Assembly (NCBI GenBank): GCA_025963465.1
Contig: JAOQAP010000266.1
Coordinates: 1 to 37,061 of the forward strand
Direction of reading: 5' to 3'
Length of the DNA: 37,061 nucleotides
Source: Flavipsychrobacter sp.
GTDB taxonomy: Bacteria; Bacteroidota; Bacteroidia; Chitinophagales; Chitinophagaceae
A model generated the notes under the pieces. It was not told the origin of the DNA. It worked only from the letters and a program-made list of their open reading frames with translations, and did not search any database. Positions 1-37,061 of this stretch are shown here, piece by piece (the stretch's first letter is position 1; every line of letters begins with the position of its first letter). A program made the position numbers and the translations under genes.

Positions 1-94
1 CTGCAATATATTGAGTGATTCTGAATTTTCTTTGTAGAACAAAGTCACCCTATTAAAATATGATGCTGGACTAATTTTTGTATATACGTTCATT

Positions 95-877
95 ATGAAC
101 GAGGAACATAGGTACAGTAAGGTGCCGGAGATAACATTTCTGTTCTGGATAACAAAGATATGTGCCACTACGCTTGGGGAAACCGGTGGTGATTTGCTGT
201 CCATGACCTTAAACGTCGGTTATGCTATAAGCTCACTTATATTTTTCGGTTTTTTCGCTGTAACGGTAACTGGCCAGTTATTGTCAAAAAAATATATTCC
301 GGCATTATATTGGTCGGTCATTGTTGCGACAAGCACTGCTGGTACTACAATGTCCGATTACATGGACAGGACGTTGGGGCTCGGCTATGCTACTGGGTCT
401 TTGATTTTAGTATCTTTACTTATTATTGTTCTTTCTCTCTGGCGTTTTACAGAGAAATCACTCTCTGTAATGGAGATAAAAACACGTAGAGGCGAACTAT
501 TTTATTGGACTGCAATATTGTTTTCCAATACACTAGGCACAGCACTCGGTGACTTTCTGGCAGACAGCTCAGGGCTTGGTTTTGCTGGCAGCGCTATATT
601 GATTAGCTCTGTATTGCTACTTGTAGTTTTGGCGCACTATTTTACTAAGATATCCGCTGTTCTGCTGTTTTGGATAGCGTTTGTTCTAACGAGACCTTTT
701 GGCGCCACCTTTGGTGACCTGCTCACCAAGCCCCATGATAAGGGAGGGTTAGGTTATGGAACGCAGGGAGCCTCGCTAATTCTTTTCTTGTTGTTGGTTT
801 TGCTTGTCACATATGAGACTATAAAACGACATAGGCGTTTTATGGCAGATCGACCTGAACACGACAGGCGTATTTAG
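95..877 (+). CDS. DUF347 (COG4705) repeat membrane protein
   Basis: This 260-aa, very hydrophobic protein is built from four copies of one unit. Each unit has a small-residue motif of the form T-x-G-[EDT]-x-x-[GS]-D followed by L-G-[YF] and a hydrophobic helix. The copies start near residues 26, 81, 145 and 204 (visible cores: GETGGD, GTTMSD, GTALGD, GATFGD). This matches the DUF347 repeat of COG4705 membrane-anchored proteins, with about eight membrane helices. The function of the family is not settled; conserved acidic residues inside the membrane would suit an ion or small-solute transporter, but that is inference. The C-terminus is short and basic. The stop codon overlaps the stop of the convergent HD-domain gene by a few bases. 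Confidence 0.85.
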   Translation: MNEEHRYSKVPEITFLFWITKICATTLGETGGDLLSMTLNVGYAISSLIFFGFFAVTVTGQLLSKKYIPALYWSVIVATSTAGTTMSDYMDRTLGLGYATGSLILVSLLIIVLSLWRFTEKSLSVMEIKTRRGELFYWTAILFSNTLGTALGDFLADSSGLGFAGSAILISSVLLLVVLAHYFTKISAVLLFWIAFVLTRPFGATFGDLLTKPHDKGGLGYGTQGASLILFLLLVLLVTYETIKRHRRFMADRPEHDRRI

Positions 878-1458
878 ATGCTGGTCTGAATAAACTGAAT
901 ATTGTTTTTCTTTCCGTCAGTAAGGATCTTTTTACAGTAATCAGTAAAAAAAGTGTGGCTTCGTAAGAGTTGAAGAGTTTCCTCTTTCCAGCTTCTTTTG
1001 TTCGAGTTGCTATGCAGTTCCAATTCCCTTTTTACCAACTCGTTTGTTTTTAGAAAATCTGGTGTGCCAAAATGATATGTATCTGCGTCGCAGATAATTT
1101 GCTCTAAAAGTGTTTGGGGGCTCGATGGCATTTTGGTAACGAGAATGCACTGAGCGATCTTGCATACCAGATATTTAGGTACTCGTTTATTTTTAAAAAA
1201 GTCCTTCATGCTGGCAACACCTCTTTCTTCATGATTTAACCGGGCACCCCAAAGGAAACCGACATCATGAAACCACGCGGCAGACAACAACACGAAATAA
1301 TCCTCATTGTTGAGCTTATAGTGGTGGGCGATTTCAGAAGCGCGATTAACTACAGCACATGTGTGCGCAAAATCATGGTACAAAAGTTTATCTGTACTAT
1401 TGGTGTTGAAAATCTCTCTAACGTAATTAGCTATCTCTTGGAGCAAGCCTGCCTGCAT
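874..1458 (-). CDS. HD-domain metal-dependent phosphohydrolase
   Basis: This 194-aa protein carries the HD superfamily metal-site pattern: histidines 28 and 32 in YHDFAHT, H64-D65 in WFHDVGF, a basic/acidic NHEERG segment near residue 75, and D124/D126 in ICDADTYHFG. HD proteins are metal-dependent phosphohydrolases, often acting on nucleotides; the substrate cannot be told from sequence. There is no signal peptide, so it should be cytosolic. It begins 14 nt after the stop of the upstream PAP2 gene on the same strand, which suggests one transcript with two phosphate-ester hydrolases, one in the cell envelope and one in the cytosol. It ends tail to tail with the DUF347 gene with a 3-4 nt overlap. 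Confidence 0.85.
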   Translation of the reverse strand: MQAGLLQEIANYVREIFNTNSTDKLLYHDFAHTCAVVNRASEIAHHYKLNNEDYFVLLSAAWFHDVGFLWGARLNHEERGVASMKDFFKNKRVPKYLVCKIAQCILVTKMPSSPQTLLEQIICDADTYHFGTPDFLKTNELVKRELELHSNSNKRSWKEETLQLLRSHTFFTDYCKKILTDGKKNNIQFIQTSI

Positions 1459-1472
1459 GATTAGTTTTGTTT

Positions 1473-2420
1473 TTAGAACTTATAAACTAACCCAGGCATG
1501 ATGACACCATCGTAGTATTGAAGATTTAACAGCAAAGCAGTTTTTTGCTTCCCATTTCGCAAACGTGCATAGCGATGGTAGTTTCTCGACACCTGCTTGC
1601 CGGTCACATAACCCAATGCCGCGCCTGCAAACACATCGGTAGCCCAATGGGCGTTCTCGGTAATACGGCTAATACCCACCAAAGTAGCGGCAGCATAAGC
1701 TATTATAGGTATTGCAGGCCGGTCGCGGAACTCCTGTGCAAATACAGTAGCAACGGAAAAAGCCGCAGTCGTGTGTCCTGAGGGGAATGAACTACCGAGC
1801 GAGTTCCCATGACCGGACGAGGCTAGATAGGGGCCACGAAAAATTGTGTTGTTGTCAGTCGAATGAGGGCGTTCACGACCTGTTAAACCCTTAACAAGGC
1901 TTGAAACCGCACCTGCTGTGATATAAGATTGTGTCGCCAACAACGTCGCAGTTTTTACTCGGTTGCTTTTAAAGACAATGCCGTATAGGCCAAAAGCAGC
2001 AAGTGTATAACCCTCCCATACTCCCCCAAAGTTTGTGATATAAGTGCTCACGTTTTGAGCGCCGGGGTTCTGATCCATAATCTGTGTTGAATACTGCTTA
2101 ATGGGTTTGTCTGCAAGAAGCAAAGCGCCCTCCAGTGCTACAAACCCACCCACTTGCAGCCATGTGCTTTTTTTTGCATGAAATGGGCTGGTCACTTCTT
2201 GCACCAAGTCAGTACCCAGAAGAACAAAATACCCCTTAAATGTAATATTGGTCTGGCTGGTAAAGTCCTCTTTGTCCGATTCAATAACCGGTTTATTACC
2301 CGGTTTCTGCTCTTCACGGTGTAGGCTATCTAGCTTCTTTATCAGCGTGTCTGTTTTTTGGGCAAATACACCGTAAGTGGTTGAGAACAACACAGCGATT
2401 GTAAAAAGAAATTTTGTCAT
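1473..2420 (-). CDS. PAP2-family membrane phosphatase
   Basis: This 315-aa protein has a cleavable N-terminal signal (about residues 1-20, ending VFA). It carries the full PAP2 phosphatase signature: K177-x6-RP (KGLTGRERP), P-S-G-H at 213-216, and S-R-x5-H-x3-D at 251-262. These residues bind phosphate and hold the catalytic histidines. PAP2 enzymes dephosphorylate lipid phosphates such as phosphatidate or undecaprenyl pyrophosphate on the outer side of the inner membrane, or remodel lipid A; the exact substrate is not determinable here. Hydrophobic segments near 92-104, 135-150, 160-176 and 236-250 support a membrane-bound enzyme. It is the first gene of a two-gene leftward unit with the HD-domain gene. 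Confidence 0.88.
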   Translation of the reverse strand: MTKFLFTIAVLFSTTYGVFAQKTDTLIKKLDSLHREEQKPGNKPVIESDKEDFTSQTNITFKGYFVLLGTDLVQEVTSPFHAKKSTWLQVGGFVALEGALLLADKPIKQYSTQIMDQNPGAQNVSTYITNFGGVWEGYTLAAFGLYGIVFKSNRVKTATLLATQSYITAGAVSSLVKGLTGRERPHSTDNNTIFRGPYLASSGHGNSLGSSFPSGHTTAAFSVATVFAQEFRDRPAIPIIAYAAATLVGISRITENAHWATDVFAGAALGYVTGKQVSRNYHRYARLRNGKQKTALLLNLQYYDGVIMPGLVYKF

Positions 2421-2919
2421 CTGGCGTATAATTGAATGGGGGCCTGCTTTTAGATCTTACTGTTTTCAAAAAAAACATGCCTAGAGACTATTTTGTCTCT
2501 GTAAGACTGTCATTTAGCCGTTAAAAGGATGGTCTATGTGTAATTAAATCAACACTTCAGAATTTCTTCAAAATTCATATTGATTTTATTTTTTAATTAA
2601 ATGAGCGAAGAGTAGGGCTTTCATCCTCAAATCGCTGTTGAACTGAGCGAACCAATACAACCGTTTATCACAGGCATTAGGCCCAATTTAGTCAGGTTTG
2701 ATCGGTTCGGGGATGCTATCGGCTGTACAATATTTAGACAGAATTGACTTCTACTTTTACAAAATTTCCGTGCCAATATTACGGAAAGTGTTCGCGGCGC
2801 GAATTTTCTAACAGCTTTGTAAACAATAAGTTTAAGTTATATGTTTTGAGACTGAGAAGGTAGAAGCCGACAGACGGTTGACTTGCGCCAAAAGAGTTAT
2901 CAACAAGCATTTTTAGAGA
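2421..2919. other. 500-bp divergent intergenic region
   Basis: AT-rich, gene-free stretch between the leftward PAP2 gene and the rightward efflux operon. It should hold the promoters of both units. The only element I can support is the promoter-like pair at 2817-2847, listed separately. No good ORF, RNA gene or long repeat was seen. Confidence 0.6.
2817..2847 (+). promoter_or_regulatory. Bacteroidota-type promoter for the efflux operon
   Basis: TTG at 2817-2819, a 20-nt spacer, then TATGTTTT at 2840-2847. This fits the Bacteroidota housekeeping promoter pattern TTG-N19/20-TAnnTTTG with one mismatch in the downstream box. It lies about 70 nt before the start codon of the outer membrane channel gene. 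Assigned by eye only. Confidence 0.5.
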
Positions 2920-4206
2920 ATGAAATTAAAGACATTACTTTTTGTTATCATTTTAATAGGCGTGAAATTCCCTGTATGCGCACAGCATACATTACAGGAT
3001 TATATCGAATTTGCACGACAGAATAGTCCTGTTGTTAAAGACAATCAAAACCAAATAAAAACTGCGGATTATGAAATTCGCCGACTACAAGCCTTTTACA
3101 AAAAATTCCAAGTTCATGTTACCGGCAATTATTTGTTTGCCCCTATTATATCAACTGACAATGGTACTGCAAAACTGGAGTTGAATTCTCAGGGAGCTAA
3201 CCATTATTATGGCTATGATCTAAGTCAGACTAACGGCGGACTTTATCAAGGCTTGGTGACCGTAACTCAACCTCTGTTTAATAATAAGCGATATAAAGCT
3301 TTTGCAGAACAGGTAGAGTTGAGCAAACTGACTAACGGAATCAATATTAAACTTACCCTCCATGATCTCGAAAAGTCAGTAACAGACCAGTATATATTGT
3401 GCCTGCTTGATAAAAAACAGGTTTTGTATTACGATTCGATCTTGTTACTGCTAAATGATCAGCTTGTCATTGTCAGAAAACTGACGGAAGCAAGCCTACT
3501 TCAACAGAGTGATCTGATATTGCTCAATATAGAATATGCAAACAACCAAAACCTGCTGGCGACTTACAAGGCAATATACAGAAGAGATCTCTTCGATTTG
3601 CAGATTCTATGCGGATTGAAGGATACAGCATTTGTGGTTTTGCCTGATGTATCAATACCAGTGCAAAATTTAGTCAGCCGTTCAGCTTACCTGGAGAAAT
3701 TCAGGTTAGATAGTGCTGGTCTTTTCGCTGCACAAAAGGTTTTTGAAACAAAGTATCTACCCCAGTTCAGTGTGTTCACTAATGCGGGTTTAAATGCAAT
3801 ATACGCACCTCAGATCCCCAATAGATTTGGATTTAGTGCCGGGCTAACAGCTACCTGGCAGTTATATGATGGACGTCAAAGACAGTTAATGCAAAGCAAG
3901 ACCAATGTTCAATTGGAGACAATATCTTTTTATCGGGACAGTTTCAATATTCGTAATGAGCTGAGAAGAACAAAGATACTTGCGACACTACAGTCAAACA
4001 CGGACAGAAAGGTGTTCATTCAACGCCAGCTAGCAGAATATGACAACTTATTGCTTGCATATAAACGGCAGATCATGCAAGGGCAGTTATCTATTGTTAA
4101 TTACATAACGGTCTTAAAAAACATGATTTCAGTAAAACGGGATTATTATGTACTGGAAGCAAATGATCTGCTACTGGCTAATGAATACAATTATTGGAAT
4201 TGGTAA
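2920..4206 (+). CDS. TolC-like outer membrane efflux channel
   Basis: This 428-aa protein has a signal peptide (about residues 1-21, ending VCAQ) and then the long alternating helical and strand-rich pattern of outer membrane factor (OEP/TolC) proteins, including the typical early LQDYIEFARQNSPVVKD segment and a second-half repeat with GLTATWQLYDGRQRQL. OMF proteins form trimeric beta-barrel/alpha-barrel channels that let tripartite pumps export directly across the outer membrane. The following gene encodes the membrane fusion protein, with its likely start only 9 nt after this stop, and the RND pump comes next. The three genes therefore form a complete pump operon. Length is close to the family norm of about 420-470 aa. 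Substrate unknown. Confidence 0.9.
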   Translation: MKLKTLLFVIILIGVKFPVCAQHTLQDYIEFARQNSPVVKDNQNQIKTADYEIRRLQAFYKKFQVHVTGNYLFAPIISTDNGTAKLELNSQGANHYYGYDLSQTNGGLYQGLVTVTQPLFNNKRYKAFAEQVELSKLTNGINIKLTLHDLEKSVTDQYILCLLDKKQVLYYDSILLLLNDQLVIVRKLTEASLLQQSDLILLNIEYANNQNLLATYKAIYRRDLFDLQILCGLKDTAFVVLPDVSIPVQNLVSRSAYLEKFRLDSAGLFAAQKVFETKYLPQFSVFTNAGLNAIYAPQIPNRFGFSAGLTATWQLYDGRQRQLMQSKTNVQLETISFYRDSFNIRNELRRTKILATLQSNTDRKVFIQRQLAEYDNLLLAYKRQIMQGQLSIVNYITVLKNMISVKRDYYVLEANDLLLANEYNYWNW

Positions 4207-4214
4207 AATCGAAA

Positions 4215-5135
4215 ATGATGAAAAATTTACTAATCATAATATTGTTGACGTCACTTTTGGGTAGTTGCAAAAGACATACAGCCTCTTCCGAAGAAGAGGG
4301 TGCCAAACCCAGGTCGGGCGTACAGGTTACAAGTATCCACTATGGTGTTATAGGTGATAACCTTGAATTGTCCGGAAGTGCTCTTTATTTGCAAAGAGAT
4401 ATAGTAACTGCGTCTATTCCGGCTTTCATAACAAAAGTGAACTGCTATTTGGGGAAAAGAGTGGCAAAAGGAGAGGTATTGTATGTACTTGAGAGTAAGG
4501 AGCGGAAGGTGCTCGGCAAAACTCCCCAGATAGTCGATAATTCATTTAAAGATTTTGGAATTGTGCAATTAAAAGCGCCAACGGCTGGAATAATCAGCAC
4601 ATTCGACAAACAACAAATCGGTGATTATGTTTTGGAAGGCACACAACTTTGCACTGTTGTCGAGAGCGGAAGCCTTGCTATCCAGGTTAATGTTCCTTAT
4701 GATTTTGTGGCTTATACGCCTCCCGGGAAAAAATGCACGATCATTTTGCCAGACGGCACTACCCACAATGCAGTTATAACAACACCCCTCAATTCGGTGA
4801 ACACGTCAGCCCAAACACAGTCTATTATGGCCAGACCTAACGAGTTTATTTTTCTGCCGGAAAATTTGATTGTAAAGGTAGTTATAAGAAAAGGCAGCAC
4901 ATCTAATAAACAGCTATTGCCAAAATCATGTGTTCAAAGCGACGAAATGATGAAGGACTTCTGGATAATGAAACTAATAAACGATAGTACTGCGGTAAAA
5001 GTGCAGGTTGCGATTGGAAATAAAAATGATACAGAGGTGGAAATTCTGACACCACAACTAGGTACTTCGGATCAAATTATCCTTACAGGCGCTTACGGAT
5101 TGCCTGATACAGCATTAGTGACTATAACGAAATAA
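4215..5135 (+). CDS. Lipoprotein membrane fusion (HlyD/AcrA-type) subunit
   Basis: This is the periplasmic adaptor of the tripartite pump. The frame is open from an ATG at 4194 inside the channel gene, but ATG 4215 (or 4218) is the better start because it puts a classic lipoprotein signal at the N-terminus, ending in LLGSC with the lipidated cysteine near residue 18. The two halves of a lipoyl-like domain are visible (around GKRVAKGEVLYVLES and APTAGIISTFDK...GDYVLEGTQLCTV). They are separated by only about 25 residues, so the usual long coiled-coil hairpin is very short. A beta-barrel region follows. At about 306 aa it is small for the family. The gap to the RND gene is 7 nt. Confidence 0.85.
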   Translation: MMKNLLIIILLTSLLGSCKRHTASSEEEGAKPRSGVQVTSIHYGVIGDNLELSGSALYLQRDIVTASIPAFITKVNCYLGKRVAKGEVLYVLESKERKVLGKTPQIVDNSFKDFGIVQLKAPTAGIISTFDKQQIGDYVLEGTQLCTVVESGSLAIQVNVPYDFVAYTPPGKKCTIILPDGTTHNAVITTPLNSVNTSAQTQSIMARPNEFIFLPENLIVKVVIRKGSTSNKQLLPKSCVQSDEMMKDFWIMKLINDSTAVKVQVAIGNKNDTEVEILTPQLGTSDQIILTGAYGLPDTALVTITK

Positions 5136-5142
5136 TAGCGGA

Positions 5143-8100
5143 ATGGATAGCAAAAAAACTTATCAACAAGTATTCTCAAAGCCAATCTTGCTTGTTGGGA
5201 TATTATTGATAATTGCTGGTGTCTTTTCATATACCAAAATGCAGACAAACCTTTTTCCAGAGGTGCTTTTCCCGCGCATTACTATAATTGCTGATGCCGG
5301 GCAGTTGCCAATTGACCGTATGCTTATAACGGTGACAAAGCCGGTTGAAGGCGCAGTAAAGAGGGTAAAAGGAGTAACCGTTGTAAGAAGTAGCACCAGC
5401 AGAGGTACGAGTACTATCGACATATTCTTTGAGTGGGGGTTAAATACCTACGAGCAAAAAACTCAGATAGAAAGCCGGATCAATGAGATAAAGAACTTTC
5501 TCCCGCCGGGGGTTAACTTTTCCATTGAGGCAATGAATCAATCCTTATTTCCGGTGTATGGATATACATTGGAAAATCCAAATGCGAGCCAGGTTGCGCT
5601 GAGAGATGAAGCCAATTTGACACTTCGGCCTATATTTTCCCAGGTTACTGGAATTTCAAACGTTGTTGTGAGGGGCGGGCGAGCAAAAGACTTTGTTGTT
5701 ATTCCGGATGTAAAAAAAATGTCGTCATTAGGAATTACACCAACGGCAATGGTGAATGTCTTCAACAATAACAATTTTGTACTTTCTAACGGTTACATAG
5801 CTGATTACAATCGTTTGTACTTATCGCTTACAGATACAAGAGTTAACGATGTAGATGAGTTGAACGATGTTATCATAAAAAGTGACAGTAGCCGGGTAAT
5901 AAGACTAAAAGATATTGCAAAGGTAGAAATTCAGGAGCAGCAGGAATTTGTTATTATCAATGCAAATGGCAGTAATGCTGTTTCGATTGATTTGGTAAAA
6001 CAGCCGGGAGTTAATCTCGTCGATTTTGCCAATGATGTTGAAAAAAAAGCAGTGGAAGCGAGAAAATTATTACCAAAAGGATATAAACTGAAGCCATACT
6101 ATAACCAGAGTGCATTTGTAAGCGATAGCATCCACAGCGTAATTAAGACAATTTATGAGGGGTTATTTCTTGCCATTTTAGTAATGATAGTTTTTCTGCG
6201 CTCATGGAGAGCGAGTTTAGCCGTAATGCTTACTATTCCTGTTACACTTGCTTTTACGATTATACTATTATACTGCCTGAACATTACTATCAATATTATG
6301 TCGCTGGGCGCGATTGCTGCGTCTATCGGATTGATGATTGATGATGCGATAGTTATTATTGAACAGATTTACCGTACACATGAAGAACATCCCGAAAAAG
6401 ATAAGTACACGATAGTCAGAGAAGCAATTCGTGACTTATTCCCTGCGATGGTTGGTTCTTCTTTGGCAACGATTGTTATACATTTTCCATTTGGCCTGAT
6501 GAGTGGGTTAGCAGGAAGTTTTTTTAGAGAGCTTTCAAACACAATGCAGATCACCCTTGTATGCTCCTTCCTGGTTACATGGTTGCTTTTGCCTGTTCTT
6601 CACCTGCTAATAGGGTATAGATCCCCTAGGGAACACCATCAGGACAGGACCGCTATAACACTTAAGAGGCTTCGCTGGCTGACTTGGTTTTTTACAAGGC
6701 CAATAATTGCAGCTGTGTTAGTATTAGTTCTGGGATTGAGTGCCTGGTGGGCATCTTCTCAGATGGAGACTGGCTTTTTACCAGATCTTGATGAGGGGAG
6801 TATTGTACTTGACTACATTTCGCCTGCTGGAACATCGATGGAAGAAACAGATCGTCTCTGTAGGGAAATGGAAAAAATAATTCTTGCACAGCCTGAAGTT
6901 GAGTCCTACTCCCGGCGAACGGGGATACACATGGCTTTCAAGAGTGATCCGTCGAACATAGGAGACTATTCGATCCAGCTAAAAAAAGACAGGCATAAAA
7001 CCACAGAAGAAGTGATCAGCGAACTGAGGCAAAAAGTGCTAAAGGCAGTTCCGGCTATGCAAGAAATCTCATTTGGTCAGCGCATATCCGATTTGTTAGG
7101 TGATTTAATAAGCACTCCTAACCCTATTGAAATAAAGATTTTCGGGGATGATTACAAAATGTTACAGCAATTGGCACAGCAAGCGGAGAATATAGTGCAA
7201 TCAATACACGGGATTACTGACATCAACAATGGATTATTGACTGCGGGTCCAACCATAATGTTTATACCGAACCGGGAAAAACTTGCACTGCATCAAATAA
7301 CGCTTACCGATTTTCAAACACAGCTAGCTGCGTATACCGGAGGAGTAGTACTGGGCCTAAATGCCAATCAGCCATTGCCGTCACCCGCTCAGGCAGCTAT
7401 GACAGGGAGTATTCAAATAGGACAGATTCAGGACAGAGAGCAAATGCGAAGAGTTTTGTTGCGATTTACAGATTTTGATAAAAATGACGTGGAAAAACTG
7501 AAACGGCAACTAATTTTTCTGCCGGATGGCACGACACGGCCATTATATTTCTTTTGCGATATAAATATTATCCCTGGGGAAATTGAGCAGCGGCGCGAGG
7601 ATTTGAAATCTACTATTATCGTAACTGCGAGGTTAGAAAATCGCGGTTTGGGTAGTGCCATAAAGGAAATACAAGCCCAGTTGAACCAAAAACTTGCTTT
7701 GCCACAAGGATACAGCATTGTATATGGTGGGGCATACGCTGAACAGCAAAAGTCTTTTAATGAATTGTTGCTTATTCTTTCGCTCGGTGCTTTATTGGTA
7801 CTAACTGTGTTGATGTTTTTGTTCAAAGAATGGCGGGTAATTTTTTTGATTCTGTTTATATCGTTGATGGGCATCTCTGGCTGCATATTGGCATTGTATA
7901 TTACCGGCATCCCGCTCAATGTAAGCAGCTATACCGGGATAATAATGATTGTCGGCATTATTGCCGAAAACGCGATATTCACCGTAAATCAGTATCAAAA
8001 AAACATGAGGGAAAGTGGCGATGTGGATGAATCTATCAATTATGCGATTGCGTTACGCATCAGACCCAAGCTAATGACCGCTATCGGTGCAATTTTAGCT

Positions 8101-8274
8101 TTAATGCCACTTGCATTGGGTATAGGTCTCGGCGCCCAAATGCAGCAGCCCCTTGCTGTGGCAGTAATAGGGGGATTTTTGGCTGGATTACCTTTGTTGC
8201 TATTAGTGTTCCCGAGTTTTATGCGGCTCATCTACAAGAGGCGGAAAAACGAAATAGCGTCAGAGGCAAAGTGA
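5143..8274 (+). CDS. RND efflux pump inner-membrane subunit (AcrB/MdtB-like)
   Basis: This 1043-aa protein has the length and two-fold repeated layout of RND pumps: a first membrane helix at about 13-30, a large periplasmic loop, helices from about 335 to 490, a second periplasmic loop, and final helices from about 865 to 1030. The proton-relay aspartate pair of the hydrophobe/amphiphile (HAE1) class is seen at D400-D401 in GLMIDDAIVIIEQ. In the second half, the place where AcrB has Lys940 reads GIIAENAIF, with Glu942 instead of lysine. It forms an operon with the OMF and adaptor genes. It should drive proton-coupled export of drugs or other amphiphiles; the substrate cannot be predicted. Confidence 0.92.
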   Translation: MDSKKTYQQVFSKPILLVGILLIIAGVFSYTKMQTNLFPEVLFPRITIIADAGQLPIDRMLITVTKPVEGAVKRVKGVTVVRSSTSRGTSTIDIFFEWGLNTYEQKTQIESRINEIKNFLPPGVNFSIEAMNQSLFPVYGYTLENPNASQVALRDEANLTLRPIFSQVTGISNVVVRGGRAKDFVVIPDVKKMSSLGITPTAMVNVFNNNNFVLSNGYIADYNRLYLSLTDTRVNDVDELNDVIIKSDSSRVIRLKDIAKVEIQEQQEFVIINANGSNAVSIDLVKQPGVNLVDFANDVEKKAVEARKLLPKGYKLKPYYNQSAFVSDSIHSVIKTIYEGLFLAILVMIVFLRSWRASLAVMLTIPVTLAFTIILLYCLNITINIMSLGAIAASIGLMIDDAIVIIEQIYRTHEEHPEKDKYTIVREAIRDLFPAMVGSSLATIVIHFPFGLMSGLAGSFFRELSNTMQITLVCSFLVTWLLLPVLHLLIGYRSPREHHQDRTAITLKRLRWLTWFFTRPIIAAVLVLVLGLSAWWASSQMETGFLPDLDEGSIVLDYISPAGTSMEETDRLCREMEKIILAQPEVESYSRRTGIHMAFKSDPSNIGDYSIQLKKDRHKTTEEVISELRQKVLKAVPAMQEISFGQRISDLLGDLISTPNPIEIKIFGDDYKMLQQLAQQAENIVQSIHGITDINNGLLTAGPTIMFIPNREKLALHQITLTDFQTQLAAYTGGVVLGLNANQPLPSPAQAAMTGSIQIGQIQDREQMRRVLLRFTDFDKNDVEKLKRQLIFLPDGTTRPLYFFCDINIIPGEIEQRREDLKSTIIVTARLENRGLGSAIKEIQAQLNQKLALPQGYSIVYGGAYAEQQKSFNELLLILSLGALLVLTVLMFLFKEWRVIFLILFISLMGISGCILALYITGIPLNVSSYTGIIMIVGIIAENAIFTVNQYQKNMRESGDVDESINYAIALRIRPKLMTAIGAILALMPLALGIGLGAQMQQPLAVAVIGGFLAGLPLLLLVFPSFMRLIYKRRKNEIASEAK

Positions 8275-8307
8275 CGTTATCAAGCAATCTTAATTAAAGG
8301 GTATATT

Positions 8308-8721
8308 ATGTGGGTACTTTATGCACTACTATCAGCTTTCTTTGCTTCCTTAACAGCCATCTTTGCTAAAATAGGTGTTAAAGGCGTAAATACAGATCTT
8401 GCGACTGCCGTGAGAACCGTTATTATTCTCATTCTTGCCTGGGGAATTGCATATTTTCGGGGTGGCACAGCTACCTTGAATACCCTGTCCAAGAACAATT
8501 TTCTTTTTTTGATATTGTCTGGATTGGCTACCGGACTTTCGTGGATATTTTATTTTAAGGCGCTACAGCTAGGAAGCGTATCGAAAGTTGCGCCGGTTGA
8601 TAAGTTAAGCGTGGCCTTGACGATAATTCTTGCGGTTATTTTTCTGAAGGAGCCTATTACAGCAAAAGAAATAATTGGTGCTGGACTAATTATCGGAGGC
8701 AGTATTGTTTTGATTTTTTAA
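8308..8721 (+). CDS. Single-domain EamA (DMT) transporter
   Basis: This 137-aa protein is one EamA unit with about five membrane helices and the typical C-terminal signature LKEPITAKEIIGAGLIIGG. Most drug/metabolite transporters of this superfamily have two such units. One-unit members usually work as dimers, so this is not necessarily a fragment. It starts 33 nt after the RND pump stop and may be the last member of the same transcript, adding a small-molecule exporter to the pump operon. Substrate unknown. Confidence 0.85.
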   Translation: MWVLYALLSAFFASLTAIFAKIGVKGVNTDLATAVRTVIILILAWGIAYFRGGTATLNTLSKNNFLFLILSGLATGLSWIFYFKALQLGSVSKVAPVDKLSVALTIILAVIFLKEPITAKEIIGAGLIIGGSIVLIF

Positions 8722-8814
8722 GGAATATATAAAAAAATCAGTAGTCGTGTTGGAGTTCAGAATTAAGACAGAATTGTTTTGTACACTTGTAATTCACCAT
8801 AAAAATGGAGTAAT

Positions 8815-9492
8815 ATGAAAAACATTGCTATTGCTACATTAATGCTTATATGGGGGACGGCAAGTGCTCAGAAATCGTCTTCTGGGAATGGCACCTGTAC
8901 TTACCAATCCACTGGCAAAAACACCTATTTTATTCTTGAACCCGGTTACCAGCTTACGTTAAAAGGGACGGACGATGGGAATGAAGTGGTTCTTGTAATC
9001 ACCGTTTTAAAAGAAACAAAAATAATAGGTGGCGTTGAAACAAGAGTAGTAGAGGAAAATGAATCGGAAAACGGCAAAACAGTTGAAAAGTCGTACAACT
9101 ACTTTGCTATTTGTAAAGAGAGCAACACGGTTTATTATTTCGGCGAGGATGTAGATATGTATAAAGATGGTAAAGTGGTTGGCCATGAGGGTTCGTGGCT
9201 TGCAGAAGGAAAAAACAAAGCTGGTATCGCCATGCAGGGTAAATTTGTACCGGGAACTAAATATGCTCAAGAAATAGCTCCTGGAGTTGCAATGGATAAA
9301 GGTGAAATAGTGTCTGCAAAAGGAAAGATGAATACTCCTGCGGGTAATTTTACTAATTGTCTTAAGGTAAAGGAAACAAACGCTTTAAAGCCGAAGGAAA
9401 AAGAATACAAAGTCTATGCGCCGGGTATAGGTCTGATTCAAGATGACAAACTTACGTTAGTTAAGTACGGGTTTATTTCTTCAGCAAAATAA
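8815..9492 (+). CDS. Secreted protein of unknown function
   Basis: I do not recognise this 225-aa protein with certainty. It has a clear signal peptide (about residues 1-18, ending ASAQ). The mature part is soluble, lysine-rich and beta-strand rich, with a C-terminal KVYAPGIGLIQDDKLTLVKYG stretch of the sort found in Bacteroidota periplasmic or outer-membrane-associated proteins with a DUF3108-like beta-sheet fold; that fold resemblance is only an impression. It is 93 nt downstream of the EamA gene on the same strand. No lipobox is visible. Confidence 0.75.
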   Translation: MKNIAIATLMLIWGTASAQKSSSGNGTCTYQSTGKNTYFILEPGYQLTLKGTDDGNEVVLVITVLKETKIIGGVETRVVEENESENGKTVEKSYNYFAICKESNTVYYFGEDVDMYKDGKVVGHEGSWLAEGKNKAGIAMQGKFVPGTKYAQEIAPGVAMDKGEIVSAKGKMNTPAGNFTNCLKVKETNALKPKEKEYKVYAPGIGLIQDDKLTLVKYGFISSAK

Positions 9493-9540
9493 ATTTGGGC
9501 AAAAATGGAGAACTATTTTAGGGTGGCTGGCAATTTTTGC

Positions 9541-9580
9541 TTTAATTATCTCTAATTGTCTTTCACTGTCTTTAATTGTC
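9541..9580. repeat. 10-bp tandem repeat array, left of the R-M cluster
   Basis: Four head-to-tail 10-nt units with consensus TTTAATTGTC: TTTAATTATC, TCTAATTGTC, TTTCACTGTC and TTTAATTGTC. The next ten bases are a weaker match. Read on the strand of the R-M operon the unit is GACAATTAAA. The array lies in a short gap between the secreted-protein gene and the tail end of the leftward cluster. A similar 10-bp phased set lies on the other side of the cluster near 18770-18889. Confidence 0.8.
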
Positions 9581-9626
9581 CCGCAATTGGTACAATACTC
9601 TTGCAGAATTGGAACTTTATTATCCC

Positions 9627-10094
9627 CTAATAGATTTTACGCCGCATTTCCGGTCTTACTTCCCCTTCCTCATCCACCCATTCCGGCAAACAATAATAAT
9701 TCCCCCTCACACCTTTCAATTTATACGGAATTAACCTGCCATGTTGCATAGCCACATTAAGAAATGCCGACAGAAACTTCTCCTTGCTGACCTTTTCATG
9801 CAATACCGGCTCTTTCTTTTGTAGTACCTCAATAATTTCGGCAGAACGGAGTGGTTTATTAGCCTGCGTAACTAAAAAAACGATTTTGCTGATCCATGAC
9901 CAGCTATAATCGTAATGTTCGGCTGGCGTTTCATGCTTTTTTAGCTTCCTTTTTAGCTTTTCATTTTCGGTTGTAAGGTTTTTGACCTGATCAAGGGCTT
10001 CTTTCAGTTCATTTTGCTTGTCTGCAACCTGTTTTTTGAGGTTTTTGACCTTTATTTCCAGTCGTGCAATGGTAAATTCAGCATTGTTTGACAT
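9627..10094 (-). CDS. Coiled-coil plus winged-helix-like protein
   Basis: This 155-aa protein has two parts. Residues about 6-52 form a strongly charged heptad-type coiled coil. Residues about 64-140 look like a compact helical domain of the winged-helix/HARE type (WSWISKIVFLVTQANKPLRS, then EIIEVLQKKEP and a later strand with NYYCLPEWVD). A DNA-binding or protein-scaffolding role is plausible, but no family is named with confidence. It is the last gene of the leftward cluster, separated from the previous gene by 153 nt that contain direct repeats, so it may be transcribed on its own. Confidence 0.75.
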   Translation of the reverse strand: MSNNAEFTIARLEIKVKNLKKQVADKQNELKEALDQVKNLTTENEKLKRKLKKHETPAEHYDYSWSWISKIVFLVTQANKPLRSAEIIEVLQKKEPVLHEKVSKEKFLSAFLNVAMQHGRLIPYKLKGVRGNYYCLPEWVDEEGEVRPEMRRKIY

Positions 10095-10120
10095 AACCGC
10101 AATGATTTTCCGTATAAAAT

Positions 10121-10218
10121 CCGACTATTTTCTTTTATGTTCTAATGATAATCTAATATCCGGGTAAACATCGTGAATGATTTTTCGAATACCGGGCAAA
10201 CGGGAGCCGACTATTTTC
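10121..10218. repeat. Direct repeat pair CCGACTATTTTC
   Basis: The 12-mer CCGACTATTTTC occurs at 10121-10132 and again at 10207-10218. A second, looser pair (CCGGGTAAAC and CCGGGCAAAC) lies between them. Both pairs fall in the 153-nt gap just upstream of the 155-aa gene on the minus strand and may be regulatory. Confidence 0.6.
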
Positions 10219-10247
10219 AACAATGTAAAGCCCGGTTTTTAAATAGG

Positions 10248-11171
10248 CTATAAATAAGTTTTAAGGGCATTGTTGATCCGGTTAATAATTCCGACTACCT
10301 CTTGCATCCGGGTTAATTCATAACTATCGTCAACGAACAATGAAATATATGCTTCGTAATGCGCCAGAAACTTATTCTTAAAGTCCGCATCGTGAAAAAG
10401 AAATGTCAGGTAGTCTCCCTGCTTCTTCGCCATCAGCATTTCGAGGTATGGACTAATATAATTTTTAAGAGCATCCCATACATTAGGATATCTCAGGTAA
10501 CGATCGTCTATTATCGCAGCCTCATCTATTTCGTCATTCCATGCATATACCATAGCGACGACATTGTATCCAAGCATTATTCGTATTACTTCATACAGGT
10601 CTTTATCTACATCGTCACCAATAATCACGCCCTTACTATTCAGAAATGCCTCTGCTACCTTCGCGTATTCGTAGGCAAGCTCCCGCTCATTGGCGGTTCT
10701 TAGCAGTTCATACGCTATACCTATGGCATCCTCTTTATTTTCCAGCAATGCAGGTGTTACAGTTCTGTAGTCTGGTATTAGCCTGCGTTCTTGAGGTTCC
10801 TCATCATCGGCCAAGTATTCGTCCGGCTCATTTGTAAACAGCAATTCTATATACTCTCGTTCATCAAAGTCTTCTACAATCTTCATCCTTCTTGCGGCCT
10901 CCAGGTATGGGGTTAGCTGAAAGTCATCCAGCAGCACGTAATCATCGCCTGGAAAACAATAGTTTTCTTTAGTCAGACGCAGGGAAATATGGTTGTCTGG
11001 TATTGTACTCAATTTAGGAGGTAAATCTCCAGTTCGCAGCACTACCATATCCAGCTCATGGTCTGGTTCCCAATCGTGGGGTAGGTAGCCATGTATCAAT
11101 ATATAGATATGGTCGGTAGCGCTCTGGTCTACCAAATGTTCATACCAATCTTTTTTCCTCCTCGATATCAT
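10248..11171 (-). CDS. Unknown acidic protein at the end of the R-M operon
   Basis: I do not recognise a family in this 307-aa soluble protein. The N-terminal 90 residues look alpha/beta (HIYILIHGYLPHDWE followed by short strands). The middle is acidic (repeated DD/EE around residues 110-125), and the C-terminal 180 residues are mainly helical. No nuclease motif, membrane helix or signal peptide is seen. Its start codon overlaps the stop of the phospholipase D-like gene by 4 nt, so the two are likely translated together and may form one functional pair, for example effector and partner. It is the last member of the tightly packed operon that begins with mod. Confidence 0.75.
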   Translation of the reverse strand: MISRRKKDWYEHLVDQSATDHIYILIHGYLPHDWEPDHELDMVVLRTGDLPPKLSTIPDNHISLRLTKENYCFPGDDYVLLDDFQLTPYLEAARRMKIVEDFDEREYIELLFTNEPDEYLADDEEPQERRLIPDYRTVTPALLENKEDAIGIAYELLRTANERELAYEYAKVAEAFLNSKGVIIGDDVDKDLYEVIRIMLGYNVVAMVYAWNDEIDEAAIIDDRYLRYPNVWDALKNYISPYLEMLMAKKQGDYLTFLFHDADFKNKFLAHYEAYISLFVDDSYELTRMQEVVGIINRINNALKTYL

Positions 11172-11998
11172 CTCTGTGCCTTTTTGAGAGCTTCGACGCT
11201 TGAAATAAAGTCTATTACCGATGCTACTAGCTCTTGTTCTTCTGTCTTATCCAAATTATTGATCGTACTGCTTTTTAATCCAATAAGCTTTCCCAATGCC
11301 ATATCATAGTACCCGTTGCCGCCGCCTGCCAGTTCAAACTGAATTTTTGATTTTGCCACGGGGAAAGGGTTCGCCAAAGCATGTGCATATTCTTTGTTAC
11401 TTAGAATTCCTGAAATTTCCAGACAGTTTCCTTTTTTATGGCTGATAGCAACTTCATAGCGATTGGCGGTGTTTATTAGTAGCTTACCGGGAGATTCAGT
11501 AATTCTTACCGTTCTGTTTAGTGCGTTATACAATCCATTTTCTAATTCTTCCCGCCAATCATAATCTGCACTTATTGCAGTCTTAGGATTAACTACAGGG
11601 TTCCTAATGTATCTGATGTAGTAATCCTTCACTTCGTTATACTCTTTTTCATTTTCAGTCTTAAAGCCAATATCTATCGAATTGGTATCAGAACTGAGCA
11701 ATAAATTCATGGAAGAGACGATTGCATACTTTTCGTTCAGATAAACTTTCGCATGGAGGTTAGGCACTAAGATAGGTTGATAGCGGACTGCCAAAATCTC
11801 ATCAATACTTTCATTTTCGTGCTCACGCACGTATATTTTAACATCTATATTTCTTTGCTTTAAAACCTTTAATTTATTCAGCAGTTTATACCATTTCTTA
11901 ATTTTTACATACGGACATATCAGGACGACTTTTTCATCAGCCTCCTCAATCAACGTCATTATTTCACCTGATATTAAGCTCGGTTTAATCAACTGCAT
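11168..11998 (-). CDS. Phospholipase D-like (single HKD) protein
   Basis: This 276-aa protein has one PLD-type catalytic motif: H82-x-K84 in NLHAKVYLNEK, followed by the serine/asparagine stretch SSMN at 95-98. The acidic residue usual after HxK is a glutamate. Upstream, residues about 23-60 form the expected beta-strand/helix unit (VVLICPYVKI...VKIYVRE). One-motif PLD proteins act as dimers, and in prokaryotic defence loci they often serve as nucleases (BfiI-like or NucC/PLD effector type). The C-terminal third is a separate, unassigned domain. Gene spacing is 18 nt from the CoiA-like gene upstream and a 4-nt overlap with the gene downstream. Confidence 0.82.
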   Translation of the reverse strand: MQLIKPSLISGEIMTLIEEADEKVVLICPYVKIKKWYKLLNKLKVLKQRNIDVKIYVREHENESIDEILAVRYQPILVPNLHAKVYLNEKYAIVSSMNLLLSSDTNSIDIGFKTENEKEYNEVKDYYIRYIRNPVVNPKTAISADYDWREELENGLYNALNRTVRITESPGKLLINTANRYEVAISHKKGNCLEISGILSNKEYAHALANPFPVAKSKIQFELAGGGNGYYDMALGKLIGLKSSTINNLDKTEEQELVASVIDFISSVEALKKAQR

Positions 11999-12016
11999 GG
12001 TTTACTAAATATTAAT

Positions 12017-12685
12017 TCAGCGTCTTTGTCGCCGTTTGCGAAATTTTTTATTTTTCAATTTTGAATAGCCAACCCAGCTAAGAAAGATTGCTACTAAAAA
12101 AAGTAAAAAGTAAGTCATGCCGCTATTCTTCTCAACTTTTAGCTGTTCACCTTTCCAATTTACTACTTCTTTTTTATCGATTTGGTCAATGAGGATTTTT
12201 TCCAGTTCTAAGTATGAGCATTCTCTCGGTAGCGAGCTAAAATCAACTTCGACAGCATTATAGCTTTGTCCCTGAATTTTCGCTAGCTTTTCTTCAGTAA
12301 TAAAACTTGTCACTGCAATTTCAATAAGAACTTTATCGGTTGTCGTAACCAGTATTATGTCAGGGCGTATGCTTTCTAACTTGCACTCTTCAATCACTTC
12401 AGCATATTGAAAATAGCCTTCTTGATTTGGAAGTGCTAATTGCCGATTATTTACTAGGATCTTTTTTGCTAGCTTATGCAATATAGTCTCACCATCGCAC
12501 TCAGTACCGGTGATATGTTTAAAATGATGCCGCCTCGCTTCTCCTTTTCTTGCTTGTAATTCATTACCACATTCTATACAAATGCAATCACAGGCATTGC
12601 CTCGCAGCACTTCACTGACATGTACAATATTGCCAGTGGACTTATCCTCTGCAAAAACATTTAGGGTATCTGCGGTTTGGTTCAT
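12017..12685 (-). CDS. CoiA-like nuclease with C-terminal membrane helix
   Basis: This 222-aa protein resembles the competence protein CoiA family. The N-terminal part has a metal-binding pattern with cysteines at 32/34/36/39, the HHFKH motif at 53-57 and C63. A restriction-endonuclease-like core follows, with RPD at 107-109 and EIAV from E122, which fits a PD-(D/E)XK-type active site in degenerate form. A hydrophobic helix at about 191-207 and a very basic tail (KNKKFRKRRQRR) end the protein, predicting a membrane anchor with the basic end in the cytosol. CoiA itself is linked to DNA processing after uptake; here the context is an R-M operon, so a defence role is inferred. Confidence 0.75.
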   Translation of the reverse strand: MNQTADTLNVFAEDKSTGNIVHVSEVLRGNACDCICIECGNELQARKGEARRHHFKHITGTECDGETILHKLAKKILVNNRQLALPNQEGYFQYAEVIEECKLESIRPDIILVTTTDKVLIEIAVTSFITEEKLAKIQGQSYNAVEVDFSSLPRECSYLELEKILIDQIDKKEVVNWKGEQLKVEKNSGMTYFLLFLVAIFLSWVGYSKLKNKKFRKRRQRR

Positions 12686-12711
12686 TTGAATTTTTCTAAT
12701 CCGGTGGCTGT

Positions 12712-13029
12712 TTATTTCCTTTTTAAACCATCAAAAGCTTTTGGATCGTTTGTACGTAAATACTGCTCAACTCTGGTATAATGGGGTGGCATCGCTAATT
12801 TAAATTGCCCTTGCAACAGGCGGCCCTTAAACATCAAATCAACCCGTCTCGTAATTTGAGCGTGAGTTTCTTCATCAATTTGCGTCTTTGATTTTTGCTT
12901 TGGAGAAGCGAAGGAATTGCCATGTTTAGCCACCACTATTGCTTGCTCAAATTTGCGTTCAATTTCTTCAACTTTAGCAAGCAAAGTATCTAATTTGCTT
13001 TCCAGCTTTTTCACGTCTTCATCAGTCAT
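12712..13029 (-). CDS. Small coiled-coil protein of unknown function
   Basis: This 105-aa protein starts with a heptad-rich, charged coiled coil (about residues 3-30, DVKKLESKLDTLLAKVEEIE). A flexible stretch and a C-terminal segment with several aromatic and basic residues follow (PPHYTRVEQYLR). No catalytic motif is visible. Spacing of 22 nt to the DUF5655 gene and 26 nt to the CoiA-like gene places it firmly in the R-M operon, where it could serve as an adaptor or oligomerisation subunit; that is inference only. Confidence 0.72.
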   Translation of the reverse strand: MTDEDVKKLESKLDTLLAKVEEIERKFEQAIVVAKHGNSFASPKQKSKTQIDEETHAQITRRVDLMFKGRLLQGQFKLAMPPHYTRVEQYLRTNDPKAFDGLKRK

Positions 13030-13051
13030 TATCGAATAATAATTTGCCAGT

Positions 13052-13966
13052 TTACTTGTTCTTTTGAGCAGCCTGCTTAATTAAACTCAGAATGTAATCT
13101 ACGTCCTCCAGATCGGGTAATTTTATTTCATAGGCTCCATTTCCCCAGTGTCCAACGTTAGATACATCCCTCGCTATTTTTTTAGGGTCTTTCAATTCAC
13201 CACTTTTCAGATTCAGATATATTTTTAGCCCTTTACCTTGCAGTACTATATCGCAAAATATGTTATTGTCTGTCTTAAAGCCTAGTGTTTGTTTCTTCGG
13301 CTGAATGGCAATATTTCCGTCAAGAGCTAACAACCTTGTTTTAAATTGTTCATACAATTCTCTAGTTTCAAAATCAACTTTAGCCAGATGATCTTGTTCT
13401 GTGTAAACTTTTACTTCTTTATTTACGTTGTCCACAGTGGCGTTCGTGCCTGATATTGTCTTGATACTTTCCTTTGCCGATAATTTCTGTATTTGGTCGA
13501 ATGAAATGGTGCCATTCTCAAACTTCCTGATTTCCCAAAGTTCAATTGGCAGGTCTTTAAAATTGATTGCCTCCCGCTGATAGTTTGTAAAAGATGGGGA
13601 GACGAAAATCACTTTCGACTGTGTCCAGTCAACATCAGACCTTTTTAAGCTGGTGTTTTGGCTTTCGTTGTACTCAAGTATAAAGTCTGCTTTATTATTG
13701 AGCATAAGTGAGAGGTAGGCATATCCCTGATCAATAACGCTAAATGTTTTGTCCCGTTTGTATTCAATGATTATAAATGCTTTTGATTCCGCATCAAAAG
13801 CAAGAGTATCAATTCTGAAACTATTTAAGGAGAATTCCGATCGAATGAATTGCAGGTTTAGTAGCGTGCTGACGTTCACTTCTACGAGTTGCTGAATCTC
13901 ACGTTCAAACTTGAAGGAGGCTTCTTTAATGTGTGAAAATTTCTGGTCAATAGAATACAATGGCAT
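13052..13966 (-). CDS. PD-(D/E)XK nuclease-like protein with DUF5655 domain
   Basis: This 304-aa protein has two parts. Residues about 15-165 look like a restriction-type nuclease fold: conserved E23, RIDTLAF with D53, then IIIEYKR giving E68-x-K70, and Q80 in the following helix. Residues about 190-300 match the DUF5655 domain (COG3586), an alpha/beta module often placed at the C-terminus of such nucleases or next to R-M genes. The natural reading is a DNA-binding or DNA-cutting accessory of the type III system. It starts 18 nt after res ends. Catalytic competence is not proved, but the D...ExK triad is intact. Confidence 0.8.
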   Translation of the reverse strand: MPLYSIDQKFSHIKEASFKFEREIQQLVEVNVSTLLNLQFIRSEFSLNSFRIDTLAFDAESKAFIIIEYKRDKTFSVIDQGYAYLSLMLNNKADFILEYNESQNTSLKRSDVDWTQSKVIFVSPSFTNYQREAINFKDLPIELWEIRKFENGTISFDQIQKLSAKESIKTISGTNATVDNVNKEVKVYTEQDHLAKVDFETRELYEQFKTRLLALDGNIAIQPKKQTLGFKTDNNIFCDIVLQGKGLKIYLNLKSGELKDPKKIARDVSNVGHWGNGAYEIKLPDLEDVDYILSLIKQAAQKNK

Positions 13967-13984
13967 AGCGCAATTCTTTAGCGA

Positions 13985-16624
13985 TTACAGTTGTTTAATA
14001 ATGTTCTTAGCCTCATCCACACTTAGCGTATCAGCTAGTTTACTTGTCTCAAATACCATCAGATAAAGATAGCCGTCTCCGGCCTTGCTTGCCCAATCTC
14101 TACCGAGCCGGTTTTTTGCTTCACTATCTGAATTATCACGATCATCGCCCTTTGTTTCAAGTACAATGGTCTTACCTTGTTTGGTTACAATAATAAAATC
14201 GGGATAGTGATTGCTTTTGAAGCCGTTAATTGCAAACCCCTTGCCGCGGCCAAGATTGCGATGCCAAAAGGCTATATTTGGCAAGCTGGCAATTTCGGCA
14301 ATTATTTTAGTTTCAAAATTATTCATGTCGCCTTCTCGCTCGTACAGCGCATTGGCAATATCACTACCTAATTTACCCGGCACAATGTATTCAGGCAATG
14401 CAAAGTTGAACTGCATCTTTATCTTACCCGACAACAACATCTCTCTGAATTTCTTCTCTGCATAACCATCAGCCAATTGCTTCATTTTTATTTTCAGCTT
14501 TGAGCTATAGGTATATTTTCGAGCCAGGAAATCTTGCAACTGTTCTGTGTTCATTTCACTCAAAATACGTTCTACGTATTTGCTGATATCATCTTCCTTC
14601 AGCGGATACATATCGCCTATCAGGTCTACCATTACTCTTGCTATGTCCTTTATCTGGTTTTCTTTAGGTTTGGCAAGAATATATTCCACCAGCGGCTCCT
14701 TTACAACGCTGTCCTCGATAGGAATGAACTTAGGAGTATATTCTCCTTTCCTCGTCTCTTCAATATCTATTTTATAAAGGTCAGATTTTATGCTATCGAA
14801 ATTTACCTCTGCATTTTGTGCTGCTAGTTTAAATCCTTCCAGCAATTCACCTTGTTCAAGCAACTTGCTGTCAATACCCTCAAAAAACAGATTGCTTTTT
14901 GGCGTGTCTATGTAGAACTGTGGCAGGCGTATTGCTTTTGCCTCATTCGCCACAGCATCGCGCATTTTGTATTTTTTCACCTTGTCTGATATTTCTGAAA
15001 ATAATGAGGCATTGGCATCTTCTGTCTGTTCCTGCACCAGTTTATCAAATGCGGTGCTGGTCTCCTGCGCCAGTAATTCTATGCTAGCTAATGGCTGATA
15101 TGTTGTTTCTGCTGTAATCTCTGTTGGATTGAAATTGATCTTACTGGTATCAATATCATCTACCACTGTTGTGTTAGCTTCCTGCCTTTCCGGGAAAAGG
15201 AAGTTTTCCACCGGAGTGGGAACTGCTTGCTTCACATCTTCCGGCATTTTATCTATTCCCCGATAGTCGTTCTTGCTGAATCCGGCATTCTGAAGACCGT
15301 TTACGATGTTCTGTAACGTTAATTCAAACTTTGCCGATGCCGTTAACACATAAGAAAGGTTGAGCTGAAAGTGATTATGTTTAATTACATATGGCTGGCG
15401 AAGCACACGACCTAATATCTGCTCAACATCTACCGCAGAAGATTTATCGGCTAACGATGCAAGTATATAAGCAAACGGGCAGTCCCAGCCTTCTTTCAGC
15501 GCATTTACTGTTATGATATACCTTACGACACAATCCTTGCTCATCAGGTTTATACCTTTCAGTTCGTCAATTTCGGCGGTCTTTATTTTAATCTGGTCTT
15601 CTGGTATGCCCAGGCTCAGTAGTTTTTCTTTCAGTTTTCTGAAGTCTATATTCTCATCCTTTGTTCGAGGTTGTGCCTGAAACAACACAATAGGCCGGAT
15701 GTATCTGCCTCCGCCTACTTCCTCTCTTTCGGCCAGTATTTCCAGCTTTCTTTGCAGGTGTAGGGCACTACTTATGACTTCATTTTTATCCTGATGGTTG
15801 TAGGCAATTACTGGCAGCTTTACCATTTGCTCCTTCTTCAGCTCCAGCGCATTGACAAAACTGATGATATTGCTTTTGTCTTTAGGAGTTGCGGTAAGAT
15901 CAAGTATAAAGCTTGGGTTCAGATTTTGCAGCATGTCGGTACTTAGCTCACTTTCCGCATTGTGGCTTTCATCTACTATAAGCACTGGGCAAAGGCTGCG
16001 TATCACATTTATAAGTGCAGTTTCATCTGTGTCCGGCAGCAAATGGGTGTTATCTTTTACCAATTCAGAAAACTGCGCCAGTTGCCCATTTTCTTCATAG
16101 ATTTTACGGTCTTCTTTTTTCTTTGCCCGTATACTGGCAAAGTTCATCACAAATATGCTCAACTGCTCACTAACCACCGTAGGGTTGAAATTCGTACCCT
16201 GCAACAAGTCTTTCTTCTCATATACTTCTACTCGTCCGTTAAACAGTGCATTGAGCTTTTGGCGATATGGGTGGGAAGGGTTAGATAAATTTTTAACTGT
16301 CTGATCCAGCAGGTTGCTCCAGGGCACCAGCCAAACAACCGCCTTGGGCTTTGAGGTATCGTAAGATTCAAATATTGTTTTCAGTGCATTGCAGGCTATA
16401 AATGTTTTTCCTCCCGCCGTAGGCACTTTCATACATATATGCACAGCACCCGGCACGCTGTTTTGGTACGGGCGCATACCCGTTTGGGCTATCGGGTTAT
16501 ATGCGCCTATCTTATCTTCCCAATATTTATTGAACGCTACATCTGTGCGCTTGTATTGCTGCACATAGTCGAGGTATTCGTCCAGGTCGGTAATTACCTT
16601 TTGCTGGTATGGTTTCAGTTCCAT
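13985..16624 (-). CDS. res: Type III restriction enzyme, Res subunit
   Basis: This 879-aa protein is the ATP-driven DNA translocase/endonuclease of a type III R-M system. Helicase motif I is PTAGGKT at 68-74, motif II is DESH at 218-221 and motif III is TATP at 244-247. The helicase C-domain carries the arginine-finger-like GRVLRQPY segment. At the C-terminus is the PD-(D/E)XK nuclease site: HYPDF with D809 and VLETKG with E823-x-K825. All expected catalytic residues are present, so it looks active. Res works in a complex with Mod and cuts unmethylated DNA after interaction between two recognition sites. It begins 3 nt after mod ends, so the two are co-transcribed. Confidence 0.93.
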   Translation of the reverse strand: MELKPYQQKVITDLDEYLDYVQQYKRTDVAFNKYWEDKIGAYNPIAQTGMRPYQNSVPGAVHICMKVPTAGGKTFIACNALKTIFESYDTSKPKAVVWLVPWSNLLDQTVKNLSNPSHPYRQKLNALFNGRVEVYEKKDLLQGTNFNPTVVSEQLSIFVMNFASIRAKKKEDRKIYEENGQLAQFSELVKDNTHLLPDTDETALINVIRSLCPVLIVDESHNAESELSTDMLQNLNPSFILDLTATPKDKSNIISFVNALELKKEQMVKLPVIAYNHQDKNEVISSALHLQRKLEILAEREEVGGGRYIRPIVLFQAQPRTKDENIDFRKLKEKLLSLGIPEDQIKIKTAEIDELKGINLMSKDCVVRYIITVNALKEGWDCPFAYILASLADKSSAVDVEQILGRVLRQPYVIKHNHFQLNLSYVLTASAKFELTLQNIVNGLQNAGFSKNDYRGIDKMPEDVKQAVPTPVENFLFPERQEANTTVVDDIDTSKINFNPTEITAETTYQPLASIELLAQETSTAFDKLVQEQTEDANASLFSEISDKVKKYKMRDAVANEAKAIRLPQFYIDTPKSNLFFEGIDSKLLEQGELLEGFKLAAQNAEVNFDSIKSDLYKIDIEETRKGEYTPKFIPIEDSVVKEPLVEYILAKPKENQIKDIARVMVDLIGDMYPLKEDDISKYVERILSEMNTEQLQDFLARKYTYSSKLKIKMKQLADGYAEKKFREMLLSGKIKMQFNFALPEYIVPGKLGSDIANALYEREGDMNNFETKIIAEIASLPNIAFWHRNLGRGKGFAINGFKSNHYPDFIIVTKQGKTIVLETKGDDRDNSDSEAKNRLGRDWASKAGDGYLYLMVFETSKLADTLSVDEAKNIIKQL

Positions 16625-16627
16625 TGG

Positions 16628-18223
16628 TTAGAATCGGGTTATATCTCTAGGTATTTTTTTGAAAACAATATTCTTCTTTAGCATAAACTCCTTACTCAAT
16701 AAACAATTGTCGGCATAGATAAGATACTGGTCAGCCTTGGTCTTTATAGTAGCAAGGAAATCATTGTTAAGCGTTGTCATTTCGTTTTTTTCGTAAAAGA
16801 AATAATACCCTGTAGCATTGTATTTATCCAGAAGGTAGCTGTTATCCTTTTTCTGGTATGGCTTTCCTTCCGTTAGCGGTTGTTGGGTCTCAGTATAATA
16901 AACGTACTGCCTTATCTTTTCCAAGGCAACATTTTCATTAAGCATTTTGTCTTCGTCAAACATTGTCTCACCAAGCGTATAATAATCAAATGCGCCGCCT
17001 GTTCCGTCAACATCTGCATAGCCATTCGATACCCGCTTAACTCTTTCCGCAGTTAGCGTCTCGGCATAGTCTTCCATTTCTATAAGTATGAATTTTCTCT
17101 CACCACCGTCCTGTTTATTTAAGTTGAGTACAGCATGAGCCGTAGTGCCGGAACCTGCAAAGGAATCTAATACAATTGAATCTTTTGAAGTGGCAATTTC
17201 CAAAACCCTATTAACCAATCTCACAGGCTTTGGAGTATCGAATGCATCTAACTTTCCAAAAAAGGAATGAATTTCCTTCTTTGCTTCGTCAGTATGACCA
17301 ACTTCATTTGATGGCCACCACGACCAAGGGACGAAACCATCTATTTCAGAAAGGTATCTTATTACGTTTGGTTGTGAATTTTCATCCTTGCCGAAATAAA
17401 TCCTATTTGACTCTAATAATTTTTTAAACTCAGACTCCACCATTGACCAACATCTGCCTTCTGGAGGAATATGTATTGCACCTTTAGGAGCTTTGATCTC
17501 ATACATTTGATTAGGTCGATAGCCCTGCGCAGTCATAGGAATTGCCCTCCACCTTCCTTTGGGATCTTTATTTGTGTTTTTATAAATTGCCACTTGATCC
17601 TCTGTAGGGCTAATTTTGTTTGCGACTAGCTTAAACTTTTCGTAGTTTTTTGCGTAAATCAAAATGAACTCATGTGCATCTCCGATAATCCCTCGGTTTT
17701 CTCGTGAATATCGCTTCTGCCAAATGGTATTGACAACGAAGTTTCGTGCTCCGAAAATTTCATCTGCCATTATTTTCAGAAATGCCTGTTCATTATCATC
17801 TATAGATATGAAGATTGCTCCGTCCTCGGCGAGCAGTTTGTGCAAAAGTTTCAACCTAGGGTACATCATACAGAGCCATTTATCATGACGGCTTAAGTCT
17901 TCACCATCTTTACCCACTACCTGATGCAGCCATTTCTTTATTTTAGGGTCATTTACGTTATCGTTATATACCCATCCTTCATTACCGGTAGTATATGGCG
18001 GGTCTATGTAGATGCATTTTATCCGCCCCTCATATTCCGGCAGCAGTGCTTTTAGTGCTTCCAGGTTATCGCCATGTATTATTTTATTACCGCTGCCGGT
18101 TTCTGTTTCTTTCTTTTCGCCATCGGTTGCCGTAAAGCCATATTGATGCTCTAATACCCTATACGGTACCTGTTGGTGGTGGTTTACAACCTTTTCTTTG
18201 CCTATCCAGTGTAATGTGGGCAT
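16628..18223 (-). CDS. mod: Type III adenine-N6 DNA methyltransferase, Mod subunit
   Basis: This 531-aa protein is the recognition and methylation subunit. The catalytic motif DPPY is at 74-77 (IYIDPPYTTGNE) and the AdoMet-binding FAGSGTT is at 355-361. This order, catalytic motif first, is that of beta-class N6-adenine methyltransferases. The region between about 195 and 330 is the likely target recognition domain. No homopolymer or tetranucleotide tract that would suggest phase variation was seen in the gene. It is the first gene of the leftward operon. The 1-kb gene-free region with 10-bp repeats lies directly upstream, so expression may be controlled from there. The frame is complete. Confidence 0.94.
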   Translation of the reverse strand: MPTLHWIGKEKVVNHHQQVPYRVLEHQYGFTATDGEKKETETGSGNKIIHGDNLEALKALLPEYEGRIKCIYIDPPYTTGNEGWVYNDNVNDPKIKKWLHQVVGKDGEDLSRHDKWLCMMYPRLKLLHKLLAEDGAIFISIDDNEQAFLKIMADEIFGARNFVVNTIWQKRYSRENRGIIGDAHEFILIYAKNYEKFKLVANKISPTEDQVAIYKNTNKDPKGRWRAIPMTAQGYRPNQMYEIKAPKGAIHIPPEGRCWSMVESEFKKLLESNRIYFGKDENSQPNVIRYLSEIDGFVPWSWWPSNEVGHTDEAKKEIHSFFGKLDAFDTPKPVRLVNRVLEIATSKDSIVLDSFAGSGTTAHAVLNLNKQDGGERKFILIEMEDYAETLTAERVKRVSNGYADVDGTGGAFDYYTLGETMFDEDKMLNENVALEKIRQYVYYTETQQPLTEGKPYQKKDNSYLLDKYNATGYYFFYEKNEMTTLNNDFLATIKTKADQYLIYADNCLLSKEFMLKKNIVFKKIPRDITRF

Positions 18224-18417
18224 AATTATAGTCTGATCTTGGTATTAAATGCTGAAAAATACAACAAATGTGGCTATCGGCGCATTAGCAATGATATTGT
18301 TGTTTTCGCAGTCAAAGCCTGTGCTGTTTTGTTGCTGTTACCTGCCATCATTTCATGCGCTCCGTGTCAGGTTCCAACGACTATTTGACAATAAATAAAA
18401 ATATATTTGTCGGTACT

Positions 18418-18457
18418 ATTTGAGAATGTTTGAACGAATTTAAATAAAATTAGAATA
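18418..18457. repeat. Degenerate 10-bp phased T-rich units
   Basis: Four consecutive 10-nt units begin ATTTGAGAAT, GTTTGAACGA, ATTTAAATAA and AATTAGAATA, with TTT or TT at the same place in each. The match is loose, and phased T-tracts alone could also explain it as bent DNA. Confidence 0.4.
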
Positions 18458-18590
18458 GCATTAGATTTCAATTTTGGTCAAAATTGTCAGTTTTTCTGGC
18501 GTGCCAATTGCAGTATATATAGTATGGGAAAATGGCTAAAATTAACAATGCGGATTGATTGTAAAGGTTTGGAAATATTGTTACTTATTG

Positions 18591-18640
18591 GCAGTTCTGG
18601 TTGATTCTGCATGTTTTCGCAAGATTTTGCATGTTTTCAT
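18591..18640. repeat. 10-bp tandem units with duplicated GCATGTTTTC
   Basis: Consecutive 10-nt units TTGATTCTGC, ATGTTTTCGC, AAGATTTTGC and ATGTTTTCAT. In another register GCATGTTTTC occurs twice exactly 20 nt apart (18609 and 18629). The spacing is a multiple of one helical turn, like the larger array downstream. Confidence 0.6.
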
Positions 18641-18724
18641 ACAATAACACTAATTATCGAAAAATAATGAAAAGCAACGTCTGAAATTCGCCCGATAGCG
18701 GAAAGTGGCACTTTTAGCTGACTA

Positions 18725-18732
18725 TACCTTTG
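18725..18732 (+). promoter_or_regulatory. Promoter-like -7 box TACCTTTG
   Basis: Exact match to the Bacteroidota TAnnTTTG box, on the plus strand, about 480 nt before the 87-aa/recombinase unit. No clear TTG element is seen 19-20 nt upstream, so this is weak support. If used, the transcript would run through the 10-bp array at 18770-18889 as a long leader. Confidence 0.35.
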
Positions 18733-18769
18733 TACCGGCGGAGCATTAAGACGGTTACAAACTAACCAT

Positions 18770-18889
18770 AACGTGCCTTTATGTGCCTTAACGTGCCAAA
18801 AGGTAGCGTTTCATAACGTTTGTTGCTGTTTGTTGACGTTTCGAAGCATAATCGATCATTTCATGCTGTTTCATTACGTTTCATGCGCT
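18770..18889. repeat. Twelve-unit 10-bp tandem array upstream of recombinase
   Basis: Written in blocks of ten from 18770, this stretch falls into aligned decamers: three of the type AACGTGCCTT (18770, 18780, 18790), a bridging unit at 18800, then units carrying TTTCAT or TTTGTT in the same register. GTTT is found at 18808, 18818, 18828, 18838, 18868 and 18878, with ATTT at 18858, always 10 nt apart, and the block at 18848 is degenerate. On the other strand the two unit types read GGCACGTTAA and GAAACGTNAT. The step equals one DNA helical turn, so all units face the same side of the helix. Confidence 0.85.
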
Positions 18890-19211
18890 AAGTAGAACGT
18901 GCCGCCTATCGGTCACCGTACCTTTATCGCGAACCTGGAAGATGACCCCTATGAAACTGTAGGGATATTGGGATAGGCGTAATACAGAAAACGGCAAACT
19001 CGTAAAAGTATGGATTGGCCCAACGGCAACTTTGCATTGCAGCCGGAGAATTAATGAAACCGTTAGTAAAAAACAAGAGAAATAGATATGAGAGCAAGAG
19101 AGCCACCGAAGATCGCTAAAAGCTGCGAGAAGATGACGATGATCGTTGGGCTAATTTTAGAATAACAGGGGCGATATCCCTTACTGCTTTCAAGTCTATG
19201 GCAGCAAGGAA

Positions 19212-19475
19212 ATGTTAATTGTAAAACGTATAACAAAGTGTATGGCAAAAGGATTTAACTTAGATTCATTAGACAGGACAGAGGATATATCTATTGACGA
19301 TGTTAGAAGTCTGGATACTTTTAAAGATTGGGATGAGGAGCGGATTTCAGAGCTAATCAGAACATTAAAAGCCTTTTCAGCGGTAGTGTATAATAGCTGG
19401 TCAAAAGGAAAGAAGTTTGGCAAAGAAATTGCTTTAGATAATAGTAATCAAACAGAAATCAAAATAGCAGCATGA
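19212..19475 (+). CDS. Small protein coupled to serine recombinase
   Basis: I do not recognise a family for this 87-aa, charged, mostly helical protein. An in-frame ATG at 19242 is an alternative start. Its stop overlaps the recombinase start by 4 nt (ATGA), which is usual for coupled translation, so a role as accessory or directionality factor for the recombinase is plausible but only inferred. It has no signal peptide or membrane helix. Confidence 0.7.
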   Translation: MLIVKRITKCMAKGFNLDSLDRTEDISIDDVRSLDTFKDWDEERISELIRTLKAFSAVVYNSWSKGKKFGKEIALDNSNQTEIKIAA

Positions 19476-21295
19476 GTAAACACGGACTTGAGTTATTCCA
19501 AACATTTGGAAAAGGAAGGAACAAACAAACCGCAGCTACACGCAACTGTGTAATTTACACAAGGGTTTCAACAAAAGAACAGGCAGACAATAATATGAGC
19601 CTTGAAACGCAAAAGAAAGCTTGTGAACAATACGCTGTCAAAAATGGCTACCAGATTATGGGGTGCTTTGGTGGCACATACGAAAGTGCAAAGACCGATG
19701 AGCGTAAACACTTTAATTCAATGCTTGCGTTTGTGAAAAAAAGCCGAGAGAAAATATCTCACATCATCGTTTACAGTGTCGATAGGTTTAGTCGCTCTGG
19801 TGCAAATGCTATTTACATAGCCGAAAAATTAAAGAGGGAAGGAGTAAGCGTATTCTCAATAACACAGCCCTCAGATTCGACTACTGCAAGCGGGAGTTTA
19901 CAACAGAACATACAATTCATATTTAGTGAGTATGACAACCAGCAGCGCAGGGAAAAATGCATGGCAGGAGTGAGAGAGAAGATACATCAGGGCATTTGGT
20001 GTACTGCTCCACCAATGGGTTATGACATTGTTTGGGAAAAAGGTGTGAAGTCTTTCAAGGTTAACAGTGTCGGCAAACTATTAAGAAAGGGATTCTTCTG
20101 GAAGGCAGAAGGCTTAACCAATGAAGAAGTGAGAAGTAAACTTGCGGTGCATGGCTTAAAATTGAGCAATCAAAGGGTATCTGATTTTCTCAGGAATCCA
20201 TTTTATTGTGGCTTGCTTGTACATAGTGCATTAGAAGGGAGGGTGATAGACGGTATTCAGGAGAAGGTGATTTCTAAAGAGATATTTTTAGAGGTAAACG
20301 GACTGTTAGCCAAGAATCATCAAGGATATAGGGTTAAAGACGACAATGAAAATATCCCGTTAAAGCGCTTCCTGAAATGTGATGAATGCAGTAGTTATTT
20401 GAGGGGCTACAAAGCCTATAAAAATCAGAAATACTACTACAAATGCAATACACCCGGCTGCAAGAACAATAGGAGGGCTGATAGCCTGCATGAGGCGATA
20501 AAAGCTATAATGGAGAAGTACACCGTTGACATCAACGATGATTACCGTAAGCTCATCAAAGCACAGATTACTGCTACCTACAATCAGCTAAACAAAGACA
20601 AGGACGAATTAAAAATTAGTCTTGAGAAGCAACTGGCAGAAGTAGAAAAGAAGATTGAGCGACTGGAGGAACGCTACATTCTTGAGGAAATAGATAAGGC
20701 CATGTTCGATAAATTTAAAGGCAAGTTTATTGCAGAAAGGTCAGAAATTTACAAAAGCCTCGCTAAGAACGTGAAAAAGGTGTCGAACCTTGAATTGTTG
20801 ATTGATAACGCAATAACAATGGCCTCGAAACTCGCTTCCCTGTGGGATTCCAGTGATTACGCTGATAAACAAACGCTGCAAAAGTTAGTATTTCCAGAAG
20901 GATTGTCCTATTGCAGGAAAACAAACGAGTGTCGAACCCTGAGAGTAAATTCAGTATTCCACTATATTGTAGATTTGACGGGCATTTCAGCCAAAAGTAA
21001 AAGCGGGAACATTACTCTTTCGAGTGATGTTCCCGCTTTTGTGGAGAATACCGGAGTCGAACCGGTTACCTTCCCGATGCCTCGGGACGCCTACCGCTCG
21101 TTTGCTATTACCTGCTCTATAAATTTTCTGCTCTTCATTCTTTTTATGAATGATTCCCGCTGCATCGCGGCAGAACGGCTATCATACGTTTCCAGTTTTT
21201 TCAGTTCCCACGGCACTCCATATTTTGTAGACGTATTCTTTCCACCGTTATGCTGCGCCAGACGTATATCCATATTCTCACAGCAGCCTATATAG
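19472..21295 (+). CDS. Large serine recombinase (integrase) with read-through C-terminus
   Basis: This protein cuts and rejoins DNA at attachment sites. The resolvase catalytic domain spans about residues 25-170, with nucleophile S33 in YTRVSTKEQ and the conserved DRFSRSG motif near 110. A recombinase domain follows (about 180-275, including NPFYCGLL), then a zinc ribbon with two CxxC-like pairs (FLKCDEC...YKCNTPGC, about 303-330) and a coiled coil (about 365-420), as in large serine integrases. The frame gives 607 aa, but from about residue 509 it is encoded by a terminator hairpin, then the antisense of a tRNA-Ala 3' fragment (the VENTGVEPV stretch), then the antisense of the GIY-YIG gene. 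The native protein probably ended near residue 510, or the ending is set by the insertion site. Confidence 0.9.
   Translation: MSKHGLELFQTFGKGRNKQTAATRNCVIYTRVSTKEQADNNMSLETQKKACEQYAVKNGYQIMGCFGGTYESAKTDERKHFNSMLAFVKKSREKISHIIVYSVDRFSRSGANAIYIAEKLKREGVSVFSITQPSDSTTASGSLQQNIQFIFSEYDNQQRREKCMAGVREKIHQGIWCTAPPMGYDIVWEKGVKSFKVNSVGKLLRKGFFWKAEGLTNEEVRSKLAVHGLKLSNQRVSDFLRNPFYCGLLVHSALEGRVIDGIQEKVISKEIFLEVNGLLAKNHQGYRVKDDNENIPLKRFLKCDECSSYLRGYKAYKNQKYYYKCNTPGCKNNRRADSLHEAIKAIMEKYTVDINDDYRKLIKAQITATYNQLNKDKDELKISLEKQLAEVEKKIERLEERYILEEIDKAMFDKFKGKFIAERSEIYKSLAKNVKKVSNLELLIDNAITMASKLASLWDSSDYADKQTLQKLVFPEGLSYCRKTNECRTLRVNSVFHYIVDLTGISAKSKSGNITLSSDVPAFVENTGVEPVTFPMPRDAYRSFAITCSINFLLFILFMNDSRCIAAERLSYVSSFFSSHGTPYFVDVFFPPLCCARRISIFSQQPI
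20999..21040. terminator. Strong bidirectional terminator hairpin
   Basis: Inverted repeat with a 14-bp perfect outer stem (AAAAGCGGGAACAT paired with its complement ending in CTTTT), an inner ACTC/GAGT extension and a small loop. T-tracts lie on both strands. It lies inside the recombinase reading frame and next to the tRNA-Ala 3' fragment, so it would end transcripts coming from the tRNA/GIY-YIG side as well as from the recombinase. Confidence 0.85.
21041..21096 (-). pseudogene. tRNA-Ala 3' fragment (integration scar)
   Basis: On the minus strand this holds the 3' part of a tRNA-Ala: a remnant of the D arm (GCGGTAGGC), an altered anticodon arm with TCCCG/CGGGA stem and a six-base GGC-containing loop, the full T arm (ACCGG TTCGACT CCGGT) and the acceptor strand ATTCTCC. 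No complete CCA follows. The T arm and acceptor are identical to the intact tRNA-Ala 300 bp away. The 5' half is missing, so it is not a functional tRNA. It is the expected scar of insertion at a tRNA 3' end. Confidence 0.8.
21072..21087. repeat. TCCCGA-N4-TCGGGA palindrome, copy 1
   Basis: Perfect 6-bp inverted repeat with a 4-nt spacer, lying in the anticodon-arm position of the tRNA-Ala 3' fragment. Similar palindromes, each followed on one strand by AAGG, occur at 21502-21517 and 29636-29653. Confidence 0.75.
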
Positions 21296-21342
21296 TATTT
21301 ATCCTTACCCGGACTGTATAATATGTAAACGTGAAATGTCAT
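21091..21342 (-). CDS. GIY-YIG nuclease-like protein (tRNA-linked)
   Basis: This 83-aa protein is a compact GIY-YIG domain of the UPF0213 type: HVYILYS at the start (the GIY strand), YYIGCCENMDIRLAQH with the YIG motif and conserved arginine, and the usual basic C-terminal helix KRMKSRKFIEQ. Such solo GIY-YIG genes are common in Bacteroidota and often sit next to tRNA genes. Here it lies between an intact tRNA-Ala (upstream on the same strand) and a tRNA-Ala 3' fragment, and its TAG stop is formed by the GGTAG of the tRNA D arm. The opposite strand is read as the recombinase tail. Whether the protein cuts DNA is unknown. Confidence 0.85.
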   Translation of the reverse strand: MTFHVYILYSPGKDKYYIGCCENMDIRLAQHNGGKNTSTKYGVPWELKKLETYDSRSAAMQRESFIKRMKSRKFIEQVIANER

Positions 21343-21356
21343 GCTTTCTATAAAAC

Positions 21357-21379
21357 AAAAAATCGCCCGAAGGCGATTT
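21357..21379 (-). terminator. Terminator after tRNA-Ala
   Basis: On the minus strand AAATCGCC-TTCG-GGCGATTT forms an 8-bp stem with a stable TTCG loop, followed by a T-run. It is placed 5 nt beyond the CCA end of tRNA-Ala and before the GIY-YIG gene. Confidence 0.88.
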
Positions 21380-21384
21380 AAAGC

Positions 21385-21460
21385 TGGTGGAGAATACCGG
21401 AGTCGAACCGGTTACCTTTTGCATGCCATGCAAACGCTCTACCAGATGAGCTAATTCCCC
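21385..21460 (-). tRNA. tRNA-Ala, anticodon GGC
   Basis: Folds as a standard 76-nt cloverleaf with encoded CCA. The acceptor is GGGGAAT/ATTCTCC, the D arm GCTC...GAGC with GG in the loop, the anticodon stem TTTGC/GCAAA with loop ATGGCAT (anticodon GGC), the variable loop AGGTA and the T arm ACCGG-TTCGACT-CCGGT. It decodes GCC and GCU. A terminator hairpin follows directly. This is the only complete tRNA in the window, flanked by partial copies on both sides. Confidence 0.95.
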
Positions 21461-21501
21461 AAAACTAGGAATCACCACTGTTACTATCTCAAAGGTCACC
21501 T

Positions 21502-21543
21502 TCCCGAGACTTCGGGACGCTCTACCAGATGAGCTAATTCCCC
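21502..21543 (-). pseudogene. tRNA-Ala 5' fragment
   Basis: The first 25 nt on the minus strand (21543 down to 21519) are identical to the 5' end of the intact tRNA-Ala: acceptor GGGGAAT and D arm. They run into a TCCCGA-GACT... palindrome (21502-21517 on the plus strand) with only a short loop where the anticodon arm should be. After AAGGTGACC the match to a tRNA ends: there is no T arm or acceptor 3' strand. It cannot make a functional tRNA. It carries the same type of replaced anticodon arm as the 3' fragment at 21041-21096. Confidence 0.8.
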
Positions 21544-21590
21544 TATCTGAGAGGCTGCAAATATAATGGCTTTGGTGAAATTCCAACTGT

Positions 21591-21992
21591 TTATTTTGCC
21601 TGTGTGGCCGTCAGTTGCACTATAGTGTCTATCACTGCGCCCATGTCTTTTACGTCCATAGGCTTGTTGATGAATTTATTGGCCCCTTCCTGTTGCAGCT
21701 GCTGTATGTATTCCGGTGGGCAGGCATTGCTCATGGCCAGTACGGGCACATTGCGCAGCAGTTCGTTCTTTTTAATGGTGCGCAGCAGCTCTACTCCGTT
21801 TACCCCGGGCAGGTTCTGGTCCAGTATAATGATGTCAGGCGCCACGGTCATCTTTTCAAACAGGCGGAAAGCAGCTACCCCATGATTGTATATCTCCAGC
21901 TCGTACGGCACTTTTTTCTGCTTCAGTGAATAATTCATGAGATCTATATCCCACTCATTATCCTCTACAAGGATGATCTTTAACTCTTTCAT
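21591..21992 (-). CDS. CheY/Rcp1-like single-domain response regulator
   Basis: Receiver domain only, 133 aa from the ATG at 21992; the upstream in-frame ATG at 22010 adds six unlikely residues. Phosphorylation-site residues are present: acidic pair E10-D11, acceptor D58 in IIILDQNLPG, a serine in LAMSN and the lysine in NKPMD. The insertion and spacing suit the Rcp1-like group that partners with phytochrome-type or other stand-alone histidine kinases. There is no output domain, so it probably acts by protein contact. No kinase gene lies nearby. This is the first gene of the more GC-rich, core-like part of the window. Confidence 0.9.
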   Translation of the reverse strand: MKELKIILVEDNEWDIDLMNYSLKQKKVPYELEIYNHGVAAFRLFEKMTVAPDIIILDQNLPGVNGVELLRTIKKNELLRNVPVLAMSNACPPEYIQQLQQEGANKFINKPMDVKDMGAVIDTIVQLTATQAK

Positions 21993-22076
21993 GGTGGCGT
22001 AAAAGTACAAAAATGCTTTTTATACTACTCTTAATATATACTACAGCATCTGTAATGGTTTATTTTCCTAACTTTA

Positions 22077-22268
22077 ATGAAAATGGCAGGCCTTATGAAA
22101 GAGACTGTATGGCAGCAGATACTTACTTACTTCTATATCCGTAAGCGTGATCCTAATGCGCCGAAGAATATAGACCTTAAGTTCATGCACGGCATGAACC
22201 GTATTTCGCTGTTCATGTTCCTTATTGCCATTATTGTGATGATCGTACGGTCATTTACCCGCCACTAA
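22077..22268 (+). CDS. Small membrane protein, DUF6728-like
   Basis: This 63-aa protein has an N-terminal amphipathic part (WQQILTYFYIRKRDPNAPKN) and one membrane helix at about 44-59 with a short basic end. The RKRDPNAPKN...MHGMNRISLFMF pattern matches small conserved Bacteroidota proteins labelled DUF6728, by memory. Function is unknown. Its 3' end overlaps the convergent lpxB 3' end by 18 nt. Confidence 0.75.
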   Translation: MKMAGLMKETVWQQILTYFYIRKRDPNAPKNIDLKFMHGMNRISLFMFLIAIIVMIVRSFTRH

Positions 22269-23357
22269 GGCTATTATTTCCTTGGCCGCATTCTCAGAGG
22301 CTACCCTGCTGCCCAGGCTGTGCAGTAGGGTATCATAGTCCTGCTTCAATGCCTTCTTATAGGCTTCATCTTTCAGCAGTTTCGTCAGCTCGGTTACAAG
22401 GTTAGCTTCTGTCAGGTCGCCCTGTATCAGTTCTTTTACCACCGGCTTGTCCATGATCAGGTTCACCAGCGATATGTATTTAATACTCACCAGCTTTGTT
22501 GCCAGCCAGAATGATACCGGGTTGCCCTTGTAGCACACCACCTGCGGCACACCAAACAGCGCCGTCTCCAGCGTAGCGGTGCCGCTCGTTACCAGTCCTG
22601 CAGTCGCCTGTCGCAGTATATCATAGGTCTGGTTCCTCACCAGCTTTACGGGTATATTGCCTATTATCTCTTTATACAGGCTATCCGGCTGCGCCGATGC
22701 CTGCGCCACTATAAATGTATATTCCGGGAAGTGCTTCACCACTTGCAGCATTATCGGCAGCTTCACCCTTATCTCCTGCGAGCGGCTTCCCGGCAGCAGG
22801 GCTATTATAGGTTTATCAGAGAACGGGGCTACCATCGGTTTCATTTTCTCTTCACCTACCACCTCGGCCATAGGGTTGCCCACATAGGTCACGTCGTAGT
22901 CCCACTTGTCTTTGTAGTAGTCCACCTCGAAGGGCAGTATCACAAGCAGCTTGTCTACATCGCGCTTTATCTTCTTTACCCTGTTCTCCTTCCATGCCCA
23001 TACCTGCGGCGATACATAGTATACCACCTTTATGCCCTGTGCCTTTGCCCATTCGGCTATCCGCATATTAAAGCCCGGATAGTCTATCAGCACCAGCACA
23101 TCAGGTTTATAGTTGGAGATGTCTTTCTTACAGGTATCAATATTGCGCAGTATGGCTTTCAGGTGCATGATCACCTCTACAAAGCCCATAAATGCCAGTT
23201 CCCGGTAGTGTTTTACCAGTGTGGCGCCGGCGGCCTGCATCTTATCGCCGCCCCAGCAGCGTATATCGGCATGGGTATCCTGTGCGTGCAGAGCCCTTAC
23301 CAGGTTGCCACCCACCATATCTCCGCTTGCCTCACCTGCTATTATGTAATAATGCAT
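22251..23357 (-). CDS. lpxB: Lipid A disaccharide synthase
   Basis: This 368-aa protein joins UDP-2,3-diacylglucosamine to lipid X to form the lipid A disaccharide at the inner membrane. It is a family GT19 glycosyltransferase. Recognised by the N-terminal GEASGDMVGGNLVRAL motif, the YYVSPQVWAWK block near residue 115, ALLPGSRSQEI near 190 and the C-terminal TSGTATLETALFGVPQVV donor-site block. Length is normal. A small membrane protein gene lies 10 nt upstream on the same strand, a pairing seen in other Bacteroidota. Its presence confirms a Gram-negative envelope with lipid A. Confidence 0.96.
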   Translation of the reverse strand: MHYYIIAGEASGDMVGGNLVRALHAQDTHADIRCWGGDKMQAAGATLVKHYRELAFMGFVEVIMHLKAILRNIDTCKKDISNYKPDVLVLIDYPGFNMRIAEWAKAQGIKVVYYVSPQVWAWKENRVKKIKRDVDKLLVILPFEVDYYKDKWDYDVTYVGNPMAEVVGEEKMKPMVAPFSDKPIIALLPGSRSQEIRVKLPIMLQVVKHFPEYTFIVAQASAQPDSLYKEIIGNIPVKLVRNQTYDILRQATAGLVTSGTATLETALFGVPQVVCYKGNPVSFWLATKLVSIKYISLVNLIMDKPVVKELIQGDLTEANLVTELTKLLKDEAYKKALKQDYDTLLHSLGSRVASENAAKEIIALVAGK

Positions 23358-23367
23358 CTACCGGTTT

Positions 23368-23658
23368 TTACCAGACAAACATGATCAGGACGATAAGTAC
23401 CGCGTACAGCATGGTAGCCACCACTATGCCCCTCATGGCTCCGTCTATCCGCTTGGTATTGCAATACACGAACGGTATAAGGTTGATGAGCAGCGACATC
23501 GTCAGCACCTTTGCAAATTCTTTGTTATTTTTTATGAGTACATTCATAAAATAATCGAAACTCATGCCATGCCGCCAAAGAAGGAACATGATCATAAAAC
23601 CCAGCAATGGCAAGGTAAGCCCTATCAGTAACCCGGTAATCGGGGAATCACGTCTCAT
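23368..23658 (-). CDS. Small membrane protein upstream of lpxB
   Basis: This 96-aa protein has three hydrophobic segments (about 8-26, 50-66 and 75-95) and no known motif that I can name. It is 10 nt from lpxB on the same strand, so the two are co-transcribed. The position next to lpxB suggests a link to envelope or lipid A functions, but this rests on context only. Confidence 0.75.
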   Translation of the reverse strand: MRRDSPITGLLIGLTLPLLGFMIMFLLWRHGMSFDYFMNVLIKNNKEFAKVLTMSLLINLIPFVYCNTKRIDGAMRGIVVATMLYAVLIVLIMFVW

Positions 23659-23725
23659 ATACTTTAATTATGGTTGCAATATACAACAGTAAAAACGCAT
23701 TTTACTGTTAAAAGACTATATCACT

Positions 23726-23733
23726 TATCTTTG
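23726..23733 (+). promoter_or_regulatory. Promoter -7 box for comA-aroE
   Basis: TATCTTTG, an exact TAnnTTTG match, ends 23 nt before the ATG at 23757. It supports that ATG over an in-frame TTG at 23742, which would be almost at the transcription start. The upstream TTG element is weak. Confidence 0.55.
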
Positions 23734-23756
23734 CGCCGTCTTTGAAACTAACGCAC

Positions 23757-24542
23757 ATGAATTTTAAACTGAAAAATATCCCGGAACGTACTACTCTGCC
23801 ACGCACATATGGTCTTACCATGGTGATGGATAAAGGTATGGGCCTTGTAGGCGCTAAAGATTTCTTATCTGTTGCCGCCCCTTATGTGGATATCGTAAAG
23901 CTCGGTTTCGGTACCGGCTTCGTGACCAACAACCTGGAAGAAAAAATAAAAATATATACAGACCTTAATATACCTGTTTACTTTGGCGGCACCCTGTTCG
24001 AGGCGTTCCTCGTCCGCGACCAGTTTGACGACTACCTGGCCATGGTAAAACATTATGGCCTGAAGCACGTAGAAGTATCTGATGGCTCCATCAGCATACC
24101 GCACGTAGAAAAGCTGGGCTACATAGAAAAGCTGGCAAAGCACGTTACCGTACTTTCTGAAGTAGGCTCTAAAGATGCTACCCACATCATGCCGCCCTAC
24201 AAGTGGATAGAGCTGATGAAAGCAGAACTGGAAGCAGGCTCTACTTACGTAATAGCTGAGGCCCGCGAGGCAGGCAATGTAGGCATCTACCGCGGTTCAG
24301 GCGAGGTGCGCGAGGGACTGGTGCAGGAGATACTGACGCAGATACCGGCAGAGAAGATCATATGGGAAGCACCACAAAAAGCACAGCAGGTCTACTTCCT
24401 GGAGCTGCTGGGCGCTAATGTGAACCTGGGCAACCTGGCACCATCTGAAGTTATTCCGCTGGAGTCTACCCGTCTTGGCCTTCGTGGGGATACCTTTACT
24501 TTGTTCCTCGACGAGGCAGGCAAGCAGAGCGCTAACCACTAA
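23757..24542 (+). CDS. comA: Phosphosulfolactate synthase (ComA family)
   Basis: This 261-aa protein from ATG 23757 belongs to the ComA family, which adds sulfite to phosphoenolpyruvate to make phosphosulfolactate. Family blocks seen in order: VDIVKLGFGTGF, YFGGTLFE, EVSDGSISI, LSEVGSKD, AEAREAGN, IWEAPQKAQQ and a closing NLGNLAPSE region. In methanogens this is the first step to coenzyme M; in Bacillus it leads to sulfolactate in spores. In Bacteroidota a likely use is supplying sulfolactate/cysteate for sulfonolipids (capnine type), but that is inference, as no ComB/ComC or cysteate acyltransferase gene is in this window. aroE follows 28 nt later. Confidence 0.88.
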   Translation: MNFKLKNIPERTTLPRTYGLTMVMDKGMGLVGAKDFLSVAAPYVDIVKLGFGTGFVTNNLEEKIKIYTDLNIPVYFGGTLFEAFLVRDQFDDYLAMVKHYGLKHVEVSDGSISIPHVEKLGYIEKLAKHVTVLSEVGSKDATHIMPPYKWIELMKAELEAGSTYVIAEAREAGNVGIYRGSGEVREGLVQEILTQIPAEKIIWEAPQKAQQVYFLELLGANVNLGNLAPSEVIPLESTRLGLRGDTFTLFLDEAGKQSANH

Positions 24543-24570
24543 TTCACAGACCCAACATATAGCCCCATTA

Positions 24571-25323
24571 ATGCAGCCACTATACGGACTAATAGGTATT
24601 ACGCTTACGCATTCTTTCTCCCCGGCTTATTTCAAAAAGAAATTTGCCGAGCACAACATCGACGCGTTCTATGAAGCTTTTCCTATACCCTACATACGTG
24701 AGCTGCCCGACCTGCTGGAGAACAACCCGGATATGGCCGGCCTTAATGTGACCATACCATACAAAGAAGCCATCATTCCTTACCTGGACGACATAGACCC
24801 CGTGGCTGCACAAATAGGCGCGGTGAACTGCGTGGTAATAAAAGGGAACAGGAAAAAGGGATTCAATACAGATGCTATTGCATTTGAGAAAAGCCTGAAC
24901 CCACTGCTGACACCACACCATACACAGGCGCTGATACTGGGCACCGGCGGCTCATCTAAAACAGTGGCCTATGTGCTGGAGCAGCTGGGCATACCCTACA
25001 AAAAAGTATCGCAGACGGCAAAGGAAGACCGCTACACTTACGAACAGCTAACTCCTGAACTCATCTCGCAGTACAAGCTCATCATCAATACCACACCACT
25101 GGGCATGTACCCTGTTATGGACGAGTGCCCTTCCATACCTTATGAGGGAATAGGTGAGCACCATGTGCTGTACGACCTTATTTACAATCCGGAAGAAACG
25201 AAGTTCCTGGTGCAGGGCAAGCTGAAAGGCGCTACAATAAAAAATGGTTTCGAGATGCTGCAGTTACAGGCCGAAGCCAGCTGGGATATATGGTCTGCAG
25301 CCAATACGGAAACACCTGAATAA
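24571..25323 (+). CDS. aroE: Shikimate dehydrogenase
   Basis: Reduces 3-dehydroshikimate to shikimate with NADPH in aromatic amino acid synthesis. From the ATG at 24571 the protein is 250 aa; the frame is open farther upstream into comA, but the family signature begins right here (YGLIGITLTHSFSPAYF). Shikimate-binding S15/S17, catalytic K65 in NVTIPYK, N86 and D101 are present. So are the NADP loop GTGGSSK at about 124-130, NTTPLGMYP and the C-terminal KNGFEMLQLQA. It lies downstream of comA on the same strand, probably co-transcribed. The DAHP synthase/chorismate mutase gene is 1.5 kb away on the other strand. Confidence 0.95.
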   Translation: MQPLYGLIGITLTHSFSPAYFKKKFAEHNIDAFYEAFPIPYIRELPDLLENNPDMAGLNVTIPYKEAIIPYLDDIDPVAAQIGAVNCVVIKGNRKKGFNTDAIAFEKSLNPLLTPHHTQALILGTGGSSKTVAYVLEQLGIPYKKVSQTAKEDRYTYEQLTPELISQYKLIINTTPLGMYPVMDECPSIPYEGIGEHHVLYDLIYNPEETKFLVQGKLKGATIKNGFEMLQLQAEASWDIWSAANTETPE

Positions 25324-25372
25324 TATAGTCTCTGGCATAAATGTTGCAGTTAATAGCTATATCTCTTATCCT

Positions 25373-25870
25373 ATGCGCTATGTCCTTACTTTCCTGGTAA
25401 TTGCCTGTGCCTGTTTTTTTTCATGCGGCCGGCTTGATTGCCTTACTCCCGCTATCAGGGGAGTGTCCTTCTATGGCCCGTTCGGTGCAGCACGTACTGC
25501 TGATACCGCTGTTATGCTTACACAATGTAAAAAAGGAACTGATTTTACGGTAGTCACTAACACAACAACCATACCCGCAGATACACTGCTTTATCAGAAT
25601 AATGTGGCAGGATTTACCTTTCCAAATTTATCAGACAATTCGTATAGCCTTGCATACAATTTCGACTACATCATTACATTACTGCCATCAGGCAAAGTGT
25701 ATCATCTTAAAAATGTAGTGAGCCACGCCAGCTCTATAAAACATTCGGGAGAAGTGAAGGAAAACTGTATCAACCAGGTCACCTATAGCGCTAATGATTC
25801 CGATTATACCAACAGCAGCCTGCCTACTAATACATCAGTAGCAAGTACCATGCTGGAAATAAAATATTAA
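25373..25870 (+). CDS. Lipoprotein of unknown function
   Basis: This 165-aa protein from ATG 25373 has a lipoprotein-type signal with a cysteine at residue 18 (FFSC). The upstream in-frame ATG lies inside aroE and would hide this signal. The mature part contains cysteines near 23, 52 and 133 and a beta-rich, polar, serine/threonine-rich sequence. No family is recognised. It lies 49 nt after aroE on the same strand and looks like a small surface or periplasmic lipoprotein. Confidence 0.75.
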   Translation: MRYVLTFLVIACACFFSCGRLDCLTPAIRGVSFYGPFGAARTADTAVMLTQCKKGTDFTVVTNTTTIPADTLLYQNNVAGFTFPNLSDNSYSLAYNFDYIITLLPSGKVYHLKNVVSHASSIKHSGEVKENCINQVTYSANDSDYTNSSLPTNTSVASTMLEIKY

Positions 25871-25878
25871 TTACCCGG

Positions 25879-26670
25879 CTATTCAATAGTATAATACACG
25901 CACGTCGTCACAAAATTCCTCAGGTAGGGCAGCCATGTGATGGGCACTAACTGCTTGCGCGGCTGCAGGCCGAATTTGAATTTGTAGATCGGGTTGATGA
26001 GGAAGTGCTGTTTGTTCACCACCTTCATGCCCAGGTCTTTTACTATACGCTCAAAGCTTTCTATGGTTATCTGAGTATCCCTTATTTCCAGCAGTTCCTT
26101 TATTACCAGCGGGTGCTCTTTGGCCAGCTTCAGTATACCTACGTACATAAAGCGCGGCAGCAGGTGATACCATGGCAGCACGCTGGCCCACTTCGTACGG
26201 CATAGCTGCTGGTGGCCGCCAAACGGCATGTACCACGGCGGGAACCCAAAAAATATTTGCCCGCCCGGCTTTAGGAATTTCCTGAGGTGGTTGATGAAGT
26301 TAGCCTGCTCCGGCACATGCTCTATTACATCCTTTAGTATAATGATGTCGTAACCGTTCTTGTACTTAGCTACAAATGAATCGTCGTAAATATTCTGGCA
26401 CACCAGCTCCACTTTGCCGGCTGCTACTTCTTTTTTCAGGCATCCTTTTGCATACTCCACGCGCGACTCTTCCAGGTCTACACCCAGGCATTTGCAGCCA
26501 CGGTCTATAAATGGCAGCAATACGCCACCCTCAGCCGTGCCCACCTCAAATACCGTAGTGCCCGGGCCTATCTGCTTCGTCTTTTCTATAAACGGCAGCA
26601 CATAAGACCGTGAATTGTCTACCTGCTGATCGTATCTTACTTTAGCGTCTATATGATGCTTTAATGCCAA
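25879..26670 (-). CDS. Class I SAM-dependent methyltransferase
   Basis: This 263-aa protein has the AdoMet-binding loop FEVGTAEGG at about 41-49, the acidic residue after strand 2 (GVDLEES, D65), and a later DVIEHVPE block typical of UbiE/Coq5-like methyltransferases (Methyltransf_11/23). The C-terminal part has an FFGFPPWYMPFGGHQQ segment resembling methyltransferases that act on glycans or lipids, but the substrate is unknown. The frame appears to begin with TTG at 26670; no in-frame ATG is seen before the first motif. A set of AGTGAAAA repeats lies directly upstream. Confidence 0.87.
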   Translation of the reverse strand: MALKHHIDAKVRYDQQVDNSRSYVLPFIEKTKQIGPGTTVFEVGTAEGGVLLPFIDRGCKCLGVDLEESRVEYAKGCLKKEVAAGKVELVCQNIYDDSFVAKYKNGYDIIILKDVIEHVPEQANFINHLRKFLKPGGQIFFGFPPWYMPFGGHQQLCRTKWASVLPWYHLLPRFMYVGILKLAKEHPLVIKELLEIRDTQITIESFERIVKDLGMKVVNKQHFLINPIYKFKFGLQPRKQLVPITWLPYLRNFVTTCVYYTIE

Positions 26671-26702
26671 TGCTGTCTGTTTAGGAAGGGTAAATATACT
26701 TA

Positions 26703-26811
26703 AAAGTGAAAAGGGAGAAGTGAAAACCTCAAAGTCTCTTATTTAAGTGAAAATTTAGAAGTGAAAACCTAAAAGTTTTCCATGTTACGCAATACCCTTA
26801 CGGGTTTTCAC
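26703..26811. repeat. AGTGAAAA direct and inverted repeats
   Basis: A roughly 30-nt unit containing two AGTGAAAA words 14 nt apart occurs twice, near 26703-26732 and 26744-26773, with a few mismatches between copies. A fifth AGTGAAAA is inverted at about 26804-26811, at the very 3' end of the DAHP synthase gene. The repeats lie between the starts and ends of two leftward genes, in front of the methyltransferase. Confidence 0.7.
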
Positions 26812-27886
26812 TTTTAAGTTTTAACTTCCCTTTATCCTCCAGGATCGCCAGCTGCTGCCTGATGCTCTCGTCGTGTATCTTTTCATACAGGGCTACTATA
26901 AATTCTTTGGGTAAGAGGTGCAGCTCTGCTCTTTCGGCGCATTTTTCCACCATCTCGCGCCAGCGGGCCGGTTGGTAGGCCGTCATGTTGCAGTCGCGTT
27001 TCACCTCGCCCATTTTGCCGCTCAGCTCCATGCGTTTGGCCAGCAGGTCTATTATTTCAGAGTCTATGCTGTCCATCAGCTGGCGCAGGTATTCCAGCTG
27101 CATTACACCGCTCATGTCGGTGGTATATTCTTCACGCACCACCAGTGTGCTCAGTATCTCCTGTAGTTTTTCGGGGGTCACCTGCTGGGCGGCATCGCTC
27201 CATGCCTCGTCGGGGCGGGGATGCGTTTCTATCATCAGCCCTTCAAAATGCATGTCCATGGCCTTCTGGGCTATCTCGCCTATACGCTCGCGCTTGCCGG
27301 TTATATGGCTCGGGTCGCAGATCATCATCAGCTCCGGGCGTCGGCGTTTCAGCTCTATAGGTATGGGCCAGTTGGGCTGGTTGCGGTAGCCGCCTGCAGC
27401 GCCGTAGCCGGAAAAGCCACGGTGTATGGCAGCTACCTCTTTTATGCCTACCGCTTCAAAGCGCTCTATAGCGCCCATCCACAGGTCCACATCAGTATTT
27501 ACTGGGTTTTTGACCATTACGGGTATATCTACCCCACGCAGGGCATCGGCCAGGTGCTGCACCTGGAAGGGGTTCACCGTAGTGCGCGCGCCTATCCACA
27601 GTGCGTCCATGCCATACTTCAGCGCCAGCTCTATGTGGGCGGGCTCTGCCACCTCTATGGTCATGGGCAGATTATAAGTTGCCTTTGCCTCCTGCAGCCA
27701 TTCCAGCGCAGCGGCTCCATTCCCCTCAAACTGCCCCGGCCGGGTGCGTGGTTTCCATACCCCCGCCCTGAACAGCTGCACACCCATAGCGCTCAGCGCA
27801 GCAGCCGTTTCCATTACCTGCTCCCGCGTTTCCGCACTACACGGCCCCGCTATCACAAATGGCCTCGCTGTTGTAAACAATGACAT
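26798..27886 (-). CDS. Bifunctional DAHP synthase / chorismate mutase
   Basis: This 362-aa fusion catalyses the first step of the shikimate pathway (PEP plus erythrose-4-phosphate to DAHP) and the later conversion of chorismate to prephenate. Residues about 8-255 are a type I-beta (KdsA-like) DAHP synthase: VIAGPCSAET, FRAGVWKPRTRPGQFEG, GARTTVNPFQ, VMVKNPVN, CDPSHITGKR and IETHPRPDEAWSDA. Residues about 259-345 are an AroQ chorismate mutase (LMDSIDSEIIDLLAKRMELS...). The mutase at the C-terminus, often allosteric for the synthase, is the usual Bacteroidota arrangement. An exact TAnnTTTG promoter box lies 5 nt before the ATG, hinting at a leaderless or very short-leader mRNA. Confidence 0.95.
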   Translation of the reverse strand: MSLFTTARPFVIAGPCSAETREQVMETAAALSAMGVQLFRAGVWKPRTRPGQFEGNGAAALEWLQEAKATYNLPMTIEVAEPAHIELALKYGMDALWIGARTTVNPFQVQHLADALRGVDIPVMVKNPVNTDVDLWMGAIERFEAVGIKEVAAIHRGFSGYGAAGGYRNQPNWPIPIELKRRRPELMMICDPSHITGKRERIGEIAQKAMDMHFEGLMIETHPRPDEAWSDAAQQVTPEKLQEILSTLVVREEYTTDMSGVMQLEYLRQLMDSIDSEIIDLLAKRMELSGKMGEVKRDCNMTAYQPARWREMVEKCAERAELHLLPKEFIVALYEKIHDESIRQQLAILEDKGKLKLKSENP

Positions 27887-27890
27887 GATG

Positions 27891-27898
27891 CAAAGGTA
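27891..27898 (-). promoter_or_regulatory. Promoter -7 box at the DAHP synthase start
   Basis: On the minus strand TACCTTTG ends only 4 nt before the ATG. A TTG lies about 22 nt upstream, slightly longer than the usual spacing. Transcription would start at or next to the start codon. Confidence 0.45.
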
Positions 27899-27955
27899 AT
27901 GGGTAGGTGTGTTAGTTGCTCAATGGGAGGATTGAGTTTGGTGATACGGCAATTA

Positions 27956-29476
27956 TCAATCCTTTATGAACTTGCCAAACTGCGTATTGTTGATTTGGAT
28001 AAAATATAACCCAGCGGGTAATTGCGCTACATTAATGTTTAGGCTGTTGCCATTATGCTCTTTCGAATATACTTGCTGCCCTATGGTATTAAAAATGATA
28101 ATTTTATCAATATTTGTTTGAGCTGTTATTGTTAGTTTATCACTCACTGGATTGGGGTAAATAGCGGAATTAATACAATCGACGGAATTAATACCTGTAT
28201 TATATACAACAAACGAATTAAAGTATTGCCCGCACTCATGGCCACTTTTCCTATAGTATAACAACGTAGTATCGTCAAATTTCATTGGACTACCGTAAAA
28301 AGCCCAATTATAACGAGTAAGACCAATACCTGTTTTATATTTCGTAATTATTCTAGTACTCTCAGATGACATTGGTATGCAGCGATGCTGCAGTATCTCC
28401 GATTTTATGAATTTATATGAAGGCGATTGTAAACAATTTTGAATATCAGAAGGATAGTAATATATTATAGATGACGGCACCTCGTAAACTTCTGTGTAAT
28501 TAACATGATTGTCTTCAGGCATTATTGTAGTGTCAATTATCAGATCATTGCTTATTGTAAAATTGGCACTGACGTGCCCGGTATCATACACTGCTGAAAA
28601 AAAAGGAGGATGTTCTCTTGCTATCCAGCCACTGTATTCAAATTGAGTGCCGTTACTAATAACGGTCTTTTTAGTTATAGAGTCAAAATAATATAAATAT
28701 GGGTGATCACCTTCGCTTGCTATATCTCTTTCTAAGGTCGAGAACTCGAATACATCACCAGGATTCCAGTCAAACAATTGGTCAAATGGCACGTTTGCTA
28801 AGTTTATCAGAGAAAAAGTAGCGTTAGCTGCATCTGGCGGGTAATTTTCTGTTACCTGGTCAAGATAATAATCAATTCCCGGAGCATATTTCACATTTGC
28901 CCGATGATATGGAAATGTATACAAGTCAAATATCCTGACAAATCCATGATCTTTACTCAAGAATATCTGAAAATTGTTTACCGGGTCGGTTACATCAATG
29001 CCTGAAGGTGTGTAAGCATTGATAACTATTTTTTTTATGGAATCAATTCCACTTAGTACTGTCATTGTATCCTCAGTGGTAATAGTCGCGGTATAATAAC
29101 GCGTTGTCGTATCGTCAAAGAACACCCAACTATCGCCTGTATGAGCTTGTGTCTTAATAACGACGGTATCGTGCCATAAGTTGTCAAATAAAAACCTACC
29201 ATCGGGTTGTTTTATTACCTGTTTACCCAGCCAACTACCTCCGTTCGAGTCAAGGCTATATGGCAATGTGCTGACCAGATAATCACCACGATCGGAATGA
29301 AAAGGATGGTAAATTTCATCACTGCCTGAAGTAACAACAGAGTCGATACGCATACCCCGCAGGTAGCCGTAATCGTTAGTAAAATACCGCTTCACGCCCG
29401 CCTGCAGGCAATCATAATTCTGCCCACTACAGCAATATGCTGATAGCAGAACCATGATAAGCAGGTATTTTTTCAC
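27956..29476 (-). CDS. Secreted T9SS cargo protein
   Basis: This 506-aa protein has a signal peptide (about 1-18, ending CSGQ). Its C-terminal tail of about 75 residues is the type A T9SS sorting domain (YPNPVSDKLTI, IIIFNTIGQQVYS, INVAQLPAGLYFIQI). It is therefore exported to the cell surface or medium by the type IX system, which removes the tail. The 400-residue middle part is rich in aromatic, threonine and aspartate residues and strand-like, with no enzyme motif that I recognise. It stands alone, with gene-free stretches on its upstream side. Confidence 0.88.
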   Translation of the reverse strand: MKKYLLIMVLLSAYCCSGQNYDCLQAGVKRYFTNDYGYLRGMRIDSVVTSGSDEIYHPFHSDRGDYLVSTLPYSLDSNGGSWLGKQVIKQPDGRFLFDNLWHDTVVIKTQAHTGDSWVFFDDTTTRYYTATITTEDTMTVLSGIDSIKKIVINAYTPSGIDVTDPVNNFQIFLSKDHGFVRIFDLYTFPYHRANVKYAPGIDYYLDQVTENYPPDAANATFSLINLANVPFDQLFDWNPGDVFEFSTLERDIASEGDHPYLYYFDSITKKTVISNGTQFEYSGWIAREHPPFFSAVYDTGHVSANFTISNDLIIDTTIMPEDNHVNYTEVYEVPSSIIYYYPSDIQNCLQSPSYKFIKSEILQHRCIPMSSESTRIITKYKTGIGLTRYNWAFYGSPMKFDDTTLLYYRKSGHECGQYFNSFVVYNTGINSVDCINSAIYPNPVSDKLTITAQTNIDKIIIFNTIGQQVYSKEHNGNSLNINVAQLPAGLYFIQINNTQFGKFIKD

Positions 29477-29635
29477 AGAATATTTTTAATAAAGATAACA
29501 CTTATTCAGATGTGGCACACTTTTGAAGAGTACCCACTGGTCGAAGCATCCGCTTCGTCCCCGCATGCAGAAGCGTCTCGCTTCTGTACTATATCGCAAA
29601 TCATTCTGTCACTCGTCCTCGTTTGTAACAGCCTG

Positions 29636-29653
29636 TCCCGAAAACTTTCGGGA
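29636..29653. repeat. TCCCGAAA-N2-TTTCGGGA palindrome, copy 3
   Basis: Perfect 8-bp inverted repeat flanked by GTCCCGA...TCGGGAAGG, the same core and flank as the palindromes in the two tRNA-Ala fragments near 21.0-21.5 kb. This copy is not in a tRNA, which suggests a dispersed repeat family. Confidence 0.75.
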
Positions 29654-29867
29654 AGGATGACACGGATTAGCGTTTGCAATGCCCGTAAAAGCAGCAAAAA
29701 ACACCCCTGCCAAAATAACGCCGAAAATCCGCTATAACCCTTACTGGTCGCGGAAAGAAAAATCTATGATAAGCAGCTGGCTGTCTATCATAAGGCGAAA
29801 AGTGTAGTATCATAGATCTCTCTTTTGCCACTCCCGTTTTCCCTCCTCACCTTTGTACCGCCTTTGA

Positions 29868-29963
29868 CCGCCATAGCTTCCAGCGACGGAGGTGAAAAAC
29901 AGAAGGCTAGTCACCAAACGATCCAAATCCCTCTTCGCCCGCCATAGCTTTAGCGAAGGAGGG
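29868..29963. repeat. Pair of CCGCCATAGCTT... repeats
   Basis: Two related 25-nt units (29868-29892 and 29938-29963) share CCGCCATAGCTT, then an AGCGA core, then GGAGG. Each contains an imperfect inverted repeat (AGCTT/AGCGA region with CCGCC/GGAGG ends). They look like REP-type intergenic repeats. Confidence 0.6.
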
Positions 29964-29994
29964 AATTACAAATTCCTAATTCCAATAGTCAGCC

Positions 29995-31014
29995 ATGTAT
30001 AACAAATCACAAGAACAACACAAAGCAGAATACCTCTTCCTCCACACAGATTTCTCCCAGCAGGAGATAGCAGACATAGTAGGCATAGACCGCCGCACCC
30101 TCTACAGCTGGGCAAAGGAAAATAACTGGCAGCGTGCCCGTTACATTGCTAAGCATGCACCACCTGTACTCGTTGAACAATACTATGGGCAGCTCGGAGC
30201 ACTCAATCAAGCCATTACCAACCGCACTGAGCGCCCGTACCCTACTAAAGAAGAAGCTGAGATCATTCGTAAGCTGCTCATATCTATCAAGCATGCCGTG
30301 GTAGACAAGAGGCCGGTTATAGAAAGTATAGAGGCCCTTACAGAGTTCGTCACAGAGCTGGGGAATAAAGACCTTGAGCTTTCTAAGAAGGTTATAGGTC
30401 ATATGGACGAGCATATCCAGGGGCTGGTAAATGGCGGCTCCGGTCTCGACAGCCCATTTAGGTCTCACCTCGATGAAAAACAACTGGATCAGGAATATGA
30501 GCAGTGGCAGCGCGAAGAAGAAAATAAGCAGCACCATGCAAAGCGCAACGGTGGCCGCACCATATCCTTCATTCCTGCAGAGGAGGATGTACCGGAGTAC
30601 GAAATAGAGATACCTGCAGATACAGAAGACGTAAAAGAAGATATAGTTGCAGACGAAGTCAAAGAAGAGACCGCTGCATCCGAAGAAAAGATGCTTGACC
30701 CAACGGCCACCGACGGGAAAGTTGATGGGAAAGTTGAAACCTCACCAACCACCCCCGAACCCTTACCAGGCAACAATATTACTCCAAATGACAATGCAGA
30801 CTTATCCACAATGGAAGACATGGAGCCGCAGGAAAACAGGTTCAAAGGCCTCAGCCCCAACTATTATACGCACTACCTCGAAGAACAATATAAAATATCA
30901 CAAGACCCGAACATAAAACGTACTACTACAAACACTACAGGTATCACCATCATCAAATCCCCAAGCCCGCTATGGTGTCTTAATCGCGGCATTTTCTTCC
31001 CCAACGGGCAATAA
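29995..31014 (+). CDS. Helix-turn-helix protein with acidic tail
   Basis: This 339-aa protein begins with a helix-turn-helix at about residues 10-45 (FSQQEIADIVGIDRRTLYSWAKENNW), resembling the N-terminal HTH of phage terminase subunits and transposase-like proteins. A helical region follows to about 150. Residues about 195-285 are a very acidic, proline/threonine-rich linker, and the C-terminus has no recognised domain. No large terminase, portal or other phage gene is nearby, so this is either a lone phage-derived gene or a DNA-binding protein of unknown role. It is flanked by repeat clusters on both sides. Confidence 0.75.
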   Translation: MYNKSQEQHKAEYLFLHTDFSQQEIADIVGIDRRTLYSWAKENNWQRARYIAKHAPPVLVEQYYGQLGALNQAITNRTERPYPTKEEAEIIRKLLISIKHAVVDKRPVIESIEALTEFVTELGNKDLELSKKVIGHMDEHIQGLVNGGSGLDSPFRSHLDEKQLDQEYEQWQREEENKQHHAKRNGGRTISFIPAEEDVPEYEIEIPADTEDVKEDIVADEVKEETAASEEKMLDPTATDGKVDGKVETSPTTPEPLPGNNITPNDNADLSTMEDMEPQENRFKGLSPNYYTHYLEEQYKISQDPNIKRTTTNTTGITIIKSPSPLWCLNRGIFFPNGQ

Positions 31015-31026
31015 ATATTACTCAGC

Positions 31027-31058
31027 AGGTGTCCCACACTTGCAAGTGTGGGACACCT
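31027..31058. terminator. Perfect 32-nt palindrome / terminator
   Basis: A 32-nt perfect inverted repeat (half-site AGGTGTCCCACACTTG) followed by ATTGTTTTT. It starts 12 nt after the stop of the helix-turn-helix gene. It can act as an intrinsic terminator, but the perfect symmetry with no unpaired loop also suits a dispersed palindromic repeat or a protein-binding site. Confidence 0.75.
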
Positions 31059-31148
31059 ATTGTTTTTAGCTTTGACCCAAGAATATGTACATAATCCTCG
31101 TCTTATAGAGTATCTGCTTATATTAGCATCAACAAAACAACTATCAAT

Positions 31149-31967
31149 ATGAAAAAATTGCTTGTATTATTTGCGCTTGTCGTATGTTCTTTTAGCTCCT
31201 ATGCCGTTAAAACTGTAACATTTACACTGATAAAAGGCGTGTGCGACACTGATGGCATTCTTGTAATGAACTATTTTGTTACTCCACCGTTCGTAGCCAA
31301 CATATATGGTGGAAGCAGTCGCTATAGTTATAATAAAGATATGACGGACCCTACGGATACAATATTCCACTATAATGGTGGTAGGGTGCAAATAAATGTA
31401 TATAAAGCAGGTACCTATATAGGTGGCGGATCGTATGGCGGGGCACCTCCATTTACCTTTACGTTTTCATCTACCCCTGCTATATTGCCGGGGAATGGTA
31501 CAGCCACGGTTACAGTAACGGGCGGCACTCCACCTTATTCCTATCATTGGTTTTTAGGTTATTATTTAGATGACTATAAAGGATCGGCGAACCCGATATC
31601 GCTGCCTCCCGGCCCATATGGCGTGGCAATAACAGATGCAGCAGGTTGCTGGTATAGCTCACTCATTAATGCCGGATGGGACAACGATTGGGATACTATT
31701 AAAGGATACTCAGCAACAGAATATGTGAATGAGGTGGGAACACCCGATCATTTTGCGCTTTTCCCAAACCCTGCAACTGATGTTATTCATATCAATGGGA
31801 TAAATGCAGCATCCATAATACTCTGCAACGCAGTTGGCCAGGTAGTAACGCGGAAGGAAGATACAGACCATATCTCTGTAGCGGCATTACCGGCAGGTGT
31901 GTATGTAGCAAGGCTTTATAACAGGCAGGGGATGCTAGTGAAACAGGAAAAGGTGCTGAAGCAGTAA
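31149..31967 (+). CDS. T9SS cargo protein with SprB-like repeat
   Basis: This 272-aa protein has a signal peptide (about 1-19, ending SSYA). Residues about 110-170 look like a SprB/PKD-type beta repeat (GNGTATVTVTGGTPPYSY...GPYGVAITDAAGC), a module typical of Bacteroidota surface adhesins. The C-terminal 70 residues form a type A T9SS sorting tail (FALFPNPATDVIHING, ASIILCNAVGQVV, AALPAGVYVARLY). It should be a small secreted or surface-anchored adhesin-like protein. It lies alone after the 32-nt palindrome. Confidence 0.87.
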   Translation: MKKLLVLFALVVCSFSSYAVKTVTFTLIKGVCDTDGILVMNYFVTPPFVANIYGGSSRYSYNKDMTDPTDTIFHYNGGRVQINVYKAGTYIGGGSYGGAPPFTFTFSSTPAILPGNGTATVTVTGGTPPYSYHWFLGYYLDDYKGSANPISLPPGPYGVAITDAAGCWYSSLINAGWDNDWDTIKGYSATEYVNEVGTPDHFALFPNPATDVIHINGINAASIILCNAVGQVVTRKEDTDHISVAALPAGVYVARLYNRQGMLVKQEKVLKQ

Positions 31968-32022
31968 GCAGGTGTTCTTGAATAGGCACATTGTAACTAT
32001 AAGCCAGGCGGGTGTGCAGTTT

Positions 32023-32514
32023 TTATATTTGCAAAGCCTTATTTTCTTCCTTGATTCTCACAGATAACATGACCAGGTTGAGTATGGAAAAAATAATTGC
32101 TGTAAAATACAGGTGAAATATTAAAGGGATGATCGCGATCTCGGCTATTACCACCAGGTAATTCGGATGTTTAAAATATTTGTAGGGCCCTTTTTTTACA
32201 AGAGGAAGATCCGCGATGTGGTAGATCTTTGTATTCCAGAATTTCCCCAGGGAAAGAATAACCCACGCCTTAAATGCCAGGAGCAGGAAATAGAACGCAA
32301 GCAATCCATTATTGCACAGATGAGCTGACTGGCCATAGTATTCTACGATCAATGAGATCAGGAATAAAACGTGAAGCGCCACAATAAAGGGATAATGCTT
32401 ACGACCATACTCCACAGCGCCATTTTGCAATAGCCATCGCTCATTGCTATTGGAAAGGAATAACTCACCGATGCGCAAAGCTATTATGAATGAAACAAAG
32501 ATGATGAAAGTCAT
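32023..32514 (-). CDS. Isoprenylcysteine methyltransferase (ICMT)-family protein
   Basis: This protein is about 163 aa from the ATG at 32514; an upstream in-frame ATG would overlap the PKS gene by 35 nt. It has four to five membrane helices. The ICMT signature is present: LPLVKKGPYKYFKHPNYLVV, with the GPY-x4-HPNY core that binds AdoMet, and a late EENKAL segment. ICMT-family enzymes are integral membrane methyltransferases. The gene begins 1 nt after the stop of a type III polyketide synthase gene, the same pairing as Bacillus bpsA-bpsB, where the partner O-methylates alkylpyrones. The same role is inferred here. Confidence 0.85.
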   Translation of the reverse strand: MTFIIFVSFIIALRIGELFLSNSNERWLLQNGAVEYGRKHYPFIVALHVLFLISLIVEYYGQSAHLCNNGLLAFYFLLLAFKAWVILSLGKFWNTKIYHIADLPLVKKGPYKYFKHPNYLVVIAEIAIIPLIFHLYFTAIIFSILNLVMLSVRIKEENKALQI

Positions 32515-32515
32515 T

Positions 32516-33580
32516 TTAGTGTTTTTCCATTTGAAGTAATACCATTTCACACGAAAATCCCGGCCCCATCGAAACCATTAATCCGTACCCGTTTTCAAAA
32601 CCTTGCGTAAAGAACTTTTCCAACACATACAAAACCGTAGCACTTGACATATTGCCATAGTCGTTTATTACTTCTCTTGTATTTTTAAGATCATTACCAT
32701 CTATTGACAGAGCATCTTCATAAGCATCCAGTACCTTTTTTCCTCCGGGGTGAAAAACGAAATTTTTTATGTCAGAAAGTGCCAGGTTGTTTTTTTCTAA
32801 GAACGTGGTAATGTCCGCATAGATGTTCTTTGAAATGATGGTAGGGATATCCTGTGAAAACAGCACCTTAAAACCTTTATCAAGAAATTCCCATCCCATA
32901 ACATCAAGTGAATCATAATACAGTTTGCTCCGGGCATCAACAAACCTGAACGAGTTTGCTGTTTTATTAGTGCGATTATCGCCTGTAACAACGCAACAGG
33001 CGACCCCATCTGCAAACAAACTTGAGCCTATGAAGTTACTCTTGCTGTAATCATTTTTTAGAAAAGTCATAGAACATAGTTCTACAGCAACAAGTAATAC
33101 AACGGCGTTTGGATTGGCCTTAGCCAATATGCTTGCTTTTGCAAATCCGGCAACGCCACCCGCACATCCCAGGCCGAAAATAGGGATGCGGTTGATATCC
33201 TGGTTTAACCTCATCTTGTTGATGATAAGGGCATCTAAGCTGGGAGTGGAAAGACCGGTGGTAGAAACAAAGATTATATCCGTGATCTCGTCTTTATTGA
33301 TCTGGGCGGATGAGATACATTGTTCAATGGCGCTCACTGAATTTTCAAGTGATATCCGGATGTACTCCGCATTTTGTTCCTGGAAAGTATGTGGAGTTGA
33401 ATAATACTTAAGCGGGTTACAGAAATTCCTGGTCTTTATTTCCGTATTATCAAAAGCAGATAACATTCTTTCCACTTGCGGAAATGAGGGTGCAAATAAT
33501 TCTTTGGCACACTGTTTAGCTTCCTCCTGACTTACTCTAAAAGGGAAATCAATTTTTGAAATTGCGGCTAAAGACGGCAT
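32516..33580 (-). CDS. Type III polyketide synthase (chalcone/stilbene synthase family)
   Basis: This 354-aa enzyme condenses acyl-CoA starters with malonyl-CoA to give alkylpyrones, resorcinols or related products. The catalytic triad is complete: C139 in GLGCAGG, H277 in FVFHPGGKK and N310 in NDYGNMSSATV. The C-terminal GFENGYGLMVSMGPGF segment is the family's GFGPG-type loop. The length fits bacterial members. With the ICMT-family gene directly downstream it most resembles the bpsA-bpsB layout, so a methylated alkylpyrone or a similar phenolic lipid is the best guess for the product. It is transcribed leftward from the 33.6-33.9 kb intergenic region. Confidence 0.93.
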   Translation of the reverse strand: MPSLAAISKIDFPFRVSQEEAKQCAKELFAPSFPQVERMLSAFDNTEIKTRNFCNPLKYYSTPHTFQEQNAEYIRISLENSVSAIEQCISSAQINKDEITDIIFVSTTGLSTPSLDALIINKMRLNQDINRIPIFGLGCAGGVAGFAKASILAKANPNAVVLLVAVELCSMTFLKNDYSKSNFIGSSLFADGVACCVVTGDNRTNKTANSFRFVDARSKLYYDSLDVMGWEFLDKGFKVLFSQDIPTIISKNIYADITTFLEKNNLALSDIKNFVFHPGGKKVLDAYEDALSIDGNDLKNTREVINDYGNMSSATVLYVLEKFFTQGFENGYGLMVSMGPGFSCEMVLLQMEKH

Positions 33581-33940
33581 ATGAAATCTAGTATTATGAT
33601 GATCGTTGACGAAAGGTACGTGCGTGTAGCCTTAATAAATCGAAATTAGAAGGGTTTTATGGTATTACGGTCTGTTTGAGCTATTTGCATTAAAAATAAA
33701 AAATCCATGATTTTATATTTATTATATGTTATCATTAAAAATGATGCCATGAATAAACAGGTTTCTCACAGAGGTACATACGAATTGGCAGGAGATCAGG
33801 ATTTACGACCAAACAATGCACAGGCGCGATTGTCGGGATAGGGCAGCAATTCTGATCAGCATAGTTAGTTTATTTGATCCGGGTCACTACAACATGGCAT
33901 GACTTTTACAACTAGCTTAAAAAATAAAAACAATTTAAAA
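33581..33940. other. Divergent intergenic region, PKS / OmpA
   Basis: AT-rich stretch of about 360 nt between the leftward PKS operon and the rightward OmpA-family gene; it should hold both promoters. I see no exact TAnnTTTG box in the right place, only near matches such as TTTATTTG before the OmpA gene. No gene or repeat is supported. Confidence 0.5.
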
Positions 33941-34447
33941 ATGAAAATGGTAAAAGTTACTGGTGCATTGCTTGTTATGGTTATGATGTTTAGCGCATGT
34001 AACTCCAGCAAATGCTACATGAAGAGATTTAAGAAGAAAGCCGGCAAAGAGGTGGGCACGTCAAACGTGAGTATGCGTGGAGACAGTGTAAGGGTAGTTT
34101 ATCCCGAGGTGACCATATTTGATTTCAACAAGGATGAAGTAAAGCCTGAAGCGAAAATGTCTATACAGCGTTTATCTACTTTGCTTAATAAGTATGACCG
34201 TGTAAATTTCGTTATTAATGGTTATACCGATAACGTAGGAACCGAAGATGTGAACCTGTCGTTGTCTCAGAAAAGGGCGGATAACACGAAAGCAGTTTTC
34301 CAGGCAGATGGTGTGAGCCCGGCGAGAATGCAGACGAACGGACTGGGAGCCAGCAAGCCTGTAATGAGCAACAGCACAGATGCTGGCCGCCAGGCCAACC
34401 GTCGTGTGGAATTCCTGATGTATGACAAGAAAGCTAAAAAGAAGTAA
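33941..34447 (+). CDS. OmpA-family lipoprotein
   Basis: This protein is 168 aa from the ATG at 33941; the frame is open 42 nt upstream, but this start puts a lipoprotein signal (MMFSAC, cysteine at about 20) at the N-terminus. The C-terminal 110 residues are an OmpA/MotB-type peptidoglycan-binding domain: IFDFNKDEVKPEA, NGYTDNVGTEDVNLSLSQKR and a closing ANRRVEF. This resembles Pal-type proteins that anchor the outer membrane to peptidoglycan. It is a single gene with a strong terminator after it. Confidence 0.9.
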   Translation: MKMVKVTGALLVMVMMFSACNSSKCYMKRFKKKAGKEVGTSNVSMRGDSVRVVYPEVTIFDFNKDEVKPEAKMSIQRLSTLLNKYDRVNFVINGYTDNVGTEDVNLSLSQKRADNTKAVFQADGVSPARMQTNGLGASKPVMSNSTDAGRQANRRVEFLMYDKKAKKK

Positions 34448-34465
34448 TCAATAACAGTACATAGC

Positions 34466-34493
34466 AACGGGCCGCGTTTTTTGCGGCCCGTTT
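34466..34493 (+). terminator. Intrinsic terminator after OmpA gene
   Basis: AACGGGCCGC and its exact complement form a 10-bp GC-rich stem around a T-rich loop and are followed by TTT. It lies about 19 nt past the OmpA-family stop and 15 nt before the convergent GIN-domain gene end, so it can serve both. Confidence 0.9.
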
Positions 34494-34507
34494 GTGTTTA
34501 ACATTGT

Positions 34508-35254
34508 TCAATTGCTTTGCTTATTATCTGTATGAATAGTGGCGCTGCCTGATATAGCCTGGTGGGTGATGGTGGGGTTGCCCCTGTAGGTGAACCTGGC
34601 TGCACCACTTGCCTCTATATCCATTTGCTGCAGGGCAGTGACCTCTGCTTTTGCCGAGCCTGAAATGTCAGAGATCACATTGGCGGCCTGTAAACCAAAC
34701 GCTTTTATTCTGGCGGAACCACTTATGCTATAAGTAGCTTGTTTTGCATTGCCATTCAATGCCGCAACAGACACTCCCGAAATATCTGATAAAACACGCC
34801 CGACATTCATTTGGTCTATAGATACATCAGTAGCTCCTGATAGAACCAGTAAAAAATTATCCCCGGTAAGGTTGCCAGCTACATTTGCTGTTGCAGCGCC
34901 TGACATGGAAAGCTCTTTTAAAGAAGGGACTGTAATGGTAGCTGTGTTATGCCCATCATTCATGATAGACCAGTTGTCGTCAATATCAAAGTATATCCTG
35001 AGCGTGCCTTTAACTACTTTGGTAGTGATGTGGCTGACAATGTTCTCATAGCCTGCTATCTCTACGGCGGGTGTGGCACCTTCCTTTATAGTTATACCTG
35101 CTTTGAGTGGAAAATCGATCTCCACGCCGTTAAAGGCAGTTACCTGCCGTTCGCTGCGAATAATGTTGCCTTTCCCCTGTAGTTTTTTTGTTTTACCCCA
35201 GGAGCAAAGTATAAAGCTTGCAATAATTGCGGATGCTAAAAAAATCTTTTTCAT
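34508..35254 (-). CDS. GIN-domain (DUF2807) secreted protein
   Basis: This 248-aa protein has an N-terminal signal (about 1-20) and then a head-GIN domain: a right-handed beta-solenoid of repeated short strands with S-G-[AS] turns (for example MSGAATANVAGNL, LSGATDVSID, ISGSARIKAFG, ASGAARFTYRG). Such proteins are common in Bacteroidota and are thought to be surface or periplasmic adhesin-like factors; a function is not established. It lies 30 nt upstream of the ABC permease on the same strand order (the permease is transcribed first), so the two may be co-transcribed. Confidence 0.9.
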   Translation of the reverse strand: MKKIFLASAIIASFILCSWGKTKKLQGKGNIIRSERQVTAFNGVEIDFPLKAGITIKEGATPAVEIAGYENIVSHITTKVVKGTLRIYFDIDDNWSIMNDGHNTATITVPSLKELSMSGAATANVAGNLTGDNFLLVLSGATDVSIDQMNVGRVLSDISGVSVAALNGNAKQATYSISGSARIKAFGLQAANVISDISGSAKAEVTALQQMDIEASGAARFTYRGNPTITHQAISGSATIHTDNKQSN

Positions 35255-35284
35255 ACAATTTAATTTTTGGAGGTTAATTATTTT

Positions 35285-37061
35285 CTATTCTGATCTCAGG
35301 CTTTTAACCGGATTCGCTTTAGCTGCTTTTATGGCCTGCAGGCTCACCGTGGCTATGGCTATTATCATAGCCAGCAGCCCTGAAATAATGAATACACCGG
35401 CGGTTATAGTTACGCGGTAAGTATAGTTCTGCAGCCATGAATGCATAGTGTACCATGCCAGCGGAAATGCCACCAATGCCGCTACTAATACCAGTATTAT
35501 AAATTCCTTAGAAAGCAGGGTGACAATATCCATGATCGATGCACCTATCACTCTCCTGATACCGATCTCCCGGGCTCGTTTCTCAGCCGTAAAGGCGGCA
35601 AGCCCGAACAAACCGAGACAGGAAATAAGTATGGCAAGGCCTGCGGATATTTTAGCCAGTTTGCCAATTACCTGCTCTGCAACGAATTTGGAAGCATAGC
35701 TTTCATCAACAAAATGCAGCTCGAACGGGAATGCAGGATTGTACTTTTTGAATATCCGCTCCATGCTTTGCATGTTATCGCTTAATGAACGCTTAGGATT
35801 GAGCCGCATGTTAATTATATTATAGTTCAGGTAGTATGCATGCACTATCATCGGGTTGACACGCTCAAATGGCGAGCCCCAAATAAAATCTTTGAACACG
35901 CCCACAATATGAAGGTCGGTATCGTGGGTTATTTTTTTTCCTATGGGGTCTTTAAAGCCAAATGCACGAGCGGCAGATTCACTAACAATGCAGTTCAGCG
36001 TATCGGACGGGAATTTTTCAATATTAAGGTCGCGGCCAGCTATAAGTTTGATACCGAAAAACTCCGTAAAGCCGTCGCTTGCCGTTACCAGGTCGAACAA
36101 AACATTATTATTCGGGGGCGACCCTTCCCATGATACGCCTAAAGTATTGTTGCCTGATTGTGTAATGGGATTACTGGTTTGGCAAACCGCTGTAGCTGTG
36201 CCCGATGATAATAGCTCCTGCTTTACGACAGCATAATTTTTATTGAGGTCACCGGTAAGATAATGATAAACTGCATTTTCGCTATTGTAGCCTGTTGGCC
36301 TGTTCCTTGCATGCTGTATCTGCTGCTGTATAATGATGGTGCAGATAATAAGCGCGATAGAAATAATGAACTGGAAAACGACCAATACCTTTCTCGGGTT
36401 GACAGAGCGTTTCGAGAGATTGAACGTGGATTTTAAAATGCTGACAGGCTGGAAGGCCGACAAATAGAATGCCGGGTAGCTGCCGGCCAGCAGTCCAGTA
36501 AAAAGAACGATCACTATTGCAACCAGCCAATACAGCGGGTTGCCGAATTGCAGAACAAGGCGTTTGCCCACCATCCCGTTGTACATAGGCAGTACCAGCC
36601 ATGCAATACCCACCGCAAGTACGAGGGCAATCAATGCAATGATGACAGACTCTGTAAGGAACTGCCTGATAAGGCTTTGTTTGGTTGCACCAATAACTTT
36701 CCTGATGGCGACTTCCTTTGCTCGTCGCTCCGACCTGGCAGTGGCAAGGTTCATAAAGTTGATACAGGCTATAAGAAGGATGAAAGCTGCTATAAGCCCT
36801 ACCATCCACACGTAGGTGATGCGGCCGCCTGATACTTTACCATTTTCAAACTCAGAATATAGCTGCCATTTCTTTACAGAGTGCAGGAAGAATTCGATGT
36901 TGGTCTCGTAACCGGCATGGGTGATGACCATTCTCCTTATCTTGTTATTGACTACCTCTTCCGAAGCATTGGGTTGCAGCTCTACGTAGGTCCTGCAAAA
37001 GTTATTGCCCCAGTATGGATAGTCCTGCCCTGTTTTTGTCAGATATTCCCAGGGTATGAGG
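35285..37061 (-). CDS. ABC transporter permease, FtsX/MacB type (partial)
   Basis: The frame stays open to the right edge, so the 5' end lies outside the window; about 590 residues are seen. The visible part starts in the first MacB-type periplasmic domain, then an FtsX domain (helices in LIACINFMNLATARSERRAKE and the following two), a second periplasmic domain, and a second FtsX domain near the C-terminus (FTAEKRAREIGIRRVIGAS and its helices). This doubled layout is typical of the 750-800 aa Bacteroidota permeases that pair with a LolD/MacB-like ATPase and act in lipoprotein release, peptide export or stress sensing. The ATPase gene is not in the window. Confidence 0.92.
   Translation of the reverse strand, partial: LIPWEYLTKTGQDYPYWGNNFCRTYVELQPNASEEVVNNKIRRMVITHAGYETNIEFFLHSVKKWQLYSEFENGKVSGGRITYVWMVGLIAAFILLIACINFMNLATARSERRAKEVAIRKVIGATKQSLIRQFLTESVIIALIALVLAVGIAWLVLPMYNGMVGKRLVLQFGNPLYWLVAIVIVLFTGLLAGSYPAFYLSAFQPVSILKSTFNLSKRSVNPRKVLVVFQFIISIALIICTIIIQQQIQHARNRPTGYNSENAVYHYLTGDLNKNYAVVKQELLSSGTATAVCQTSNPITQSGNNTLGVSWEGSPPNNNVLFDLVTASDGFTEFFGIKLIAGRDLNIEKFPSDTLNCIVSESAARAFGFKDPIGKKITHDTDLHIVGVFKDFIWGSPFERVNPMIVHAYYLNYNIINMRLNPKRSLSDNMQSMERIFKKYNPAFPFELHFVDESYASKFVAEQVIGKLAKISAGLAILISCLGLFGLAAFTAEKRAREIGIRRVIGASIMDIVTLLSKEFIILVLVAALVAFPLAWYTMHSWLQNYTYRVTITAGVFIISGLLAMIIAIATVSLQAIKAAKANPVKSLRSE

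Follow-up and report, generated by a model that had tools for sequence, protein, structure and literature searches.

The window, the whole 37,061-nucleotide stretch of Flavipsychrobacter sp. DNA that we analysed, contains a type III restriction-modification (R-M) cluster and the gene for a large serine recombinase (19472..21295, + strand) that has resolvase, recombinase and zinc-ribbon domains in one protein. ORF2 (19212..19475, +), directly before the recombinase gene, encodes 87 residues with no Pfam match and has relatives in 28 of 52 recombinase loci, and the last gene before the leftmost of three decamer arrays (9627..10094, −) encodes a 155-residue protein of unknown family with relatives in 14 of the 52, its Pfam matches being weak, below cut-off and mostly N-terminal. 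Family searches with ORF1, ORF2 and the 155-residue protein, each considered as a possible cognate DNA-binding protein, returned nothing above cut-offs. The recombinase itself weakly matched models of XisF of the fdxN element and of SCC CcrB and CcrC, with scores far below the curated cut-offs (107 versus 375 bits for XisF, 62 versus 900 for CcrB). As in the fdxN and SCC elements, cargo differs among the related elements; set against the XisF and Ccr elements, the window element lies at the 3' end of a tRNA-Ala gene. A 32-bp exact copy of that tRNA-Ala 3' end, which we take as the putative attachment core at the right-hand end of the element, lies inside the 3' end of the recombinase gene (21041..21072), and an intact tRNA-Ala (GGC) was called at 21385..21460 (−). 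A search for empty sites beside lpxB found tRNA-Ala in 7 of 21 scanned loci and did not fix the left crossover; none of 39 other genomes contained a relative of the left-flank gene at E ≤ 1e-10. Between the cargo and the recombinase module is a conserved block (18376..18533) common to other elements, in which ATTTG-like boxes were seen by eye at 10-11 bp steps.

The initial annotation of this DNA had described arrays of 10-bp repeats at 9541-9580 and at approximately 18770-18889, and both are present. Array 1 comprises four decamers at 9541-9580 (TTTAATTATC, TCTAATTGTC, TTTCACTGTC and TTTAATTGTC) within a 49-bp conserved motif (9540..9588) near the putative left end of the element; TRF reported it as 9540-9580 with period 10. 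Array 2 (18767..18886, +) comprises twelve decamers in a single 10-bp register, which TRF split into three rows, all of period 10. A period-10 scan of the window uncovered a third array (18551..18660, +), absent from the earlier description, in a tract upstream of a promoter-like box. Lag-10 identity reached 0.767 at position 9541 for array 1 (30-bp windows; largest value 0.70 among 200 first-order Markov shuffles of the whole window) and 0.555 at 18766 for array 2 (110-bp windows; largest shuffle 0.49), and array 3 was as strong as array 2 (0.555, start 18554, 110-bp windows). Period 10 ranked first among 38 periods with 30-bp and 110-bp windows alike, and for each of the three arrays none of 1000 local dinucleotide-preserving shuffles equalled the observed value. 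The 10-nt step corresponds to one helical turn, as had been pointed out. The loose base pattern proposed for all units did not hold up: it was fitted exactly by 1 of 4 units in array 1 and 4 of 12 in array 2, and its 59 matches in the window were no more than chance would give (shuffle mean 61). We dropped the idea of one unit pattern for all arrays, given these chance-level counts and that array 1 differs in kind; arrays 1 and 2 are two different kinds of element.

To the right of the cargo the arrays are accompanied by two promoter-like boxes whose promoter status we infer from sequence: P1 (18701..18732, +; −7 box TACCTTTG at 18725-18732), downstream of array 3, and a weaker second box, P2 (18895..18926, +; −7 box TACCTTTA at 18919-18926), after array 2. 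Decamers stop at a recurrent promoter-like box in several relatives as well. In 16 promoters outside the window, with differing units, the A/T tracts stand in a common helical phase to a TAnnTTTG box: their phase power was 116, compared with a mean of 32 and a maximum of 102 for a register-breaking null (5000 draws) and at most 46 for random sets of 16 drawn from 259 TAnnTTTG strings of the sample. Four members of this set (L043b, L156, L231 and L253) entered it after their arrays had been seen, and the test was run without L168 (likely a chance or coding match) and without L154 and L158 (near relatives of L153 and L156). Measured from the weak box P2, array 2 is 0.1 bp off the shared phase, so that its A/T tracts fall where they would be expected for P2; P1 deviates by 1.7 bp, and the 70 bp scored for it touch array 3 only at its end. 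Phase power within 70 bp was modest for both boxes (P1, p 0.017; P2, p 0.028), and the poor −7 box of P2, which the promoter pattern described below missed, counts against reading array 2 as a promoter tract. Whole units repeat, since of 18 segments 16 had more lag-10 matches than the shuffle mean at G/C positions and 17 did at A/T positions; the unit sequence varies among related elements.

Comparison with other loci linked the 10-bp period to recombinase genes. In 45 upstream segments of related recombinases (33.8 kb; neither the window nor its close relatives L012, L028, L029, L044 and L045 entered the pool) matches at lag 10 were in excess by 1.89% (z 7.7), with further signals at lag 20 (z 6.2) and lag 30 (z 4.2), and 229 intergenic segments of the genome sample (81.7 kb) gave −0.08% at lag 10 (z −0.5). 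Strong arrays (p ≤ 0.01) are limited to a share of recombinase upstream regions, 7 of 46 versus 1 of 92 for two control periods, and the promoter-like box was found in 9 of the 46; the low share of each counts against a promoter role for the tracts. A promoter pattern built from a few loci matched 45 times in 396 genomes versus 15 times for the backwards pattern. A locus was obtained for 30 of these matches (among the other 15, L253 alone was read), and five of the 30 have a serine recombinase within 1.5 kb. All five have a period-10 array upstream (lag-10 z > 2; Stouffer 9.3) versus 1 of the 25 others, and A/T-phase coherence was 0.96 versus 0.32, the recombinase-near matches including places already read (L223, L224 and L232), with L224 closely related to the pattern source L019. 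A stricter pattern gave one match in 40 relatives, exact promoter patterns gave none in viral contigs, and a distant BLAST of 18200-19500 against plasmids found no match. Three further observations count against such a role: in 5 of 12 relatives of the small ORF1 gene, inspection by eye of the preceding 330 bp showed no box and no array; a strong array in L231 precedes a gene for 177 residues that belongs to no known family, and the ORFs listed around it include no recombinase; and an element of the same genome, on contig C203 (L234), has the box with an array that is not significant (z 1.2).

The array 1 motif occurs in six copies in five elements, which align without gaps; beyond the window these are L011, L022, L033 (two copies) and L250. 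Of the 12 left ends that we compared, 4 had the motif, a share that weighs against the reading given below; in the window it adjoins the last gene of the cluster on its far side. A search of 396 genomes with the array 1 pattern gave 16 matches in 15 genomes versus about 24 for a backwards control, the two outstanding matches both being on the L033 contig. Array 1 is probably an element-end site, separate from the other arrays and probably recognised by the recombinase or a helper in excision and integration. The earlier alternatives of control region and insertion end may both hold, the former for array 2 and the latter for array 1.

Our preferred reading, to which we give a probability of roughly one half on sequence comparisons, is that arrays 2 and 3 are promoter-upstream tracts controlling the recombinase operon and that array 1 is a separate site at the element end. 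It builds on what was found directly, namely the arrays, their association with some recombinase upstream regions and their common register to the promoter-like box. The operon would consist of the small ORF2 and the large serine recombinase, read rightwards, with arrays 2 and 3 upstream of its putative promoters. Each decamer would be one binding unit per helical turn, with A/T tracts at about −40, −50, −60 and onward upstream of the start site, always on the same side of the helix as seen from RNA polymerase. A DNA-binding protein lined up on the polymerase-facing side would most likely control expression of the recombinase and therefore, we propose, excision and integration; the candidate reader is a dedicated regulator or the C-terminal domain of the polymerase alpha subunit. 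That the units are read by a dedicated regulator, and the sign of its effect, we infer along with the identity of the boxes. The earlier idea of a protein along one face of the DNA remains the best account of array 2, but it does not extend to arrays 1 and 2 as one kind. A partial parallel is RcoLS20 of plasmid pLS20, whose operators, like the decamers, are several copies of a short motif near promoters for mobile-element transfer functions, and for which a half helical turn between operators abolished regulation (PMC4207663, in the text available). As a difference, that text describes no strict 10-bp array (PMC4207663), and no Rco-like regulator was identified here. Our searches of open-access literature listed no report of decamer arrays for mobile elements of Bacteroidota. 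More tentatively, the tracts may represent an undescribed class of Bacteroidota mobile-element promoter, with long tracts of helix-phased decamers that vary in unit sequence from one element to another at constant step and constant phase to the promoter, and on each of which an element-specific, filament-forming regulator would switch the recombinase on.

A dedicated regulator would be unnecessary if the alpha C-terminal domain read the tracts, which we regard as possible, if rather doubtful. A/T tracts centred near −40, −50 and −60 overlap the −60 to −40 region in which E. coli alpha C-terminal domains contact the narrow A/T minor groove (PMC7822876, in the part of that paper available), and in the accessible text on H. 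pylori sabA, 10-bp phased A-boxes are bound by polymerase far upstream (PMC4081817). Such A-boxes need not stimulate, however, because scrambling those of sabA raised activity 2- to 3-fold, according to the same portion of that report (PMC4081817). As far as the available descriptions go, E. coli rrnB P1 and H. pylori sabA resemble the tracts in having A/T tracts one helical turn apart near −40, −50 and −60, and UP elements and phased A-tracts resemble them in having a fixed phase to the core promoter, the promoters here being putative. The genome encodes an alpha C-terminal domain, in which equivalents of the DNA-contact residues R265, K291, N294 and K298 were seen by eye against the E. coli sequence. 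Unlike UP elements, the tracts do not match the UP consensus (best 9 of 14 positions, none of 18 promoters reaching 12 or more; the consensus is that of E. coli), and they can pass −100. The repetition of G/C positions too argues against pure alpha-domain reading, as does the length of array 2, the far end of which would be at about −164 when counted from P2, farther than two alpha domains usually reach.

Other accounts dispense with transcription or with a reader altogether. Binding of the recombinase or a helper at array 2 for recombination, as arm-type or enhancer sites, would suit its place within the recombinase module, but we consider it quite unlikely: the phase of array 2 is fixed to the promoter-like box, the putative core is at the opposite end of the recombinase gene, and related elements differ in the sequence of their units. 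As a rule, the attachment sites of large serine recombinases are about 50 bp long and lack arms. Intrinsically bent DNA with no specific reader, which had been offered as one explanation of the step, is very unlikely. Predicted bend was modestly raised for array 2 (z 1.9) and array 3 (z 1.4), but it was below shuffles for array 1 and for the tracts of L043, L231 and L153 and was not consistently raised across 12 segments (Stouffer z 0.9), all calculated with wedge values, and we rejected bending on this comparison with shuffles. Functionless tandem duplication of ten bases, which we rate slightly lower still, would explain why units within an array look by eye more alike than units of other elements; against it, array 2 units have diverged yet keep the exact step over 120 bp, and the phase to the box is common to elements with different units. 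Least likely of all is a regulatory role of the arrays in the type III R-M cluster, to which their position on both sides of it had suggested that they belong. Array 2 does begin 544 bp from the methylase start codon. However, no array at p ≤ 0.05 (lowest 0.057) was present upstream of any of 15 type III methylase relatives, against the 7 of 46 recombinase upstream regions; two of these 15 flanks were short, six consisted partly of the gene's own start, and the count leaves out L102, L103 and L111, each a further piece of a gene that it already includes. Array 1, moreover, lies between convergent gene ends, where no cluster promoter would be expected, and L011, L022 and L033 have its motif without a methylase or helicase relative in the locus DNA examined. 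The arrays seem to belong to the recombinase gene of the mobile element and not to the restriction genes.

If arrays 2 and 3 do control the recombinase operon, decamer tracts would reveal where, in Chitinophagaceae and allied bacteria, the control switch lies in serine-recombinase elements, whose cargo varies and in the window is a restriction system. They would provide a direct handle on the timing of element movement, as well as a natural set of phased arrays for studying how helical phase ahead of a promoter is read when the bases vary freely.

The window is one entire contig of a 4.18-Mb draft genome (G000; 277 contigs), and the cluster with its restriction genes occupies positions 9627-18223, all genes being read leftward. 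Its members include a type III methylase at 16628-18223 and, at 13985-16624, a type III restriction helicase; among the others are a PDC-S18/DUF5655 protein and a PLD-like protein whose match fell below the Pfam cut-off. To the right of this cluster, a non-coding stretch of ~1 kb leads to ORF2 (87 aa), which is followed by a large serine recombinase gene (19472-21295) and then by tRNA-Ala. The initial annotation had placed 10-bp tandem arrays on both sides of the cluster, and shuffled controls confirmed that array 1 (9540-9588) and array 2 (18767-18886) lie there and exceed chance. Array 2 consists of twelve decamers in a single register, namely three AACGTGCC-like units followed mostly by CGTTT- or TGTTT-bearing units, and its lag-10 score in 110-bp windows (0.555) was equalled by that of array 3 (18551-18660). 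The common unit pattern proposed for the decamers did not hold up, as it matched the window 59 times against a shuffle average of 61 and gave an exact fit to one of the four units of array 1 and to four of the twelve of array 2.

It had also been proposed that the arrays, from their flanking position, belong to the restriction-modification cluster. We fetched 52 loci with related recombinases (labelled Chitinophagaceae, Bacteroidetes and allied names) and saw that identity in their upstream non-coding DNA was in excess at lags 10, 20 and 30, an excess that persisted after the window was set aside together with five close relatives (z 7.7, 6.2 and 4.2; 45 upstream segments, 33.8 kb). An intergenic control sample (229 segments, 81.7 kb, six genomes) had no excess at lag 10 (z -0.5). 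Lags 9, 11, 12 and 21 were also raised upstream of the recombinases (z 4.4, 3.9, 6.4 and 5.7), and the intergenic sample was likewise raised at lags 9, 12 and 21 (z 4.2, 4.8 and 4.6) and hardly at lag 11 (1.7). Period-10 arrays numbered seven upstream of recombinases, two in the larger intergenic sample and three in the other intergenic DNA of the same loci. Among 15 flanks upstream of methylase relatives, the window excluded, none had an array at p≤0.05; two of these flanks were short (360 and 746 bases), and six were partly coding because the match begins within the gene. In a similar test, arrays at p≤0.01 were present in 7 of the 46 clusters upstream of recombinases, with periods 8 and 13 giving 1 in 92. 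These counts speak against the cluster as owner of the arrays; therefore, the arrays accompany the recombinase, with a strong array missing in most recombinase relatives.

In several of these loci (L019, L042, L043 and others) the decamers extend up to a promoter-like box (consensus drawn by eye, AAACNGGAAAGTGNNYTTTTNNGCNNNNGTANNTTTG), downstream of which lie one or two small ORFs and then the recombinase. Twelve relatives of the small gene ORF1 were inspected over the preceding 330 bp, and such a box was visible by eye in seven of them and not in the other five. A loose form of it matched 9 of 46 upstream clusters and none when the clusters were reversed or complemented; with two mismatches allowed there were 45 matches in 38 of 396 genomes, and 15 for the pattern read backwards. 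Thirty matches were assigned a locus, and the five with a serine recombinase within 1.5 kb all had a period-10 array, versus one of the 25 others (L231). At L231 / L249 a strong CCCAAACGTG-type decamer array precedes a gene for a 177-aa protein of unknown family, and the ORFs listed there include no recombinase. At L253 a similar box and decamers stand ahead of an operon of small unknown genes that resembles a phage operon by eye; the seven proteins compared had no PHROG match. Other layouts were noted as well: about four tandem promoter-like boxes spaced ~110-130 bp upstream of the recombinase in L011 (9200-9640, by eye), a second, distal array with best lag 11 upstream of the 10-bp array in L153, L154 and L156, and AACGGAAACC-type repeats inside a reading frame of L041 (~8850-8985), with steps of ~10 and, by eye, some of 12.

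With the TAnnTTTG box as anchor, the A/T tracts of 16 promoters from outside the window fell in a single helical phase, the A/T content per phase position being 37% at its lowest and 87% at its highest, and no promoter deviating by more than 2.3 bp. The phase power was 116; random shifts within ten bases per sequence reached at most 102 (5000 draws), and draws of 16 from 259 TAnnTTTG strings in a genome sample, coding DNA included, at most 46. If the box is numbered -12 to -5, as described for Flavobacterium psychrophilum (PMC9723704), the tract centres lie near -40, -50, -60 and up to -110. Unit sequences vary widely among elements, with TTT in some and AAA in others. Array 2 is 0.1 bp off the common phase if the weaker promoter-like sequence P2 (box 18919-18926) is its box; P1 (box 18725-18732) deviates by 1.7 bp, and of array 3 only the end falls within the 70 bp used for that box. 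The phase p values alone (0.028 for P2, 0.017 for P1) are each modest evidence.

Array 1 sits between the convergent 3' ends of genes 8815-9492 and 9627-10094 and is therefore ruled out as one of the cluster's promoters. An ungapped motif of 49 bp at this array recurs in the recombinase loci L011, L022 and L033 (two copies), and in L250, a different element in the same genome with a 26% identical recombinase; the motif model run on reversed sequence had a sole match, at E 2.8. The gene whose 3' end precedes the motif is the same 155-aa gene in the window, L011, L022 and L033, and the remaining 8 of the 12 left ends compared had no match, L054 looking alike by eye. We read array 1 as a putative end-recognition site. 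The L033 copies (4942-4987 and 9452-9499) share orientation at a spacing of 4.5 kb, a layout that suggests units in tandem or cassettes.

ORF2 has relatives in at least 28 of the 52 recombinase loci. A tblastn comparison of eight cluster proteins found relatives of the 155-aa protein in at least 14 loci, of a 307-aa protein in at least one and of the other six in none, many loci being incomplete; the counts are lower bounds because contig ends cut many loci. The recombinase end reads into tRNA-Ala in L011, L012, L013, L019 and L050. In the window, the 3' part of the recombinase reading frame contains 32 bp (21041-21072) that copy the 3' end of tRNA-Ala, at an offset of 346 bp relative to the intact tRNA-Ala (21385-21460). 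Inspection by eye placed a GIY-YIG-like ORF in the interval between the two and a long inverted repeat (~20998-21038) in the recombinase 3' end, just ahead of the copy. A block at 18376-18533, conserved in many related elements and carrying, by eye, ATTTG/ATTAGA boxes at 10-11 bp steps, is perhaps a leftward cargo promoter.

Position and helical phase together suggest that the arrays upstream of the recombinase control transcription of its operon. Intrinsic bending, suggested earlier as an explanation, fared poorly, since predicted bending showed no consistent rise across segments. The polymerase alpha subunit alone could be the reader, and the genome encodes a suitable alpha C-terminal domain. 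However, repetition exceeded the shuffle mean at G/C positions in 16 of 18 segments, as well as at A/T positions in 17 of 18, and the promoters compared did not match the UP consensus; because of this we favour, from the sequences, a dedicated regulator, and the two may act together. Such a dedicated regulator would read the arrays upstream of the promoter and so govern transcription of the recombinase operon.
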